This document shows positions 1 through 64,000 of a stretch of DNA of 64,000 nt, piece after piece. This DNA is from Aliiroseovarius subalbicans (GTDB taxonomy: Bacteria > Pseudomonadota > Alphaproteobacteria > Rhodobacterales > Rhodobacteraceae), in assembly GCF_022678625.1 (NCBI RefSeq), contig NZ_JALBYQ010000004.1, positions 310,001 through 374,000 of the forward strand, read 5' to 3'. A model generated the notes under the pieces. It did not search any database. It was given only the letters and a program-made list of their open reading frames with translations, and was not told the origin of the DNA. Each line of letters starts with the position of its first letter. Position 1 is the stretch's first letter. Made by a program: the position numbers and the translations under genes.

Positions 1-525
1 GGCATCACCATCGGTGCACAGGTTTTGCCGAACTTCGTGATGGCACCCATCCTGATCCTGGTCTTTACCCTTTGGCTGGGCTGGTTGCCAGGCGGCGGCT
101 GGAACGGGGGGCAGTGGCAACACCTGATCATGCCCGTGATCGCGCTGTCGACCTCCTATATGGCGTCGATCGCCCGCCTGACGCGATCCTCCATGCTAGA
201 GGTGCTGCGCTCGAACTTCATCCGCACCGCGCGCGCCAAGGGTCTGCCGAACCGCACGATCATCTGGCGCCACGCGCTGAAGCCCTCGCTTTTACCGGTG
301 ATCAGCTACCTCGGGCCGGCCTTCGTGGGCATGGTCACCGGGTCGTTCATCATCGACAGCATCTTCGGCACCGGTGGTGTCGGGTATTTTTACGTCAACT
401 CGGCCTTCAACCGCGATTACGCGGTCATGATGGGCCTGACGATCCTGCTGGGGTCCATGACGATCATGTTCAATATGGTCGTGGACATCCTGTATGCCTG
501 GATCGATCCAAAGATCCGGCTGTGA
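1..525 (+). CDS. Peptide-type ABC transporter permease (OppB/DppB family), 3' part
   Basis: The reading frame is open from base 1, so the gene starts upstream and only the last 174 or so codons are here. The protein is a polytopic inner-membrane permease with several hydrophobic segments. It carries the EAA-type cytoplasmic loop (ARAKGLPNRTIIWRHALKPS) that contacts the ATPase subunits. The C-terminus WIDPKIRL is typical of OppB/DppB proteins. It forms a heterodimer with the next gene product, 10 bases downstream, and is driven by the two ATPases that follow. The substrate cannot be deduced: the binding protein is outside the window, and this family imports peptides, nickel, glycosides and other solutes. 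Confidence 0.93.
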   Translation, partial: GITIGAQVLPNFVMAPILILVFTLWLGWLPGGGWNGGQWQHLIMPVIALSTSYMASIARLTRSSMLEVLRSNFIRTARAKGLPNRTIIWRHALKPSLLPVISYLGPAFVGMVTGSFIIDSIFGTGGVGYFYVNSAFNRDYAVMMGLTILLGSMTIMFNMVVDILYAWIDPKIRL

Positions 526-535
526 GGGGCGCGAC

Positions 536-1483
536 ATGACAGACAAACTCGTGCAACCCTTTTCACAAAAGCGAACCGCCGAACTGGCGGAAAGCCTGTC
601 GGCGGGCGGCACCATCAAGGGCCGGTCGCTGTGGGCTGACGCACGCAACCGCTTTGTCGCCAACAAGGCGGCGATGGCTTCGGTGGTCGTGCTTTTACTG
701 GTCTTCGCGTTTTCGCTGCTGGGCGATTACCTGACGCAATTTGACAACGAAACGATCGACTGGGACGTGATGGGATCGGTCAAGGAACTGGGTCGCCCGT
801 CGCTGTCCAACGGCCACTGGTTCGGCTTCGACGAAAGCGGGCGCGATCTGTATTCGCGCGTCGTGCAGGGCAGCCGGATCAGCCTGTCGGTTGGCCTGGT
901 CGGCGCCTTCATCGCGGTGATGGTCGGCACGCTCTACGGCTCGGTCGCGGGCTTTGTCGGCGGGCGGGTCGATTCCATCATGATGCGCCTGGTCGATATC
1001 TTCATGTCGATCCCCTACATGTTCGTGCTGATCCTGTTGCTGGTCGTCTTTGGCCGGTCGATTTCCATGCTATTCGTCGGCATCGGTCTGACCGCCTGGC
1101 TGGATATGAGCCGGATCGTGCGCGGGCAGACCCTTTCGTTGAAAAACCGAGAATATGTCGAGGCGGCCGTGGCGATGGGCGTAAGCACGCCCAAGATCAT
1201 CACCCGCCACATCGTGCCCAATCTTTTGGGTGTCGTGGTGGTTTATGCGACGCTGCTGGTGCCGCAAATGATCCTGACGGAAAGCTTCATTTCCTTCCTC
1301 GGGCTGGGGGTTCAGGAACCCGACACCTCTTGGGGCGCGTTGATTTCCGAGGGCGTGAAGTCGATGAATTACGGTACGTTGTGGCATCTTGCCTTCCCGC
1401 TGTTCTTCTTCGTCATCACCATTTTCTGTTTCTTCTTCATTGGCGATGGCCTGCGCGATGCGCTGGACCCCAAGGATCGGTAA
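536..1483 (+). CDS. Peptide-type ABC transporter permease (OppC/DppC family)
   Basis: This 315-residue inner-membrane permease is the second half of the importer channel. Its cytoplasmic N-terminal arm is followed by a first membrane segment at about residues 45-65, as in OppC. The EAA loop (VEAAVAMGVSTPKIITRHIV) contacts the ATPases, and the protein ends in DGLRDALDPKDR, the usual OppC tail. I chose the ATG at 536, ten bases after the previous stop. An in-frame upstream ATG at 494 would overlap oppB by 32 bases and add residues not typical of the family. It lies in one operon with its neighbours. Confidence 0.93.
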   Translation: MTDKLVQPFSQKRTAELAESLSAGGTIKGRSLWADARNRFVANKAAMASVVVLLLVFAFSLLGDYLTQFDNETIDWDVMGSVKELGRPSLSNGHWFGFDESGRDLYSRVVQGSRISLSVGLVGAFIAVMVGTLYGSVAGFVGGRVDSIMMRLVDIFMSIPYMFVLILLLVVFGRSISMLFVGIGLTAWLDMSRIVRGQTLSLKNREYVEAAVAMGVSTPKIITRHIVPNLLGVVVVYATLLVPQMILTESFISFLGLGVQEPDTSWGALISEGVKSMNYGTLWHLAFPLFFFVITIFCFFFIGDGLRDALDPKDR

Positions 1484-1489
1484 GGGCTT

Positions 1490-2464
1490 ATGGCACTTCT
1501 TGAAGTTCGTGACCTGACCGTCACATTCGACACTCCCGACGGCACTGTAACCGCCGTGGATAACATCAGCTTCGACCTTCACAAGGGCGAAACGCTGGGC
1601 ATTGTGGGAGAAAGCGGATCAGGCAAAAGCCAATCGGTTTTCGGCATCATGGGTCTGTTGGCTCAGAACGGCCAGGCGACCGGATCGGTCAAACTCGAAG
1701 GCGACGAGATCCTGAACGTTTCGCTTGCCAAGCTGAACAAGATCCGCGCGGAAAAGATCGCGATGATCTTTCAGGATCCGATGACCTGCCTGAACCCGTT
1801 TCTGCGCGTCTCGGACCAGATGGCCGAGGTTCTGGTGCATCACCACGGCATGTCGAAACGCGACGCGATTGCGGAAAGCGTGCGCATGCTGGACGCTGTG
1901 CGCATTCCCGAGGCAAAGGCCCGCGTGACGATGTATCCGCACGAGTTCTCGGGCGGGATGCGCCAGCGTGTGATGATCGCGATGTCGCTTTTGTGCAATC
2001 CTGACATCCTGATCGCGGATGAGCCCACGACCGCGCTGGATGTCACGGTTCAGGCGCAGATCATGAAGCTTCTGGCGGACTTGCAGCAAGACTTCGGCAT
2101 GGCCATCGTGCTGATCACCCACGACCTTGGTGTTGTGGCCGGGTCCTGCAAGGAAACCCTGGTCATGTATGGCGGGCAACAGATGGAATATGGCACCACC
2201 GAGGGCCTGTTTGAGATGCCGACGCATCCTTACACGATCGGACTGTTGAACGCCGTGCCACGGCTGGATGTGGAAAGCGCCGAGCTGGCCACCATTCCCG
2301 GATCGCCGCCCAACATGATGAACATGCCGTCGGGCTGTCCGTTTGAGCCGCGTTGCGTGTTCTCGGATGAAACCTGCGTGCACAAACGCCCGTCGCTGGC
2401 CGGTGTGCCGGGGCGCGACGTGCGCCGCCGCGCCTGTCACCGCACCTTGGAGGAGCTGTCATGA
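1490..2464 (+). CDS. Peptide-type ABC transporter ATPase (OppD/DppD family)
   Basis: This 324-residue cytoplasmic ATPase powers the two preceding permeases. Visible motifs are the Walker A (GESGSGKS, about residues 40-47), the signature SGGMR (154-158), the Walker B with DEPT (177-180), and the switch histidine in LITHDLG. The C-terminal extension with GCPFEPRC is the cysteine-bearing oligopeptide/dipeptide transporter C-terminal region of OppD and OppF. The gene begins six bases after the permease stop. Its TGA overlaps the next ATG (ATGA), so the two ATPases are probably translationally coupled. Confidence 0.94.
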
Positions 2465-3447
2465 ACGACCTTTCCCCGCTTTTGTCCGTCGACGACCTGC
2501 GCGTCTGGTTCGACATCAAACGCCAGGGCGCGATGCCCTGGACACCCACCGACACGCTCAAGGCCGTGGACGGGGTCAGCTTCGACCTGATGCCGGGGGA
2601 AACCCTGGGCATCGTGGGCGAAAGCGGCTGCGGCAAGTCCACGCTGGCGCGCGCGGTGATGCGTATGGTGCCGGCGGAAACCGGCACCGCGCTATGGCTG
2701 GGCGAAGACCTGCTTTCGATGTCCAAGCGCGAGATGCGCGGTCACCGCAAGGAAATGCAGATGATCTTCCAGGACCCGCTGGCGTCGCTGGACCCGCGGA
2801 TGACGATTGGTCAGATCGTGGCGGAACCGCTGAAAACCCATTTCCCCGACCTGTCGGCAAAAGAGGTCAAGAACCGGGTGCGCGAGGTGCTGGATCGCGT
2901 TGGCATCCTGCCCAACATGGTGAACCGATATCCGCACGAGTTCTCCGGTGGCCAGTGTCAGCGCATCGGCATCGCCCGCGCGCTGATCGTGAAGCCCAAG
3001 CTGATCATCTGTGATGAACCGGTCTCGGCGCTGGACGTGTCGATCCAGGCGCAGGTGATCAACCTGCTGATGGAAATCCAGCAGGAAATGGGTCTGAGCC
3101 TGATCTTTATCGCGCACGACCTGAGCGTGGTGAAGCACATTTCGAACCGTGTGATGGTGCTTTACCTGGGCAATGTGGTTGAGATCAGCGACAGCGTGCA
3201 GCTCTACAAATCGCCCGGCCACCCGTACACCGAGGCGCTGATTTCCGCGGTACCGATCCCGGACCCGAAGGCCGAAAAGGGCAAAGAGGTCATGCTGCTG
3301 GATCGTGACCTGCCATCGCCCTTGGACCCGCCGTCCGGTTGCGTCTTCCGCACCCGCTGCCCTATTGCCGAAGCGCGCTGCGCCGAAAGCAAACCGCCAC
3401 TGAAGGATCAGGGCAACGGGCAGGCCGTGGCCTGCCACCTGCGTTAA
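2461..3447 (+). CDS. Peptide-type ABC transporter ATPase (OppF/DppF family)
   Basis: This is the second ATPase of the importer, 328 residues. It has Walker A GESGCGKS (53-60), signature SGGQC (162-166) and Walker B with DEP (185-187). An insertion of about ten residues ([12 protein letters not shown]) lies before the Walker A strand; such an insertion is common in OppF and sets it apart from OppD. The C-terminal cysteine region GCVFRTRC is present. It is the last gene of the operon visible here. No clear intrinsic terminator follows, only a short weak inverted repeat around 3540-3556. Confidence 0.94.
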
Positions 3448-3584
3448 CCTCACCTCATGCCTATGCCCTTGCTGCCCTGGCATTGCGACCATGCATGGCG
3501 GGGTTGCGTGTTTGCGGGCTGGTGACCGGGGTCGGATCGGCCTAGTGCAGGCCTGATTGGTGCCGGCAGCAAGGAAGCGTGGTC

Positions 3585-3806
3585 ATGACTTTATTCCCCC
3601 ATGTGGGCGAGGGCTTTCCCCTTCGTACAAGCATGACCGCGACCTTGTCGAAACTGGGCGCTGTTGTGACAGGCTATATCGAAGCAAAGTCGCGCCGTGC
3701 ACAATATGAGGCCCTGATGTCCTTGAGTGATGACCGGTTGTCTGATCTGGGCTTGAACCGCGATGGGATCGCCGATCACACCGTTCGTGCAGCGCGCTCC
3801 CTGTAA
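3585..3806 (+). CDS. Small DUF1127-family protein
   Basis: This small protein of 73 residues ends with the DUF1127 pattern: an arginine-rich stretch followed by YEALMSLSDDRLSDLGLNR, about residues 41-59. Such proteins are common and often multicopy in alphaproteobacteria. Some members act in phosphate, stress or RNA-turnover pathways, but no role is predictable for this one. The ATG at 3585 is preceded by AAGGAAG at good spacing; a GTG two codons upstream and an internal ATG at 3633 are less likely. It converges with the ABC-2 permease gene and ends one base before it. Confidence 0.8.
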   Translation: MTLFPHVGEGFPLRTSMTATLSKLGAVVTGYIEAKSRRAQYEALMSLSDDRLSDLGLNRDGIADHTVRAARSL

Positions 3807-4940
3807 TCAATCCAGCGTCTGACGGTAGCGCAGAAGCGACACGGTGGTGATCACCGCGAGGATGATCGCGATGGCGGCCATGTCGCCGCTGATGTCCGCC
3901 ATATCCGCGCTCTTCAGCATCACTTTGCGCACCAGGCGCAGGAAATGTGTGGCCGGAATGGCGGACCCGATGGTCTGCGCCCAACCGGGCATGCCTGCAA
4001 ACGGGAACATGAAGCCTGACAGCAGGATGGTCGGCAGCAGGGTGAAGAAACTGATCTGCATCGCCTGCATCTGGGTGCGGGCAACGGTCGAGATCAGGAA
4101 CCCCAGCGCCAAGTTCACCACGATATAGAGGTTGAAGCCCACGAAGAAGGCCAACCGCGACCCGGTGAAGGGCACGGCAAACAGCACTTGGGCTGCGATC
4201 AGGAAAACGATCGTTTGCACATACCCGACGAAGACATAGGGCAGGATCTTGCCCAGCATGACCTCAAGCGGGCGCACGGGCGTTGCGATCAGCGTCTCCA
4301 TCGTGCCGCGTTCGCTTTCACGCACGATCGCGACGGCGGTGATCATCACCATCGTCATCGACAGGATGATGGCCAACAGTCCTGGGACGATGTTGGTCGC
4401 GGTTTCCCCTTCGGGGTTGAATTGTTTGTGCACCACGACGGAAAACGGCGCGGGGCTGCCCGCAACGGCCTGAAGCGGGCCGGTCAGGCTTTGTTTCACC
4501 GCCACATCCAGAATACCCTGAAGCGCCCCGACGGCCGATGACACAGCGGTGGGGTCTGAGGCATCCGCCGCGATCAGAACCTGCGGCGCCAGCCCGCGGA
4601 TGATGTCGCGCTCAAACCCCGGCGGGATCACCACGACGAAGTTCGCCCGTCCGTCGCGCAGGGCGCGGTCGCCATCCTCTTGCCCCGTGACGACGCCAAC
4701 GAACTGGAAATACTCGCTGACCTCCATGCCCGCCAGCACCGCGCGCGCGGTGGGCGAGGCGTCGTTCATCTCGATCATCGTGGGCAGGTCGTGGGGGTCG
4801 TTGTTGATGGCAAAACCGAACAGGACCAGCTGCATGATCGGGATGCCGATCATCATGCCAAAGGTCACGCGGTCACGCTTCATCTGGATGAATTCCTTGA
4901 CCAGCACCGCGGCGAAGCGGGCAACGGAAAACAGGCTCAT
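3807..4940 (-). CDS. ABC-2 type transporter permease (YhhJ/YbhR-like)
   Basis: This 377-residue membrane protein has the DrrB/ABC2_membrane_3 layout. An N-terminal membrane helix is followed by a large extracytoplasmic domain (about 45-170) and then five or six closely spaced membrane helices to the C-terminus. The ERGTMETLIATPVRP motif sits at the start of the membrane core, as in YhhJ, YbhS and YbhR. It should form the homodimeric channel of an exporter together with the preceding ATPase, whose stop it overlaps by four bases, and the HlyD adaptor. It is the last gene of the TetR-controlled operon. Confidence 0.9.
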   Translation of the reverse strand: MSLFSVARFAAVLVKEFIQMKRDRVTFGMMIGIPIMQLVLFGFAINNDPHDLPTMIEMNDASPTARAVLAGMEVSEYFQFVGVVTGQEDGDRALRDGRANFVVVIPPGFERDIIRGLAPQVLIAADASDPTAVSSAVGALQGILDVAVKQSLTGPLQAVAGSPAPFSVVVHKQFNPEGETATNIVPGLLAIILSMTMVMITAVAIVRESERGTMETLIATPVRPLEVMLGKILPYVFVGYVQTIVFLIAAQVLFAVPFTGSRLAFFVGFNLYIVVNLALGFLISTVARTQMQAMQISFFTLLPTILLSGFMFPFAGMPGWAQTIGSAIPATHFLRLVRKVMLKSADMADISGDMAAIAIILAVITTVSLLRYRQTLD

Positions 4941-5875
4941 GCGGTGCTCCCCGCGAAATTGTCGACCGCCGTGGCCATGAGGTAGATGAAGGCTTCCTCA
5001 AGCTCGGCCGGTTTTTCCTGCCAGCTATGGGTTTTCCTGGCTTTTTGCGCGGCCACGACCTTGTCCAGCGCCGCCTTGTCGGTGCCCGACACGTGCAGTG
5101 CTGCGCCGAAGCGGGCAACCTGCTCCACACCGGGCAGGGCCAGAAGCTCATCTTCCAGCGGGGTCAGGTCGGGACCGTCCACCCGCCAGGTGGTCAGGCC
5201 GATCTGGGCGGGAATGTCCTGCGCGCGCGCTGAGATCAGTTTCTTGCCATAGGCGATATAGGCGATGTGGTCGCATTGGATCGCCTCGTCCATGTAGTGG
5301 GTCGAAACCAGCACGGTCACGCCCTTGCGGCTGAGCCTGCGGATCTCGTCCCAGAAATCGCGTCGTGCCTTGGGGTCCACCCCGGCGGTCGGTTCGTCCA
5401 GCAGCAACAGCCGGGGGTCATGCTGCAAACAGGCGGCCAGGGCCAGGCGCTGTTTCCAGCCACCCGATAGGGTGCCCGCCAACTGGGTCGCGCGGTCCAG
5501 CAGCCCCAGCTCGGTCAGAGTGTCGGTGACAACCGCCTTGCGGTTTTTCAGCCCATACATCCGTGCCATGAAATCCAGGTTTTCGCGGATCGTCAGGTCC
5601 TCATACAGCGAAAACTTTTGCGTCATGTAGCCGACATTCGCCTTGATCGCCGCGCTTTCGCTGCGGATGTCATAGCCCAGGCAGCTGCCCGTGCCGTCGT
5701 CAGGTGTTAAAAGCCCGCACATCATGCGGATCGTCGTGGTTTTGCCCGACCCGTTCGGGCCCAGAAAGCCATAGATCGCGCCTTTCGGAACCTCCATGTC
5801 GAAATTGTCGACCACGGTCCGGTCGCCGAAACGTTTGGTCAGGCCAGTGACCCGGATGGCGGGGGCGTCGGTCAT
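4937..5875 (-). CDS. ABC transporter ATPase, drug/lipid exporter type (YbhF-like)
   Basis: This 312-residue cytoplasmic ATPase has Walker A GPNGSGKT (39-46), a Q-loop at YMTQKFSLYEDLT, the signature LSGGWKQR (136-143) and Walker B LLLLDEPTAGVDP (156-168). It has a single nucleotide-binding domain, unlike the double E. coli YbhF/RbbA proteins. It starts four bases inside the end of the adaptor gene and overlaps the permease start by four bases, so the three exporter genes are translationally coupled. Substrate is unknown; the architecture suggests export of amphipathic toxic compounds. Confidence 0.92.
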   Translation of the reverse strand: MTDAPAIRVTGLTKRFGDRTVVDNFDMEVPKGAIYGFLGPNGSGKTTTIRMMCGLLTPDDGTGSCLGYDIRSESAAIKANVGYMTQKFSLYEDLTIRENLDFMARMYGLKNRKAVVTDTLTELGLLDRATQLAGTLSGGWKQRLALAACLQHDPRLLLLDEPTAGVDPKARRDFWDEIRRLSRKGVTVLVSTHYMDEAIQCDHIAYIAYGKKLISARAQDIPAQIGLTTWRVDGPDLTPLEDELLALPGVEQVARFGAALHVSGTDKAALDKVVAAQKARKTHSWQEKPAELEEAFIYLMATAVDNFAGSTA

Positions 5876-6819
5876 GGGCGGGCCAGCGTCACCGGTTGGC
5901 CGGGCAGAAGGCCGGTGCTGCTTTCCAGACGCGCCTCGGCCCGGAACACCAGCCGCGCACGTTCATCGCGGGAATAGATCACCGGGGGCGTGTATTGCGG
6001 GTCCGAGGCCATGCGGGTGATGCGCACGGTCAGACCATCGTCGCAGCCGTCACAAGACAAGGCCAGGGTCTGGCCCACGGCGAAGTCCAACCGCTCAGGC
6101 TCGGGGATATAGAACAGCACGGTCAGGGCGCCGGGGGGCAGGATGGACAAGACGGGCTTGCCCGCCGAAGCGACCTCACCCGGTTCGAAATAGGTGGTGT
6201 CGACAAGGCCGCTGGCCGGGGCGGTCACGGTCAGATCGTCCAGGGTGGACCGCGCCTGATCGGCATCCGCCGCGGCGGCGTCCAGGCTGGCCTGCGCGGC
6301 GGCCACCTGTTCGACGCGGGCGGGCAATTGCGCGACCTCAAGCTGCGCGCGCAGCTGGCTGACCTGCGCGTTGGCTCGTTCCAATGCGGTGCTGTCGGCG
6401 TCGACCCGCGCGGTGGTGACGATGTCACGGTCAAACAGGCTTTGTGATCGCGCCAGGTTCGACCGCGCCAGCGCCTGATCGGCCAGCGCCTGTTGCAGCG
6501 AGGCGTCGATCACCTGGATTTCAGCGGCACGTGATCCGGTTTCAAGGTTGTGCAGGTTCGCTTCTGCGGCCGCTTGACGCGCCACTGCCGCCCGCAGCGC
6601 GGCTGCTTCGCGGGTGGCGTCCAGCGCATAGAGCAGATCGCCCGCCGCCACCAAATCCCCTTCGGCCACCGCCATGTCGGTGATCCGGCGGGTCAAGGTG
6701 GGGGCGACGTGCACGTATTCGGCCTCGACATAGCCCGCATAGACCGGCGCAGGTGGCTCACCCAGGCTGGGAAATACCGCCGCAAACAGGGACATGATCC
6801 AGGGAAGGAAATCACTCAT
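5872..6819 (-). CDS. HlyD/EmrA-family membrane fusion protein (YbhG-like)
   Basis: This 315-residue periplasmic adaptor is anchored by a single N-terminal hydrophobic segment. It has a split biotinyl-lipoyl domain (first half at about 40-75), a long alpha-helical hairpin rich in Ala, Gln and Arg (about 75-185) and a beta-barrel region with ASGLVDTTYFEPGE. It links the ABC-2 exporter to an outer-membrane channel, which is not encoded nearby. The ATG at 6819 overlaps the tetR stop by eight bases and follows GAAAGG. An upstream in-frame start at 6852 would lie wholly inside tetR and is not favoured. Confidence 0.88.
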   Translation of the reverse strand: MSDFLPWIMSLFAAVFPSLGEPPAPVYAGYVEAEYVHVAPTLTRRITDMAVAEGDLVAAGDLLYALDATREAAALRAAVARQAAAEANLHNLETGSRAAEIQVIDASLQQALADQALARSNLARSQSLFDRDIVTTARVDADSTALERANAQVSQLRAQLEVAQLPARVEQVAAAQASLDAAAADADQARSTLDDLTVTAPASGLVDTTYFEPGEVASAGKPVLSILPPGALTVLFYIPEPERLDFAVGQTLALSCDGCDDGLTVRITRMASDPQYTPPVIYSRDERARLVFRAEARLESSTGLLPGQPVTLARP

Positions 6820-7459
6820 GGGGTACCTTTCGGGGCGTGCACAGCCCGTCAAACAAAATGGTCAGGTGGTTGTCGATCAACCGGTCCAGGGCCAGGCCGC
6901 CGGCAGGTTGAATGCCGAAGATCTCGGCCAGGAAGATGTGAACCAGAACCGGCCCCATCACCGTGCGCACGGTCATTTCGGGGTCAACATCGCGGAACTG
7001 GCCGTTGTCGATACCGCGTTGGATCAGCTGGATCATGATGGGTAAGGCCTGGGCCAGCACCGCATCATGATACATCTGCGCGATCTCAGGGGCGACAACG
7101 GCTTCGCGAATCACAATCTTGGGAATTGCCAGCGTTGCGGGATCTGACAGGCGTTGGGCGAGACTGGTCAGAAAGACGGTCAGCATCTGGCGGATATCGC
7201 GGGCCTCGGCCGCGACCTGTGCCATCAACTCGGCGCCGACCGGGGTGATGGCGCGCGCGACCAGGCCTTCCAGAATGGCCTGTTTTGATGGGAAATAGAG
7301 GTAGACCGCCCCTTTCGACAATCCCGCGCGCGCCGCGATCTGCGCCACCGACGTGCGCGCATAGCCCTGTTCGATGAACAGGGCGACGGCGGCATCCAGA
7401 AGCTCATCCGGCCGATCCTCGGCACGGCGGCGGAATTTGGGGGCGGGGTCGTCCTTCAT
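6812..7459 (-). CDS. TetR-family transcriptional repressor
   Basis: This 215-residue regulator has an N-terminal helix-turn-helix (about residues 18-62), with the typical TSVAQIAARAGLSKGAVYLYF core. The alpha-helical ligand-binding domain resembles the AcrR/YbiH C-terminal families. It is the first gene of the operon for the adaptor, ATPase and permease, and overlaps the adaptor start. A perfect palindrome lies nine bases upstream of its start codon, so autorepression of the whole efflux operon is likely. The inducing ligand, presumably an exported compound, is not predictable. Confidence 0.92.
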   Translation of the reverse strand: MKDDPAPKFRRRAEDRPDELLDAAVALFIEQGYARTSVAQIAARAGLSKGAVYLYFPSKQAILEGLVARAITPVGAELMAQVAAEARDIRQMLTVFLTSLAQRLSDPATLAIPKIVIREAVVAPEIAQMYHDAVLAQALPIMIQLIQRGIDNGQFRDVDPEMTVRTVMGPVLVHIFLAEIFGIQPAGGLALDRLIDNHLTILFDGLCTPRKVPHE

Positions 7460-7467
7460 ACGCCCCT

Positions 7468-7489
7468 ACTAACTGACCGGTCAGTTAGT
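7468..7489. promoter_or_regulatory. 22-bp perfect palindrome, probable TetR operator
   Basis: The half-site ACTAACTGACC is followed immediately by its exact reverse complement, giving 22 bases of perfect symmetry centred between 7478 and 7479. It ends nine bases upstream of the tetR start codon. A site of this size and place is characteristic of TetR-family operators that overlap their own promoter. Binding by this particular TetR is inferred, not shown. Confidence 0.85.
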
Positions 7490-7554
7490 TGCAAGTCAGC
7501 TTGACGCAAGGGTATGTTGATGGAAGTCAAAGAAGCGTTAGGGTTTATCGCCAA

Positions 7555-7596
7555 TAAGCCCCATGTGGAGGAAAGATTTTCCGGGGCTTAGGCCCC
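7555..7596 (+). promoter_or_regulatory. Two mutually exclusive hairpins in the leader of the Pat-like gene
   Basis: TAAGCCCC (7555-7562) pairs perfectly with GGGGCTTA (7583-7590), with an inner stem GGAAA/TTTCC (7570-7574 with 7578-7582). The same GGGGC (7583-7587) can instead pair with GCCCC (7592-7596). The two structures cannot form together. They lie 22 bases before the start codon, and a further palindrome GGAACGTTCC (7607-7616) overlaps the ribosome-binding region. A regulatory function is inferred from structure only. Confidence 0.45.
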
Positions 7597-7617
7597 ATAT
7601 CGCGAAGGAACGTTCCG

Positions 7618-10299
7618 ATGGACGCAAGTCCCCTGTCCAAACTGTTCAACCCGACTTCGATCGCTATCTTTGGCGCGTCGGAAAACGGCACCAGCGTGGG
7701 GTCCTTGACCTATGCCAACCTGCTGGCCGACGGGTTCAAGGGGCCGATCGTCCCGATCAACCCGAAATACAAGAAACTGGGCGGCGCCAAGTGCTTTGCC
7801 AAGATCACCGATGTGCCCGATGAAATCGACCTGGCGGTGATTGCCACGCCCGCACGCACGGTGCCGGGCATCATCCGCGAATGCGGTGAGGCGGGGATCA
7901 AGAACGCCATCGTGCTGTCTGCGGGCTTCGGCGAAGGCGACGGGGGCGGCAAGGACATGGAAGCGCAGCTTCTGTCCGCCGCGCGTCGGGCGGGCGTGCG
8001 CTTCATGGGGCCGAACTGTGTCGGCCTGGTGCGGCCGGGCATCGGCATGAACGCCACCTTCCTGCGGTCGAAAACACCGCAGGGGCGGCTTGCGCTGATC
8101 TCGCAATCGGGCGCGCTGATCTCGGCAATCTCGGATTGGGCCGAACCGCACCACACCGGGTTTTCGGCGCTGGTCAGCCTGGGCAATTCCGCCAATATCG
8201 ACTTTGGCGACGCGATGCAGTTCCTGGCCACCGATCCGGGCACGGACGCGATCCTGCTGTATGTCGAGGGGGTGCGCCATGCGCCCAGCTTCATCTCGGC
8301 GCTGCGCTCGGCGGCGCGGCTGAAGCCGGTGATCGTGCTGAAATCCGGCCGTCACGTGACCTCGGCCAAGGCCGCCAACACCCATACCGGCGCGCTGATC
8401 GGCTCGGACGCGGTGTTTGACGCGGCGCTGGAGCGTGCGGGTGCGGTGCGGGCGCAGACCTTCGGGCAGCTGTTTGCCGCCGCCGAGATCCTGGCCAACA
8501 CGAAGAAATCCACCGGCAATCGCCTGACCATCATCACCAATGGCGGTGGCGCCGGCGTGCTGGCCGCAGACCGGGCCGGTGACATGGGCGTGGACCTGCC
8601 GGCCTTGTCCGAGGCGACGATCAAGAAGCTCGACGCGATCCTGCCGCAATACTGGTCGCATGCGAACCCGGTCGACATCCTGGGCGATGCCAAGCCCGAG
8701 GCCTATTCCGCCGCGATCAAGGCGGTGATGGATGACCCCAACAGCGATGGCGTGCTGGTCATGCTGACGCCGCAGGCGATGACCGACGCGACCGCCGCCG
8801 CGCAGGCGGTGATCGACGCGCTGCCCAAGCGGCGCAAGAAACCGGTGCTGGCCTGCTGGATGGGCCAGAGCTCGGTTGCCGAGGCGCGCACGCTTCTGTC
8901 GGCCAACGGCGTGCCGGATTTCTTCACCCCCGAACGCGCCGTCGAGGCGTTCAGCTACCTTGCGCAACATCACCGCAACCGCCGCCTGGCGCTGGAAACA
9001 CCCGGTCCGATGGCCAACAGCCACCTGCCGGACCTGGAAGGCGCGCGCATGATGATCGACGCGGCGCTGGCGGAAGATCGTGACATGCTGTCGGACATGG
9101 AATCGAAGGCGCTTCTGCGCGCGTTCAACATCCCGATCAACATGACGATCGAGGCTTCGACCCCGGCCGAAGCCCTGGTCGCCGCCGAAACCGTCGGCTT
9201 CCCGGTCGCGGTCAAGATCAACTCGCCCGATATCAGCCACAAGTCCGATGTGGGCGGGGTGCATATCAACATCGCCGATGCGGCGGATGTGAAACGCGCG
9301 TTTCGCGAGATCGTGGAAAGCACCAAGTCCGCGCGGCCCAATGCCCGGATCAAGGGGGTGACGGTCGAACCGATGGCCCATGTGGAAGACGCCCGCGAAC
9401 TGGTGATCGGCGCCTCGCGCGACCAGGTGTTCGGCCCGACGATCCTGTTCGGCGCCGGCGGCACGATGGTCGAGGTGCTGAAGGACAGCTCGGTCGCGCT
9501 GCCGCCCTTGAACGCGGTGCTGGCGGATCGCCTGATCAACCGCACCCGCGTGTCGGCGGTGCTGGAGGCGTTCCGCGACCGCCCGGCGGTGGACCGGGAC
9601 GCGGTGGTCGAGGTGCTGCTGCGGATCTCGGACCTGGTGTGCGAACTGCCCGAGGTGGTGGAGCTGGACATCAACCCGCTGTTTGCCGGCCCCGATGGGG
9701 TTCTGGCGGTGGATGCGCGCATTGGCATCGCCCGCCCGCCAGCGCGTGACGGGCATTATGACCACGTCGCGATCCACCCCTATCCGCGCCACCTGGTCAC
9801 GGAAACCCACCTGACCGACGGCACGCCGATGGTGATCCGCCCGATCCGCCCCGAAGACGCCGAAAACGAAAAGGCATTTGTCAAAGAGCTGTCGGACGAA
9901 GCGAAGATGTTCCGTTTCATGGGCGCGCTGAACGAACTCAGCCCCGAGATGCTGGTCCAGTTCACCCAGATCGACTACCGCCGTGAAATGGCATTGGTCT
10001 CGATGGTCGAGATTGATGGCAAGATGGTGCAGACGGGTGTGGCGCGATACGTCATCAACCCCGATGACAAGTCCTGCGAATTTGCCATTGTCGTGTCGGA
10101 TCGGGTGCAGCATCAGGGAATCGGCACCAAGCTGATGAAAGCCCTGTTCGCCGCTGCGCGCGACCACGGGCTGACCATCATGGAAGGCTCGGTTTTGAAA
10201 AAGAACGCGCCGATGCTGCGTCTGATGACGGACCTTGGCTTCAGCCAACGGATGGACCCGGATGACCGGGAACTGGTGCTGGTGGAACGCTGGTTGTAA
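7618..10299 (+). CDS. Acyl-CoA synthetase (NDP-forming)/GNAT fusion, Pat-like protein acyltransferase
   Basis: This 893-residue cytoplasmic protein has a CoA-binding Rossmann domain (about 8-125), succinyl-CoA-ligase-like domains (about 150-450) and an ATP-grasp domain (about 485-705). A C-terminal GNAT acetyltransferase domain (about 735-893) includes the acyl-CoA-binding region VSDRVQHQGIGTKLMKAL. This is the layout of the bacterial lysine acetyltransferases Pat/PatZ, which inactivate acyl-CoA synthetases. His256, in THTGALIG, sits where ADP-forming synthetases carry their phosphohistidine; from memory, Salmonella Pat lacks it, so this protein may retain synthetase activity. The start is supported by GAAGGAA seven bases upstream. 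The next gene is a deacetylase homologue, which supports a reversible acylation role. Confidence 0.88.
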   Translation: MDASPLSKLFNPTSIAIFGASENGTSVGSLTYANLLADGFKGPIVPINPKYKKLGGAKCFAKITDVPDEIDLAVIATPARTVPGIIRECGEAGIKNAIVLSAGFGEGDGGGKDMEAQLLSAARRAGVRFMGPNCVGLVRPGIGMNATFLRSKTPQGRLALISQSGALISAISDWAEPHHTGFSALVSLGNSANIDFGDAMQFLATDPGTDAILLYVEGVRHAPSFISALRSAARLKPVIVLKSGRHVTSAKAANTHTGALIGSDAVFDAALERAGAVRAQTFGQLFAAAEILANTKKSTGNRLTIITNGGGAGVLAADRAGDMGVDLPALSEATIKKLDAILPQYWSHANPVDILGDAKPEAYSAAIKAVMDDPNSDGVLVMLTPQAMTDATAAAQAVIDALPKRRKKPVLACWMGQSSVAEARTLLSANGVPDFFTPERAVEAFSYLAQHHRNRRLALETPGPMANSHLPDLEGARMMIDAALAEDRDMLSDMESKALLRAFNIPINMTIEASTPAEALVAAETVGFPVAVKINSPDISHKSDVGGVHINIADAADVKRAFREIVESTKSARPNARIKGVTVEPMAHVEDARELVIGASRDQVFGPTILFGAGGTMVEVLKDSSVALPPLNAVLADRLINRTRVSAVLEAFRDRPAVDRDAVVEVLLRISDLVCELPEVVELDINPLFAGPDGVLAVDARIGIARPPARDGHYDHVAIHPYPRHLVTETHLTDGTPMVIRPIRPEDAENEKAFVKELSDEAKMFRFMGALNELSPEMLVQFTQIDYRREMALVSMVEIDGKMVQTGVARYVINPDDKSCEFAIVVSDRVQHQGIGTKLMKALFAAARDHGLTIMEGSVLKKNAPMLRLMTDLGFSQRMDPDDRELVLVERWL

Positions 10300-10309
10300 A
10301 CAACACGGT

Positions 10310-10333
10310 CCGGGGCTGCATAGTCGGCCCCGG
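10310..10333 (+). terminator. GC-rich hairpin between the Pat-like and deacetylase genes
   Basis: CCGGGGC (10310-10316) and GCCCCGG (10327-10333) form a perfect seven-base-pair stem with a ten-base loop. It starts 11 bases after the Pat-like stop and ends before the ribosome-binding site of the next gene. No T-tract follows, so it may be a partial terminator, a pause site or an mRNA-stability element. Confidence 0.4.
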
Positions 10334-10355
10334 TCCTGAGCAAGGAGGACGGCCC

Positions 10356-11279
10356 ATGCTGGCCATGATTTCGCACTACGATTGCCGGGAACACGACGCG
10401 GGGCCGCTTCACCCTGAAAGCGTCGAGCGTCTGGATGCGATCAACAATCAGCTGATCATGTCGGGCATGGATTACGTCATCCGCCACTATGACGCGCCGC
10501 TTGTGAGCCGAGAGGAATTGGAACGCGTGCATGTGGGGGACTATCTTGATCGCGTCTATGCGCTGGCCCCCGGTCAGGACATGAAATCGGTTGAGATCGA
10601 CGGCGACACGGTGATGTCACCCGGCACCCTGCGCGCCGCCGAACGCGCCGCCGGGGCGGGCGTGATGGGGGTCGATCTGATCATGAAGGGCGAGGCCAAG
10701 CCGGTCTTTTGCGCCGTGCGCCCGCCCGGCCACCACGCCGAAAGCGACAAGGCAATGGGCTTTTGCCTGTTCAACAACATCGCCGTCGCCGCCGCCCATG
10801 CGTTGGAGGCCCATGGGCTGGAGCGGGTCGCGATCATCGACTTCGACGTGCACCACGGCAATGGGACTGAAGAAATCTTTGCCGGTGACAAACGCGTGTT
10901 GTTCTGTTCCAGTTTCCAGCATCCGTTCTATCCTTTCACCGGCCACGAAAAGGAAACCGACAACCTTGTCGACGTGCCCTTGTCAGCAGGTGCGGGCGGC
11001 AAGGAATACCGCGAAGCGGTGACGGAACACTGGCTGCCGCATCTGAACGATTTCAAGCCTGAATTCGTGCTGGTCTCGGCCGGGTTTGATGCCCACGTGG
11101 CCGATGACATGTCGTCGCTGCAACTGACCGATGCCGACTATGGCTGGTTGACGCAGGAGTTGAAGAATGTCGCCGATACCCATGCCGACGGGCGGCTGTT
11201 GTCGATGCTCGAAGGCGGTTACGAACCCGCCGCATTGGCGCGTTCGGTGGTGAAACACCTCGACGTGCTTCTGGGGTGA
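10356..11279 (+). CDS. Histone deacetylase family protein (class II/AcuC-like)
   Basis: This 307-residue zinc-dependent amidohydrolase of the HDAC superfamily has the catalytic histidine pair H126-H127 (in PPGHHAE). The metal ligands D164 and H166 lie in DFDVHHGNG, and the third, D245, in AGFDAH. Bacterial relatives remove acyl groups from protein lysines (AcuC), polyamines or acetoin-related substrates; this one cannot be assigned precisely. It starts 56 bases after the Pat-like acyltransferase gene on the same strand with a strong AAGGAGG site. An acylation/deacylation pair is therefore a reasonable inference. Confidence 0.92.
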   Translation: MLAMISHYDCREHDAGPLHPESVERLDAINNQLIMSGMDYVIRHYDAPLVSREELERVHVGDYLDRVYALAPGQDMKSVEIDGDTVMSPGTLRAAERAAGAGVMGVDLIMKGEAKPVFCAVRPPGHHAESDKAMGFCLFNNIAVAAAHALEAHGLERVAIIDFDVHHGNGTEEIFAGDKRVLFCSSFQHPFYPFTGHEKETDNLVDVPLSAGAGGKEYREAVTEHWLPHLNDFKPEFVLVSAGFDAHVADDMSSLQLTDADYGWLTQELKNVADTHADGRLLSMLEGGYEPAALARSVVKHLDVLLG

Positions 11280-11283
11280 CAAA

Positions 11284-11328
11284 AGGCGTGGGGGCGGTCA
11301 ATTTCCCTCTTGACCCGCCCCGGCGCCT
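11284..11328 (+). terminator. Long inverted repeat after the deacetylase gene
   Basis: Arms 11291-11301 (GGGGCGGTCAA) and 11110-type complement at 11310-11321 (TTGACCcGCCCC, one bulged C) pair, and an outer AGGCG (11284-11288) pairs with CGCCT (11324-11328). The hairpin is strong and lies between the deacetylase stop and tRNA-Met. There is no T-run, so it is only a probable terminator or processing structure. Confidence 0.5.
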
Positions 11329-11349
11329 CGCCTAAATCCCGCACACCGT

Positions 11350-11426
11350 GGCGGTGTAGCTCAGTTGGTTAGAGCAGCGGAATCATAATCCGCGTGTCCG
11401 GGGTTCAAGTCCCTGCACCGCCACCA
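11350..11426 (+). tRNA. tRNA-Met (CAT anticodon), elongator type
   Basis: A complete 77-base cloverleaf is visible. The acceptor stem is GGCGGTG/CACCGCC and the D arm is GCTC-GAGC. The anticodon stem GCGGA/TCCGC carries loop ATCATAA, giving anticodon CAT. The T arm is CGGGG TTCAAGT CCCTG, and CCA is encoded. The G1-C72 pair and the D-arm sequence fit elongator Met rather than initiator. The Ile2 (CAT, lysidine) alternative is unlikely because those start with a different acceptor stem. Confidence 0.95.
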
Positions 11427-11593
11427 CTTCCCCTCGCTTTTCGATTGCGCTTCGCCCCGTGCTGACGGACACTTGGCCATTAGCAGCCAAGAATGACCCG
11501 ATGCCGTCGAAAAACGTGTCCCACACCGAGGCCTATTCCACATTCGATCACCTTTTTCTGGGGGCGATGCGGTCGATATCAAAAGTAGTGAGC

Positions 11594-12661
11594 ATGAAAA
11601 AGCTGACCCGGCCGTTCTGGAACCGGTGGCGGGCCGGGGATGTGGGCGATGACGTGCTGTTTGCCTTCCTTGAGGAAATCAGGTCGCTGGACGACTGGCC
11701 CGACGCCGCCCTGCGCATGATTGCGACGAACGAGGCGACGTATAAGGCAGGGCGCGCAGGGATGACCCAGGTCGAAGAGATCGCCGCCCTGCGCCGCCTA
11801 TCCTATATGTGCAACCTGGGGCACTGGGGTATCCTGCCGCTGAATGAAGCCAAGCGCCGGGCATATACCAAGGCGCGCGACTACTACGTTCAGGCCGAAA
11901 GGCTGGCCTTTGGGGATCGATTTCAGCAATTCAGTATCGCGTGGAACGGGCAGGCGTTTCCTGCCAACCTGCACTTGCCCAAGGGCGATCCCGCACCGCT
12001 TGTGATCTTGGTGCATGGCATCGATGGCTGCAAGGAAGAGCATTTGGCAACCGAGCTTGCCATGCTGGATGCGGGTTTTGCCGTCGCCGCCTTCGACGGG
12101 CCGGGCCAAGCGGAATCCTTCCTGCTCAATGGCATCCTTTGGGACGCACGGTTTCCCGAGGCGATCACTGCCTGCATCGACCAGTTGGTGGATCATCGGG
12201 GGGTGGATGCGACCCGCGTCGGCATCATGGGGATGAGCATCGGCGCGCTGTGGACGCTGGCGGCAAGCTCCGGCGACGCGCGGGTTAAGGCAGTCTATGA
12301 CCTTGGCGCACCGATCAACACGCGGGCTTTCAATCGGGTTCCGTTCATCATCAAATCGAAGATGTGCCAGATCACTGGCGCCACGTCGGACAAGGATATT
12401 TCTGACGTGCTGTCGCGCAATTTCATCGACAGGGACGAAATCCTGAACGGCATCACCGCCGCCGTCCGCATCGTGCACGGTACCAAGGACCGGGTCGTGT
12501 CGATGGAGGATAAGCACTGGTTGCATGAAAGATTTCAGGCGCTGGGCGTGGCAAAGGCGATCGAGATGCGTATCTTCGAAGACGCGGACCATTGCTGCAC
12601 CAGTCATATCCCGGAAATTCGCCGCGATATGGCCGATTTCTTTCACCGGTTCTTGCGGTGA
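11594..12661 (+). CDS. Alpha/beta hydrolase with helical N-terminal domain (FrsA/DHPON-hydrolase-like)
   Basis: This 355-residue hydrolase begins with about 120 residues of helical cap-like sequence. A classic alpha/beta-hydrolase core follows: the oxyanion-loop region LVHGIDGCKEE (139-149), nucleophile S215 in GMSIG, acid D299 in HGTKD and base H333 in DADH. The arrangement resembles the 2,6-dihydroxypseudooxynicotine hydrolase/FrsA group, which cleave C-C or ester bonds, but the substrate is unknown. I prefer the ATG at 11594; the frame is open to 11459, only 33 bases after the tRNA, and no start has a strong ribosome-binding site. Its last 19 bases overlap the convergent PAP2 gene. Confidence 0.8.
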   Translation: MKKLTRPFWNRWRAGDVGDDVLFAFLEEIRSLDDWPDAALRMIATNEATYKAGRAGMTQVEEIAALRRLSYMCNLGHWGILPLNEAKRRAYTKARDYYVQAERLAFGDRFQQFSIAWNGQAFPANLHLPKGDPAPLVILVHGIDGCKEEHLATELAMLDAGFAVAAFDGPGQAESFLLNGILWDARFPEAITACIDQLVDHRGVDATRVGIMGMSIGALWTLAASSGDARVKAVYDLGAPINTRAFNRVPFIIKSKMCQITGATSDKDISDVLSRNFIDRDEILNGITAAVRIVHGTKDRVVSMEDKHWLHERFQALGVAKAIEMRIFEDADHCCTSHIPEIRRDMADFFHRFLR

Positions 12662-13236
12662 AACCAGATCAGGCCAAGCGCGCCCAACAAGGCGCCGCTG
12701 GCCACGTCGATCACGAAATGCTGGTGGGTCAACAGGGTCGAGAGGCTCATCAGCCCGGCCCAGAGGGCCATGATCCCGTTGCGCAGAGGCCGGCCGCGCG
12801 CAGCCATCGCGCCCGCGCAGGTGATCGCCAAAGTCACATGCAGCGACGGGGCGGAATTATAGGTCAGGTTCACCTGATCAGCGACCTGGAAGACCAGCGG
12901 TGTCACTGCGTCCAGGTGGCCGGTGGGGGCCACGGGAAAGGCCAGGTAACACAAGCCCGCGACGCCGGTTTGTGCAGCAAGGACTAGGGCCAGGCGTGTG
13001 ACATCCGCGCGGTTTTCAAACAATGCCAGAGGCAGCAAAAGCAGCGGCGTTATCGTCAGGTAGATCCAGGCAAACTCCGGGACGAAGGGCATCGCGCGGT
13101 CCCAGGCGGTCTCGATTGACGGCAACGGTCCGCGTTGTGCCGTGATCCAGTTCGCGCTGGCATAAACCGCCCAGAACCACGCGGCAAAGCCCGCGCCGAT
13201 CCCGCTGCGTGCGCGCCAGTCCTCAAGGCCCGGCAT
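12643..13236 (-). CDS. PAP2-superfamily membrane phosphatase
   Basis: This 197-residue integral membrane protein has about six hydrophobic segments. It keeps the PAP2 catalytic motifs PSLH (130-133) and a histidine motif LLTHQHFVIDV ending in H173 and D177. The first PAP2 motif (KxxxxxxRP) is not obvious, as in inositol-phosphorylceramide-synthase-like relatives. It would act on a lipid phosphate or transfer a phospho-headgroup at the membrane. The ATG at 13236 lies inside the end of the desaturase gene (14-base overlap). It is the last gene of the nine-gene operon, and its stop overlaps the convergent hydrolase. Confidence 0.82.
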   Translation of the reverse strand: MPGLEDWRARSGIGAGFAAWFWAVYASANWITAQRGPLPSIETAWDRAMPFVPEFAWIYLTITPLLLLPLALFENRADVTRLALVLAAQTGVAGLCYLAFPVAPTGHLDAVTPLVFQVADQVNLTYNSAPSLHVTLAITCAGAMAARGRPLRNGIMALWAGLMSLSTLLTHQHFVIDVASGALLGALGLIWFHRKNR

Positions 13237-14143
13237 CGGCGTCCCCCGGCAATGGACGGGGCCCTGCCCACATCTGGCGATAGATCTGCCAGAACGTCGG
13301 GCGCGGGTCGCTGGGGCGGACGTGGTGGGGCAGGTCGGTCCAGGGGATCGACGGGTCACGGTGATGCGCCAGGTGATAGTGATAATTCAAGAAGATGCGC
13401 CGGGTGACCGGGTTCACTTTCAGGTTCCATGCGCCTTCGGTCCGGTCCAGTTCGGAAAACGCGTGGTCGGTATACTGCAACGACGACCAGTTCAGCGCGA
13501 AGGCGGCATAGCACGCGAGCCACCCGGTCAGCGATATGTCCAGCGCCACGATCAATACCAGCTGCACCCCGGCAGCAATCGCGATGTCGGTGCGCGCGCG
13601 CCAGACAGGCACTTCCTCCAACGCGTCCAGAAATTCTTGCGCGCTGGTTTGTTTCGAAAACCAAGCGCCCTTGTCGCCGAACAGGTGGCGCCAGCGGATC
13701 AGGTCGGCGGCGATGAAATAGATCACTGCGAACAGCGGCAGGGCGATCCAGTACAGCCCAGTCAGGATCATGTACCATTGCACCGCCTTGATCAGGCGGT
13801 TCTCACCGGGGGCGTAGTAGTCGAACCGTTCAAGTTCGGTTCGGTTGTTGCGATGATGCGCCAGGTGAAACGCCCGTTGCAGAGAAAACGCGGTGGGGAA
13901 GAATCCGGCGATGATCCTTCCTGCGTTTTCATTCACCACGGGGCGTGGGTGAAAGTGACGGTGCACCGCTTCGTGCATCAAGGCATACATCGTGTTGCCG
14001 CCGAACGAGAAGGCGATCATGGCTGGGATCACGCCCCACCACGGGGCGTGCGAGGCGACCCAAAGGCACGCGGCAAGCCCGGCAATACCGCCGAGCAGGA
14101 TTGTCAGGTTCAGGCGTCCAGGGATCTGCACAGGTTCACTCAT
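13223..14143 (-). CDS. Membrane fatty-acid desaturase/hydroxylase family protein
   Basis: This 306-residue membrane di-iron enzyme has the three histidine boxes of the desaturase superfamily: HEAVH (57-61), HLAHH (93-97) and HYHLAHH (255-261). An additional DHAF lies at 226-229. Hydrophobic segments lie at about 12-55, 120-148 and 185-220. Members introduce double bonds or hydroxyl/keto groups into acyl chains, sphingoid bases or carotenoids; the substrate is not predictable from sequence. It overlaps the Rieske gene by eight bases at its start and the PAP2 gene at its end. Co-translation with an oxygenase and a lipid phosphatase suggests a lipophilic substrate. Confidence 0.88.
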   Translation of the reverse strand: MSEPVQIPGRLNLTILLGGIAGLAACLWVASHAPWWGVIPAMIAFSFGGNTMYALMHEAVHRHFHPRPVVNENAGRIIAGFFPTAFSLQRAFHLAHHRNNRTELERFDYYAPGENRLIKAVQWYMILTGLYWIALPLFAVIYFIAADLIRWRHLFGDKGAWFSKQTSAQEFLDALEEVPVWRARTDIAIAAGVQLVLIVALDISLTGWLACYAAFALNWSSLQYTDHAFSELDRTEGAWNLKVNPVTRRIFLNYHYHLAHHRDPSIPWTDLPHHVRPSDPRPTFWQIYRQMWAGPRPLPGDADAGP

Positions 14144-15128
14144 CCGCGGCGGATTGGGCGCAGAAATAGCGGTGCAGGCGGCGCGAATAGGCGTCGCCGG
14201 GTGTGTGTTCGTGGGCGGGTGGGGTCCAGCGCAGGCCTTTCATCACTTCGAAATCCTTGGCTAGGAAATCGATGAACAGTTTCGACGTCAGCCTCAGGCG
14301 CAGCCAATCCCAGAACGTACCGCGTGCCCCGTTGATGCCCACGATCCCGCGCACCAACGTGCCACCTTTGCCGTCCGGGCACATCGACAGGATGCAGAAA
14401 CTGGGCCTGCCGACCTCGCTTTGCACCAGAATCATTGACCCCTTCAGCGCGGTCATGGACGCGTGAATGCTGTCGTTTGAGATCCATTTCACCACCCGGT
14501 CGGCCAACCCGCGCCCGGTCACACGGGTGTGGTAGGCGATGCGGAAGGCACCGGGGACGGGCTCTTCCACCAAAGGGTCTTCCCGCAACACGCGGTCGTG
14601 GACAGAGGCCAGATGCTCCATGTCGAACCCGTTCGCCACCAGCGAGAACCAGGTGGCGTCGCTGTCCAGAGTTCCTGCAAATCGGGTGATAACCGGGCCG
14701 TTCGCGGCAAGCACGGGCACGGGCAGCGGAGGTGGGTCGCCGGGTCCGACAAAGACGAAGATGGCCGATAGTGTTTCTTGGGTGGGAAAGGTCCGCTGCA
14801 CCAAATCGCGTGATTTCTGCCCGTCCGGGCGCAGGAACGCACCGTCCAGCCCGATTTTGCGGTGATGCATGGCGCACAGGATGCTGTCGTCCGCAGCTTC
14901 GGCATGTTTCAGGTGGCACCCCATATGCGCGCAGTGCGGCGCATAGGTCGCGACCTTCCCGGAAGGCGCGCGATACAGAACGTATTCGCGGTCCAGCAGG
15001 GTGCGGGTCAGAACCTGCCCCGGTTTCAACTCATGCGACCCGGCCAGGATGTACCAGTTCGCAGGCAGGGCGGGCAGGGTCGAAACCGGCGGCAACGCCG
15101 CGCTGATCTGCCCTTCTGGAGCGGTCAT
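14136..15128 (-). CDS. Rieske non-heme iron oxygenase, alpha-subunit type
   Basis: This 330-residue protein has an N-terminal Rieske [2Fe-2S] domain with ligands C66-x-H68 and C85-x2-H88. The catalytic domain carries the mononuclear iron motif FDMEHLASVH (H172, H177). Such single-component oxygenases need a ferredoxin and reductase from elsewhere and hydroxylate, demethylate or desaturate small organic molecules. The ATG at 15128 is chosen because it overlaps the preceding stop by four bases (ATGA); an in-frame start at 15200 would lie inside that gene. Position in the operon points to oxidative tailoring of the cluster product. Confidence 0.88.
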   Translation of the reverse strand: MTAPEGQISAALPPVSTLPALPANWYILAGSHELKPGQVLTRTLLDREYVLYRAPSGKVATYAPHCAHMGCHLKHAEAADDSILCAMHHRKIGLDGAFLRPDGQKSRDLVQRTFPTQETLSAIFVFVGPGDPPPLPVPVLAANGPVITRFAGTLDSDATWFSLVANGFDMEHLASVHDRVLREDPLVEEPVPGAFRIAYHTRVTGRGLADRVVKWISNDSIHASMTALKGSMILVQSEVGRPSFCILSMCPDGKGGTLVRGIVGINGARGTFWDWLRLRLTSKLFIDFLAKDFEVMKGLRWTPPAHEHTPGDAYSRRLHRYFCAQSAADE

Positions 15129-15703
15129 GACCGACCTCGACGCCCCAGAAAGAAGCCCAACACAAGGCCAAGGACTACGCAGGCAGCGACGATCATCCAC
15201 AGGTATTGCCGCAGGCCCGTGTCGATCGGGTTGTCGAAGATATTGGCGGAAAAATGCATGCCGGTGATCTGCCAGGCGCCTGCGTCGTTTGACATGGTCG
15301 CGCTCCAGCGCAGGGGGATTTCGAAATCCAGACCCGCGCGCATGGTGAAATGCGCGGTGGAGGTGCCGGTGGCCACCGCGGCGCGATTGTCCGCATAAAG
15401 CGCGGCCAAGCTGTCGACATCAAAGTCGATTTCAAGCGCCTGCACCATACCGTCGGAGGCATCCATCATCCGTTGATAATAGGCGCGCACAGCGTCCTTT
15501 CCATGTACGACTTCGTTGTTCATCGCCGTGAACATGATGTCGTCACCTACGTGGGTCAGGAAGGCGTCCATGTCGCGGGTCTGGAACGCTGCAATCGCCC
15601 CGTCCCGCATGGCGCGAATCTCGTTATGGATGGCTTCAACGTCCTGGGCAAAAGCTGGCAGGGTCAAAAGCGCGAACAGTGGGGCAAGAAGGACTTTTAA
15701 CAT
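15125..15703 (-). CDS. Exported NTF2/SnoaL-like protein with C-terminal membrane anchor
   Basis: This 192-residue protein starts with a signal peptide (residues 1-19, cleavage near AFA-QD). A SnoaL/DUF4440-type NTF2-like fold follows (about 23-150), beginning EAIHNEIRAMRDGAIAAF. A single C-terminal membrane helix (about 167-187) ends in GRRGRS. The predicted topology puts the NTF2-like pocket in the periplasm, tethered to the inner membrane. NTF2-like proteins act as small enzymes or ligand-binding modules; no catalytic residue set is recognisable. It has a good ribosome-binding site (AAAGGT) and lies 33 bases downstream of the GNAT gene. Confidence 0.75.
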   Translation of the reverse strand: MLKVLLAPLFALLTLPAFAQDVEAIHNEIRAMRDGAIAAFQTRDMDAFLTHVGDDIMFTAMNNEVVHGKDAVRAYYQRMMDASDGMVQALEIDFDVDSLAALYADNRAAVATGTSTAHFTMRAGLDFEIPLRWSATMSNDAGAWQITGMHFSANIFDNPIDTGLRQYLWMIVAACVVLGLVLGFFLGRRGRS

Positions 15704-15736
15704 GAAATACCTTTCTGTGACTGGGTGAATCCTAGC

Positions 15737-16804
15737 TTAGAGCAGGCTGATTTCAACCTTCGATTGGGCAAGAGCGGTGGGCGGAGGCAGCGGGGCATCA
15801 TCCCAGGTGACTCCATAAAGTTGGCTGTCGTAGCGGCGGTGCCTGACGGCTGAAAGGGCTGTGAGCAGCGGGTCGTCCTGCACGAAGCCCAGCGTGGCCA
15901 TATCCAGCCCGCGCCGCGCCGCGAGCGTCAGCCCCGCGCGCAGAAGCGGAACCGCATCCCCTGGGTCGTCCACGGTGAAGAACGCCAGATGCGCGGTGTT
16001 GAGTTCGTCCCCCACCTTGGGAAGCCGGGGGAGGCCGGTCAGCGGTGCGATTGCGTTCAGTGCCGGGCGCAACAGCGCCAACCGCTGGTCATAATCGGTG
16101 ACAACGAAAGCACGAAGCGGGCGTTGGTCCCAGAGGGCAGTGACACCAGTGATCTCGCCCTCGCGTTCGATGATCAGCACGTCCTCGGGTGCCAGGCCAG
16201 GGAAATCCAGGCTGTCGAAGGCGGGCGCCAGCGGGCGCTCAACATTGCGAGAGTTCAAATAGGTCAATATCGCGGGCACGTCTTGGGGCGTGGCCAGCCG
16301 ACCAATGGGTCGTCCCTGCTTGGTGGCGCGAAAGGCCAGGGTGGCATAGTCCAGCAGTGGGGCGAACCGCGGGAACCCGTCCAACCCAGCCTCCAACAGC
16401 CGCTTAGCACGCAAATTGTCCGATAGGATCGTGGCCATGTACCAGCCGGGCTCATCCGGGCCGCTTGCACCCTTGCGAAAGGCGTGAAACCCGCCGCGCA
16501 GCACGCGCGCGCGGTTGCGGAAATCCTGATCGACACGCAGCCCGCCAACCCAGCCAATGCCCTGCCGCTGTCCGTCGAAATACCCCGGTAGGATCGTACG
16601 CGTGGCCATGCCCACCAGCTGCCCGCCCCGGGCGCGCCCGATATAGGTATCAGCATGCCCGCCCGGATGCAGGCAGGTTGTATCCCCTTGATACGAAAGT
16701 GTTATCCAACCTGGCATGTCGCTTTGCGCCAGCAATCTGCGCATCGCGTCGGCATCCCCCGGCTTGGCCCGGTGAAAGGTTATGTCCACCCCCGGCGCGA
16801 TCAC
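15737..16804 (-). CDS. GNAT-like N-acyltransferase, two-domain
   Basis: This 355-residue protein begins with a GNAT-type fold (ITFHRAKPGDADAMRRLLAQ, then a core with GQRQGIGWVGGLRVDQDFRN at about 79-98). A second, GNAT-like half from about residue 175 opens with RLATPQDVPAILTYLNS. This looks like a tandem GNAT. The acyl donor and acceptor are unknown. Its ATG overlaps the radical SAM stop by four bases, so it is translated with it. In this operon it could attach an acyl group to an amine made or exposed by the GH3 or radical SAM enzymes; that is inference. Confidence 0.7.
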   Translation of the reverse strand: MIAPGVDITFHRAKPGDADAMRRLLAQSDMPGWITLSYQGDTTCLHPGGHADTYIGRARGGQLVGMATRTILPGYFDGQRQGIGWVGGLRVDQDFRNRARVLRGGFHAFRKGASGPDEPGWYMATILSDNLRAKRLLEAGLDGFPRFAPLLDYATLAFRATKQGRPIGRLATPQDVPAILTYLNSRNVERPLAPAFDSLDFPGLAPEDVLIIEREGEITGVTALWDQRPLRAFVVTDYDQRLALLRPALNAIAPLTGLPRLPKVGDELNTAHLAFFTVDDPGDAVPLLRAGLTLAARRGLDMATLGFVQDDPLLTALSAVRHRRYDSQLYGVTWDDAPLPPPTALAQSKVEISLL

Positions 16805-18156
16805 GCGACCTTCAGCAACTCGCCCTGCCAGGCCGGGTCTCCGAACGGCAGCAGGTGGCGTTTGTTGACCTCACCCCGGTGCAGCAGGTTGATGATGAAA
16901 AACGCACGCATCATGGTGAATTCCCCCCGGTTCGCCGGTGAAAACCCGCGTTTGGTCATGGCGCGAAGGGTATAGAAACGCTTGCGCGCGTCAACGCAAT
17001 GGGCGGTGATCTCTTCGCCCGCCATGCCGCCGGTATCGAACGGCAGGGTGTTGTAGGCATAGGTGTCATCCAGCCACCAGGCATCGAACTTCAACCGCCC
17101 TTCGGCCTCCAGCCGTTGATACAACGGGGTGCCGGGAAACGGGGTCAGGTGGTTGAAGGCGGCCAGGAAAAAGTCGTTGTCCTGGGCGAAGTTCACCGCA
17201 TCGTCGAAGGTCTGCGCCGTTTCGGTGCCATAACCGAAAATGAACGTGCCATAGACGCGAATGCCATGACGCGCGAGGTTCTTCAGCGCGTTTTGATACC
17301 CCCCACCCATCGTGTTGAATTTCTTGCCCATCGCGCGCAGCGTGTCGCGCTCCAGGCTTTCAAACCCGATCAGGACACCGCGACAGCCCGATCGGGCCAG
17401 CGCGGCCACAAAGTCTTCATTGTGGGCCGCGTCGATGCTCATCTGCGTGACCCAGCGGATGTTTTCGGGCGCCAGCGCCTCGGCCAACTCCTGCGCCTTG
17501 GGGATTGAGCCCGCGAAATTGTCGTCGACGAAAAAGAACAGCTTTTTCTGGTGTCGGATCTCGCGCAGTTCGGCGACGATTTCATCCACCGGGCGGCGGC
17601 GGTGGGTGCCGCCAAAGAACGTCTGGATTGCGCAAAATTCGCACGGGAATTTGCAGCCGCGCCCGGTTTCGACCAGCCCCAGAGGCAAGTAGCGTTTGCC
17701 TTGGAACACCGAGCGGTCGAACCTCACGCCGGCAAGTGAGTTGCGATCGACACCCTTGTAACGCGCCTTCAACGTGCCGTGGCGAGCGTCGTCCAGAACC
17801 TCGGGCCAAGCCGCTTCGGCCTCGCCGATCACCACGGTTTCGGCGTATTGCGCGACCTCGTCGGGCATCAGGGTGGCGTGAAAGCCACCCATCACCACCG
17901 GCACGCCCCGGCGCCGGTATTCCGACGCGATCTGATAGGCACGTTTGGCAGTGTACGTCTCAACGGGGATCGCTACCAGGTCGGTGGGTTCGTCAAAGGC
18001 GATGGGCTCCATCCGGTCGTCGTAAAACCGGGTTTCGACCTCGGGAGGCGTCAGCGCCTTCAAAGCGGCGACCGGCAGGCTCTCCATCTGCCAGGTCCGC
18101 ATGTAGTTTTCCCCGGCACGACGGCCGATCGATGGGTGGACGAAGGTCACCTTCAT
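16801..18156 (-). CDS. B12-binding-domain radical SAM enzyme (second of a tandem pair)
   Basis: This 451-residue enzyme has an N-terminal cobalamin-binding-type Rossmann domain (about 1-135, with VPVVMGGFHATLMPDEV). The radical SAM TIM-barrel follows, with the cluster motif C168-x3-C172-x2-C175. The later VLIGFESL and FGYGTET segments are common to the BchE/HpnP/HpnJ group. The canonical base-off DxHxxG cobalamin motif is not evident. Family members methylate unactivated carbons, rearrange rings or form C-C bonds. The start at 18156 overlaps the preceding stop by four bases; a longer frame to 18321 lies inside the upstream gene. Confidence 0.9.
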   Translation of the reverse strand: MKVTFVHPSIGRRAGENYMRTWQMESLPVAALKALTPPEVETRFYDDRMEPIAFDEPTDLVAIPVETYTAKRAYQIASEYRRRGVPVVMGGFHATLMPDEVAQYAETVVIGEAEAAWPEVLDDARHGTLKARYKGVDRNSLAGVRFDRSVFQGKRYLPLGLVETGRGCKFPCEFCAIQTFFGGTHRRRPVDEIVAELREIRHQKKLFFFVDDNFAGSIPKAQELAEALAPENIRWVTQMSIDAAHNEDFVAALARSGCRGVLIGFESLERDTLRAMGKKFNTMGGGYQNALKNLARHGIRVYGTFIFGYGTETAQTFDDAVNFAQDNDFFLAAFNHLTPFPGTPLYQRLEAEGRLKFDAWWLDDTYAYNTLPFDTGGMAGEEITAHCVDARKRFYTLRAMTKRGFSPANRGEFTMMRAFFIINLLHRGEVNKRHLLPFGDPAWQGELLKVA

Positions 18157-19514
18157 GCCGCACGCCCCGCGTATCCGACGGGCCAGTCGCAGGTGTAGTG
18201 GCTGTGCAAATGGTTGGCGTAGTATCGATAACCGAAGTTCGCCAGAAGCGAGATCGGCAACTGCGTGCGCGAGTGGGCAAGCCGCCGGGCGATGTTGGGG
18301 GCAGAGTATACCTTCTGCCATGCGCGCACGTGACCTTCCTGCAACTCTGCGACGCTCATCGCTTTGGGTTGAAATACGACGTGCTGACCGTCGTAAAGCT
18401 CCCAGTCGCGGGTCAGAATGCGGCCTTCGTCGGCCAGCCGCGTGTAAAGTGGGGTTCCGGGAAACGGGGTCTGGATCGCGAACCGCGGAAGGTCGATCCC
18501 GGTCTGCACGGCGAAATCGGCGGTGCGGTCGAACACGTCCGGGGTGTCTTCGTCCTGGCCAAAGACGAAACAGCCATAGATCAAGATGTTCAATCGGTGC
18601 AGATCGTCGATCAGATTTGCATAGAGGTCGGGGTCATTGAAGCCCTTCTTCATGCCTCCAAGCGCGGTCTGGGAAATGCTTTCAAACCCGATCAGCACCC
18701 CGGAACAGCCCGAGCGCGCCATCAGCTGCATAAGCTCTGGGTCGCGGCCGATCAGGCTGGTGACCAGCCCGAACCAGCGGATGTTCAGAGGAATCAGCGC
18801 GGTGAACAATTTGCGCGCATATTTTCGGTCCGAGATCAGGTTGAGATCCAGGAAGATGTTGCGTTTTGCGCCCCAAGTTTGAATGTCCTGAACCACATGC
18901 GCCACCGGTTTCTGGTATTGCTTGCGGCCCCAGGCGCTGGGCACGACGCAGAACTCACAGGCATGGGCGCAAGCGCGGGTGGCTTCGAACACGGCCTGGG
19001 TGATGTAGTGTTTCTTGTTCAGACGATTCCGGTCCGGGGTCACCGGGGTATCCAAACTGAAATCCGCCCCCTGATCGTATCGCGCACGCATCGCTCCGGC
19101 GGCGAAATCGCGCAACAGGCGGGGCCAGGATGTCTCTGCGTAACCCACCACGATAGCATCCGCATTCGCTGCAGCCTCGTCCGGCATCAGGGTCACATGC
19201 GGGCCGCCCAGCACAACGGGAATACCGCGCGTGCGCAGTTTCGCTGCCAACGCATAGGCGCGCGGGGCGGTGCCGGTGATCACGGTCATCCCGACCAGGT
19301 CGGCGTCGATGTGATCGGGTAGATCCTCGATGCCTTCGTCGATCAGGGTGAAGTCGATGTTAAGCTCTGCGGGGGCGAGAGCGGTCAGCGTGGTCAGGGT
19401 CAGTGGCTGATAGCGCAGGGATTTCTTGAAGATGCCGCCGGAATGACGATAGAGCGGCCCCTTGGGCGAAATCAACGTGACCCGAAGGGGCCGGTTTCCA
19501 ACCAGATCGTTCAC
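18153..19514 (-). CDS. B12-binding-domain radical SAM enzyme (first of a tandem pair)
   Basis: This 453-residue enzyme is homologous in layout to its downstream neighbour. An N-terminal Rossmann/B12-type domain (about 10-140, with IPVVLGGPHVTLMPDEA) is followed by radical SAM motif C182-x3-C186-x2-C189. I chose the GTG at 19514 because AAGGGAG (complement of 19525-19531) is correctly spaced and the start falls 16 bases after the GH3 stop. An ATG at 19556 would overlap GH3 by 26 bases. The two paralogues share the fold but differ clearly in sequence, so they probably catalyse successive, different steps on one scaffold. Confidence 0.9.
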   Translation of the reverse strand: MNDLVGNRPLRVTLISPKGPLYRHSGGIFKKSLRYQPLTLTTLTALAPAELNIDFTLIDEGIEDLPDHIDADLVGMTVITGTAPRAYALAAKLRTRGIPVVLGGPHVTLMPDEAAANADAIVVGYAETSWPRLLRDFAAGAMRARYDQGADFSLDTPVTPDRNRLNKKHYITQAVFEATRACAHACEFCVVPSAWGRKQYQKPVAHVVQDIQTWGAKRNIFLDLNLISDRKYARKLFTALIPLNIRWFGLVTSLIGRDPELMQLMARSGCSGVLIGFESISQTALGGMKKGFNDPDLYANLIDDLHRLNILIYGCFVFGQDEDTPDVFDRTADFAVQTGIDLPRFAIQTPFPGTPLYTRLADEGRILTRDWELYDGQHVVFQPKAMSVAELQEGHVRAWQKVYSAPNIARRLAHSRTQLPISLLANFGYRYYANHLHSHYTCDWPVGYAGRAA

Positions 19515-19530
19515 TCGAAATAAACTCCCT

Positions 19531-21048
19531 TCAGCCCCAAATCTCGCGGGCCGCATCGGGTTTCAGCAAAGCAGGAGTCTTGACGTCTGACAAGCGGGCA
19601 CCGCGCGAAAGCCTGTGCTTTACGTAGGTGTCGATCAGGCCGGGACAAGGTCGCGAACGCAGTGGGGCCAACTGGCCAAGGGCGCGGGCATGGGCATATT
19701 GCGGGTTTTCGCGCAGGGTTGCTTCGACATGGGCCAGCGCATTTTGTGGCACGGTCTCGGTGTCTAACCACAGCTCATACCCGGCGTTCGGGATCGTGAC
19801 CGGAGCCAGGATCGCGGTGACCGGTAGTTGGGAAAGCGCTTTCAGGACAAAGGCCTCGGTGAGTTTTTCACCGACCAGATCTGCGCCGGCGCCACGTCCG
19901 GAAAAACGCAGCATCGGTAGGCCGAGGGCCGCCGCAATGCCTTTGGTGGCCAAGTGCGGTGCGGCAGGGCCTTCGCAGATGACCCGATCGCCGATGTCAT
20001 AGCGCAGGAGCCCACCAGTGGTGGAGACGATCAGGTCGTAACTCTCGCCAGGCTCCAACGCATCGACCAGATGCATGTTGCCAGCCACGTCGCGAAATTC
20101 GAAAAACGCTGAGCGAAGGGCAGGCAGTGGAGCGGGCAGACCCATCAGCGGGAAGGTGAACAACCCTTCTGTCGCCAAAAGGCCTTTGGGCTGAAACGGA
20201 ATGCCCGACAGCCGCGCGTGCAGATCGGCGGCGGGACGGGCTGAGCTGGCGTCCGCCCAAGCCGAGATCAGCCGTAGGTTCGGCCATAGATCGGCCGGAT
20301 CGGTGGAATGAATTTCGCGAGCGCGTTCGGGATTGGGGGGCAGCCCATATGCGCCCGAATGGAGCGTGGCCAGGACATCCTCGGTCTGGGTGTCCAACAC
20401 GTCCAATAGGCCTGTCAGGAACGACGGGCTCCAAACCGATATCAGCCGCAGATCGGGTGCGGACAGCATCATGGCAAGCGTAGCCAGCGCCCAGTCGTCA
20501 TAATCGCTGAGGTCGTCCAGCGCCGGGTGATACAGAAGCACCTGTGCCATCGTGGGCGCGAGATCGCCGAAATAGGCAAGGTCCGAGCCAAGACCGACCG
20601 GCAGGCTTCCGATGGGTGCGCGCGGCTCGGTCAGCGCGGGTGAGATGGCGAAATAGGCTGGGCCAGGGGCGATGTCGGGGTCTGCGGCCAAAAAGTCGCC
20701 GAACCAGGCCAGCAGGCCGTGGCGGAAATCGTGAAGCAGGCTGGTGGTCATCGGCACGCGTTTCTGTCCACCAGAGCTTCCACCGGTCAGCTCGAACGCC
20801 ACCGGCGCTTCGTGGGTCAGGGCGGCCAGGTCGCCTGCCGCGATCCGGTCGATCCACGGGGTGAAATCGTCATAGCTGCGGATCGGCACGGTGGCGCGAA
20901 ATTCGTCAAGGCTGCGTGCATCGGTCAAGGTCGATTGCCCGATCACCCGTGACAGGGTCCAGAGCTGCGCCTGTTTCGGGTCGCGAAAGGCGGGTAGATG
21001 CGACAGGAGCGCATCCTGCGCGGCTTCAGTCACCCCGGCCCAGGTCAT
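19531..21048 (-). CDS. GH3 auxin-responsive-promoter family acyl-adenylating ligase
   Basis: This 505-residue enzyme is of the GH3/ANL superfamily. The nucleotide-binding loop TGGSSGG lies at 88-94, and a later adenylate-binding region contains LIVSTTGGLLRYDIGDRV (about residues 328-345). The C-terminal lid domain is present. Plant GH3 enzymes adenylate a carboxylic acid and conjugate it to an amino acid or amine. Bacterial homologues are mostly uncharacterised and occur in natural-product clusters. Here it probably activates the carboxylate of the cluster intermediate or a fatty acid. It overlaps the preceding GNAT-like gene by four bases. Confidence 0.88.
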   Translation of the reverse strand: MTWAGVTEAAQDALLSHLPAFRDPKQAQLWTLSRVIGQSTLTDARSLDEFRATVPIRSYDDFTPWIDRIAAGDLAALTHEAPVAFELTGGSSGGQKRVPMTTSLLHDFRHGLLAWFGDFLAADPDIAPGPAYFAISPALTEPRAPIGSLPVGLGSDLAYFGDLAPTMAQVLLYHPALDDLSDYDDWALATLAMMLSAPDLRLISVWSPSFLTGLLDVLDTQTEDVLATLHSGAYGLPPNPERAREIHSTDPADLWPNLRLISAWADASSARPAADLHARLSGIPFQPKGLLATEGLFTFPLMGLPAPLPALRSAFFEFRDVAGNMHLVDALEPGESYDLIVSTTGGLLRYDIGDRVICEGPAAPHLATKGIAAALGLPMLRFSGRGAGADLVGEKLTEAFVLKALSQLPVTAILAPVTIPNAGYELWLDTETVPQNALAHVEATLRENPQYAHARALGQLAPLRSRPCPGLIDTYVKHRLSRGARLSDVKTPALLKPDAAREIWG

Positions 21049-21752
21049 GCGCCCAGCCCCCGGACAAAAGCCGCGCGGGCCCGTGGGCGCAGATTGTCCA
21101 CCGACAATTCACACAGGCAGAGCAACTCTTCGCCCTTCGCATGGCCGGGGTTGCGATCCTCAAAAAACCGTGCGTGTCGGTTGCGCGTGGGGGTGTCCTC
21201 ACCAGCGTATTCAGGTCGCAGTGCCGTGGGGCAAGCGCCGGGGCGCACGATGCCGCGCCGGGTGTCAAATGCCTGGGCAAACCGGGTCGTGCCCAGCTCT
21301 TGCATCAGCGCGGCCAGGGTCGGTGGCGTGGCCTCATCCGGCGCGGGATAGGCGTGATAGGTGAAGGCGGGAAGGTAACGATAGGTGCGATGCCCCTTTG
21401 AAATCAGGAGCCAAAAAAGCGGCACGTCGGGCCGTTCAGCCTTCACCCGACCCGCATGTTCGATCCAGCGCATCGGCAGTGTCTGAGCGCCCCAATGGTC
21501 GCGCCTCAGGATTGTGTCGCCGGAAAACAATACTCGGACCGGGCCGGTGGCGGTGTTGTGTTCGGACAATTCGATTGTGGAAAAGCCAACCACCTCGCCT
21601 TTGGCACGCAGCACGATCACCCAGCTTTTGCGCGCCAGGTCCGCATCGAACACAGCCCGGTTCGTTGGTGTGTAATGCGCCGCATAAAGCGCAAACAGCG
21701 CGTCACGCAGCGCCGGGGTGATCTGGGATTGGGCAAGAATGTCCGACTGCAA
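21045..21752 (-). CDS. GNAT-like protein, first gene of the radical SAM/GH3 operon
   Basis: This 235-residue cytoplasmic protein has an N-terminal GNAT-like half: ALFALYAAHY, then WVIVLRAKGEVVGFSTIEL, then a third-strand region FSGDTILRRDHWG. The C-terminal half is less familiar and contains two cysteines in LLCLCELS (about 209-216). Residues typical of acyl-CoA binding (R/Q-x-x-G-x-G/A) are only weakly met by RRDHWGAQTL, so acyltransferase function is a guess. It opens the operon; 176 bases separate it from the divergent P-type ATPase gene, where the operon promoter should lie. Confidence 0.62.
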   Translation of the reverse strand: MQSDILAQSQITPALRDALFALYAAHYTPTNRAVFDADLARKSWVIVLRAKGEVVGFSTIELSEHNTATGPVRVLFSGDTILRRDHWGAQTLPMRWIEHAGRVKAERPDVPLFWLLISKGHRTYRYLPAFTYHAYPAPDEATPPTLAALMQELGTTRFAQAFDTRRGIVRPGACPTALRPEYAGEDTPTRNRHARFFEDRNPGHAKGEELLCLCELSVDNLRPRARAAFVRGLGA

Positions 21753-21928
21753 GGGTGCACCTCATACACTTCGCTTTGCGTTAACCAGATGCTGGGCACG
21801 ATTTCAAACGGACAATTGTTTGGCAGCATACCAAGTTCCAGAAATCTGGTCGCGCGATCCTTGGGCAAATTGCCGCCGAATTTGCCTTGGATCATGGTCG
21901 CACGTCCGCAAGCTGGCACAATGGCAGG

Positions 21929-24514
21929 ATGAAACCCAAGATTCCTCTGAACGGCCTGAGCAGCGCCGAGGCTGCCGCCCGGCTTGCCGAACACGGCCCC
22001 AACGCGTTGGCCGAGGCGGCACAAGTGTCGCCTGTGCGCATTTTCGTGCGGCAGTTCACCGGGCTTTTGGTCCTGATCCTGATCGCCGCCGCCGCCATCG
22101 CGTTGGCGCTGGGCGAGGTCGTGGATGCGGTTGCCATCGGCCTGGTTGTGATCCTGAACGGCATCCTGGGGTTCGTTCAGGAATGGCAGGCTGAAAACGC
22201 GCTTGAGGCGCTGCGCTCGATGCTATCCACCACGGCGCGTGTGTTGCGCGACGGGCAGGAACAGGTGATCGACACGCGCGACATCGTGCCGGGGGATCGG
22301 GTGATGTTGGCAGCGGGCGACAAGATCCCGGCCGACATGACGCTCAGCGCCGCGGTGCAGTTGAGCGTGGATGAAAGTGCCCTGACCGGGGAAAGCTTCC
22401 CGGTGTCGAAGGCGGCCGAGGAGACCCTGTTCATGGGCACGGCGGTGGTCGAGGGCCGGGCCGAGGGCGACGTGACGGCGACCGGGCAGGAGACCTCGTT
22501 CGGCCAGATCGCGACGCTGACCACTTCAGTGGGCGAAAAGACCACCAACCTGCAACGCGCCCTGGCGCAGCTGGCGCGGCAACTGGCGCTGGCGGCGATC
22601 TCGGTGGCGGCGCTGATCGGGGCTGCGGGGCTTTACATGGGCCACGGCTGGCACGAGATGTTCCTGACCGCCCTGTCGCTGGCCGTGGCGATCGTGCCCG
22701 AAGGCCTGCCCGCCGTGGTCACGATCACGCTGGCCTTGGGTGCGGGCGCCATGGTGCGGCGCAACGCGCTGGCGCGCCGGTTGCAGGCGGTCGAGACGCT
22801 GGGCGCGGCCTCGGTGGTGTGCACCGACAAGACCGGCACGCTGACCGAGGACAAGATGACGGCGACCGATGTCTGGACGCTGGACCATGACTACAAGGTC
22901 ACCGGCGGCGGCTATGACCCGGCCGGGCACATCTCCGTTGATGGTCAACGGGTGCGGGCCTCGGATGACGCCGACCTGGGCGACCTGCTGGAAACCGCGC
23001 TCGTGTGCAACAACGCGTCGCTCAGCCAGGGCGAGGAAGGCTGGCGCATGGTCGGATCGCCCACCGAAGGCGCGCTGGTCACGCTGGCCTACAAGGGCTG
23101 GTGCCCGCTGCCCGAACCCGGCGCGGCGCTGGCCGAGCTTCCCTTCAGTTCCGAGCGCAAGCGCATGTCGGTGCTGGCGCGGGCGGGCAAAGAGGGGCAC
23201 GGCGAATGGGTTCTGCATGTGAAAGGGGCCCCCGAACGCATCGTCGAGCGCTGCGTTTCGGTGCGCCAGGCGGGTCAGACCGCGCCGCTGGACGACGCCA
23301 CGCGAGCGCGGATCATGGCGGCTTATGAACAGATCGCCAGCCAGGGTCAGCGCGTGATTGCGCTGGCCCGGCGGGTGCAGCCCGACATGGCCCCCCCGGT
23401 CGACGAGGTTGACCTGGAATTTCTGGGCTTCGTCGGTCTGATGGACCCGCCACGCAAAGAGGTGAAGGCGGCGATAAAGGGCGCGCATATGGCGGGCATC
23501 CGGGTGATCATGATCACCGGCGACGGGGCCGCCACCGCGCGTTCGGTCGGGCAGATGATCGGGCTTCAGGTCGATCGGGTGCTGACCGGCGCCGAGGTCG
23601 AGGAGCTGTCCGACGCCGAGTTGACCGAAGCGCTGCGCGGCGATGTCCTGTTCGCCCGCACCGCGCCGGCGCACAAGATGCGCATCGTGAACGCGCTGCA
23701 ATCGCTGGGCCAGATCGTGGCGATGACCGGCGACGGGGTGAACGACGCGCCCGCCTTGAAGCAGGCCGATATCGGCGTGGCGATGGGCACGCGGGGCACG
23801 GATGTGGCGCGCGATGCCTCCGACCTTGTGCTGCTCGACGACAATTTCTCAACCATCGTGCGGGCCATCCGCGAAGGGCGGCGGCAGTTCGACAACGTGC
23901 GCAAATTCGTGCGCTATCTGCTGTCGTCCAACGCGGGCGAGGTCATTGCGCTTTTGGCGAATATCCTGATTGGCGGGCCGCTGATCTTCCTGGCCACCCA
24001 GATCCTGTGGATGAACCTGATCACCGACGGCATCACCGCGGTCGCGCTGGGGCTTGAGAAGGCCACGCCGGGCCTGATGCGCCGCCCGCCGCGTGAAAAG
24101 GGTGAAAACGTGGTGGGCCGGGCAGGGCTTCTGATGATCCTGCTGTTCGGCACGTATACCGGCGCGGCCAGCCTTTGGTTGTTCTACCACTTCCTGCCGA
24201 TGGGCGAGGGGATCGCGCGCACCGTGGCCTTTACCGCGATGGTGTTCTTCGAAAAGATCAGCGTCTTTGCCTTCCGCAGCTTCCATTACTCGAACTTCCG
24301 CATCGGCTGGTTCTCAAACCCACTCTTGATCGGTGCGCTGATGCTAATGGTGGCGGCACAATTGGCGGCGGTTTACTGGCCACCCCTGCAAACGCTTCTG
24401 CGCACCGAGGCGCTGGGCCTGGCCCATTGGCAGCTGATCACGCTGTTCGCCGCACCGCTGATCGTGGTGCCGGAGCTTGCCAAAGGCGTCTGGGCGCTTG
24501 TGCGTAAGGGTTAA
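21929..24514 (+). CDS. Cation-transporting P-type ATPase (P2-type, Ca2+/Mn2+-like)
   Basis: This 861-residue inner-membrane ion pump has the actuator motif TGES (153-156) and the M4 ion-binding motif PEGLP (257-261) typical of SERCA/PMR1-type pumps. The phosphorylated aspartate is D300 in DKTGTLTED, and the hinge MTGDGVNDAPALK and the TGD loop are present. About ten membrane segments are visible, with the last four after residue 690. PEGLP favours Ca2+ or Mn2+ efflux, but bacterial relatives are often of unknown ion specificity. The ATG at 21929 follows GGCAGG; an in-frame ATG at 21887 is less likely. The upstream gap contains the 12-base dyad CCAGAAATCTGG (21838-21849). Confidence 0.88.
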   Translation: MKPKIPLNGLSSAEAAARLAEHGPNALAEAAQVSPVRIFVRQFTGLLVLILIAAAAIALALGEVVDAVAIGLVVILNGILGFVQEWQAENALEALRSMLSTTARVLRDGQEQVIDTRDIVPGDRVMLAAGDKIPADMTLSAAVQLSVDESALTGESFPVSKAAEETLFMGTAVVEGRAEGDVTATGQETSFGQIATLTTSVGEKTTNLQRALAQLARQLALAAISVAALIGAAGLYMGHGWHEMFLTALSLAVAIVPEGLPAVVTITLALGAGAMVRRNALARRLQAVETLGAASVVCTDKTGTLTEDKMTATDVWTLDHDYKVTGGGYDPAGHISVDGQRVRASDDADLGDLLETALVCNNASLSQGEEGWRMVGSPTEGALVTLAYKGWCPLPEPGAALAELPFSSERKRMSVLARAGKEGHGEWVLHVKGAPERIVERCVSVRQAGQTAPLDDATRARIMAAYEQIASQGQRVIALARRVQPDMAPPVDEVDLEFLGFVGLMDPPRKEVKAAIKGAHMAGIRVIMITGDGAATARSVGQMIGLQVDRVLTGAEVEELSDAELTEALRGDVLFARTAPAHKMRIVNALQSLGQIVAMTGDGVNDAPALKQADIGVAMGTRGTDVARDASDLVLLDDNFSTIVRAIREGRRQFDNVRKFVRYLLSSNAGEVIALLANILIGGPLIFLATQILWMNLITDGITAVALGLEKATPGLMRRPPREKGENVVGRAGLLMILLFGTYTGAASLWLFYHFLPMGEGIARTVAFTAMVFFEKISVFAFRSFHYSNFRIGWFSNPLLIGALMLMVAAQLAAVYWPPLQTLLRTEALGLAHWQLITLFAAPLIVVPELAKGVWALVRKG

Positions 24515-25593
24515 GCGAAGCGCGCCGGGCTGAGGGCGGCGACGATGTCGGCGTCCAGTTCGGACGCAGTGCCGCCGACCAGATCCGCCAACAGGCGTGA
24601 CGCCGCCGGGGCGGTCTGGAACCCGTAACCGCCCTGTCCGGCCATCCAGAGGAAGCTTTCGTCTTCGGGCGACCGCCCGATCACCAGGTTGCGGTCGGGC
24701 GAGAAGGTGCGCAGCCCGGCCCAGTTCGAGATCATCCGCGTGACAGGTTCCGTGACCATCGCCTCGTACCGCGCGAGCCCTTCGGCCAGCACCATGTCGT
24801 CGGCCCAGGCGTCCTGAGGGGGCACTGGGTCTTGCTCGGCGGGCGAGACGAGAAGCGCGCCGGCATCGGGTTTCGCATACCAGGTTTCGCCGGCCCCGAA
24901 GATCATCGGCCAGCGGGTCACATCGTGGCCGCCAGGGGCGGGTAGGCGGGCCATTGAGCGGCGGAAAGGCTGAAAGCCCAGCGGTGTGATGCCCGCAAGG
25001 TTCGCAACCTCGTCCACCCAGGCACCGGCGGCGTTGACCAGCTGAGGGGCCTCATGGCTTTGTCCATTCGCGACCACCTGCCAGCCCGACGGCGTGCGCG
25101 TGATGCTGTCGACGCTGGCGCCGGTGATCACCTGACCAGTCGCGCGAATGTCGCGGGCGAAGTTCTGGATCAACAGGTCGGTGTCCAGATCCCAGGCCTC
25201 GGTATGGATCCCGGCCATGGTGACCGCTGTGGTGTCCAGAATGGGCACGATCGCCTGCGCCTCGGCGGGGCTGATCGGCTCCATCGCCATTTCGACCATG
25301 TCGTGGGCGAAGCGCGCTTCGTCCCCTGCGCCACCCAACAGCATCAGGCCGCGCGGCGACAGTACGCCGCCGTTTTCGGTCATGTGAAAGTCGCGCGAGG
25401 CCCGGTTCAGCGCTTTGACCGGGGGCAGGCCATAGCTTTCCTCAAACATCGCCGCGGACCGGCCCGAGGCGTGGTAGCCCAGCGCGCTTTCGCCTTCCAG
25501 GAGCGTCACGCGGCCTAGTTTCGACAGGCGTGCGCCTGCGGCCACCCCGGCGATGCCGCCGCCGATGACGATGAAATCCGGGCGCTGGCTCAC
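24511..25593 (-). CDS. FAD-dependent oxidoreductase, DAO family (D-amino-acid/glycine oxidase-like)
   Basis: This 360-residue flavoprotein has the dinucleotide-binding motif GGGIAG (11-16) at the extreme N-terminus, an E at the end of beta-2 (LLEGES) and GYHASGRSAAMF. The C-terminal FAD contact MAGQGGYGFQTAPAASRLLA is typical of the DadA/glycine-oxidase/sarcosine-oxidase family. It would oxidise an amine or D-amino acid to an imino acid; the substrate is not predictable. Its stop overlaps the convergent ATPase stop. Its start overlaps the aldo/keto reductase stop (ATGA), so the two oxidoreductases are co-translated. Confidence 0.87.
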   Translation of the reverse strand: MSQRPDFIVIGGGIAGVAAGARLSKLGRVTLLEGESALGYHASGRSAAMFEESYGLPPVKALNRASRDFHMTENGGVLSPRGLMLLGGAGDEARFAHDMVEMAMEPISPAEAQAIVPILDTTAVTMAGIHTEAWDLDTDLLIQNFARDIRATGQVITGASVDSITRTPSGWQVVANGQSHEAPQLVNAAGAWVDEVANLAGITPLGFQPFRRSMARLPAPGGHDVTRWPMIFGAGETWYAKPDAGALLVSPAEQDPVPPQDAWADDMVLAEGLARYEAMVTEPVTRMISNWAGLRTFSPDRNLVIGRSPEDESFLWMAGQGGYGFQTAPAASRLLADLVGGTASELDADIVAALSPARFA

Positions 25594-26528
25594 GCTTCCT
25601 CCAACCGGTCGGTGGCGGGGGGTGGTGTCTGGCTCAGCGCCGTGATCCGGTCGTAAAGCCGATCGTCCATTTCGAAGTCGAGCGCCGCCAGCGACGGCAT
25701 CAGCTGTGTCGCGTCGCGTGCCGAGATAATCGGCGCGGACACCGCCGGGTGGCGCGCGGCCCAGGTCACGGCCAGCGTGGCCGCATGGGTGCCCAGCTGA
25801 CCGGCGAGGGCGTTCAGCTCGCGCCCGGTCTGGTGCATCCAGCTCAGGCCATAGCGTTCGGCATACATCTGGTCTTCGGCCAGGCGGCCCCGCGCGGCGG
25901 CACGGGCGTATTTCCCGGTCAGAAGCCCGCCGCCAAGCGGTGAATAGGGCACGACGGCAAAGCCCTCCGAAGCAGCCATGGGCAGGATTTCCACCTCGGC
26001 CTGGCGCTTCACCAGGTTGTACATCGGTTGCAGCATCGCCACCTTCAGCCCGAAGCCCTGTGCCAGATCGGCGGCTTTCATCGCCTGCCAGGCGGCGAAG
26101 TTCGACAGGCCGACATGGCGCATCAGCCCTTCGTCGCGCATTCGCGCCAGGGTTTGCATCGTCTCGACCAGCGGGGTGCCCGCGTCCCAGCGATGCACAT
26201 AAAGTAGATCAACCTGGTCCATGCCCAGCCGCTGTCGGCTGATGTCCAGCTGCGCGCGCATGTTCGCCGCCCCCGCGCCGCCGGTGCTGGCGACCTTGGT
26301 GGCGATGAACAGCTTGTCGCGGTCCTTGGCGGCGAACTGACCCAGCAGGGTTTCCGACGCGCCATCGGTGTATCCATAAGCCGTGTCGAAGAAATTCAGC
26401 CCGGCGGCACGGCAGGCGTCGAACATGGCGCGGCTGGCCGCTTCGTTGGCGCGGCCACCAAATTGCATGGCTCCGAAACAAAGCGGTGACAGGGCGTCGC
26501 CCGAGAGGGTTTTCAAATCACTGAACAT
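25590..26528 (-). CDS. Aldo/keto reductase
   Basis: This 312-residue NAD(P)H-dependent TIM-barrel oxidoreductase has the catalytic tetrad D48, Y53, K78 and H112, read in DTAYGYTDG, IATKV and YVHRWD. The C-terminal cofactor-binding segment AVSAPIISARDATQL is present. It resembles the YdhF/Tas-type subgroup. The physiological carbonyl substrate is unknown. The ATG at 26528 begins MFSDLKTLSG; the longer open frame to 26711 runs through the terminator and the EF-hand gene and is rejected. Confidence 0.9.
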   Translation of the reverse strand: MFSDLKTLSGDALSPLCFGAMQFGGRANEAASRAMFDACRAAGLNFFDTAYGYTDGASETLLGQFAAKDRDKLFIATKVASTGGAGAANMRAQLDISRQRLGMDQVDLLYVHRWDAGTPLVETMQTLARMRDEGLMRHVGLSNFAAWQAMKAADLAQGFGLKVAMLQPMYNLVKRQAEVEILPMAASEGFAVVPYSPLGGGLLTGKYARAAARGRLAEDQMYAERYGLSWMHQTGRELNALAGQLGTHAATLAVTWAARHPAVSAPIISARDATQLMPSLAALDFEMDDRLYDRITALSQTPPPATDRLEEA

Positions 26529-26559
26529 GCGCGCGAAACTGGCACGCGGCAGGGAAAAG

Positions 26560-26594
26560 GGAAAGACCCCGTTTGACCGGGGCCTTCCGTTTTT
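26560..26594 (-). terminator. Terminator-like hairpin after the EF-hand gene
   Basis: The CCCCG/CGGGG core (26567-26571 with 26578-26582) is extended by imperfect AAG/CTT pairing. T-rich sequence follows on both sides: TTTCCCTTTT on the minus strand and CCGTTTTTG on the plus strand. It lies directly after the EF-hand stop at 26596 and before the aldo/keto reductase start. Confidence 0.65.
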
Positions 26595-26595
26595 G

Positions 26596-27162
26596 TCAGT
26601 TTCCGCGGCCGAAATCTTCGGCGGTGATGGTGCCATCCCCGTTGCGGTCCTGTTTAACGAACCAGGCGTCGGTGCCGGCCACGAATTCTTCGCGGGTGAC
26701 GGTGCCGTCACCGTTGGTGTCGGCGTTCTGCCGGGTCATGGCCATTGCGGCGCTGTGCGGCCCCATGCCACCACCTTGCCCTTGGCCTTTTCCGTGTCCC
26801 TGACCTTTGCCCTGGCCCATGCCTTTGCCTTGACCCTGGCCTTGTTTCTGGCCCTGACCCTGGTTTTGGCCCTGGCCGTTGCCGCCCTGGCCCATGCCCT
26901 GACCGATGCCGTTTTCTTTCATGTCGGCCTCGCGGGCCTCGTCGAACATGTCGTATTCCTCGTCGCTCATGATGCCATCTTCATCGGCGTCGAAGGTGGT
27001 GAAAATGTCGCCGCGCCGTTCGCGGGCCTCTTCAAGCGTCACGCCGCCGCTTTCGTCCAGATCCCAGTTCTCGATAAAATGGGCGCCGGGCACGTTTTCG
27101 GCCATGGCGGGAAGGGCAAGCGCGACGATCATCGCGGTGGTAAGTGTCAGGGCGCGTTTCAT
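26596..27162 (-). CDS. Exported EF-hand calcium-binding protein with Gln/Gly-rich linker
   Basis: This 188-residue protein has a signal peptide (1-21, cleavage near AMA-EN) and four EF-hand loops starting at D34, D58, D148 and D172. The last two (DTNGDGTVTREE and DRNGDGTITAED) are canonical and the first two slightly degenerate. The pairs are separated by about 48 residues made almost only of Gln, Gly, Lys, Met and Asn. The protein should be a periplasmic or secreted Ca2+ binder whose two EF pairs are flexibly linked; its partner is unknown. It has an AGGAG ribosome-binding site. A TATAAG-like hexamer lies about 45 bases upstream. Confidence 0.85.
   Translation of the reverse strand: MKRALTLTTAMIVALALPAMAENVPGAHFIENWDLDESGGVTLEEARERRGDIFTTFDADEDGIMSDEEYDMFDEAREADMKENGIGQGMGQGGNGQGQNQGQGQKQGQGQGKGMGQGKGQGHGKGQGQGGGMGPHSAAMAMTRQNADTNGDGTVTREEFVAGTDAWFVKQDRNGDGTITAEDFGRGN
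26764..26907 (-). repeat. In-frame Gln/Gly-coding low-complexity repeat
   Basis: This part of the EF-hand gene is a degenerate hexanucleotide repeat. CAGGGC/CAGGGT-type units encode alternating GQ with interspersed K, M, N and H. The copies are too irregular to be a microsatellite but are long enough for slippage or recombination to change the length in steps of six bases, keeping the frame. Confidence 0.8.
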
Positions 27163-27246
27163 GAGGGAAACTCCTTATTCATGAAGTTGCATATGACCTT
27201 ATAACGTTCGGGCGCCAGCTTTCCGTCGCGTATCTTTGAAAAAAGA

Positions 27247-27272
27247 AAAGGCCCCGCGTTTGCAGGGCCTTT
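27247..27272 (-). terminator. Intrinsic terminator of the xdh/nucleoside-transport operon
   Basis: AAAGGCCC and GGGCCTTT (27247-27254 with 27265-27272) form a perfect eight-base-pair stem. On the minus strand it is followed by a T-rich tract (TCTTTTTTC). It stands 23 bases after the stop of the binding-protein gene, the last gene of the operon. Confidence 0.88.
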
Positions 27273-27294
27273 CCAGGGTGTTCAGAGGCTCCGC

Positions 27295-28371
27295 TTACTG
27301 CGGAATGTCGCCTTCGATGCCTTCGACATAGAAGCCCATGCCGGCCAGCGTGCCATCATCGGCGGTCTCGCCGTCTGCCAGCCATGCGCTGCCGTCCTGC
27401 TTCATGATCGGGCCGGTGAAGGCGTGGTATTCGCCCGAGGACAGCGCATCGCGCAGCGCTTCGGCTTCGGCTTTCACATCAGCGGGAACCGCGTCCGAGA
27501 TGTCGCCGATGCCGACCATGCCGGCGCCAATGCCGTCCCAGGTCGACACGCTTTCCCAAGTGCCGTCCATGACGGCCTGAGTGCGTGCGATATAGTAGGG
27601 AGCCCAGTCATCGATGATCGAGGACACGCGCGGTTTCGGGCCGTATTCGGACATGTCCGAGGCCTGACCGAAGGTGATCACGTTGCCGGCTTCCTGCGCG
27701 GCCGCCTGCGGGGCGGTCGAGTCAGTGTGCTGCAAGATAACGTCAGCGCCCTGTTCGATCAGCGCCTTGGCAGCGTCGGCTTCTTTCGCCGGATCGAACC
27801 AAGTGTAGGCCCAGATGATCTTGAACTGAACGTCCGGGTTCACTTTTTTGGCGTGGATATAGGCCGAGTTGATGCCACGGATAACTTCCGGGATCGGGAA
27901 GGAGGCGATGTAGCCGATGATGTTGCTTTCGGTCATCTTGCCCGCAATGTGCCCCTGAACAGCGCGGCCCTCATAGAAGCGCGCCGAGTAGACGGACACG
28001 TTATCGGCCTGCTTGTAGCCGGTGGCATGTTCGAACTTCACATTCGGGAACTTGGCCGCAACCGCAAGGGTCGGATCCATGTAACCGAAGCTGGTGGTAA
28101 AGATCAGGTCTGCACCCGACAGCGCCATCTGCGTGATCGCACGTTCGGCGTCGGCACCTTCCGGCACGCTTTCCTGGAACACGGTTTCGACCTTGTCGCC
28201 GAATGCTTCTTCGACGGCCAGCCGGCCCTGGTTGTGTTCGTAGGTCCAACCGCCGTCGCCGACGGGGCCGACGAAGATGAAGCCGACCTTGGTCGGGTCT
28301 TCGGCGGCCGCAGCCCCCGCAAAGCCAACGGCCATGGCCGCGCTGGCCAGAAGTGTTTTCACTGAACGCAT
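27295..28371 (-). CDS. BMP-family (PnrA-like) substrate-binding protein of a nucleoside ABC importer
   Basis: This 358-residue exported binding protein has a signal peptide (1-23) without a lipobox cysteine, so it is probably soluble in the periplasm. The mature part shows the BMP fold: VGFIFVGPVGDGGWTYEHN at about 28-46, FTTSFGYMDPTL and HTDSTAPQAAAQE. PnrA/BmpA proteins bind purine nucleosides, and neighbouring xanthine dehydrogenase genes agree with a purine ligand, perhaps a nucleoside or base. It is the terminal gene of the operon, one base from the channel gene and followed by a strong terminator. Confidence 0.9.
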   Translation of the reverse strand: MRSVKTLLASAAMAVGFAGAAAAEDPTKVGFIFVGPVGDGGWTYEHNQGRLAVEEAFGDKVETVFQESVPEGADAERAITQMALSGADLIFTTSFGYMDPTLAVAAKFPNVKFEHATGYKQADNVSVYSARFYEGRAVQGHIAGKMTESNIIGYIASFPIPEVIRGINSAYIHAKKVNPDVQFKIIWAYTWFDPAKEADAAKALIEQGADVILQHTDSTAPQAAAQEAGNVITFGQASDMSEYGPKPRVSSIIDDWAPYYIARTQAVMDGTWESVSTWDGIGAGMVGIGDISDAVPADVKAEAEALRDALSSGEYHAFTGPIMKQDGSAWLADGETADDGTLAGMGFYVEGIEGDIPQ

Positions 28372-28372
28372 A

Positions 28373-29128
28373 TTAATCTCCCTTAGTGGTTTCAGCAGCG
28401 TTTGATTGGTCGTCTTTGCGCTTCTGGATGTTGGTTTCCGCTTCCAGAAGCGCGGTGGTTACGATGGCCGAGGGCACGGCAATGATGCCCAGGCCAATAA
28501 ACAGAACGAAGGTGGTAAAGATGCGGCCCCCTGCCGTGATCGGAACCAGATCGCCGTAGCCCACCGTGGTGAAGCTTGCAACCGCCCACCACAGGCTCAT
28601 CGGGATCGACGAAAAGTTTTCGGGCTGCGCGTCGTGTTCGAAGATATAGATCCCAACCGAGGCAATATAGAGCATGAGCCCTGCCACGACCGAGAAGATC
28701 ATCATCTCGCCTTTCACCTCGCGAAAGGCGAAGACCAACCGCTCCAATGCTTTCGAGCTGCGAAACAGCTTGAGCAGGCGCACCAGGCGGATCAGGCGGA
28801 AGGCCCGCACGGCCTGCCATTGCGGCGTCATCAACGCGATCGCGGGCAGGATTGTCAGAAGATCGACCAGCCCCCAGAAGCTGAAAATGTATTTCAGCGG
28901 GCGCGGCGAACAGATCACGCGCAGCAGATACTCCAGGGTGAAGACGCCCAGCAGAACGATCTCGAACCCGAACAGGCCCGCGCGCAGGGCGGGGGGCAGG
29001 CTTGGCACGGTCTCCATCGCAATGGCGATGGCCGACAACACGATCAGCGCGTTCAATCCCAGCGCGACCCCGTTCCCGATTTTCGGATGGTAGCCGTCCA
29101 GAACCTGTATGATCTCGTGACGCTTCAC
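28373..29128 (-). CDS. Voltage-gated-type potassium channel (six-TM ion transporter)
   Basis: This 251-residue channel subunit shows six membrane segments. S4 has arginine or lysine at every third position (R108, R111, R114, R117, K120, R123). The pore carries selectivity filter TTVGYGD (187-193), and the hydrophilic C-terminus (about 230-251) lacks an RCK domain. It would form a K+-selective tetramer. Its place is odd: it sits in line between the second permease and the binding protein of the nucleoside importer, 17 bases from one and one base from the other, so it must share their transcript. A functional link is not known to me. Confidence 0.9.
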   Translation of the reverse strand: MKRHEIIQVLDGYHPKIGNGVALGLNALIVLSAIAIAMETVPSLPPALRAGLFGFEIVLLGVFTLEYLLRVICSPRPLKYIFSFWGLVDLLTILPAIALMTPQWQAVRAFRLIRLVRLLKLFRSSKALERLVFAFREVKGEMMIFSVVAGLMLYIASVGIYIFEHDAQPENFSSIPMSLWWAVASFTTVGYGDLVPITAGGRIFTTFVLFIGLGIIAVPSAIVTTALLEAETNIQKRKDDQSNAAETTKGD

Positions 29129-29145
29129 GTGCTTTGTCTGACCCC

Positions 29146-30069
29146 TTAATGTGACGCATGGAAGATGCGCCCCAGCGACCCCGGTGCGCCATGTTTACCG
29201 CGAGTCGAAATCACGACAAGCACCAGGATGGTAATGATATACGGGCTCATCGACAGATATTCGACCGGAATTGCGACGCCGGCGGCCTGAAGATTCAGCT
29301 GAAGCACGGTGATGCCGCCAAACAGGTAGGCACCCAGCAGCACCCGCCATGGGCGCCAGCTGGCAAATACGACGATGGCAAGCGCGATCCACCCGGCCCC
29401 GGCGGTCATGCCCTCAACCCATTGCGGCACGCGCACCAGGCTGACATAGGCACCACCCAGTCCCGCGCAGGCCCCGCCGAAGGCAATCGCCATCAGCCGC
29501 ACCCGGATCACCTTGTATCCCAGCGCATGGGCCGCGTCGTGGTTTTCACCCACCGCGCGCAGGATCAGGCCAGCGCGGGTGGATTTCTGCACGTACCAGA
29601 CCACGGCCACCAGCCCCAGGCTGACATAGACCATCGGGTCGTGGTTAAACAGGATCGGCCCCAGCACCGGGATGTCCGACAGCAGCGGGATGTCCCATTT
29701 CGCCAGCGTCGGCACTTTCATCCCCTCGTAGGGTTTGCCGATCAGCGACGACAGGCCCAGCCCGAACAGGGTCAGACCCAGACCGGTCGCGACCTGGTTG
29801 GACAGAAGGTACAGCACGAGGAACCCGAACAGCATCGACAGGGCCGCACCGGCAATTGCAGCGGCGACAAATCCCAGCACCGGGCTGCCCGAGTTCACGC
29901 CGATGGCAAAGCCAACCACAGCGCCGGTGATCATCATGCCCTCGACGCCCAGGTTCAGCACGCCGGCCTTTTCGACCACGGCCTCGCCAATAGCGGCCAG
30001 AAGGATCGGGGTGGCCGCAACCATGAGCGACGCGATCAGCAGGATCGGATTGATCTGGTCCAGGTTCAT
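29146..30069 (-). CDS. Nucleoside-type ABC transporter permease 2 (YufQ/NupQ-like)
   Basis: This 307-residue polytopic permease of the branched-chain-amino-acid/BMP permease family has the [18 protein letters not shown] motif near residues 33-50, diagnostic for this group. Eight to ten hydrophobic segments are visible. It pairs with the preceding permease to form the channel for the BMP binding protein. The start overlaps the preceding stop by four bases. Confidence 0.9.
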
Positions 30070-31154
30070 GTCGTGGCCTCCTTGCGGGTCAGTCGGATGC
30101 GATAGTTTGACAGCACGTCCATCGCCAGAAGGAAGAACAGAAGCATCCCCTGGAACATCTGGATCGCCGCGGCAGGCAGGCCCAGCATCAGCTGCGCCAA
30201 CTCCCCGCCGATATAGGTCAGCGCCATCAAGAGGCCAGCCAGCAGGATGCCGATCGGGTTCAACCGGCCCAGAAACGCCACGATGATCGCGGTGAAGCCA
30301 TAGCCTGAGTTGAAATCAATGCTGATCTGGCTCGCCGGGCCCGTGGCTTCGAACATGCCCGCCATCCCGGCCAACGCGCCCGAGATGCCCAGACAGAACA
30401 GGACCAGCCGGGTCGGGTTCACGCCAGCAAACCGCGCCGCGCGCGGGGCCTCGCCGGTCAGTCGAACCTGAAACCCCAGCATGTGCCGGCTCAGCAGGAC
30501 ATAGGCGAAGATGACCGCGATAAAGGCGGTCACGACACCCCAGTGCATGCCGGAATTGGCGAAAATCTCGGCATTGTGCGCCGCCGGGAAGTCTTTGAAG
30601 TTCCGGCTGCCGGGAAAACCCATGCCGTCGGGATTGCGCAGCAGACCCTGACTGACCGAGGCCAGCCAGCTTTCGGCGACATAGACCAGCATCAGGCTGA
30701 CCAGAATTTCGTTGGTGCCGAATTTGGTCTTGAGGATGCCCGGGATCATCGCCCAGGCCCAACCGCCGAACGCGCCTGCCAGCACCATGGCCGGGAAGAT
30801 CAGGACGCTTTCGGTCGGATAAAAGGCAAGCCCCATGCCCGCGCCACAAATGGCGCCGACAATGTATTGCCCCTCGGCGCCGATGTTCCAGATCCCTGCG
30901 CGAAAGCCCAGGGATAGGCCGATTGCGATCAGGATAAGCGGTGCGGCTTTCACCAGCAACTGAGGCCGCGAATAGGGGCCAAAGGTTTCATGAAACAGCG
31001 GGTCCCAGAAGATCGTGCGGATCGCCTCCAGCGGGTCCTTGCCCAAAAACCAGAACATGACCCCGCCAACAATCATCGTTGCGATCACCGCCAGAATCGG
31101 CGTGATACCCGCCCAGAACCGCGACGGTGAGGGTCTTTTTTCCAAACGGATCAT
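30066..31154 (-). CDS. Nucleoside-type ABC transporter permease 1 (YufP/NupP-like)
   Basis: This 362-residue permease is longer than its partner because of an N-terminal helix and periplasmic loop (about 15-70). The conserved AGIWNIGAEGQYIVGAICG segment lies at about 85-104, equivalent to the LNLGVEG motif of the partner. It ends with YRIRLTRKE on the cytoplasmic side. Four-base overlaps link it to the ATPase gene before it and the permease after it, so stoichiometric translation is expected. Confidence 0.9.
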   Translation of the reverse strand: MIRLEKRPSPSRFWAGITPILAVIATMIVGGVMFWFLGKDPLEAIRTIFWDPLFHETFGPYSRPQLLVKAAPLILIAIGLSLGFRAGIWNIGAEGQYIVGAICGAGMGLAFYPTESVLIFPAMVLAGAFGGWAWAMIPGILKTKFGTNEILVSLMLVYVAESWLASVSQGLLRNPDGMGFPGSRNFKDFPAAHNAEIFANSGMHWGVVTAFIAVIFAYVLLSRHMLGFQVRLTGEAPRAARFAGVNPTRLVLFCLGISGALAGMAGMFEATGPASQISIDFNSGYGFTAIIVAFLGRLNPIGILLAGLLMALTYIGGELAQLMLGLPAAAIQMFQGMLLFFLLAMDVLSNYRIRLTRKEATT

Positions 31155-32671
31155 ACTGCGTCCTCCGCCATGCCGCCCATCATCAGGCCAATGTCTTCAA
31201 CTGTCAGCCCGCGTGTGGGCACGGGTGCGGCCAGGTGGCCTTCGTTCAGCGCCGTGAACCGGTCGGCGACTTCCATAAGCTCATCCAGGTCCTGACTGAT
31301 CACGATCAGCGCGGCGCCGTGATGGGCCAGATCCAGAAGCGCCTGACGAATGTCGGCGGCGGCGCTGGCGTCAACACCCCAGGTCGGTTGGTTCACCACC
31401 AGAACATCGGGGCGCTGCAGCACCTCTCGGCCAATCACGAATTTTTGCAAATTGCCGCCGGACAACGACCGGGCCGCGTTGTCGGGGCCGGGGGTGCGCA
31501 CGTCGAAATCCTTGATGATCTTGCGCGCGAAATCTTCGGTGGCGTGCCATTTCAGAAACCCGCGCTGGGTCAGATTTTCACGCACGGCACCTGTCAAAAG
31601 CGCGTTTTCCGTCAGGCTCATGTCCGGAGCGGCCGAGTGGCCCAGGCGTTCCTCGGGTGCGGTCAGAAGACCGCGTTCGCGCCGCGCGTTCGGGCCCAGA
31701 TGGCCGACATCCTCGCCTTTCAGCGTAATCGCGCCGGGGGCCAGGGCTTCGCCCGACAGCGCGCCCAAAAGCTCGTCCTGCCCATTCCCGGCGACACCGC
31801 CAATGCCCAGAACCTCGCCCGCGCGCACCTCAAGGTGCACCTGTTTCAGATCGGTGCCAAATTCGGTGGCGGATTTCAGGTCCAGCTTGTCGACCACCAG
31901 CACGACTTCGCCCGGTTCGACCGTTTCGCGCGACGGCACGTGCAGGGTCGATCCCACCATCATCTCGGCCAGGTCGCGTGCGCTTTCTTCGCGCGGGTCG
32001 CAGGTGTCCACCACTTGGCCGTGGCGCAGGATCGTGGCGTGTTCACAAAGCGCGCGAATTTCCTCAAGCTTATGGGAAATATACAGAATTGCGGTGCCTT
32101 CCGCGGTCAGCTTGCGTAGGGTATGAAACAGGATCTCGACCTCCTGAGGGGTCAGAACACTGGTCGGTTCGTCCATGATCAACAGCTTGGGGTCTTGCAG
32201 CAGGCAGCGAATGATCTCGACCCGCTGGCGTTCGCCAGCCGACAGGTCGCCCACCACCCGGTCGGGGTCCAGCGGCAGTCCATAGGCCTGGCTGACTTCG
32301 CGGATGCGGGCGGCCAATTCGCGCGGGTGGGGTGGGTTGTCCATGCCCAGCGAGATGTTTTCGGCAACGTTCAGGGCGTCGAACAAGGAAAAGTGCTGAA
32401 ACACCATTGCCACGCCCGAGGCGCGTGCGGCGGCGGGATTGGCAGGCGCAAAAGGTTCACCGTTCAGAACCATGCTGCCCTGATCGGGTTTCACCAGGCC
32501 ATAGATCATCTTAACCAGCGTCGACTTCCCGGCACCATTTTCACCCAGAAGCGCATGCACTTCGCCCGGTTTGATCTCGAATGACACGTTGTCATTCGCG
32601 ACCACCCCCGGATAGGCTTTTCTCAGCCCGTCAAGCGTCAGCAGAGCGTCGACTGTTGCGGTCTCTGTCAT
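31151..32671 (-). CDS. Nucleoside-type ABC transporter ATPase, double domain (YufO/NupO-like)
   Basis: This 506-residue protein has two fused nucleotide-binding domains, as in sugar and BMP-type importers. The N-terminal domain has Walker A GENGAGKS (43-50), the signature LSAGERQRVEI and Walker B LLIMDEPTSVL. The C-terminal domain has the degenerate Walker A GVAGNGQDEL and the signature SLSGGNLQKFVIGRE. It energises the two permeases downstream. The ATG at 32671 is preceded by AGGGGAA; it lies inside the end of xdhC, giving an unusually long 41-base overlap. This places import and purine oxidation on one message. Confidence 0.9.
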   Translation of the reverse strand: MTETATVDALLTLDGLRKAYPGVVANDNVSFEIKPGEVHALLGENGAGKSTLVKMIYGLVKPDQGSMVLNGEPFAPANPAAARASGVAMVFQHFSLFDALNVAENISLGMDNPPHPRELAARIREVSQAYGLPLDPDRVVGDLSAGERQRVEIIRCLLQDPKLLIMDEPTSVLTPQEVEILFHTLRKLTAEGTAILYISHKLEEIRALCEHATILRHGQVVDTCDPREESARDLAEMMVGSTLHVPSRETVEPGEVVLVVDKLDLKSATEFGTDLKQVHLEVRAGEVLGIGGVAGNGQDELLGALSGEALAPGAITLKGEDVGHLGPNARRERGLLTAPEERLGHSAAPDMSLTENALLTGAVRENLTQRGFLKWHATEDFARKIIKDFDVRTPGPDNAARSLSGGNLQKFVIGREVLQRPDVLVVNQPTWGVDASAAADIRQALLDLAHHGAALIVISQDLDELMEVADRFTALNEGHLAAPVPTRGLTVEDIGLMMGGMAEDAV

Positions 32672-33599
32672 TTGGCGTTCCCCTGTTGGTTTTCTTGTGT
32701 TCCGCCACATCCGTGAGTAATGCGGCGGCAACGCCGATCGCAATGGCCTGCGGCGTTTTCCCAAGGCGCGGTGCGCCGATCGGGCAATCTATCTTGTCGA
32801 TGCGGGCATCCGAGTGCCCCAAAGCACGCAACCGGCTGCGGAAGCGTGCCCATTTCGTTGCCGACCCGATCAGGCCGGCCCCGGCAAAGCCCCGGCCAAG
32901 AAGCGCGTGGCACAGCGCCAGGTCGGTGGCGTGGCTGTAGGTCAGCACAAGGTGGCGGGCATCGTCGGGCGCCAGCACCACCGCTCGTTCGGGTTGGGCG
33001 GCAGGCAACATCGTAACGCCGTCGGGCAGGTCATCCGGGAACCGTTCGGGCCCGGTGTCGACCCAAGTGATCGCGAACTGCTCCAGCGGGGCAATCACGT
33101 CGACCAGGGCCCGGCCAACATGGCCCGCGCCGTAAATCCAAAGCGGGTTCTTCGCCCGGGCAACGGGTTCGATGAACCAGCCCTGAAGCGTCTGCGGGTC
33201 AGGCTGGATACCACGATCGCGTGCTTGGGACAGCGCGCGTTTCACCGCCAGGGGCATGTCGCCACCGTCCAGACTGCGGGCAAATAAGCGTTCCCCGTCC
33301 AGCGCGGCAAGGCTGCCCTCATCGAAGACTTCGCACAGAAGCGTCACCGCCCCGCCGCAGCATTGGCCAAGCGTTGGGCCCAGCGCGATGCGCTCGACAA
33401 AGGCGCCGTCAAGCGCGCGCGCGGCGGCGCGAAATTCCAGCTCTCCGCCGCCGATCGTGCCCGATTGTCCGCCGGACCAAACCAACATCGACGCCCCCAC
33501 TTCGCGCGGGGCCGAGCCGGCGACATCGGCCACCACGACACGGGCAACCCGTCCGTGGGCGACAATCGCGCGCAACAAGGGGTCGAGATCAAGGCTCAT
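32631..33599 (-). CDS. xdhC: Xanthine dehydrogenase accessory protein XdhC
   Basis: This 322-residue chaperone inserts sulfurated molybdenum cofactor into XdhB and promotes Moco sulfuration. Visible are the XdhC N-terminal motif GQCCGG (78-83), with the cysteine pair implicated in cofactor handling, and a C-terminal Rossmann domain with GAGHVG (157-162). The ATG at 33599 overlaps the xdhB stop by four bases; a longer frame to 33791 lies inside xdhB and is rejected. The 3' end runs 41 bases into the ATPase gene. The tail (after about residue 300) is rich in K, N and R and may owe its sequence to this overlap. Confidence 0.9.
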   Translation of the reverse strand: MSLDLDPLLRAIVAHGRVARVVVADVAGSAPREVGASMLVWSGGQSGTIGGGELEFRAAARALDGAFVERIALGPTLGQCCGGAVTLLCEVFDEGSLAALDGERLFARSLDGGDMPLAVKRALSQARDRGIQPDPQTLQGWFIEPVARAKNPLWIYGAGHVGRALVDVIAPLEQFAITWVDTGPERFPDDLPDGVTMLPAAQPERAVVLAPDDARHLVLTYSHATDLALCHALLGRGFAGAGLIGSATKWARFRSRLRALGHSDARIDKIDCPIGAPRLGKTPQAIAIGVAAALLTDVAEHKKTNRGTPNDRDRNSRRSADA

Positions 33600-35884
33600 G
33601 TCTGGCGCAGCCGCGTCACCGCGGTCAGGATGCGTTCGGGCGTGGCGGGCGCGTCCAGGTCGGGATAGCCCGCGCCACAGGCCGCCACCGCGTCCGACAG
33701 CGCCAGGAAGGCCGAGATGCCCAGCATGAACGGCGGTTCCCCCACCGCTTTCGAGCGGAAGATCGTGTCTTCGGGGTTGGGCGCGTCCCAAAGCGCCACG
33801 TTGAAGATGTCGGGGCGGTCCGAGCAGGCCGGGATCTTGTAGGTCGACGGCGCATGGGTGCGCAGCCGCCCGGCGTCGTCCCAGATCAGTTCTTCCGTGG
33901 TCAGCCAGCCCGCGCCTTGCACATAGCCGCCTTCGACCTGGCCGATGTCCAGCGCCGGGTTCAGGCTGGAGCCCGCATCGTGCACGATGTCGGCGCGCAG
34001 GATACGGTTTTCACCGGTCAACGTGTCGATCACCACTTCGGTCATGGATACACCATAGGCGAAATAGAAGAACGGGCGGCCACGACCCTTGAGCCGGTCC
34101 CAGGCCACTTTCGGGGTCTTGTAGAACCCGGTGGCGGACAGGCTGATCCGGTTGGTGTATGCCGCCTGAGCGGCCTCGGCGAAGGACAGGGTGTCGTCGC
34201 CGACTTGCACGTTTCCGTCCTCGAACGTGATCTTGGCGGTGTCGACCCCACGGCTTTCTGCCAGGAATGCAACAATCCGGCCCTTGATCGTGTCGCAAGC
34301 CGCTTTCACCGCCATGCCGTTCAGGTCTGTGCCGGAGGAGGCGGCGGTGGCTGATGTATTGGGCACCTTCGCGGTGTCCGTCGCGGTGATTTTCACGGTT
34401 TCAAGCGGCACGCCAAACACTGACGCGGCAACCTGGGCGACCTTCTGGAACAGGCCCTGGCCCATTTCCGTGCCGCCGTGGTTCAGGTGAATTGACCCGT
34501 CCTGATAGACATGCACCAAAGCCCCCGCCTGGTTCAGGTGGGTCAGGGTAAAGGAAATGCCGAACTTGACCGGCGACAGCGCCAGACCTTTCTTCAGCAC
34601 GTCGTTTTGCGCGTTCCAGTCGTCCACGGCCTTGCGGCGCGCGGCATAGGCGGCGCTGGCTTCCAGCGCGGCGACCATGTTGTCCAGGACGAAATCCTCG
34701 ACCGGCTGGCCATAGTGGGTGACGCCGGGCGTGGCCGATCCCGCGGGGGCATAGAAATTGCGCCGTCGCACGCTGGTCGGGTCCAGGTTCAGCGCGTGCG
34801 CGACGTGGTCCATGAGCCGCTCGATCCCCAGCATGCCCTGCGGGCCGCCAAAACCGCGATAGGCCGTGGCGCTGGCGGTGTGGGTCTTCAACCGGTGGCT
34901 TTCGATCCGCATCGCCGGGATGTCATAGGCATTGTCGGCATGCAGCATCGCGCGGTCGGCGACCGGCAGCGACAGGTCCTGCGCCCAGCCACAGCGGGCG
35001 TATTGCGTGACATCGACGCCCAAAAGCCGACCATCAGGCGCGACGCCCGCGCGATAGGCGATGCGGAAATCGTGCCGTTTGCCGGTGATGACCATGTCGT
35101 CATCACGGTCATAGCGCATTTTGCAGGGGCGCCCGGTGTGGCGCGCAGCCACGGCGCAGGACACGGCCAGCGCGTTGCCCTGGCTTTCCTTGCCACCGAA
35201 ACCGCCGCCCATGCGCCGGGTTTCGACCCGCACCGCGTGCATCGGCACGCCAAGCGCCTCGGCCACCTTGTGCTGGATTTCGGTCGGGTGCTGGGTGGAC
35301 GAATGCACCAGCATGTCGTCGTTTTCCTGCGGCAAGGCCAGCGCGGCCTGACTTTCAAGATAGAAATGCTCCTGCCCACCCATCTCGAACTGCCCCTCGA
35401 TGATCCGGGGGGCGGCGGCCAGGGCGGCATCGGTGTCGCCATCGGTCCAGATCACCGGGCCGGCTTCGAAGCGGCTGCCCGCCGCCAGGGCGTCGTCGAT
35501 GGTCAGGATCGCCGGGCGCGGTTCAATGGTGATGTCGCCCAGCCGCGCGGCTTTGCGCGCCGCCAGGTGGCTGGTGGCGATGACCAGAAAGATCGGTTGG
35601 CCGTGGTAAAACACTTCGCCCTTGGCCAGCAGTGGTTCGTCATGGGCTGCGGGCGACACGTCGTTGTCGAACGGCAGATGTGCTGCGGTGATCACGTCGA
35701 TGACCCCAGGGGCCGCGCGCACCTTGGACAGGTCGGCGCGGGTGATGACACCGCGCGCCTCGTGGCTGAGCCCGAAGGCCAGATGCAGGCAATCGCCCGG
35801 CACCGGAATGTCGTCGATATAGCGTGCCGCCCCTGTCACATGCAGGGGGGCCGCGTCATGGATACGGGGACCGCGCGCGCTCAT
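33596..35884 (-). CDS. xdhB: Xanthine dehydrogenase molybdopterin-binding subunit
   Basis: This 762-residue large subunit catalyses hydroxylation of hypoxanthine to xanthine and on to urate at the Moco centre. Motifs include RRMGGGFGGKESQ near residue 210 for cofactor binding and RGFGGPQG. Near the C-terminus KAVGEPPFMLG contains the catalytic glutamate. Length and order fit bacterial XDHs split into XdhA (FeS/FAD) and XdhB. It overlaps xdhA and xdhC by four bases each. Other molybdenum hydroxylases share the fold, but the xdhA/xdhC partners make XDH by far the best call. Confidence 0.93.
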   Translation of the reverse strand: MSARGPRIHDAAPLHVTGAARYIDDIPVPGDCLHLAFGLSHEARGVITRADLSKVRAAPGVIDVITAAHLPFDNDVSPAAHDEPLLAKGEVFYHGQPIFLVIATSHLAARKAARLGDITIEPRPAILTIDDALAAGSRFEAGPVIWTDGDTDAALAAAPRIIEGQFEMGGQEHFYLESQAALALPQENDDMLVHSSTQHPTEIQHKVAEALGVPMHAVRVETRRMGGGFGGKESQGNALAVSCAVAARHTGRPCKMRYDRDDDMVITGKRHDFRIAYRAGVAPDGRLLGVDVTQYARCGWAQDLSLPVADRAMLHADNAYDIPAMRIESHRLKTHTASATAYRGFGGPQGMLGIERLMDHVAHALNLDPTSVRRRNFYAPAGSATPGVTHYGQPVEDFVLDNMVAALEASAAYAARRKAVDDWNAQNDVLKKGLALSPVKFGISFTLTHLNQAGALVHVYQDGSIHLNHGGTEMGQGLFQKVAQVAASVFGVPLETVKITATDTAKVPNTSATAASSGTDLNGMAVKAACDTIKGRIVAFLAESRGVDTAKITFEDGNVQVGDDTLSFAEAAQAAYTNRISLSATGFYKTPKVAWDRLKGRGRPFFYFAYGVSMTEVVIDTLTGENRILRADIVHDAGSSLNPALDIGQVEGGYVQGAGWLTTEELIWDDAGRLRTHAPSTYKIPACSDRPDIFNVALWDAPNPEDTIFRSKAVGEPPFMLGISAFLALSDAVAACGAGYPDLDAPATPERILTAVTRLRQT

Positions 35885-37257
35885 GGGGTCACCTCCAGCA
35901 CCGATACAGGGGTGCCCTGATCTTCGGCCAGGGCGCGGGTCAACATGTTGCGGGCGGCCTCAAGCCGGTATTCGGCGCTGGCGCGCATGTCGCTCATCGG
36001 GGTGAAATCCTGGGCAAAGGCCGGCCCGACAGCGTCGACGCTGGCCTGGGTCCAGGGCTGGCCGGTCAGGGCCTGTTCCACGTGGGTGGCGCGTTTCGGG
36101 ATACCGGCCATGCCGCCAAAGGCGATGCGGGCGGATTGCACGATGCCGTCCTCGACCACGATGTTGAAGGCACCCAGTACGGCGGAAATGTCCTGATCGA
36201 ACCGTTTCGACAGCTTGTAGACCTTCAGGTGATCGCTTTGGCGCGGAATGCTGATCGCCTCGACAAACTCACCCGCCACGCGGTCCTGTTTGCCATAGTC
36301 GATGAAGAAATCCTGCAACCGGATGTCGCGACGCACGTCGCCCCGGCGCAAATGCAGCGTGGCGCCGAGCGCGATCAGCGCGGGGGGGCTGTCGCCGATG
36401 GGCGAGCCGTTGGCAATGTTGCCGCCCAGGGTGGCCGCGCCGCGGACCTGCGTGCTGGCAAACCGGCGGAGCATTTCGGCAAAGCTGGGATGATGGTCGG
36501 CCATCACCGGCAGTAGCTGGGCGATGGTGACGCCCGCGCCGATACGAATGTCGCTGTCGGAGACCTCGATCTGTTGCAAATCAGTGGCGCCGCCCAGGAA
36601 GATCACGTCACGCAGATCGCGCAGCCCTTTCGTGACCCACAGCCCGACATCGGTTGCACCGGCCACCAGCGTGGCGTGCGGACGTTCCATCAGCGCATGT
36701 GCAAGCGCGTCGGAGGAATCCGGCAGGGCCGGGCCCACCTCTGCGCTTGCGGCGGGGCTTTCGCCCGCCCGGAGCGTGCTCAGCCAGTCCGGCACGGGGG
36801 CACCGGCGGCGGCATCGGCGGCGCGGATGATTGGCGCATAGCCCGTGCAGCGGCACAGGTTTCCCGCCAACACGTCGTCATGTGCCGTATCGCCGTTCAG
36901 CTGTCCCGCCGCCAGCGACACCGCGATGCCGGGGGTGCAAAAGCCGCATTGCGATCCGTGGTGGGTGACAAGCGCCTCTTGCACCGGGTGCAGCGCGCCG
37001 TCCGGGCCAGACAGGCCTTCGACCGTGGTCAGGGTTTTGCCGTGCAGCTGGGGCAGGAACAGGATGCAGGCGTTCAGCGCGCTTGTGCCACCCGCATCGG
37101 TGACCATCACCGTGCAGGCGCCGCAATCGCCTTCGTTGCATCCCTCTTTTGAGCCCCTCAGCCCGCGTTCTTCGCGCAGCCAATCCAGCGTTGTGCGTGT
37201 GGGGTCCACATCGCGCAACGTCACGTTCTCACCGTTCAATAGAAAGGTGATGTCCAT
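35881..37257 (-). CDS. xdhA: Xanthine dehydrogenase small subunit (2x[2Fe-2S], FAD)
   Basis: This 458-residue electron-transfer subunit has a plant-type [2Fe-2S] cluster (C40, C45, C48, C64) and a second four-cysteine cluster (C104, C107, C135, C137, in CGFCTPG and CRCTGY). The FAD-binding domain from about residue 190 contains ATDVGLWVTKGLR and LGGNIANGSPIGD. It passes electrons from the Moco site in XdhB to NAD+. It is the first gene of the eight-gene purine operon. A 746-base region separates it from divergent dnaE. The upstream AAGGCGGCAGG provides a plausible ribosome-binding site. Confidence 0.93.
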   Translation of the reverse strand: MDITFLLNGENVTLRDVDPTRTTLDWLREERGLRGSKEGCNEGDCGACTVMVTDAGGTSALNACILFLPQLHGKTLTTVEGLSGPDGALHPVQEALVTHHGSQCGFCTPGIAVSLAAGQLNGDTAHDDVLAGNLCRCTGYAPIIRAADAAAGAPVPDWLSTLRAGESPAASAEVGPALPDSSDALAHALMERPHATLVAGATDVGLWVTKGLRDLRDVIFLGGATDLQQIEVSDSDIRIGAGVTIAQLLPVMADHHPSFAEMLRRFASTQVRGAATLGGNIANGSPIGDSPPALIALGATLHLRRGDVRRDIRLQDFFIDYGKQDRVAGEFVEAISIPRQSDHLKVYKLSKRFDQDISAVLGAFNIVVEDGIVQSARIAFGGMAGIPKRATHVEQALTGQPWTQASVDAVGPAFAQDFTPMSDMRASAEYRLEAARNMLTRALAEDQGTPVSVLEVTP

Positions 37258-37381
37258 GTGATATTACCTGCCGCCTTACCCTGTCATGGCCCCGATTTGC
37301 GCGTCTTCGATGCGGCGTAGAAGATGCGCGGGGTTATTTTCTGTGAACGTCAGAAGAACCGAGAATCTTTCATCTGGCAAC

Positions 37382-37419
37382 AAAAAAATTCCGGGGCTGA
37401 CTTCGGGCTGGGACGGAAT
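37382..37419 (-). terminator. Terminator-like hairpin in the xdhA leader (possible attenuator)
   Basis: Read on the minus strand, ATTCCG (37414-37419) pairs with CGGAAT (37388-37393) across a 20-base spacer and is followed at once by seven T residues. It lies 125 bases upstream of the xdhA start codon. It could end a short leader RNA or act as an attenuator; the long spacer makes it only moderately convincing. Confidence 0.45.
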
Positions 37420-37686
37420 GCCCGACAATCTGCGCCGCGCCTGCCCGGCAGTCCGGCCTGAGTGATGCGGGTGTTTTCGTTGCCGTTCTGGTCATTCTTG
37501 CATGGAGGGCTGGATTGGGCTGAGGCCCGGACTCTGGAGGATGGCGCCGTGGGAGTCCGTTACGATTACTGCCTTGAAAACGTTTTAAAATTTGCACCTC
37601 GCGACCGTAGTGGATCGAGCCATCCCCCCCCCACTGTCACGCGTGGACAAAGCGCCAGGATCCTGCTGTCAAAGGGCACGCCCTGG

Positions 37687-37737
37687 CAGTCGCGTTCGAC
37701 CCGGCCAAGGCTCCGCACACCTTGGCCGCGGCGACTG
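37687..37737 (-). promoter_or_regulatory. Nested double inverted repeat
   Basis: The inner arms CGGCCAAGG (37702-37710) and CCTTGGCCG (37720-37728) are perfect nine-base complements with a nine-base loop. The outer arms CAGTCGC (37687-37693) and GCGACTG (37731-37737) are perfect seven-base complements. Such nesting is unlikely by chance and suggests a folded RNA element, in either orientation, or a compound operator. It directly follows the glycine-riboswitch-like segment on the minus strand. Confidence 0.55.
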
Positions 37738-37739
37738 TT

Positions 37740-37935
37740 CGGCCGAGGTCAGGTTCCCTTTCGCCTGAGAGAAGACCGGGGAAATGTACGGCAAGAAACC
37801 ACCCCTTCCGTGATGCGGCGGGCACCCGAAGCGCCCGGATGGGCGCGCGCCTTGCCGGGATTCTGACGAGATCGCAGATGCCGGGTTCGGGTGGCTTCGG
37901 CGATCGTAAATCCGTTTCCCCCTCTGCCGGCGTGG
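37740..37935 (-). ncRNA. Possible glycine-riboswitch-like leader element (minus strand)
   Basis: On the minus strand the segment ends with CTCTCAGGCGAAAGG (37771 down to 37757), which closely matches the conserved 3' signature of gcvT-type glycine riboswitches. It also contains GCCGAAGCC (near 37900) and ACGGAAGGGG (near 37812), reminiscent of the internal CCGAAGG motif, so a tandem arrangement is conceivable. The usual GGAGAG 5' partner is not clear, and the downstream gene, xdhA, would be an unusual target. This is a pattern match by eye, not a covariance-model result. Confidence 0.3.
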
Positions 37936-38003
37936 CCGGATTGTCGGCTTTCGGACCGTCGGAGCCGCTTTCCAATCGCAACCCGGTCGGCTAGCTTTGT
38001 CCG

Positions 38004-41000
38004 ATGAGCAGCCAAGTCCGATTCATCCACCTTCGCACCCACACAGAGTATTCGCTTTTGGAGGGCGCCGTGCCGGTGAAGAAGCTGCCAAGCTTGTGCG
38101 CCGAGAAGGGTATGCCGGCGGTTGCGGTGACCGACACGAACAACATGTTCGCGGCGCTGGAGTTTTCCGTCACCGCTGCGGACGCCGGAGTGCAGCCGAT
38201 CATCGGCTGCCAGGTAGATGTCGATTTCGACCCGCCCGCGCCGGGGGAAAAGCCGCGCGATCCGGCGGCGGTTGTTCTGTTGGCCCAGAACGAGCGCGGC
38301 TATGAGCACCTGATGAAGCTCAATTCCTGCCTGTATGTGGACAAGCACGGGGCGCTGCCGTCGGTCACATTGGAGGAGCTTGAGGCGCATTGCGAGGGTG
38401 TGATCTGCCTGACAGGGGGCGCTGAGGGGCCGGTGGGGCAATTGCTGCAAATGGGCCAGATGCCCAAAGCGCAAGCGCTTATGGACCGGCTTTCGGCGGC
38501 CTTTGGCGACCGGCTTTATGTCGAACTGCAGCGCCATCCGGGCGAGGGCGGGCAATGCACCGAAGCAGAGCGCGCGACCGAGCGCGGCTTTGTCGAGATG
38601 GCCTATGCGATGAACATTCCGCTGGTCGCGACCAACGACGTCTATTTCCCGAAAACCGAGCTGTATGAGGCGCATGATGCGCTGATCTGCATCAAGGAAG
38701 GTGCCTATGTCGATCAGCAGGAGGGCCGCCGCCGCCTGACCGCGCAGCATTATTTCAAAAGCCCACAGGAAATGGTCACGCTGTTTGCGGATCTACCGGA
38801 AGCGATTGAAAACACAGTTGAAATCGCGCGTCGATGCGCGTTTCAAGCGTATCGGCGCGACCCGATCCTGCCGAAATTTGCCGATGACGAGGTTGTGGAA
38901 CTGCGCCGCCAGGCCAATGCCGGGCTGCAGGATCGCCTGGCGGTGATCCCCCATGCGGTCAGTGTCGAGGAATACCAGAAACGGCTCGATTTTGAGCTGG
39001 ATATCATCGAGGGCATGGGGTTCCCGGGCTACTTCCTGATCGTAGCCGACTTCATCAAATGGGGAAAGGATCAGGGTATTCCGGTAGGGCCGGGACGGGG
39101 CTCGGGCGCCGGGTCGTTGGTCGCCTATGCCCTGACCATCACCGACCTGGATCCGCTGCGATACCAGCTGCTGTTCGAACGCTTTTTGAATCCGGAACGT
39201 GTGTCGATGCCCGACTTCGACATCGATTTCTGCATGGACCGGCGCGAAGAGGTGATCCGTTATGTGCAGGAGAAGTATGGCCGTGACAAGGTCGGCCAGA
39301 TCATCACTTTCGGTGCGCTTTTGTCCAAGGCGGCGGTGCGCGATGTGGGTCGGGTGTTGCAGATGCCCTATGGCCAGGTTGACCGCCTGTCCAAGATGAT
39401 CCCGGTCGAAGGGGTAAAGCCCGTGTCGATCGCCAAGGCATTGATTGATGAGCCACGCCTGCGCGAGGAGGCCAAGAACGAAGAGGTCGTGGAGCGGCTT
39501 TTGACCTATGGCCAGCAGGTCGAAGGGTTGCTCAGAAACGCCTCGACCCACGCGGCAGGCGTGGTGATTGGCGACCGGCCGCTGGACGCTTTGGTGCCGC
39601 TGTACCAGGACCCGCGCTCGGACATGCCGGCGACCCAGTTCAACATGAAATGGGTGGAACAGGCCGGGCTGGTGAAGTTCGACTTCCTGGGCCTGAAAAC
39701 CCTGACAGTAATCCAGAACGCGGTGGACCTGATCCGGGGTGAGGGACGCGATATCCATACGGCTCCAGATGGTCACCAATTATACAGCCCGCCGGAAGGC
39801 GCCGAGAATGAGATCAACCTGATCCCGCTGGATGACGAAGCGACTTATGAGCTCTATGCCAGCGCCAAGACGGTCGCGGTGTTCCAGGTGGAAAGCTCGG
39901 GCATGATGGACGCGCTCAGGCGCATGAAACCCACCTGTATCGAAGACATCGTGGCGCTTGTGGCGCTGTATCGCCCCGGTCCGATGGAGAACATTCCGAC
40001 CTATTGCGAGGTCAAGAACGGGTTGCGCGAGATTGAATCGGTTCACCCGCTGATCGACCATATTCTTGAGGAAACTCAAGGAATTATCGTTTATCAGGAA
40101 CAGGTCATGCAGATCGCCCAGGTGATGGCCGGCTATTCGCTGGGTGGCGCGGACCTCTTGCGCCGTGCGATGGGCAAGAAGATCAAAGAGGCGATGGACG
40201 CCGAACGCCCGAAGTTTGAGACCGGCGCGGGTGAAAACGGGGTGGATGCCAAGAAGGCGTCCGAGGTCTTCGACCTGCTTGAGAAATTCGCGAACTATGG
40301 TTTCAACAAATCGCACGCGGCAGCGTATGCGGTGGTCAGCTACCAAACCGCGTGGCTGAAGGCGAACCACCCGGTGGAGTTCATGGCCGGGGTGATGAAT
40401 TGCGATATCCACCTGACCGACAAGCTGGCGGTCTATGCCGAGGAAGTGCGTCGGGGGCTGGATATCGAGATCGTGCCGCCCTGCGTGAACCGGTCGATGG
40501 AAACCTTCAGCGTCGACAACGGCCGGGTCGTTTATGCGCTGGGCGCGTTGAAGAACGTGGGCGTCGAGGCGATGAAACTGATCGTCGAGGGGCGTGACGA
40601 CAAACCCTTCGCCACGCTTTACGACCTTGCCCGCCGGGTCGATCTGAAACGGGTCGGCAAACGCCCGATGGAAATGCTGGCGCGTGCAGGTGCGTTTGAT
40701 GAGCTGGACCCGAACCGCCGCCGGGTGTTCGACAGCCTGGATGGGCTGGTGAATTACTCGGCAGCCATTCACGAACAGCGCGCGTCAAACCAGGTCAGCC
40801 TGTTTGGCGAGGCGGGTGATGACTTGCCGGAGCCGCGCCTGTCCCCGGTCGATGACTGGCTGCCCAACGAACGGCTGGCCGAGGAACACAAGGCGATCGG
40901 GTTCTACCTGTCCGGCCACCCGCTGGACGATTACCTGCCCGCGCTGAAGCGCAAGAAGGTGATGACCTTGGCCGAGGTCGCCGAGGCCGCCGAACGCGGG

Positions 41001-41507
41001 CCGCTGGTGGCAAAGCTGGCAGGCTCGGTGTCAGCCAAACAGGAACGCAAGTCCGCCCGCGGCAACCGCTTTGCCTTCGTGTCGCTGTCGGACCCCACCG
41101 GGCTTTATGAAGTCACGCTGTTCTCGGACGTGCTGGAGACCTCACGCGAGCATCTGGAAACCGGCGCCAACGTGGTGATCGGGGTCGAGGCGAACCTGGA
41201 GGCCGATCAGCTGAAGCTGTTGTGTCGGTCGGTGTCACCAATCGACGCGGTGGTGGCCGATGCGGGTGGCATGGCGTTGAAGGTCTTCGTGAACAAGCCC
41301 GACGTGATCGCCTCGGTCGCGGGGCTTCTGGAGCGCGCGGGCGAGCAGGCAAAGGGCGCACGACCGGGCGAGGTCAGCCTGTGCCTGCTGGACCCGACCC
41401 TACCGGGGGAGGTCGACATGACCCTTGGCCGGTCTTTTCCGCTGAACCCCCAGATCAAGGGCGCGATCAAGTCGCTGGGCGGTGTTGTGGATGTCGAGGA
41501 AGTCTAG
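38004..41507 (+). CDS. dnaE: DNA polymerase III alpha subunit
   Basis: This 1167-residue replicative polymerase has an N-terminal PHP domain starting HLRTHTEYSLLEG and the palm with VGPGRGSGAGS. The catalytic aspartates lie in PDFDIDF (D404, D406, with D408). Fingers, a helix-hairpin-helix segment and a C-terminal OB-fold (about 1000-1075, starting around LAGSVSAKQERKS) follow. Length and motif spacing match E. coli DnaE. The ATG at 38004 agrees with the family N-terminus. The upstream region is unusually long and structured. The gene is followed after seven bases by convergent slyX. Confidence 0.97.
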   Translation: MSSQVRFIHLRTHTEYSLLEGAVPVKKLPSLCAEKGMPAVAVTDTNNMFAALEFSVTAADAGVQPIIGCQVDVDFDPPAPGEKPRDPAAVVLLAQNERGYEHLMKLNSCLYVDKHGALPSVTLEELEAHCEGVICLTGGAEGPVGQLLQMGQMPKAQALMDRLSAAFGDRLYVELQRHPGEGGQCTEAERATERGFVEMAYAMNIPLVATNDVYFPKTELYEAHDALICIKEGAYVDQQEGRRRLTAQHYFKSPQEMVTLFADLPEAIENTVEIARRCAFQAYRRDPILPKFADDEVVELRRQANAGLQDRLAVIPHAVSVEEYQKRLDFELDIIEGMGFPGYFLIVADFIKWGKDQGIPVGPGRGSGAGSLVAYALTITDLDPLRYQLLFERFLNPERVSMPDFDIDFCMDRREEVIRYVQEKYGRDKVGQIITFGALLSKAAVRDVGRVLQMPYGQVDRLSKMIPVEGVKPVSIAKALIDEPRLREEAKNEEVVERLLTYGQQVEGLLRNASTHAAGVVIGDRPLDALVPLYQDPRSDMPATQFNMKWVEQAGLVKFDFLGLKTLTVIQNAVDLIRGEGRDIHTAPDGHQLYSPPEGAENEINLIPLDDEATYELYASAKTVAVFQVESSGMMDALRRMKPTCIEDIVALVALYRPGPMENIPTYCEVKNGLREIESVHPLIDHILEETQGIIVYQEQVMQIAQVMAGYSLGGADLLRRAMGKKIKEAMDAERPKFETGAGENGVDAKKASEVFDLLEKFANYGFNKSHAAAYAVVSYQTAWLKANHPVEFMAGVMNCDIHLTDKLAVYAEEVRRGLDIEIVPPCVNRSMETFSVDNGRVVYALGALKNVGVEAMKLIVEGRDDKPFATLYDLARRVDLKRVGKRPMEMLARAGAFDELDPNRRRVFDSLDGLVNYSAAIHEQRASNQVSLFGEAGDDLPEPRLSPVDDWLPNERLAEEHKAIGFYLSGHPLDDYLPALKRKKVMTLAEVAEAAERGPLVAKLAGSVSAKQERKSARGNRFAFVSLSDPTGLYEVTLFSDVLETSREHLETGANVVIGVEANLEADQLKLLCRSVSPIDAVVADAGGMALKVFVNKPDVIASVAGLLERAGEQAKGARPGEVSLCLLDPTLPGEVDMTLGRSFPLNPQIKGAIKSLGGVVDVEEV

Positions 41508-41514
41508 GGCCGCG

Positions 41515-41724
41515 TCAATAATGCGGCGGGCGTTGGTCCGTCATCACGGCTGATCCGCCCGCGTCCAGTTCCCGCTCAGCTTCGCGCTCCATCAGCATTT
41601 TGACCCGATGGGCCATTTTCGACAACTCCTGATCCTGGCGGGCGACAACGTCCGACAGCTCCTCAACCATTTTGGTCAGGTGGGCGATCTCTTCTTCAAG
41701 CGTGGTGATGCGGGTCTCAGACAT
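41515..41724 (-). CDS. slyX: SlyX family protein
   Basis: This 69-residue protein has a heptad-patterned coiled coil (about 5-50: TTLEEEIAHLTKMVEELSDV) and the conserved C-terminal QRPPHY. SlyX proteins are small, soluble and of unknown function. The gene converges on dnaE with seven bases between the stops. Confidence 0.9.
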   Translation of the reverse strand: MSETRITTLEEEIAHLTKMVEELSDVVARQDQELSKMAHRVKMLMEREAERELDAGGSAVMTDQRPPHY

Positions 41725-41808
41725 GCGCTTGTCATACCGTCATCCTGATCCATGTCATACCCCCGAAATGCGCTGCTTGTTACGATGCGCGCAATCAAGG
41801 AGGTCATG

Positions 41809-42129
41809 ATGACACGACCGAGGCTTTTTACCGTGGCGGCTCTTGCTGTCACATTGCTTGCGGGCACCGCCTCTGCCTATGACGGTGAACAATACGTGGT
41901 GTGCAATTTGAACCCGAATGGCGACAACTTTCTGGCTCTGCGCACATGTGGCGCCACGAAATGCGATATGAAGATGAAGCTGGGTCCGGGCACGTTCGTG
42001 ATCACGATGGAGCCCTATTCCGAGAACGGCTGGCGCCCGGTGATCGTGCAGAACGGCATCCAGGACTGGTCCTATGCTGGTCCCTCGGGCTGGGTTTACG
42101 ACAAATATATCTGCGAAGTGCGCTACTAA
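41809..42129 (+). CDS. Small exported SH3-like protein
   Basis: This 106-residue protein has a signal peptide (1-22, cleavage near ASA-YD). The compact mature domain of about 84 residues contains four cysteines (in YVVCNL, RTCGATKCD and YICEVRY) that could form two disulfides. The pattern of short beta strands with ENGWRPVIV and GPSGWVYDKYI resembles bacterial SH3 domains. It is probably a periplasmic or secreted binding protein of unknown ligand. Two adjacent ATGs (41806, 41809) follow a perfect AAGGAGG; the second has the better spacing. Confidence 0.8.
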   Translation: MTRPRLFTVAALAVTLLAGTASAYDGEQYVVCNLNPNGDNFLALRTCGATKCDMKMKLGPGTFVITMEPYSENGWRPVIVQNGIQDWSYAGPSGWVYDKYICEVRY

Positions 42130-42198
42130 GCGTTCCTTGCCCCTTGGCCCCCCATCCGTTAGACCGCCCGCGACAGTGACCTGAACCCGGACGGACTT

Positions 42199-43677
42199 AT
42201 GGCCCAGCAGAAGAAAATGCCCCGGCCCAAGGCGGAAACGCCCAAGGGCTTTCGCGACTATTTCGGCGCGGAGGTGGACGAGCGCAAGGTGATGCTCGAC
42301 CAGATCGCGGGCGTGTATCATCGCTATGGCTTCGACGCGCTGGAAAGCGCGGCGGTCGAAACGGTTGAGGCGCTGGGCAAGTTCCTGCCCGATGTGGACC
42401 GCCCGAACGACGGCGTGTTCGCCTGGCAGGACGCTGACGACGACAAGTGGATGGCGCTGCGCTATGACCTGACCGCGCCGCTGGCGCGCGTCTTTGCGCA
42501 GCACCGCAACGATCTGCCCACCCCCTATCGCCGCTATACGATGGGACCTGTGTGGCGCAACGAAAAGCCGGGACCGGGGCGGTTTCGTCAATTTTATCAA
42601 TGTGATGCGGATACGGTTGGCTGCGCCTCGATGGCGGCGGACGCCGAGATTTGCGCCTTGTTGGCCGACACGCTGGAAACCGTGGGCATTCCGCGCGGCG
42701 ATTACCTGGTCCGGGTCAACAACCGCAAGGTTTTGAACGGTGTGCTTGAGGTCATGGGCCTGGACGAAGGCGCGGCCCGCGATGCGGTTCTGCGGACCAT
42801 CGACAAGTTCGACAAGGTCGGCGAACGCGGTGTGCGCGAGCTTCTGGGTAAGGGGCGTTTGGATGCGTCTGGTGCCTATATCGACGGCGTTGGACTGACG
42901 GACGCACAGGCCGAACCGGTGCTGGCCTTCCTGACCTCAAAGGGTGCCGATGCCACCGCAACTCTGGCCAATCTGCGTGCCGCTGTCGGCGACAGCGTGA
43001 TTGGTGCCGACGGCGTGAGCGAACTGGAACAGATCGCAGACCTGCTGGCCGCACAGGGCTATGGCCCCGACCGGATCGAGATCGATCCGAGCGTCGTGCG
43101 CGGGCTTGGCTATTACACCGGCCCGGTGTTCGAGGCCGAGCTGACTTTCGAGATCACCGACGAAAAAGGCCGCTCGCGCCAGTTCGGGTCTGTGGCCGGG
43201 GGCGGGCGCTATGACGACCTGGTGAAGCGCTTTACCGGGCAAGCGGTGCCGGCGACCGGCGTGTCGATCGGGGTTGACCGGCTTTTGGCCGCGCTGCGTG
43301 CCAAGGGGCGGATCGGCGGCAAGGCGCAGGGCCCGGTCGTTGTGACCGTGATGGATCGCGCCCGCATGGCCGATTATCAGGCGATGGTGGGCGAACTGCG
43401 CGCGGCGGGAATCCGCGCCGAGGTCTATCTGGGAAATCCGAAGAACTTCGGCAACCAGTTGAAATACGCCGACAAACGCAACTCTCCCGTCGCGGTGATT
43501 GCGGGCTCGGACGAGTTTGACGCGGGCAAGATCCAGATCAAGGACCTGGTGCTGGGCGCCAAGATTGCCGAAAACGCCACGCTGGAAGAATGGAAGGAAC
43601 GCCCGTCGCAGTTTGAATGCGCGCGGGGCGATCTGGTCGCCAAGGTGCGTGAGATTCTCGAGGCTGATGATGCCTGA
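42199..43677 (+). CDS. hisS: Histidyl-tRNA synthetase
   Basis: This 492-residue class II aminoacyl-tRNA synthetase has motif 2 in [20 protein letters not shown], the histidine-specific region [14 protein letters not shown] and motif 3 in [14 protein letters not shown]. The C-terminal anticodon-binding domain occupies about 370-492. It charges tRNA-His in the cytoplasm. Its end overlaps the start of hisZ, itself a catalytically dead paralogue of the synthetase. The three histidine genes are co-transcribed. Confidence 0.96.
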
Positions 43678-44770
43678 GACCGGTGCTGCCAAGGCTGACG
43701 TGCGCGCCGAAGCCGCGCGGCTTTTGTCCGTTTTCGAAGGGCAGGGTGCGCAGGTGGTGGAAGCCGACATTCTGCAACCCGCGGGCGCGTTTCTGGACCT
43801 TTACGGTGAAGACATCCGCGCGCGTGCTTACGTGACCCATGATCCGGTTCTGGGCGAGGCGATGCTGCGGCCCGACTTCACGGTGCCGGTGGTAGAAATG
43901 CACATGCACGGGGGGGCGGAACCGGCGCGCTATGCCTATATGGGTGAGGTGTTTCGCGCCCAGGAAGAGGCCACACACCGCGCGCGGGAGTTTTTCCAAG
44001 TTGGGTACGAATTGTTCGACCGCGCAAACCCGGCGGCGGCAGATGCAGAAGTGTTTTCGCTTGTTTCCCAGGCGCTTGACGGGTTGAACCTGACGCCGGC
44101 CACCGGTGATCTGGGCCTGCTTTTGGCGGCTGTGAAGGGATTGAAGACGACCGAACGACGCCGCGCGGCGTTGCTGCGCCATGTCTGGCGCCCGCGTCGG
44201 TTCCGTGCACTTTTGGACCGGTTTTCGGGTCGTGCGCTGATGCCTGAGGGACGGTTCGAACTGGTGGCGCAAGCCGACCCGATGGAGTGCGATGCGCCTT
44301 TGATTGGCCTGCGGTCGCATGCCGAGATTGCCGCGCGGGTCGAGGCGCTGCGCGAGGATATGGCGAGTGCGCCGATTTCCGGGCAGGAGGTCGCGCTTTT
44401 GGAAGACCTGCTGGGCCTGCGCGAAACCGTGACCAATGTGTTGGAACACCTGCGGGACCTGGCCGTTGACATGCCCGCCATCGCGGTTGCCGTCGACCGG
44501 ATGGAGGCGCGCTGCGACGCGCTGGCCGCACGCGGGGTCGATGTATCGAACCTGGGGTTTGAGGGCAGCTATGGGCGCACCTCGATGGAGTATTACGACG
44601 GCTTTGTGTTCGGGTTTTCGTCGCCCGACCGGCCAGACTTGCCGCCGGTGGCCACTGGCGGGCGCTATGATGCGCTGACGCGGGTGCTGGGCCAGGGTCG
44701 GGAAATTCCCGCCGTTGGCGGCGTGATCCGCCCGGCGCTGACACTGTATCTGGCCGGGGGGGCATCATGA
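43670..44770 (+). CDS. hisZ: ATP phosphoribosyltransferase regulatory subunit HisZ
   Basis: This 366-residue HisRS-like protein has the synthetase catalytic fold ([19 protein letters not shown] resembles motif 2) but no anticodon-binding domain and no functional active site. It forms a hetero-octamer with short-form HisG and gives histidine feedback inhibition. Two adjacent ATGs (43667, 43670) overlap the hisS stop; the second is better spaced from GAGG. The gene overlaps hisG by four bases. Confidence 0.92.
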
Positions 44771-45465
44771 GCATCAAGCTGGGCGTGCCGTCCAAGGGGC
44801 GGCTGATGGAAAAGACCTTCGACTGGTTTGGTGCGCGCGGCGTGACGCTGTCGCGCACCGGGTCCGAGCGTGAATACGCCGCCGCCGTCGAAGGGATCGA
44901 GGGGGTCGAGCTGGTGCTGCTGTCCGCCGGGGAAATCCCGCGCGAACTGGCGGCTGGGCGCATTCATCTGGGCGTGACCGGGTCGGACCTTGTGCGCGAA
45001 AAGCTGGGGCTTTGGGACGAAAAGGTGCAAGAGCTGGCGCTGATGGGCTTCGGCCATGCTGACCTGATCATCGCGGTACCGCGGGCCTGGGTCGATGTCA
45101 CAACGCTGGACGATCTGGACGCGGTGGCCGCGGCGTTTCGCGCGCGCCACGGCTTTCGGCTTCGCATTGCCACCAAGTATCATCGCCTGATCCGCGACCA
45201 TCTGCGCGATCATGGCGTGGCAGATTATCAGCTGGTCGACAGCCAGGGCGCCACCGAGGGCACGATCAAGAACGAAACCGCCGAGGCGATTGCCGATATC
45301 ACTTCGACCGGGGAAACCCTGCGGGCGAACCATTTGAAGATCCTGGCAGGCGACCCGGTGCACAAAAGCCAAGCCACCCTGTTCAAGAGTCGCAAGGCGG
45401 ATTGGGGTGGCGACAATCGCGCAGTGTTGACCACTTTGCAATCGCGGTTGGGACTGGACGGCTGA
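44767..45465 (+). CDS. hisG: ATP phosphoribosyltransferase, short form
   Basis: This 232-residue catalytic subunit performs the first committed step of histidine synthesis, joining ATP and PRPP. The N-terminal GVPSKGRLMEKT, GVTGSDLV and the PRPP-loop region TSTGETLRANHLKIL are visible. The C-terminal regulatory domain of long-form HisG is absent, as expected in an organism with HisZ. It is translationally coupled to hisZ. Confidence 0.95.
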   Translation: MSIKLGVPSKGRLMEKTFDWFGARGVTLSRTGSEREYAAAVEGIEGVELVLLSAGEIPRELAAGRIHLGVTGSDLVREKLGLWDEKVQELALMGFGHADLIIAVPRAWVDVTTLDDLDAVAAAFRARHGFRLRIATKYHRLIRDHLRDHGVADYQLVDSQGATEGTIKNETAEAIADITSTGETLRANHLKILAGDPVHKSQATLFKSRKADWGGDNRAVLTTLQSRLGLDG

Positions 45466-45507
45466 TCGCCTTCACCGGCGCAGCGCCAGGAAAGGCTTAG
45501 CGTGTGC

Positions 45508-45939
45508 TCAGCGGATGCCGATATCCGCAAGAGCGGCCGACAATTCGTGGGGCAGGGCGTCTTCGTCCGGTTTGGCACGCGTGAGGTCACCGGGCACATC
45601 GCCGTCTTTCAGATAGCGCCAGCCCTGGAACGGGCGGCGTGGCACGCCTTGGGTACGAATCACCTCGGGCTCCATGACGATGCCGCAGCGGCGAATGCCG
45701 TCCTCTCCGATGACCTCATCCAGTCGCAGAATCCGTTGCCGGGCCAGGATCATACCCTTGATCACCCAATAGAGCGATCCGCCGTCCAGAAGGGCGGCGT
45801 CCTGTTTCGGCCACATGCGGGTGACGTGGCGCGACAGGGGCTCGGTTCCGGCGGCGCGGCGGGCTGCCTGCCAGGTTTCCAGGTCCTCAACCGAATCTGC
45901 GCCGACGCAGAGTTTTACAAGATGTATGGGATTTCCCAC
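45508..45939 (-). CDS. DUF1489 family protein
   Basis: This 143-residue cytoplasmic protein of an alphaproteobacterial family of unknown function begins VGNPIHLVKLCVGADSVEDL and contains YWVIKGMILARQRIL and FQGWRYLK, all typical for the family. I chose the GTG at 45939 because family members begin at this point and GGGG lies seven bases upstream; the frame stays open to 46002. It is divergent from nrdJ, and the NrdR-like box lies only seven bases upstream of its start. Confidence 0.82.
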   Translation of the reverse strand: MGNPIHLVKLCVGADSVEDLETWQAARRAAGTEPLSRHVTRMWPKQDAALLDGGSLYWVIKGMILARQRILRLDEVIGEDGIRRCGIVMEPEVIRTQGVPRRPFQGWRYLKDGDVPGDLTRAKPDEDALPHELSAALADIGIR

Positions 45940-45945
45940 TTTTGA

Positions 45946-45961
45946 CCCCAATATATTGTGG
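45946..45961. promoter_or_regulatory. NrdR-box-like palindrome upstream of the ribonucleotide reductase gene
   Basis: The core CAATATATTG (45949-45958) matches the NrdR consensus C-w-A-t-A-T-a-T-w-G exactly, and the right flank GTGG continues it. NrdR represses ribonucleotide reductase genes in response to dATP/ATP. NrdR normally uses two boxes three helical turns apart; I could find only this one, so cooperative binding is not certain. Confidence 0.7.
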
Positions 45962-45963
45962 TA

Positions 45964-45996
45964 TTTGCGACTCAGGCTACGCGGAATTGTCGCAAA
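45964..45996. promoter_or_regulatory. Inverted repeat next to the NrdR box
   Basis: TTTGCGAC (45964-45971) and GTCGCAAA (45989-45996) are perfect eight-base complements, 17 bases apart. The centre spacing of about 25 bases suits a dimeric regulator binding two half-sites, or an RNA hairpin in the nrdJ leader. No family match is evident. Confidence 0.5.
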
Positions 45997-46066
45997 GGGC
46001 AATTGACCGGTGCGGCCAAGGTGGCCTATTCAGGACGCCCCGTCCACGCCGTACAGGAATCGTATC

Positions 46067-48334
46067 ATGAGCCGTTTCGCCGCCCCCATTGCCGAGCAAA
46101 TCTGGGACATGAAATACCGTTTCAAGGACGCCGAGGGCGCGCCAATCGACCAGAGCGTTGAAGACAGCTGGCGGCGCATCGCCCGGTCGCTGAGCGCGGC
46201 GGAGCCGGAGCAGGAAGATGCGTTTTATGACGCGCTGGATGATTTCAAATTCCTGCCCGCAGGCCGGATCACCGCCGGGGCTGGGACCGAGCGCAACGTG
46301 ACGCTGTTCAACTGCTTCGTGATGGGCACGATCCCCGACAGCATGGGCGGCATTTTCGACATGTTGAAAGAGGCCGCGCTCACGATGCAGCAGGGCGGTG
46401 GCATCGGGTATGATTTTTCGACCATCCGGCCCAAGGGTGCGGATGTGTTAGGGGTTGCCGCAGATGCCTCGGGGCCGCTGAGCTTCATGGATGTCTGGGA
46501 CGCGATGTGCCGCACGATCATGAGCGCGGGCAGCCGTCGGGGCGCGATGATGGCGACGATGCGCTGCGACCACCCGGATATCGAGGATTTCATTACCGCC
46601 AAGCAGGACGCCGCGCGGCTGCGCATGTTCAACCTGTCGGTTCTGATCACCGACGATTTCATGCAGGCGGTGAAGGACGATGCATCGTGGGAGCTGAAGT
46701 TCAAGGACCGCGTCTATCACACCGTTGAGGCGCGCGATCTGTGGTACAAAATCATGCGCGCGACCTATGATTTCGCCGAACCCGGTGTGATTTTCATCGA
46801 CCGTATCAACCAGATGAACAACCTGGCCTATTGCGAGCAGATTGCGGCGACCAACCCTTGTGGCGAGCAGCCGCTGCCGCCCTATGGCGCCTGTCTGCTG
46901 GGGTCGATCAACTTGGCGCGACTGGTTGCCGAACCGTTCGAGGCCGCCGCCCACCTGGACATCGACGCGCTGGACAAGCTGGTGCGCACGGCCGTGCGGA
47001 TGATGGACAACGTGGTCGACGCCAGCCGCTTTCCGTTGGAAGCACAGCGGCAGGAAGCGCAGGCGAAACGGCGTATCGGGCTTGGGGTCACGGGGCTTGC
47101 GGACGCGCTGTTGATGTTGGGCCTGCGTTATGGCTCGGACGAGGCTGCGGCCCAGACCGAGGCCTGGATGAAAGCGATCGCGCGGGCGTCCTACCTGGCG
47201 TCGGTCGATCTGGCCAAAGAAAAGGGCCCGTTCCCGTTGTTTGACGCCGAGGCCTATCTTGCCTCCGGGTCGCTGACCCATATGGATGACGACGTGCGCG
47301 AGGCGATCCGCGAACATGGAATTCGCAACGCTCTGCTGACGTCGATTGCGCCGACCGGCACGATCAGCCTCTATGCAGGCAACGTCAGTTCCGGGATCGA
47401 ACCGGTGTTTGCCTATGCCTACACCCGCAAGGTGTTGCAAAAGGACGGGTCGCGTACCGAGGAAGAGGTCGTGGATTATGCGGTTCAGATGTGGCGCGAC
47501 AAGTTCGGCGACCGGGACCTGCCCGCGCATTTCGTGAACGCGCAGACGCTTGCCCCGACCGATCACGTAAAGATGCAGGCGGCGGCGCAGAAATGGATCG
47601 ACAGCTCGATTTCCAAGACGATCAACTGCCCGGAAGATATCAGCTTTGAAGATTTCCAGGACGTGTACATTCAGGCGTGGGAGAGCGGCTGCAAGGGCTG
47701 CACGACCTATCGCCCGAATGATGTGACCGGCAGCGTGCTGGCGGTGTCTGAAAGCAGCGAAACGACCCCCGCCGAGACCCCGGCACAGGTCGATCAGGAC
47801 GCCGAAGTCATCTACATGTCCGAGCCGCTGGACCGGCCGCAATCGCTTGAGGGGCATACCTATAAGCTGAAGTGGCCCGACAGCGAACATGCGATCTACA
47901 TCACCGTGAATGACATCCTGCATGGCGGGCATCGGCGCCCGTTTGAGGTGTTCATCAACTCCAAGAACATGGAGCACTACGCCTGGACTCTGGCGTTGAC
48001 GCGGATGATCTCGGCGGTGTTCCGGCGCGGCGGTGACGTGTCTTTCGTGGTCGAAGAGCTGAAAGCGGTGTTCGATCCGCGGGGCGGCGCCTGGGTGCAG
48101 GGGAAATACATCCCCTCCATTCTGGCCGCGATCGGTGGCGTGATCGAACGCCACATGATCGCAACCGGCTTCATCGAAGGCGAAGGCATGGGGTTGAAGT
48201 CCGACCCGCAGGCCGAGGTGGTGAACCTGGGCGCCCCACGCGGCCCGGCCTGCCCCAGCTGTGGTCAATACGACATGCGGATGGTCGAAGGCTGCATGAC
48301 TTGTGCCAGCTGCGGTCATTCGAAATGTGGCTGA
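46067..48334 (+). CDS. nrdJ: Adenosylcobalamin-dependent (class II) ribonucleotide reductase
   Basis: This 755-residue enzyme reduces ribonucleotides using B12. The barrel carries the first redox cysteine C83 (FNCFVMG) and the N263/C265/E267 active-site motif of NPCGEQPL. A TSCPD domain (about 610-700) contains FEVFINSKNMEHYAWTLAL, and a C-terminal cysteine-rich tail (CPSCG ... CMTCASCGHSKC) probably binds zinc and re-reduces the active site. It lacks an obvious N-terminal ATP-cone. The ATG at 46067 gives the family N-terminus; the longer frame from 46010 is unlikely. Oxygen-independent, it needs cobalamin, as do the two radical SAM enzymes of the window. Confidence 0.93.
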   Translation: MSRFAAPIAEQIWDMKYRFKDAEGAPIDQSVEDSWRRIARSLSAAEPEQEDAFYDALDDFKFLPAGRITAGAGTERNVTLFNCFVMGTIPDSMGGIFDMLKEAALTMQQGGGIGYDFSTIRPKGADVLGVAADASGPLSFMDVWDAMCRTIMSAGSRRGAMMATMRCDHPDIEDFITAKQDAARLRMFNLSVLITDDFMQAVKDDASWELKFKDRVYHTVEARDLWYKIMRATYDFAEPGVIFIDRINQMNNLAYCEQIAATNPCGEQPLPPYGACLLGSINLARLVAEPFEAAAHLDIDALDKLVRTAVRMMDNVVDASRFPLEAQRQEAQAKRRIGLGVTGLADALLMLGLRYGSDEAAAQTEAWMKAIARASYLASVDLAKEKGPFPLFDAEAYLASGSLTHMDDDVREAIREHGIRNALLTSIAPTGTISLYAGNVSSGIEPVFAYAYTRKVLQKDGSRTEEEVVDYAVQMWRDKFGDRDLPAHFVNAQTLAPTDHVKMQAAAQKWIDSSISKTINCPEDISFEDFQDVYIQAWESGCKGCTTYRPNDVTGSVLAVSESSETTPAETPAQVDQDAEVIYMSEPLDRPQSLEGHTYKLKWPDSEHAIYITVNDILHGGHRRPFEVFINSKNMEHYAWTLALTRMISAVFRRGGDVSFVVEELKAVFDPRGGAWVQGKYIPSILAAIGGVIERHMIATGFIEGEGMGLKSDPQAEVVNLGAPRGPACPSCGQYDMRMVEGCMTCASCGHSKCG

Positions 48335-48374
48335 CGCCATATCTTGGGGTAACACTTTCGTAACCCCATAGGCG
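48335..48374 (+). terminator. Hairpin after nrdJ
   Basis: TGGGGT (48345-48350) pairs with ACCCCA (48363-48368), and an outer CGCC (48335-48338) pairs with GGCG (48371-48374). It begins directly after the nrdJ stop. No T-run follows, so it is only a possible terminator. Confidence 0.45.
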
Positions 48375-48475
48375 CAAGGTGATCCGACCCGCTCCTGTTG
48401 CCGTGTTGCACTAGGCCAAGCTCTGGTTATTGCCTAGGGTGGTGCGGCTGGGGGGCATTCAGATTCGGATTATCC

Positions 48476-49390
48476 ATGCGTCCTTTCCTCCTTGCGGTCG
48501 TCGCACTTCTCTCTCTCCTTGCTGCACCGGTTAATGCCGGTGACAAAGTCACGCTTGGCTTCGGCGGGATTTTCAACAACGACTTTTTCGGAGACAATCA
48601 GGACCGCTGGCGCACCGGCGCCTATGTCGTCAACTGGATGCGCGGCCCCGAGGGCACCACCGCCCGCGGTGGGATCGGTGACGTGTGGGAGATCCGTTTT
48701 GGCAGCGCGATCATCGCGCCCGCGAACCTGGTCAACCCGGCGCCAGGGGATCGTCGCTGGGTCGGCATGTTGTCGGTCGGGCTGCACAGCCACGCCGAAA
48801 TCGGCGGCACGGAATTGAGTGCTGGGATTGACCTGGTCGCAACGGGGCCACAAACCGGGCTGGCTTCCTTCCAAGACACTGCCCACGATATATTGGGCAT
48901 GACGCCACCATCGCCCGCCGTGATTGCCAACCAGATTCCGAACGCCTTTCACCCCACCGCGCTGATCGAGGCCGGGCGTCCCTTGACGTTGTCGGACAAT
49001 GTCACCCTGCGACCGTTTCTTGAGGCGCAAGGCGGGGTCGAAACCTTCGTGCGGGCCGGGGGTGATCTGTTGGTCGGATCCGGGTTCACCTCGGGCATTC
49101 TGGTGCGGGATGTGACAACTGGGCAACTGTATCAAGGCGCTGGGCGCTCCTCTGACACTGGGCTTTCCCTGTTGCTGGGTGGCGATGTGGCCCATGTTTG
49201 GGACAGTGCCTATCTGCCTGCCGCAGATGGATACCAGTTGACCGACGCCCGGGCGCGGGCGCGGGCTGGCCTTTATTGGCAAGGCAAAAAGGCATCGATC
49301 TTCTATGGCGTGACCTGGCTTGGACGCGAGTTTCAGGCACAGCCCGAAGGACAAGTTCTTGGCTCGCTCAACCTGCAACTGGATTTCTGA
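48476..49390 (+). CDS. Outer-membrane lipid A deacylase LpxR-like (DUF2219)
   Basis: This 304-residue protein has a signal peptide (1-20, cleavage near VNA-GD) and alternating strands typical of a 12-stranded beta-barrel. The LpxR-like N-terminal motif GIFNNDFFGD (31-40) carries N35 and D36, followed by T47. The pair Q133 and H137 in FQDTAHDIL has the spacing of the catalytic Q and H of Salmonella LpxR. It would remove the 3'-acyloxyacyl chain of lipid A in the outer membrane. The ATG at 48476 is chosen because it starts the signal peptide. It ends in an aromatic residue (QLDF), as outer-membrane proteins do. Confidence 0.82.
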   Translation: MRPFLLAVVALLSLLAAPVNAGDKVTLGFGGIFNNDFFGDNQDRWRTGAYVVNWMRGPEGTTARGGIGDVWEIRFGSAIIAPANLVNPAPGDRRWVGMLSVGLHSHAEIGGTELSAGIDLVATGPQTGLASFQDTAHDILGMTPPSPAVIANQIPNAFHPTALIEAGRPLTLSDNVTLRPFLEAQGGVETFVRAGGDLLVGSGFTSGILVRDVTTGQLYQGAGRSSDTGLSLLLGGDVAHVWDSAYLPAADGYQLTDARARARAGLYWQGKKASIFYGVTWLGREFQAQPEGQVLGSLNLQLDF

Positions 49391-49494
49391 GCGACATTTT
49401 GACTCTACGGAAAGGTTAACAAGACTCTTTTCCAGATGAAGGTCACGTGCTAACCTGCGGGTAATAAAAAAACAAAACGAGCAGGCATACAGGT

Positions 49495-50559
49495 ATGAAG
49501 ACGGGCTTAACAGGCACGTTTGTCATCTCTTGGTCGCAGACAGAAGTGGACGGTTTAACCGGGGCGCCGAGATCGGCGTTAGGCGTTGGCGCAAGCTGGC
49601 GCTGGAAGGGTAAGCCCGTGCGGGTGGACGGCCCACCCGAAGTGCTGCTTTTGGAACGGGCCAGCGGAGAGGCAGACCTTCGCAGACGCGCGGCGCGCAC
49701 GGTGCACAAACTGGTGGGCGCGGCGATCAACCCGACGCGATCCCTTGATCAGGTCGAGGTGGACGAACCCCTTCTGAACGTTGGGTTCGAGGTCACCGAC
49801 GGGCGGCGCAGCTACACAATTACAGTGATCGATATTTCACCAGATCAACCGCCGCTGTTGATGTTTTTGGGTGATGTTCCGCCCTCGGACACGGATCTTT
49901 GGGTGGTGCAGGCGATGATGGAGACCGGTCAGGTGAACCGGATGACCGATCAGCCGACCGGCGTGATCTGCTTCACCCCTGGCACACGTATCCGCACGCC
50001 AGATGGTGAGATGCTGGTGGAACACTTGTCCGAAGGGGACCGGATCCAGACCAAGGATGACGGCACGCAAGAGGTCCTTTGGATCGGCCAGCGCCGGATC
50101 TCTGGCGCGCGGCTTTACGCGATGCCGGAACTGCGCCCGGTGCGCTTGCGCGGCGGGGCCTTGGGCCATGACCGCCCGGATGGCGATCTGGTCGTATCGC
50201 CGCAACATCGCATGTTGGTACGCGGCGCCAAGGCGCGCGCGTTGTTCAACACCGACGAAGTCCTTGTGGCGGCCCAGGATCTGATCGACGACCGCCGCGT
50301 GCATCTGGATCATTCGCTTCGTGAGGTGACATACTATCACCTGCTGCTGGAACGGCATGAGGTCGTCTGGGCCAACGGGCTGGAAACCGAAAGCTTCCAT
50401 CCGGCCAATACGGCGCTGGAGACGGTCGAGCCGGATCAGCGGGCGCGGCTTTTGTCGATGTTCCCCGATCTGGACTATGACCCGTCGGTCTATGGCGACT
50501 ATGCACGCCGGATGCTGACGGCCCCAGAGGCCGCCATTTTGCAGTCCAAGGTCGCCTAG
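49495..50559 (+). CDS. Hint (Hedgehog/intein-type) domain protein
   Basis: This 354-residue protein has an N-terminal region of about 155 residues of unknown fold. A Hint domain starts at C159 (VICFTPGTRIRTPDGEMLVEH), contains VSPQHRMLVRG, where the TxxH-like block B histidine sits, and continues to about residue 300. In this family the cysteine can drive an N-S acyl shift and self-cleavage, but many Rhodobacteraceae Hint proteins have not been tested. No signal peptide is seen. The upstream 104 bases are AT-rich near 49465-49480. It converges on the next gene with one base between stops. Confidence 0.85.
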   Translation: MKTGLTGTFVISWSQTEVDGLTGAPRSALGVGASWRWKGKPVRVDGPPEVLLLERASGEADLRRRAARTVHKLVGAAINPTRSLDQVEVDEPLLNVGFEVTDGRRSYTITVIDISPDQPPLLMFLGDVPPSDTDLWVVQAMMETGQVNRMTDQPTGVICFTPGTRIRTPDGEMLVEHLSEGDRIQTKDDGTQEVLWIGQRRISGARLYAMPELRPVRLRGGALGHDRPDGDLVVSPQHRMLVRGAKARALFNTDEVLVAAQDLIDDRRVHLDHSLREVTYYHLLLERHEVVWANGLETESFHPANTALETVEPDQRARLLSMFPDLDYDPSVYGDYARRMLTAPEAAILQSKVA

Positions 50560-50560
50560 A

Positions 50561-51148
50561 TCAACGGTTCAGGGTCACGCTGCGCCACGAGTTGAACTCG
50601 TGGCCGGATGCGGTGCCGTTCACGTGCATGATCCCGAACATGCTGTCCACACCTGGGATCAGCAGGCGGTAATTGAAAGTCATCTCGACACCATTGACCA
50701 CGGCAGTCGAGGTGCCAAGAAGCCGTGCCATTTGGTCGTTCGGGCAGCCCATCAGCAGCTCGACATCCGTATCTGTTAGAACGGGATCAGGCACCGCTGC
50801 CATGCCCGGCATGTCTGGACGCCCTTCAAAAACCCAGCGCGGCTCATCCGCCCAGAAGGCCATGACGGGTTCCTGCGCTTCAGGGTGGTCGATCTCAAGC
50901 ACCCCGTCAGGATGTGAGATGATGCTGACCCGTTCGACCGCCCCGTCACCCGGATAAGGGATCACCATCGCTCCCGACTTCACGAAGCCAGACAGGTGTT
51001 CGATCGTCCACGATCCCTCCATCTGTTCCGACATTTCGACCCATCGTTCCTCGACCCCCAGCGCGCAGGCCGGGTCCTGTTGCGCCAGGCCAGCGCCTGG
51101 CGCGACGCAAGCTGCAGTAGAAAGAAAGAAACGAAGCAGATTGAACAT
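50561..51148 (-). CDS. Exported protein of unknown function
   Basis: This 195-residue protein has a signal peptide (1-22, cleavage near LAQ-QD) and a mature part rich in beta strands. Two cysteines (in PACALG and LLMGCPND) may form a disulfide. I do not recognise a family; the composition and the repeated short strand pattern (SWTIEHLSGFV, MAFWADEPRWVFEG, EMTFNYRLLIPG) suggest a lipocalin- or beta-barrel-like periplasmic domain. The ATG at 51148 follows AGGAGG; a longer open frame to 51448 would run into the rpsD promoter. Confidence 0.72.
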   Translation of the reverse strand: MFNLLRFFLSTAACVAPGAGLAQQDPACALGVEERWVEMSEQMEGSWTIEHLSGFVKSGAMVIPYPGDGAVERVSIISHPDGVLEIDHPEAQEPVMAFWADEPRWVFEGRPDMPGMAAVPDPVLTDTDVELLMGCPNDQMARLLGTSTAVVNGVEMTFNYRLLIPGVDSMFGIMHVNGTASGHEFNSWRSVTLNR

Positions 51149-51231
51149 GAGGGGCCTCCTGTGGACCGCGGCTTTCTGAAAGCCCAATGTGGCAGCCAGA
51201 TGCAGGTTGGTAAAGGGTGGGCATAAGAGCC

Positions 51232-51259
51232 TTGACTCCCCGTCCTTCACCGCTATAAG
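51232..51259 (+). promoter_or_regulatory. Sigma70-type promoter of rpsD
   Basis: TTGACT (51232-51237) and TATAAG (51254-51259) are separated by 16 bases. Both hexamers match the housekeeping consensus in four or five positions. The expected start of transcription is near 51266, giving a leader of about 100 bases before the rpsD GTG. Confidence 0.78.
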
Positions 51260-51280
51260 CGCGGCTTCATTGGTGTTGGT

Positions 51281-51300
51281 GGCTCCCGCAAGGGAACGCC
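51281..51300 (+). promoter_or_regulatory. Hairpin in the rpsD leader
   Basis: GGC-TCCC (51281-51287) pairs with GGGA-GCC (51292-51295 and 51298-51300) around a GCAA tetraloop, with a two-base bulge. A second small stem CGG/CCG (51309-51320) follows. S4 represses its own synthesis by binding leader RNA in several bacteria, so this is a candidate autoregulatory structure; that is inference. Confidence 0.4.
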
Positions 51301-51365
51301 TGTCACGTCGGCAAATACCGGCGAGAGGACAACGCCCTTCGAAACCTGAACGAAGGAGATCAGCC

Positions 51366-51986
51366 GTGACCAAACGCACGTCTGCCAAGTACAAAATTGA
51401 CCGCCGGATGGGTGAAAACATCTGGGGTCGTCCGAAATCCCCCGTCAACCGTCGTGAATATGGCCCCGGCCAGCACGGTCAGCGCCGCAAGGGCAAGCTG
51501 TCGGACTTCGGTCTGCAGCTGCGCGCCAAGCAGAAGCTGAAGGGCTACTACGGCGACCTGACGGAAAAGCAATTCCGCCGCATCTATGGTGAAGCCGAGC
51601 GCGTCAAAGGCGACACCGGTGAAAACCTGATCGGTCTGCTGGAGCGTCGCCTGGACGCCGTTGTCTACCGCGCCAAGTTCGTGCCGACCGTGTTCGCTGC
51701 GCGTCAGTTCGTGAACCACGGCCACGTGAAAGTGAACGGCAAGCGGGTCAACATCCCCTCCTACCGCGTGAAGGAAGGCGACGTGATCGAAGTTCGTGAT
51801 CGTTCCAAGCAGCTGGCTGTCGTGATCGAAGCCGTGGCGCTGGCCGAGCGTGATGTGCCGGACTACATCGACGTCGACCACTCGAAAATGACCGCCACCT
51901 TCACCCGCACGCCCACCCTGGGCGACGTGCCGTACCCGGTGATGATGGAACCGAACCTGGTCGTCGAATTCTACGCGAAGAACTAA
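51366..51986 (+). CDS. rpsD: 30S ribosomal protein S4
   Basis: This 206-residue primary 16S rRNA-binding protein has the N-terminal domain with [19 protein letters not shown] and the S4 RNA-binding domain (about 94-155: [20 protein letters not shown]). It starts with GTG at 51366 after GAAGGAG; the longer frame from 51189 would include the promoter. The gene stands alone, not in the alpha operon, with its own promoter and terminator. Confidence 0.97.
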
Positions 51987-52010
51987 GCGTCTTCGCCTGC
52001 GAGATTTGCG

Positions 52011-52038
52011 AAAGGGCTGCCTTCGGGCGGCCCTTTTT
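52011..52038 (+). terminator. Intrinsic terminator of rpsD
   Basis: AAAGGGC (52011-52017) and GCCCTTT (52030-52036) form a perfect stem, extended inward by TGC/GCG-type pairs around a CTTCGG loop, and followed by TTTTT. It lies 24 bases after the rpsD stop. Confidence 0.92.
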
Positions 52039-52046
52039 GCGTTTCC

Positions 52047-52826
52047 CTACCCGGTGCGACCGTAAAAAGTCATCCGGGCCTCTTCCGACAGCGCCACGCC
52101 GGGTTGGCCGTTATAGGCCAGAACCGCCAGCATCCGGGTGCGGTCGCCTTCGTTCGGGGCAACTCGGTGCATCGAATTTCGGCCGCGGAAAAAGACCAGG
52201 GTGCCCGCGTCCACGTTCAGCTCCTGAACCGGGGTTTGGCCGTCCAGAATGCCTTCGACGGCATCAAAGTTCATCTCGCCCGCGTCCGCGTCGCGCACTC
52301 CAGTGACATATTCAAACTGCCCGCCCTGTTCCGGCGGCTGCACCATCAGGGTGATCGAAAAGGACGAATTGTCGAAATGCCAACCCAGCTCTTGCCCCTT
52401 TTCGGCGAAATGCAGGTTGATCGACGACAAGGGGTCTGCGTATTCGAAAAGCTCTTCTTCCCCCAGCACCGCACACAGAAAATCGCGAAACTCCGGTGCG
52501 TCATACAGCGTTCTGAGCGCCGAGGTTTCTGGCACGCGGTCATCGGTCAGGCAGCCCTTTGAGCTGGTCACCAGCCTGTTGCGCGGGTGATCTTTGGCAA
52601 ACGCCGGATCGGGGCGGCTGAGGTAGACCGTGTGTTGTTCGGTCTTCGCATAGACATCCGCGCGCCGGGCCAGCCCTTCGTCGCGCACTGAATTGATCGC
52701 GGCCTTGGTGGCAAAACCTGGCATGACCAGCACGCCCTCGACATCGAACGCCTTGCGGCAGCTTGTGCGAAAATCCGGGTCGGAAATGGGGAAGTTTGCA
52801 AGGTCGACGATCTGGTCAAGGCGCAT
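52047..52826 (-). CDS. 2-oxoglutarate/Fe(II)-dependent oxygenase (HalD/ArpA-like)
   Basis: This 259-residue enzyme has the facial triad H150-x-D152 ... H220 (in GWHFDNSS and SMHRVAP) and R231 for 2-oxoglutarate binding. The aspartate marks it as a hydroxylase rather than a halogenase, since related BesD-type halogenases have glycine there. Its closest look is the group acting on free amino acids and similar small molecules. The ATG at 52826 follows GGAGGA; frames to 52922 lack support. It lies in line with the lrp gene, 67 bases downstream of it, and next to a class V PLP enzyme. Confidence 0.8.
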   Translation of the reverse strand: MRLDQIVDLANFPISDPDFRTSCRKAFDVEGVLVMPGFATKAAINSVRDEGLARRADVYAKTEQHTVYLSRPDPAFAKDHPRNRLVTSSKGCLTDDRVPETSALRTLYDAPEFRDFLCAVLGEEELFEYADPLSSINLHFAEKGQELGWHFDNSSFSITLMVQPPEQGGQFEYVTGVRDADAGEMNFDAVEGILDGQTPVQELNVDAGTLVFFRGRNSMHRVAPNEGDRTRMLAVLAYNGQPGVALSEEARMTFYGRTG

Positions 52827-52893
52827 GGCATCCTCCGGCGGCATTAAGCGTGTCGGGCGAACGAAACCGCATTCCGGGTCGGTCGGCAAGGGG

Positions 52894-53355
52894 CTAAAGG
52901 GGCAGGGGGCGGTTTTCGGCAATCGCTTCCATCGCGAAATAGCTGGTAACGCTGTCCAGTTCGACGCCCTCGATCAGCCGTTGATAGACCCGGTCATAGC
53001 TGCCCATGTCCTGCGTCACGACCTTCAACTGGTAGTCATAATCGCCCCCGATCCGGTGGAAATCGACAACCTCGGGAATGGTCAGAACGTGGCGGCGAAA
53101 GGTGGTCAGCCATTCGGCCGAATGGTGGCGGGTGCGCAGCATCACGAAGACCACCAGATCCAGCCCCAGTGCCTGACGGTTCACCTGCGCACGCGATCCC
53201 TGCAAGATCCCTTGGGCGGTCAGCGCCTGCAACCGGCGCCAGCAGGCGTTTTGCGACAGGCCGACACGGTCCGCCAGTTCGCGCTGTGACAGGCTTGCGT
53301 CCTTTTGCAGTTCGGCCAGAAGAGCGCGGTCGATATGATCTGGATTTTTACTCAT
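52894..53355 (-). CDS. Lrp/AsnC-family transcriptional regulator
   Basis: This 153-residue regulator has a winged helix-turn-helix (about 5-60: LSQRELADRVGLSQNACWRRL) and a C-terminal RAM/AsnC effector domain (about 68-145), where GDYDYQLKVVTQDMGSYDRV is typical. It probably senses an amino acid and controls the divergent class V enzyme gene, the two starts being 97 bases apart. The 2OG oxygenase gene downstream is probably in the same transcript. Confidence 0.9.
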   Translation of the reverse strand: MSKNPDHIDRALLAELQKDASLSQRELADRVGLSQNACWRRLQALTAQGILQGSRAQVNRQALGLDLVVFVMLRTRHHSAEWLTTFRRHVLTIPEVVDFHRIGGDYDYQLKVVTQDMGSYDRVYQRLIEGVELDSVTSYFAMEAIAENRPLPL

Positions 53356-53452
53356 GCATCGATCGTATGACACAAAAAGAGGCAAAAGTCAGGGTAAAAA
53401 GGTGGAATTTTCGCGGGCCGCTTGTGTCACTTTGCAAGAAAGGAGACACCAC

Positions 53453-54871
53453 ATGACCCTCGCCGCCTTTCGCACCGCGCTTGCGACCGAAACCGCCCTT
53501 GACGACCTAGCCGCCGGGCTGATCGGCGAAGGCGTGATGATCCCCGGCCCTCAAGGTGATGTGCCCTTGGTCTATGCCGACTATGTCGCCTCGGGCCGCG
53601 CCCTGCGACAGGTCGAGGGCTTCATCGCCACCGAAGTTCTGCCGTATTACGCCAATTCGCACACCGAGGCATCTTATTGCGGGGCGTTGATTACACAGAT
53701 GCGGGCCGAGGCACGGGCCGAGATCGCCCGTCTGGTCGGTGCAACCGAGGCGCATGAGGTGATCTTTGCGGGCTCGGGCGCCACTGCAGGGCTGAACCGC
53801 CTGGTGCATCTTCTGGGCGTCGAGGGGGCGCGCAAGCCTGTGGTTTTCATCGGGCCGTATGAACATCACTCCAACATCCTACCCTGGCGCGAAAGCCGGG
53901 CCGAGGTGATCGAAATCCCCGAAGGCCCCGATGGAGGCCCGGATCTGGCGGTGCTTGAGGCCGCTCTAGTGGCGCATGCGGACGCCGACCTGAAGATCGG
54001 AAGCTTTTCGGCCGCGTCGAACGTGACCGGGGTGGTGACCGACCCGGCACCGGTTCTGGCCGTGCTCAAGGCGCATGACGCGGTGTCGGTATGGGATTAT
54101 GCGGGCGGCGGGCCGTATCTGCCGATCAACATGGCTACCGGTATGGATGCCATCGTCGTGTCACCACACAAGTTTCCCGGCGGGCCGGGGGCGTCGGGCG
54201 TGTTCGTTGTGAACCGCGCGGTTGTGCGCCAGACCTGCCCCAGCTGGCCGGGTGGCGGCACGGTCAGCTTCGTGTCGCCGTGGCGGCATGACTATATCGA
54301 CGACCTGGCGGCACGCGAAGAGGCCGGCACGCCGAACGTGATCGGCGACATCCGCGCCGCATTGGCCTTTTTGGTGAAAGACGCGGTTGGCGACGCCGAG
54401 ATTGCCCGCCGCGAGGCACGGTTCAACGACATGGCGCTGGCCGCCTGGGGCGCCAACCCGCAGATGACAATTCTGGGCGCGGCGCAGGGGCATCGCCTGC
54501 CGATCTTTTCGTTGCTGGTGCGCGACCAGCGTGGTGCGCCGGTGTCGCCGCAACTGTTCACCCGGCTGCTGAGCGACATCTATGGCATCCAGGCGCGGGG
54601 CGGCTGTGCCTGCGCGGGCCCCTATGGTCACCGGCTTCTGGGCATCGGGCGTGAGGAGAGCGAGGCCATTCACACCGCTCTAGCCGCCGGTGAGATGGTC
54701 GAAAAACCGGGCTGGACCCGGCTCAATTTCAGTTATCTGATGGATGAGGAGCGGGTGCGCTATATCCTCGACAGTGTGACCGCGCTGATCCGCGATCTGG
54801 ACCGCTGGACGCCACTTTACGACTTCGATCCGGCCACCGGGCAATATGCGCAGGGCAAAACCGCAGCTTGA
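53453..54871 (+). CDS. Aminotransferase class V-fold PLP enzyme (cysteine-desulfurase-like)
   Basis: This 472-residue fold-type I PLP enzyme has D215 in VWDYAGGGPY and the Schiff-base lysine K240 in VSPHKFPGG. The substrate-pocket histidine region YEHHSNILPW is present. A cysteine-rich loop GGCACAGPYGH aligns with the desulfurase catalytic-cysteine region. True SufS/CsdA enzymes are about 400-410 residues; the extra length is in the C-terminal domain. Reaction may be desulfuration, deselenation or amino-acid lyase chemistry. The gene is divergent from an Lrp regulator, and the ATG follows AAAGGAG. Confidence 0.82.
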   Translation: MTLAAFRTALATETALDDLAAGLIGEGVMIPGPQGDVPLVYADYVASGRALRQVEGFIATEVLPYYANSHTEASYCGALITQMRAEARAEIARLVGATEAHEVIFAGSGATAGLNRLVHLLGVEGARKPVVFIGPYEHHSNILPWRESRAEVIEIPEGPDGGPDLAVLEAALVAHADADLKIGSFSAASNVTGVVTDPAPVLAVLKAHDAVSVWDYAGGGPYLPINMATGMDAIVVSPHKFPGGPGASGVFVVNRAVVRQTCPSWPGGGTVSFVSPWRHDYIDDLAAREEAGTPNVIGDIRAALAFLVKDAVGDAEIARREARFNDMALAAWGANPQMTILGAAQGHRLPIFSLLVRDQRGAPVSPQLFTRLLSDIYGIQARGGCACAGPYGHRLLGIGREESEAIHTALAAGEMVEKPGWTRLNFSYLMDEERVRYILDSVTALIRDLDRWTPLYDFDPATGQYAQGKTAA

Positions 54872-54979
54872 CCTGCGCCCGAAACCCCACAACCCGCATC
54901 TATCGCAGCACGAGGGAGTTTCACGCTTTTCCCACGCGGTTCCGGTCTGTATGACGGGCGCCATCAAGGAGCCCTGACG

Positions 54980-56065
54980 ATGACGAAGATCCAGCCACAG
55001 CCCGGCATTCTGGACATCGCCCCCTATGTCGGGGGTCAATCCAAGATCGACGGCGTGACCGAGGTGGTCAAGCTCAGCTCGAACGAGAACCCGTTCGGCC
55101 CCAGTGACAAGGCGATCGAGGCTTTCCGCCGGGCGGGCCACGACCTGCATCGGTATCCCGGCACCGACCACCGCGCGCTGCGCGAGGCGATTGGTGACGT
55201 GCACGCCCTGGACCCGGCGCGCATCATTTGCGGTGTTGGGTCGGATGAGATCATCACCTTCCTGTGTCAAGCCTATGCCGGTCCGGGGGATGAGGTCATC
55301 CACACCGAACACGGCTTTTCGATGTATCGGATTTCCACCCTGGCTGCGGGCGCGACCCCGGTTCAGGTGCCGGAAACCGACCGCGTGGTCGATGTCGATG
55401 CGATCCTGGCGGGCTGCACGGATCGCACCCGGTTGGTGTTCATCGCCAACCCCGGCAACCCGACCGGCACGATGGTCAGCGAGCGTGAGCTGCGTCGCCT
55501 GGCGCGGTCCTTGCCCGAGCGGGCTCTTCTGGTACTGGATGGCGCCTATGCTGAGTTTGTCGACGGGTTCGACGGTGGCGCGGCCCTTGTCAAACCGCGC
55601 GGTAACGTGGTGATGACGCGCACCTTTTCCAAGCTATACGGGCTGGGCGGGCTGCGCGTGGGCTGGGGCTATGGCCCGACCGATGTGATCGACGCGCTGA
55701 ACCGCATTCGCGGACCGTTCAACCTGTCCGAACCACAGCTGGCCACCGCCGAGGCGGCGCTGCGGGATCGCGCTTTCGCACAGAAATGCTTCTCGGAAAA
55801 CGCCCGCCTGCGCGTTTGGCTGCGTGACGCGCTGATCGAACAGGGGCTGGAGGTGGACGAGAGCCATGCCAATTTCGTACTGGCGCGTTTTGCCGACGCG
55901 GCCGAGGCCGAAGCCTGCGACGAGTTTTTGAAAAGTCAGGGCCTTCTGGTGCGCCGGGTGGGCGGCTATGGCTTCCCCAACGCGTTGCGCATCACCGTGG
56001 GCGATGAAAGCGGATGCCGCCGGGTCGTGCATGCGATCGGCCAGTTCAAAGGGGTAGGGGGGTGA
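54980..56065 (+). CDS. hisC: Histidinol-phosphate/aromatic aminotransferase
   Basis: This 361-residue class I/II PLP aminotransferase has [10 protein letters not shown] (33-42), the PLP aspartate region [10 protein letters not shown] and the Schiff-base lysine K218 in [12 protein letters not shown]. It follows AAGGAG. Because it overlaps tyrA (GTGA), it may serve as the aromatic aminotransferase of phenylalanine/tyrosine synthesis as well as, or instead of, histidine synthesis; HisC paralogues with tyrA do this in several alphaproteobacteria. Sequence alone does not decide between the two. Confidence 0.88.
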
Positions 56066-56982
56066 GCGTGGTCTACAATCGTGTGGCCCTGATCGGGCTG
56101 GGTCTGATCGCGGGCTCGATGTCACTGGCGATGCGTCGCACCGGGCTGGCGGGCGAAATCGTCGGCACCGCGCGGTCTGCCGACACCCGCGACGTGGCGC
56201 GCGAAATCGGCTTGGTGGACCGCGTGGTCGATACCGCCGCCGAGGCGGTTGTGGGCGCCGATCTGGTCGTGCTTGCCGTTCCTGTGGGCGCGATGGAGGC
56301 GGTCAGCAAGGAGATCGCCCCGCACCTTGCGCCGGGCGCCACCGTGACCGACGTGGGGTCGGTCAAACGCGCGGTGATCGACGCGGTTGGCCCGCAAATC
56401 CCCGACGGCGTGCATTTCATTCCCGGTCACCCGCTGGCAGGCACGGAGCATTCCGGCCCGCGTTCGGGCTTTGCCGAGCTGTTCGACAACCGCTGGTGCC
56501 TTCTGGTGCCGACCCCCGGCACCGATCCCGCCGCAACCGCCCGCCTGCGCGCGCTGTGGGAAGGCATGGGGTCCAATGTCGATGAGATGGACGCCGATCA
56601 CCACGACCTGGTGCTGGCGGTGACCAGTCACACGCCACACCTGATCGCCTATACGATGGTGGGCGTTGCCGACGATCTGCGCCGGGTGACGGACAGCGAA
56701 GTCATCAAGTATTCCGCCGCCGGGTTTCGCGATTTCACCCGGATTGCGGCCAGTGATCCGACGATGTGGCGCGACGTGTTTCTGAACAACAAGGACGCGA
56801 CCTTGGAAATTCTGGGCCGTTTCACCGAAGAGCTGTTTGCGCTGCAACGCGCGATTCGCACCGGGGATGGCGACGCGTTGCACGATTATTTCACCCACAC
56901 CCGCGCGATCCGCCGCAGCATTATCGAAGCCGGGCAGGACACGGACGAACCCGATTTCGGCCGGGGGAGTAAGGCGGAGTGA
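56062..56982 (+). CDS. tyrA: Prephenate/arogenate dehydrogenase
   Basis: This 306-residue NAD(P)-dependent dehydrogenase has the N-terminal Rossmann motif GLGLIAGS (9-16), [16 protein letters not shown] for prephenate binding and a helical C-terminal dimerisation domain from about 170. It has no ACT or chorismate mutase domain. It begins with GTG in a four-base overlap with hisC and ends in a GTGA overlap with the next gene. Confidence 0.92.
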
Positions 56983-57812
56983 CCCGACTTTGGGTCATCG
57001 GTCTGGCGCTGGCGCTGGCGATGCCGGCCTTTGCGAACGCGCCGCGCACCTCGCTGCACCCGGTGCCGCGCCCCGGTGCGCAGGCAGCACCTTCGGTGAC
57101 CACCGCTGCCGCAATCACCACGTCCCGCCGTCCGATCCGGCGCCCCAATGTGGCGCCTGTTGCCACGCCCGTTGCCACCCCCGTGGTCACGCTGGCCGCC
57201 GTGGCGAGGTCTCCGCGTCCGATGAAACGCCCGGCAAATATGGCCCGTGCACGCAGCAGTGCCGCGCAACCGGTGCGCGCCTCTGCGCGTGGCTCGATTT
57301 GTGGTGTGCGCCAGATCCAGGGGCAGGATATCGCCCGCGTGCCCGGCAAGATTTCGGGCTGCGGCATTGCCAACCCGGTGCGTGTCACCTCGGTCGCAGG
57401 CGTGCCCCTGTCACAGGCGGCGGTGATGGATTGCGGCACGGCGAAGGCTTTGAACAGCTGGGTTGAACGCGGGGTGAAACCTGCGGTCGGCCGGCTGGGG
57501 GGCGGCGTGGCGCGGGTGAACGTGATCGCGCATTACGCCTGCCGGACCCGCAACAACAAACCCGGTGGAAAGATCAGCGAACACGGCAAAGGCCGCGCGG
57601 TGGACATCTCAGGCGTGACGTTGAAGAACGGCGCGACGCTGGGGGTGCTGAAAGGCTGGCGCGACCCGGTGCAAGGCAAGGTTCTGAAGGCGATGCATGC
57701 GGCGGCCTGCGGGCCGTTCGGCACCGTGCTGGGGCCGAATGCGGACCGGTATCACCAGGACCATCTGCACCTGGACACCGCACGCTATCGCAGCGGATCC
57801 TATTGTCGATAA
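56979..57812 (+). CDS. Extensin-like C-terminal domain protein (LAS-type peptidase fold)
   Basis: This 277-residue exported protein has a signal peptide (1-19) and a Pro/Arg/Val/Ala-rich linker (20-105) with repeated R-P-R/P-M-K-R-P units. A C-terminal extensin-like domain (about 110-277) contains SEHGKGRAVDIS and YHQDHLHLD, the histidine/aspartate metal ligands of the LAS/D-Ala-D-Ala peptidase fold. It probably binds or cuts peptidoglycan. The GTG start overlaps tyrA, an unexpected partner, with AAGGCGGA as ribosome-binding site. Confidence 0.85.
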   Translation: MTRLWVIGLALALAMPAFANAPRTSLHPVPRPGAQAAPSVTTAAAITTSRRPIRRPNVAPVATPVATPVVTLAAVARSPRPMKRPANMARARSSAAQPVRASARGSICGVRQIQGQDIARVPGKISGCGIANPVRVTSVAGVPLSQAAVMDCGTAKALNSWVERGVKPAVGRLGGGVARVNVIAHYACRTRNNKPGGKISEHGKGRAVDISGVTLKNGATLGVLKGWRDPVQGKVLKAMHAAACGPFGTVLGPNADRYHQDHLHLDTARYRSGSYCR

Positions 57813-57816
57813 GGCC

Positions 57817-58818
57817 CTAGCGAATGACGATGCGGGGTGCTGCCCCCACCGGGAATGGACCCAGATAGACGCGCCCGTTCTTCAGGCTCAGCGGCGCATC
57901 CAGCGTTTCGGGGTCGCCCGACAGGCCGGACAGGAAGGTCAGCGCGGAAATCACAGTGCTTTCCATCGCTGCCGGCAACAGCCCCGAGACGCGCGCGATC
58001 GCCACCATCTCGCGCCAGTTCTTTGCTTTCACCGTGATCTCTCCGGTCGGCACGCCGTCCGCGTCCACGTCCATCGCGCCAGCCATCCACAGGTCCAGAT
58101 CGCCCCAGTCGGCTTTCAACAATTGCAGATCCAGCCGGGTGACTTGGGGGCGCGCGCGTTCGATTGCGAACCGGTCCCAGGGCGCGTCGAAACTCACGGT
58201 TGCCTCGATGCTCATCCCGTCGATGACCGGTGGCAAAAGCGCGTCCTGCTCAAGGCTTTGCACGAAGGACGACGCGGGGGTGAACCCTGTGGCCGAGAAG
58301 TTCAGGTCATACGTATTCACCCCGCCCACAGCCTGCCGTGTCGCCAGCTGGGCCGCCTTGAGCGACGAGGTCCAGCCCTCGCTGGAGGCAAGCTCCATGC
58401 GCTCCATCACGATCGAGGAGCGGTTGAGCGGCAGGCTGGTGTCCACGTCCAGAACCACCGATCCGCGCATGTCGGCGGTGGTGATCTTGATCCGCTGGTT
58501 CGGCGTGGCCAGGGTTTGGGTATCGGGCCAAACGGCGATCACGTGATGCGGGCTGTAAGACAGTGACAGGATCTGAAACCAGGGTGCGGCCCAGGCCAGG
58601 CCGGTGTCCGGGTCGGCCAGTTCCAGCCCTTCGATCGTGGTGTCAAACCGGTTGGGAAACCCGTTGGTGTCCAGCGCGCTGTATTCCGCGACCCAGCCTT
58701 CGCCCTGCCGATCTGCGATCCAGGTCTTCAACGCCTTTTCCATCGCACTGGCCCCGATGAGCCAATAGGCACCCCAGATCACGGCCAGAACCGTCGCGAT
58801 AACCAACAACTTGCGCAT
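57817..58818 (-). CDS. DUF2125 domain protein
   Basis: This 333-residue protein has an N-terminal membrane helix or uncleaved signal (5-24) and a long beta-rich extracytoplasmic part, typical of DUF2125 proteins common in alphaproteobacteria. The segment LGLVGDPETLDAPLSLKNGR-like end region and GVPTGEITVKAKNWREM fit the family. Function is unknown; the fold recalls AsmA/lipid-transfer-like envelope proteins, but that is speculative. It is divergent from the ChaC gene with a 77-base gap. Confidence 0.8.
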   Translation of the reverse strand: MRKLLVIATVLAVIWGAYWLIGASAMEKALKTWIADRQGEGWVAEYSALDTNGFPNRFDTTIEGLELADPDTGLAWAAPWFQILSLSYSPHHVIAVWPDTQTLATPNQRIKITTADMRGSVVLDVDTSLPLNRSSIVMERMELASSEGWTSSLKAAQLATRQAVGGVNTYDLNFSATGFTPASSFVQSLEQDALLPPVIDGMSIEATVSFDAPWDRFAIERARPQVTRLDLQLLKADWGDLDLWMAGAMDVDADGVPTGEITVKAKNWREMVAIARVSGLLPAAMESTVISALTFLSGLSGDPETLDAPLSLKNGRVYLGPFPVGAAPRIVIR

Positions 58819-58895
58819 GGCGCCTCTTTCCTATCGTGCTTGATCGGTGTTTACAGGGGCGTGTTTAAAGCGGACGGGCAACAAGGACCAGACGG

Positions 58896-59432
58896 ATGAG
58901 CCAGCAAGACCTTTGGGTGTTCGGATACGGATCACTGATGTGGCACCCGGGATTTGCCCATGTGGAAACGACGGTCGCGACCCTGCCGGGGTATTGGCGC
59001 AGCTTCTGCATGCGCTCGATCCATCATCGCGGTAGCGTCGCGGCACCTGGGTTGGTGCTGGCGCTGGACGAACACGCCGGGGCGCAATGCCAGGGGTTGG
59101 CCTTTCGCGTCTGCCCCGACAGTCATGACGAAACCCTCAGCGCGCTGCGCGAACGCGAATTGGTGTCCTCGGCCTATCTGGAAAAAGAGCTGGAGATCAC
59201 TCTGGCCGATGGGCGCTATGTGCGCGCCGTGACTTACGTGATCGACCCGCATCACGAACAATACTGCACCCTGGAACTGGACGAACAGGCGCGGATCATT
59301 TCGACCGCCGTGGGTGGACGGGGGCCGAATGACGAATACCTCTACAACACCGCCGATCACCTGGCCGAACTGGGGATCGAGGATGGCGATCTGACCTGGT
59401 TGTCACGCGAAGTGCGCCGGCTGAACGCATAG
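58896..59432 (+). CDS. Gamma-glutamylcyclotransferase (ChaC-like)
   Basis: This 178-residue protein has the substrate-binding loop FGYGSLMW (8-15) and the catalytic-glutamate region VSSAYLEKELEI (the residue after RERELVSSAY). It contains further ChaC motifs such as YNTADHLAELGIED. ChaC enzymes release 5-oxoproline from glutathione. The ATG follows AAGGA. It may be transcribed with the stator-like pair that starts 66 bases downstream, though no functional link is obvious. Confidence 0.9.
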   Translation: MSQQDLWVFGYGSLMWHPGFAHVETTVATLPGYWRSFCMRSIHHRGSVAAPGLVLALDEHAGAQCQGLAFRVCPDSHDETLSALRERELVSSAYLEKELEITLADGRYVRAVTYVIDPHHEQYCTLELDEQARIISTAVGGRGPNDEYLYNTADHLAELGIEDGDLTWLSREVRRLNA

Positions 59433-59498
59433 GGCTTGGCAGGGCGCGCCTCTGCCCTTAACCTCACCCCAACAAGAATTGCGACAGGGGTGTCCGGG

Positions 59499-60671
59499 AT
59501 GGACCAGCCGGATCGCAGCCCACAGGGGGCCGAGCCGTTTTTCACAAGACCCAGACGTCAGATCGTTCTGATGCTGTTCGTGCTTGGCCTTGTCGGGGTC
59601 GGGGGCTTCTTCGCGCTGCCCAGCGTGATGCCGGTGTTTCTGGCGAACCTCTACCTGAACGCCTTCATCCTGTTTGTCTTCGTTATCGGGCTTCTGGCTT
59701 GTTTCTGGCAGGTTTGGCAGATCTTCACCTCGGTCGGCTGGATCGAGGGGTTTGCCGAGGAACGCACCGGGCATGATCTGACCCAGGCGCCACGTCTGCT
59801 GGCGCCACTGGCAGCCCTGCTCAGATCGCGGGGCGCACGGATGCAGATCGGCGCGGCCTCATCGCGTTCCATTCTGGATTCGGTCGCCACCCGGATCGAC
59901 GAAGCCCGCGACATCACGCGATATATCACCAACTTGTTGATATTCTTGGGCCTTCTTGGCACGTTCTTTGGCCTGGCCACGACTGTTCCTGCGGTGGTGG
60001 AAACCATCCGATCGCTCGCGCCGTCCGAGGGCGAAGGCGGCGTCGAGGTTTTCAACCGCCTGATGACCGGGCTTGAGGCGCAGCTGGGTGGCATGGGCAC
60101 GGCGTTCTCGTCCTCGCTTCTGGGGCTCGCGGGTTCACTGGTCGTGGGACTGTTGGAATTGTTCGCTGGCCACGGGCAGAACCGGTTCTACCGCGAGCTT
60201 GAGGAATGGCTGTCTACCATCACCAAACTGGGCTTTGCCCCCGGTGATGGCGAAGCCGGAGATGCCGGTATGGCCGGTGCCTTGGCCGCGCATATGTCCG
60301 AGCAAATGGACGGGCTTCAAGCGCTACTGGCCCAATCTGAAACGGCGCGTGCCGAGGTCGACGATCGTCTGGGCCGTTTGGCCGCCGGGGTTGAGACTAT
60401 GGCCAGCCGGATTGTAGATGAAAGCAGCGCCGCACCGATCCTAACCCGCATAGCCGACGGGCAGGAGCGGATGATCGCGCTGATGGAAACCCGCGAGGAA
60501 GACGGCGGCACCGGCACGGATGCCGAAAGCCGGATGCGCCTGCGTTCGATCGACGTGCAGCTTTTGCGTATTCTGGAAGAGATGTCGGCAGGGCGACAGG
60601 AAAGCCTGGCCGAACTGCGCATGGACATCGCGAAGCTGACCAAGGCGTTGCGCCAGTCCGGAAGGGGTTGA
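59499..60671 (+). CDS. MotA/TolQ/ExbB proton-channel family protein
   Basis: This 390-residue inner-membrane protein has four predicted membrane segments (about 22-44, 52-76, 142-166, 201-224). The conserved MotA/ExbB region LLGTFFGLATTVPAVVE lies in the third, and GMGTAFSSSLLGLAGSL in the fourth. A C-terminal cytoplasmic tail of about 160 residues is helical and charged. It should assemble as a pentamer around the partner encoded three bases downstream. It is not flagellar MotA, as no flagellar genes are near, and its layout recalls ZorA of Zorya. The ATG at 59499 follows AGGGG. Confidence 0.87.
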   Translation: MDQPDRSPQGAEPFFTRPRRQIVLMLFVLGLVGVGGFFALPSVMPVFLANLYLNAFILFVFVIGLLACFWQVWQIFTSVGWIEGFAEERTGHDLTQAPRLLAPLAALLRSRGARMQIGAASSRSILDSVATRIDEARDITRYITNLLIFLGLLGTFFGLATTVPAVVETIRSLAPSEGEGGVEVFNRLMTGLEAQLGGMGTAFSSSLLGLAGSLVVGLLELFAGHGQNRFYRELEEWLSTITKLGFAPGDGEAGDAGMAGALAAHMSEQMDGLQALLAQSETARAEVDDRLGRLAAGVETMASRIVDESSAAPILTRIADGQERMIALMETREEDGGTGTDAESRMRLRSIDVQLLRILEEMSAGRQESLAELRMDIAKLTKALRQSGRG

Positions 60672-60674
60672 GCC

Positions 60675-62444
60675 ATGGCGCTGACGCGGCGAAGCGTGAA
60701 CCGCATGGCGGGCTCGATCTGGCCCGGTTTCGTTGATGCGATGACCGCGCTTTTGCTGGTGCTGATGTTCGTGTTGACCATTTTCATGGTGGTGCAATTC
60801 GTCCTGCGCGAAACCATTTCCGGCCAGGCGACTGAATTGGATGCACTGTCGGCGCAGGTCGCCGAACTGGCCGACGCGCTGGGCCTGGAACGCAATCGCG
60901 CGGCGGCACTGCAGGACGAGGTCGGGCAGCTGGACGCCACGCTGGCAGCCGCGCGCAATGCGGCCGAGGCTCAGGATGCGCTGATCGCGACCCTCTCGGC
61001 CACGCTGACAACTCAGGAGGGCGAACTGGCCGAGCGGGCGGCGCGGATTACGTCATTCGAGGCGCAGGTGGCCACACTTCTGGCCGAACGTGATACGGCA
61101 CGCGACGAAGGCGCGGTTCTGTCGGTCACCTTGGCTGAGCTGGAGGCCGATCAAGCCCGTTTGATCACCGAACAAGAGGCGCTGAACCTGGCGCTGGCGC
61201 GGGCGCGTGATGAGATTGACGAAAGCGCCGAGGCCGCGCGTCTGGCCGCTGCCAAACGCGAGGCGTTGGAGGCTTTGGTTGCCGATCTGGAACGCAACGT
61301 GGCTGCGCGCGATACCTCGCTTGCCGCCGCCCTTGCACGGCTGGACAACAGCGCGGCCACCCTGGCTGACACCCAAGCGACGTTGGACGAGACAGAGGCG
61401 GCGCGGTTGGCGGAATTGGCTGCCGCTGAGGCACTGCGCATCCGGTTGGCCGAGGTCGAAACGACGTTGAGCGACGCGGAGGCCGAGCGGCTGGCGGAAC
61501 TGGCCGCTGCCGAAGCCCTGCGCGAAAAGTTGAAATCGGCGGATGACGAATTGACGGCAATGACCCTGGCGCTGGAACAACAGCGCAAGCAGGCCGAAGA
61601 CACGCTGACCCTGCTGGCCGCCGCCCAGGCTTCGCAAGGCGATGTGGACACGCAATTGCAGACGGCGCTGAGCGAGGCCGAGAAGAACGCCGCCCTTTTG
61701 GCCGTTGCCAATACGGCGTTGTCTCAGGAACAGGCGACCTCGGCCGAGGCGGCGCGCAAGGTGACCCTGTTGAACGAACAGGTCGCCAGTCTGCGCGCGC
61801 AGCTGGGCGCGTTGCAGGCCATTCTGGACGAGTCCGATGCGCGCGACGTGGCTTCTCAGGTGCAGATCGAAGCGCTGGGCGGGCGGTTGAACGCGGCCCT
61901 GGCACAGGTCGCCGCCGAGGAGCGCAAACGCGCCGAGCTTGAGGCTGCCGAACGCAAGCGGCTTGAGGCGGAGGCCAAGGAATTGGCCACGTATCGGTCC
62001 GAGTTCTTCGGCAAGATGCGGGCAGTTCTGGCGGACCGCGAGGGCGTGCGCATCGTCGGCGACCGCTTCGTGTTTTCCTCCGAAGTTCTATTTGAACCGG
62101 GGCAGGCCACGCTCGCCCCGGAAGGTCGCGCGCAAATCGCCAAGGTCGCCACGCTTTTGTCCGAGGTCGCCGATCAGATTCCGCCGGAGGTCGACTGGAT
62201 CATCCGCGTGGATGGCCACACTGACAACCTGCCGCTGTCGGGCACTGGAGAATTTCGCAACAATTGGGAATTGTCGCAGGGACGGGCCCTGTCGGTGGTG
62301 GAATACATGACCAGCGCGTTGGGCTTTCCACCGACGCGCCTGGCCGCGACCGGGTTCGGGGAATACCAGCCGGTCAACGCGGCCGACACCCCCGCCGCGC
62401 GGGCGCAGAACCGGCGGATCGAGTTGAAACTGACCGAACGCTAA
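60675..62444 (+). CDS. MotB/OmpA-like peptidoglycan-binding protein with very long coiled coil
   Basis: This 589-residue protein has a short cytoplasmic N-terminus and one membrane helix (about 19-45) that begins WPGFVDAMTALLLVLMF. Its D21 is placed like the proton-carrying aspartate of MotB. About 395 residues of nearly uninterrupted Ala/Glu/Leu/Arg heptad repeats follow (about 48-440). The C-terminal OmpA domain has DGHTDNLPLSG and AQNRRIELKL. The coiled coil contains an internal duplication (RLAELAAAEALR twice, near residues 246 and 272). With the preceding protein it forms a stator-like, ion-driven unit clamped to peptidoglycan. The stop overlaps the convergent M23 gene. Confidence 0.87.
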   Translation: MALTRRSVNRMAGSIWPGFVDAMTALLLVLMFVLTIFMVVQFVLRETISGQATELDALSAQVAELADALGLERNRAAALQDEVGQLDATLAAARNAAEAQDALIATLSATLTTQEGELAERAARITSFEAQVATLLAERDTARDEGAVLSVTLAELEADQARLITEQEALNLALARARDEIDESAEAARLAAAKREALEALVADLERNVAARDTSLAAALARLDNSAATLADTQATLDETEAARLAELAAAEALRIRLAEVETTLSDAEAERLAELAAAEALREKLKSADDELTAMTLALEQQRKQAEDTLTLLAAAQASQGDVDTQLQTALSEAEKNAALLAVANTALSQEQATSAEAARKVTLLNEQVASLRAQLGALQAILDESDARDVASQVQIEALGGRLNAALAQVAAEERKRAELEAAERKRLEAEAKELATYRSEFFGKMRAVLADREGVRIVGDRFVFSSEVLFEPGQATLAPEGRAQIAKVATLLSEVADQIPPEVDWIIRVDGHTDNLPLSGTGEFRNNWELSQGRALSVVEYMTSALGFPPTRLAATGFGEYQPVNAADTPAARAQNRRIELKLTER

Positions 62445-63418
62445 GGCGCGGCTATCAGCGTTGTGGTGACGGTGATCCGGTCAAGCAAAGCGCCCGCCCG
62501 GAAAAGTTCAACATGTCCGGTGTAGTCCCCGGCCATGCGGTTGTCGACATGCAGTTTGCGACCCGTTGCACGCATTGCCTGCGCCTGCGCCTTGTCCAGC
62601 GTGATCCTTTTGTCCGAAAAGGTGCCGGCGGGTCCCTCGATCGTCATGTGCAGGACGTCACCTGCGCGACCGCCAAAGAGGTGCCCCCACAGAACCAGGC
62701 CCGGGGCATCGGCGGGCAATCGGGGGGCATGCGCCTTGCCGAATTTCACCAGATCATAACCCGGAACGCCGAAGCTGAACCCGGCCTGGATCAACCCACC
62801 GGGCACATAGTTGGGCGGGGTTTGCCACAGCTGGTCATCACCCACTTCACCACAAGTGGTAATCGCATCGGTGTTGAACGGGTCGACAACCTGACCCTCG
62901 TGACGCACGGACAGGTGCAGGTGCGGAAACTGCGTATTGCCGGACATGCCGGTCAGGCCCAGCTCGGCCCCCATGCCGACGCGCTGGCCTTGCCGGACCG
63001 TGACGCTGCCGTTTTTCAGGTGGCAATATTGGGTTTCCCACCCGCCGCCATGGTCGATGACGACACCATTGCCGCAGTCTTGCCCGTCGGGGAAGTCGGC
63101 AGTTGTGGAAAACCAGCTGTCCGACACACCGTCGCGCGTGCCTTTCACGACACCGGGGGCGGCGGCCAGCACCGCCACGCCGTCCAACGCGTCCATGTGC
63201 GAGGGAAGGGCAAAATCCGTGCCTTTGTGACCGTCATAGGACATCAGGCCGCAGGTGAAATCCGCGGCCCCCGGCCCACCGTCGGCATCGACGAAGTTTT
63301 GGATGAAACAAGTGTCACCAAGGGTGCAATCGATCGGCAGCCCCAGCAAAGGGTCGCGCGCCGCCGCGGGGGACGCGGCGGCGGCAAGGATCACAACGGC
63401 CCAGAGGGCGCGCATCAA
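62441..63418 (-). CDS. M23-family (LytM-type) metallopeptidase
   Basis: This 325-residue exported enzyme has a signal peptide (1-20) and the LytM zinc ligands in GHKGTDFA (H, D) and HLHLSVRH (HxH). A C-terminal beta-rich domain (about 215-325) follows. Four or more cysteines near the N-terminal part of the mature protein (CTLGDTC, TCGLM) suggest disulfides. It probably cuts peptidoglycan cross-links or activates another hydrolase. It overlaps the clpA end by four bases and converges on the OmpA-like gene. Confidence 0.9.
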   Translation of the reverse strand: MMRALWAVVILAAAASPAAARDPLLGLPIDCTLGDTCFIQNFVDADGGPGAADFTCGLMSYDGHKGTDFALPSHMDALDGVAVLAAAPGVVKGTRDGVSDSWFSTTADFPDGQDCGNGVVIDHGGGWETQYCHLKNGSVTVRQGQRVGMGAELGLTGMSGNTQFPHLHLSVRHEGQVVDPFNTDAITTCGEVGDDQLWQTPPNYVPGGLIQAGFSFGVPGYDLVKFGKAHAPRLPADAPGLVLWGHLFGGRAGDVLHMTIEGPAGTFSDKRITLDKAQAQAMRATGRKLHVDNRMAGDYTGHVELFRAGALLDRITVTTTLIAAP

Positions 63419-64000
63419 TCGGCTGTCAGAAGCGGCGGTTTTTTCTTCGATGCGATCCGGGTCTTTTCGGGCTCTTCAATGCGCAGGTCCAGCTCGCCAG
63501 CCTTCACGCCGACCTTGACCACGCCGCCCTTGGCGAGTTTGCCAAACAGCAGCTCCTCGGCCAGCGGTTTCTTGATATGCTCCTGGATCACGCGGCCCAG
63601 CGGGCGGGCGCCCATCTTGCTGTCATACCCTCTGTCGGCGATCCATTCCGCCGCCGCGCGGGTCAGTTCGATATGCACGCCACGGTCCAACAACTGGGCC
63701 TCAAGCTGCAGCACGAATTTCTCGACGACCTGCAAGATCACCTCTTTGCCAAGCGGTGCAAAGCTGATCACCGCATCCAGACGGTTGCGGAATTCCGGCG
63801 TGAAGGTCCGTTCGATCGCGGCCGTGTCTTCGCCCTCGCGCCGATCGCGGCCAAAGCCGATCGCCTCTTTCGCCTGCTCGGCAGCACCTGCGTTCGAGGT
63901 CATGATCAGAACCACGTTGCGGAAGCTGACGGTGCGCCCGTTGTGGTCGGTCAACTCGCCGTGGTCCATCACCTGCAACAGGATGTTGAACACATCCGGG
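63415..64000 (-). CDS. clpA: ATP-dependent Clp protease ATP-binding subunit ClpA, 3' part
   Basis: The frame is open to the window edge, so only the last 194 or so residues are seen. They comprise the end of the second AAA+ domain (PDVFNILLQVMDHGELTDHN, sensor 1 MTSNAGA, arginine-finger region FRNRLDAVISF) and the C-terminal D2-small domain with GARPLGRVIQEHIKKPLAEE (sensor 2 arginine). The wording VMDHGELTDHNGR distinguishes ClpA from ClpB and ClpC. It unfolds substrates for ClpP. The tail after about residue 175 is rich in Lys and Glu. Confidence 0.93.
   Translation of the reverse strand, partial: PDVFNILLQVMDHGELTDHNGRTVSFRNVVLIMTSNAGAAEQAKEAIGFGRDRREGEDTAAIERTFTPEFRNRLDAVISFAPLGKEVILQVVEKFVLQLEAQLLDRGVHIELTRAAAEWIADRGYDSKMGARPLGRVIQEHIKKPLAEELLFGKLAKGGVVKVGVKAGELDLRIEEPEKTRIASKKKPPLLTAD

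Follow-up and report, generated by a model that had tools for sequence, protein, structure and literature searches.

In the 3.5-Mb genome of Aliiroseovarius subalbicans, a stretch of 64,000 nucleotides (hereafter the window) contains nine nearly fused genes that combine carboxylate activation and acyl transfer with radical and oxidative tailoring, raising the question of whether they serve a single pathway and, if so, what that pathway makes. The initial annotation had described nine same-direction genes of these families working together with no PKS, NRPS or terpene synthase, and the description holds: all nine open reading frames are intact, lie on the minus strand between window positions 12643 and 21752, and are transcribed from 21752 to 12643, with Pfam and NCBIfam profiles agreeing on the families of all but GNAT2, which was assigned from its model (Table 1). 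Two family calls were refined, PAP2 to the Aur1-like PAP2_3 type and GNAT1 to a tandem GNAT.

Table 1. The nine genes in order of transcription. Coordinates are window positions based on the most likely start codons; family calls were made by Pfam/NCBIfam profiles.
Feature	Coordinates	Strand	Basis
GNAT2, single GNAT-fold acyltransferase, SGDT motif, GH3 partner	21045..21752	-	No Pfam match; AF2 model is a GNAT
GH3-family ATP-dependent acyl-amide synthetase	19531..21048	-	PF03321, 86 bits (cut-off 23.6); nucleotide-binding residues invariant
RSAM2, B12-binding radical SAM enzyme	18153..19556	-	PF02310 and PF04055; CxxxCxxC in all orthologues; own clade
RSAM1, second B12-binding radical SAM enzyme	16801..18156	-	PF04055 and PF02310; CxxxCxxC in all orthologues; own clade
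GNAT1, tandem-GNAT acyltransferase, NMT-like fold, conserved C-terminus	15737..16804	-	AF2 model, Foldseek, structure alignment; weak GNAT Pfam match
SnoaL/NTF2-like protein, apparent signal peptide and C-terminal membrane anchor	15125..15703	-	PF13474, 43 bits; signal and anchor read from sequence
Rieske non-haem iron oxygenase	14136..15128	-	PF00355, 47 bits; Rieske and mononuclear-iron ligands conserved (5 orthologues)
Membrane di-iron desaturase/hydroxylase (DES)	13223..14143	-	PF00487, 85 bits; His boxes conserved (10 orthologues)
PAP2_3-type (Aur1-like) membrane phosphatase/phosphotransferase	12643..about 13236	-	PF14378, 44 bits (cut-off 27); PSLH and HxxxD invariant (9 orthologues)

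Four-base overlaps join GNAT2 to GH3, RSAM1 to the end of RSAM2, GNAT1 to RSAM1, and the Rieske gene to the NTF2 gene; the desaturase gene overlaps the Rieske gene by 8 bases and is itself overlapped by PAP2 by about 14 bases, and a gap of 33 bases separates GNAT1 from NTF2. The start of RSAM2 is uncertain (ATG at 19556 or GTG at 19514). This spacing suggests that the nine genes form one operon; a promoter and terminator scan of the cluster gave no more sites than shuffled sequence. A divergent cation P-type ATPase gene lies upstream, and a convergent peptidase S9-like gene overlaps the end of PAP2 downstream. A histone-deacetylase-family gene (PF00850) lies close to the cluster's 3′ end on the opposite strand (window 10356–11279); no conservation with the cluster was seen.

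A GH3 scan of one genome per species yielded 23 relatives, whose flanks were searched with all nine proteins, and further genomes were then added. Open reading frame calling was crude, with antisense frames in GC-rich loci ignored unless supported by homology, and contigs ending inside the cluster (L003, L013, L016, L018, L020, and L051) cannot show gene absence. The initial annotation had named the co-occurrence of GH3 with both radical SAM genes as a check on its reading, and the three genes do occur together, in order, across phyla. The full order GNAT2-GH3-RSAM2-RSAM1-GNAT1, which we term the core, is kept in Alpha-, Beta-, and Gammaproteobacteria, Campylobacterota, and Bacillota; Verrucomicrobiota (L008) and Planctomycetota (L023) have these genes grouped in a different order. 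GNAT2 adjoins GH3 in most loci. One Clostridia locus (L053) consists of the five core genes alone. Grouping of the same genes across phyla is more than chance would give. Some loci carry further radical SAM genes: RSAM3 and RSAM4 are adjacent wherever both occur, and a fifth is present in some. A small membrane protein family without a Pfam match (F12) is encoded 3′ of RSAM4 (L024:17972-18640; also in L005, L015, and L017).

A Citrobacter portucalensis from a gull also carries the core on an IncFIB/IncFII plasmid (L037:15139-27234, plasmid NZ_CP134684.1), together with three more radical SAM genes, PAP2, NTF2, and the desaturase. This mobilizable IncF plasmid has alpha-2-macroglobulin genes adjoining the cluster; no near copy of the cluster was found in E. 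coli genomes, nor was a second plasmid copy found.

The four remaining genes (desaturase, NTF2, PAP2, and Rieske) are a separable, largely O2-dependent tail module, contrary to the possibility that the Rieske-desaturase-PAP2 part is always attached. All nine families occur together in a member of Verrucomicrobiales (L008), in a member of Ectothiorhodospiraceae (L024) and a second member of its class (L050), and in two species of one genus from a proteobacterial class different from that of the host (L040/L042). Elsewhere, the desaturase, NTF2, and PAP2 genes are present without the Rieske gene (L005, L017, L023, and L037), tail genes are absent from the Bacillota (Clostridia) loci, and the content and order of the tail vary among loci. 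The only other member of the host family found with GH3, a fragmentary MAG of a second genus (L065), keeps the window order over GH3-RSAM2-RSAM1-GNAT1-NTF2-Rieske-DES; in this MAG (G022), GNAT1 and the desaturase gene are each split over more than one reading frame, by sequencing error or decay. Across a sample of 299 genomes of the phylum, desaturase matches at E ≤1e-25 were confined to the three core-bearing genomes, two of them congeneric and hence representing two lineages.

The Neisseriaceae provide a different view of the association. Both Neisseria elongata and an Eikenella MAG hold GH3 and, at a separate locus, GNAT1 (E 1e-77 and 1e-82), and tail genes lie elsewhere in the genome, as DES-PAP2 in the former and NTF2-Rieske-DES in the latter; a search at E 1e-60 detected no radical SAM gene of the cluster type in either. 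GNAT2 and a VanA-type Rieske gene lie beside the N. elongata GH3 gene. Retention of GH3, GNAT1, and tail genes in one genome though they are unlinked is strong evidence of shared function. In Eikenella, a gene judged by eye to be squalene/phytoene synthase-like (L075:10380-11195) lies some 2 kb away from the isolated GNAT1 gene.

These observations bear on whether the nine genes are chance neighbours or parts of several unrelated pathways, as the variable tail might suggest, along with relatives such as Mesorhizobium that have GNAT2-GH3 without the remaining genes. Given that the same set is repeatedly clustered in distant lineages and co-occurs unlinked in Neisseriaceae, we find this explanation largely contradicted and scarcely credible. 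The unity of the pathway, an inference in the initial annotation, is well supported by the cross-phylum clustering, the kept order, and the unlinked retention; the tail is not always attached.

Covariation of the core genes speaks for the shared pathway. Pairwise identity matrices correlate at 0.76–0.95 among the core genes (values inflated by the split between Clostridia and the others), at 0.77–0.93 among DES, PAP2, and NTF2, and at 0.3–0.7 between core and tail, the last being only moderate and counting against the reading as a single nine-gene pathway. In a maximum-likelihood tree of 55 radical SAM proteins, RSAM1 to RSAM5 form separate orthologue clades; Bacillota sequences stand beside those of other phyla within each of RSAM1–4, and in RSAM5 they are joined by the Citrobacter plasmid. 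The plasmid RSAM1 groups with Betaproteobacteria and the Campylobacterota sequences are nested among Gammaproteobacteria, so that the radical SAM gene trees do not follow the species. We read these clades as probable old paralogues that have been moved jointly by horizontal transfer. Plasmids of Synechocystis, Paraclostridium, and Treponema carry lone related radical SAM genes that sit outside such clusters; these served as outgroups in the tree. A recent island was considered for the cluster and rejected, as cluster GC (0.61–0.63, against 0.63 for the window) gave no compositional sign of recent transfer.

Prevalence was low throughout: GH3 was found in 2 of 296 genomes of the host family (295 genera sampled) and in 4 of 83 Neisseriaceae, RSAM2 (E ≤1e-100) in 3 of 398 genomes of the phylum, and two other classes gave 3/274 and 3/245.

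Regarding the individual enzymes, all RSAM1 and RSAM2 sequences contain the CxxxCxxC motif together with a B12-binding domain, the pattern of B12-binding radical SAM enzymes, and the host encodes CobS, making a cobalamin supply plausible. HpnJ, ladderane-associated, and BchE-like proteins are the closest named models and have the same B12-binding and radical SAM architecture; however, the best match reaches 98 bits against a cut-off of 578 (RSAM1 with the HpnJ model TIGR03471, 97.9 against 577.6), and the cluster proteins form the clades RSAM1–5 of their own. Membership in the ladderane radical SAM family was likewise rejected (RSAM1 with TIGR04072, 93.5 bits against 360), RSAM2 scoring lower with both models, and with scores so far under the cut-offs the nine genes were not assigned to a ladderane or hopanoid cluster. 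Both proteins fall below the cut-off of every named family. These same matches, together with a weak CrtR-like NCBIfam match of the desaturase, could be taken to suggest HpnJ- or HpnR-like radical SAM enzymes that modify an isoprenoid membrane lipid such as a hopanoid. Considering that all of these matches are far below cut-off, that the clusters contain no isoprenoid genes, and that their hosts range from Clostridia to Citrobacter, we hold this to be quite improbable; nothing in the analysis points to the isoprenoid product that the initial annotation had entertained beside a fatty-acid one.

The tail enzymes retain their expected active-site features. The Rieske CxH/CxxH motifs and the mononuclear-iron ligands are kept across orthologues, and the PAP2 protein keeps PSLH...HxxxD with no invariant Kx6RP, an Aur1-like pattern that places it in the PAP2_3 branch.

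The GH3 protein is a member of PF03321 with nucleotide-binding residues invariant across 19 relatives, and its profile matches plant GH3 structures, the solved relatives being amido synthetases. We found a single characterised bacterial relative, OlsH, which uses ATP to convert free fatty acid into N-acyl ornithine (PMC12493201). The OlsH/OlsI pathway of planctomycetes and the present cluster would share a bacterial GH3 that starts acyl-amide formation, but the window GH3 is partnered instead by two GNATs and two radical SAM enzymes. The window GH3 does not belong to the OlsH family (NF052613, 15.3 bits against an equivalog cut-off of 620), and the ornithine lipid pathway was accordingly rejected for this locus; an alpha/beta-hydrolase gene occurs in L008, L040/L042, and L050, and not in the window. 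For GNAT2, the AF2 model (pLDDT 92.5) has a GNAT fold (VIA Z up to 12.8), and a fold search returned generic GNATs only, with no functional clue. FeeM-type N-acyl amino acid synthases, in which a GNAT fold makes N-acyl amides, match GNAT2 at Z 11.4, a score tied with many other GNATs; we know of no GH3 or radical SAM partners for these synthases.

GNAT1 proved more informative. Its AF2 model (pLDDT 86.9) has N-myristoyltransferases (NMTs) as best Foldseek matches (E 9e-13), and in VIA-align it gave Z 22–23 (best 23.4) over about 290 residues against 50 NMT entries, so that the predicted protein would share with NMTs the full-length tandem GNAT fold. The C-termini also align: the GNAT1 model ends at residue 355, which is matched to the final aligned NMT residue (human 496, Aspergillus 492, yeast 455), and in human NMT1 the carboxylate of the C-terminal Gln496 is the catalytic base (PMC7048800). 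In all 15 aligned GNAT1 orthologues, which span Clostridia to Acinetobacter, the chain stops exactly at [ED]-x-[AGS]-x-[LIM], as it does in the two Neisseriaceae proteins; the L015 protein is an exception. The two groups differ in that identity is 12–15% and that GNAT1 is bacterial and clustered with small-molecule enzymes. By sequence profile, the NMT similarity is weak (E 0.04); the NMT_N and NMT_C profiles did not match the window GNAT1, and NMT_C matched 1 of the 15 members (E 0.0037). The tandem GNAT Eis also uses its C-terminal carboxylate, and another bacterial tandem GNAT, MAB_4324, ranks close behind the NMTs in Foldseek. For these reasons, we propose from the model that GNAT1 is built, and may work, like a eukaryotic N-myristoyltransferase, and do not claim that it is one. 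The fold match to protein N-myristoyltransferases could also be taken to mean that GNAT1 is a protein N-acyltransferase and that the operon serves to acylate and anchor some protein or peptide, which is very improbable since the clusters hold no conserved peptide or substrate-protein gene and GH3 ligases act on small molecules.

Taken with the membrane desaturase, an NMT-like GNAT1 makes an acyl-chain product likely. Our preferred reading, in which we place about even confidence, is that the nine genes are one specialised, horizontally moved pathway whose product is an amide-linked, probably fatty-acylated small molecule. In such a pathway, judging from family and fold, GH3 would activate a carboxylate with ATP and join it to an amine, GNAT2 would acylate an amine from an acyl thioester, and GNAT1, by analogy with NMT, would transfer a long acyl chain to a primary amine, with the C-terminal carboxylate of GNAT1 serving as the base. 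The two radical SAM enzymes, RSAM2 and RSAM1, may change unactivated carbons without O2 through cobalamin radical chemistry (methylation, cyclisation, or oxidation). In aerobic hosts, the added tail would finish the molecule at the membrane, the desaturase and Rieske oxygenase acting on it by desaturation and oxidation and the PAP2_3 and anchored SnoaL-like proteins probably acting at the outer face. More tentatively, and with somewhat less than even confidence, we suggest an undescribed class of acyl-amide natural product, widespread but sparse in bacteria, defined by a triad of GH3, GNAT, and bacterial NMT-type enzymes without PKS or NRPS, up to five paralogous B12 radical SAM editors, and an optional aerobic module.

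Further relatives lack radical SAM genes. An Acinetobacter baumannii locus (NZ_CP104448.1; L039:5533-12897) encodes, in this order, EmrA-like, EmrB-like, GNAT2, GH3, TolC-like, and GNAT1 proteins, the efflux-type calls having been made by eye. Such an arrangement suggests that an exported product is formed by the three-gene head on its own, as a possible minimal version of the pathway. In Nostocaceae (L025:542-8775 and L026), GNAT2 and GH3 flank genes for two Rieske oxygenases, two di-iron (ferritin/AurF-like) proteins, a ferredoxin, an OlsE-related fatty-acid hydroxylase, and a hexapeptide protein; these loci look like an oxygen-only variant of the pathway. The efflux-type genes around the Acinetobacter GNAT2-GH3-GNAT1 set, the AurF-like and VanA-type Rieske partners in some relatives, and the activity of plant GH3s on aromatic acids would all suit an exported, non-lipid amide of aromatic or alkaloid type, with GH3 activating an aromatic acid, the GNATs adding short acyl groups, and the radical SAM enzymes and oxygenases decorating the ring. 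Such a product nevertheless seems unlikely to us, as it accounts poorly for the NMT-like GNAT1, the membrane desaturase, and PAP2_3, and no locus contains aromatic-precursor genes.

The initial annotation could match the set to no pathway, and a literature search likewise found none described. Full-text searches of open-access PMC that paired GH3 with radical SAM, Rieske, desaturase, or B12-binding returned no paper on this combination; those on the GH3 auxin-responsive promoter returned mostly plant work, and an Acinetobacter search there was without result. The component superfamilies are known, and it is the gene combination that appears new, as does the finding that GNAT1 models as an NMT-like tandem GNAT with its C-terminus aligned with the catalytic C-terminal residue of NMT.

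If the fatty-acylated amide pathway is correct, these loci would be a new class of biosynthetic cluster without a PKS, NRPS, RiPP, or terpene core, which searches based on core enzymes may overlook. The carriers include gut anaerobes, oral Neisseriaceae, environmental bacteria, and one plasmid, and with a minimal core of five genes the product can be tested for directly. One pathway would hold radical SAM steps that need no O2 alongside oxygenase steps that depend on it, and GNAT1 would represent a bacterial, probably small-molecule branch of the NMT fold, with a bearing on the origin of NMTs.
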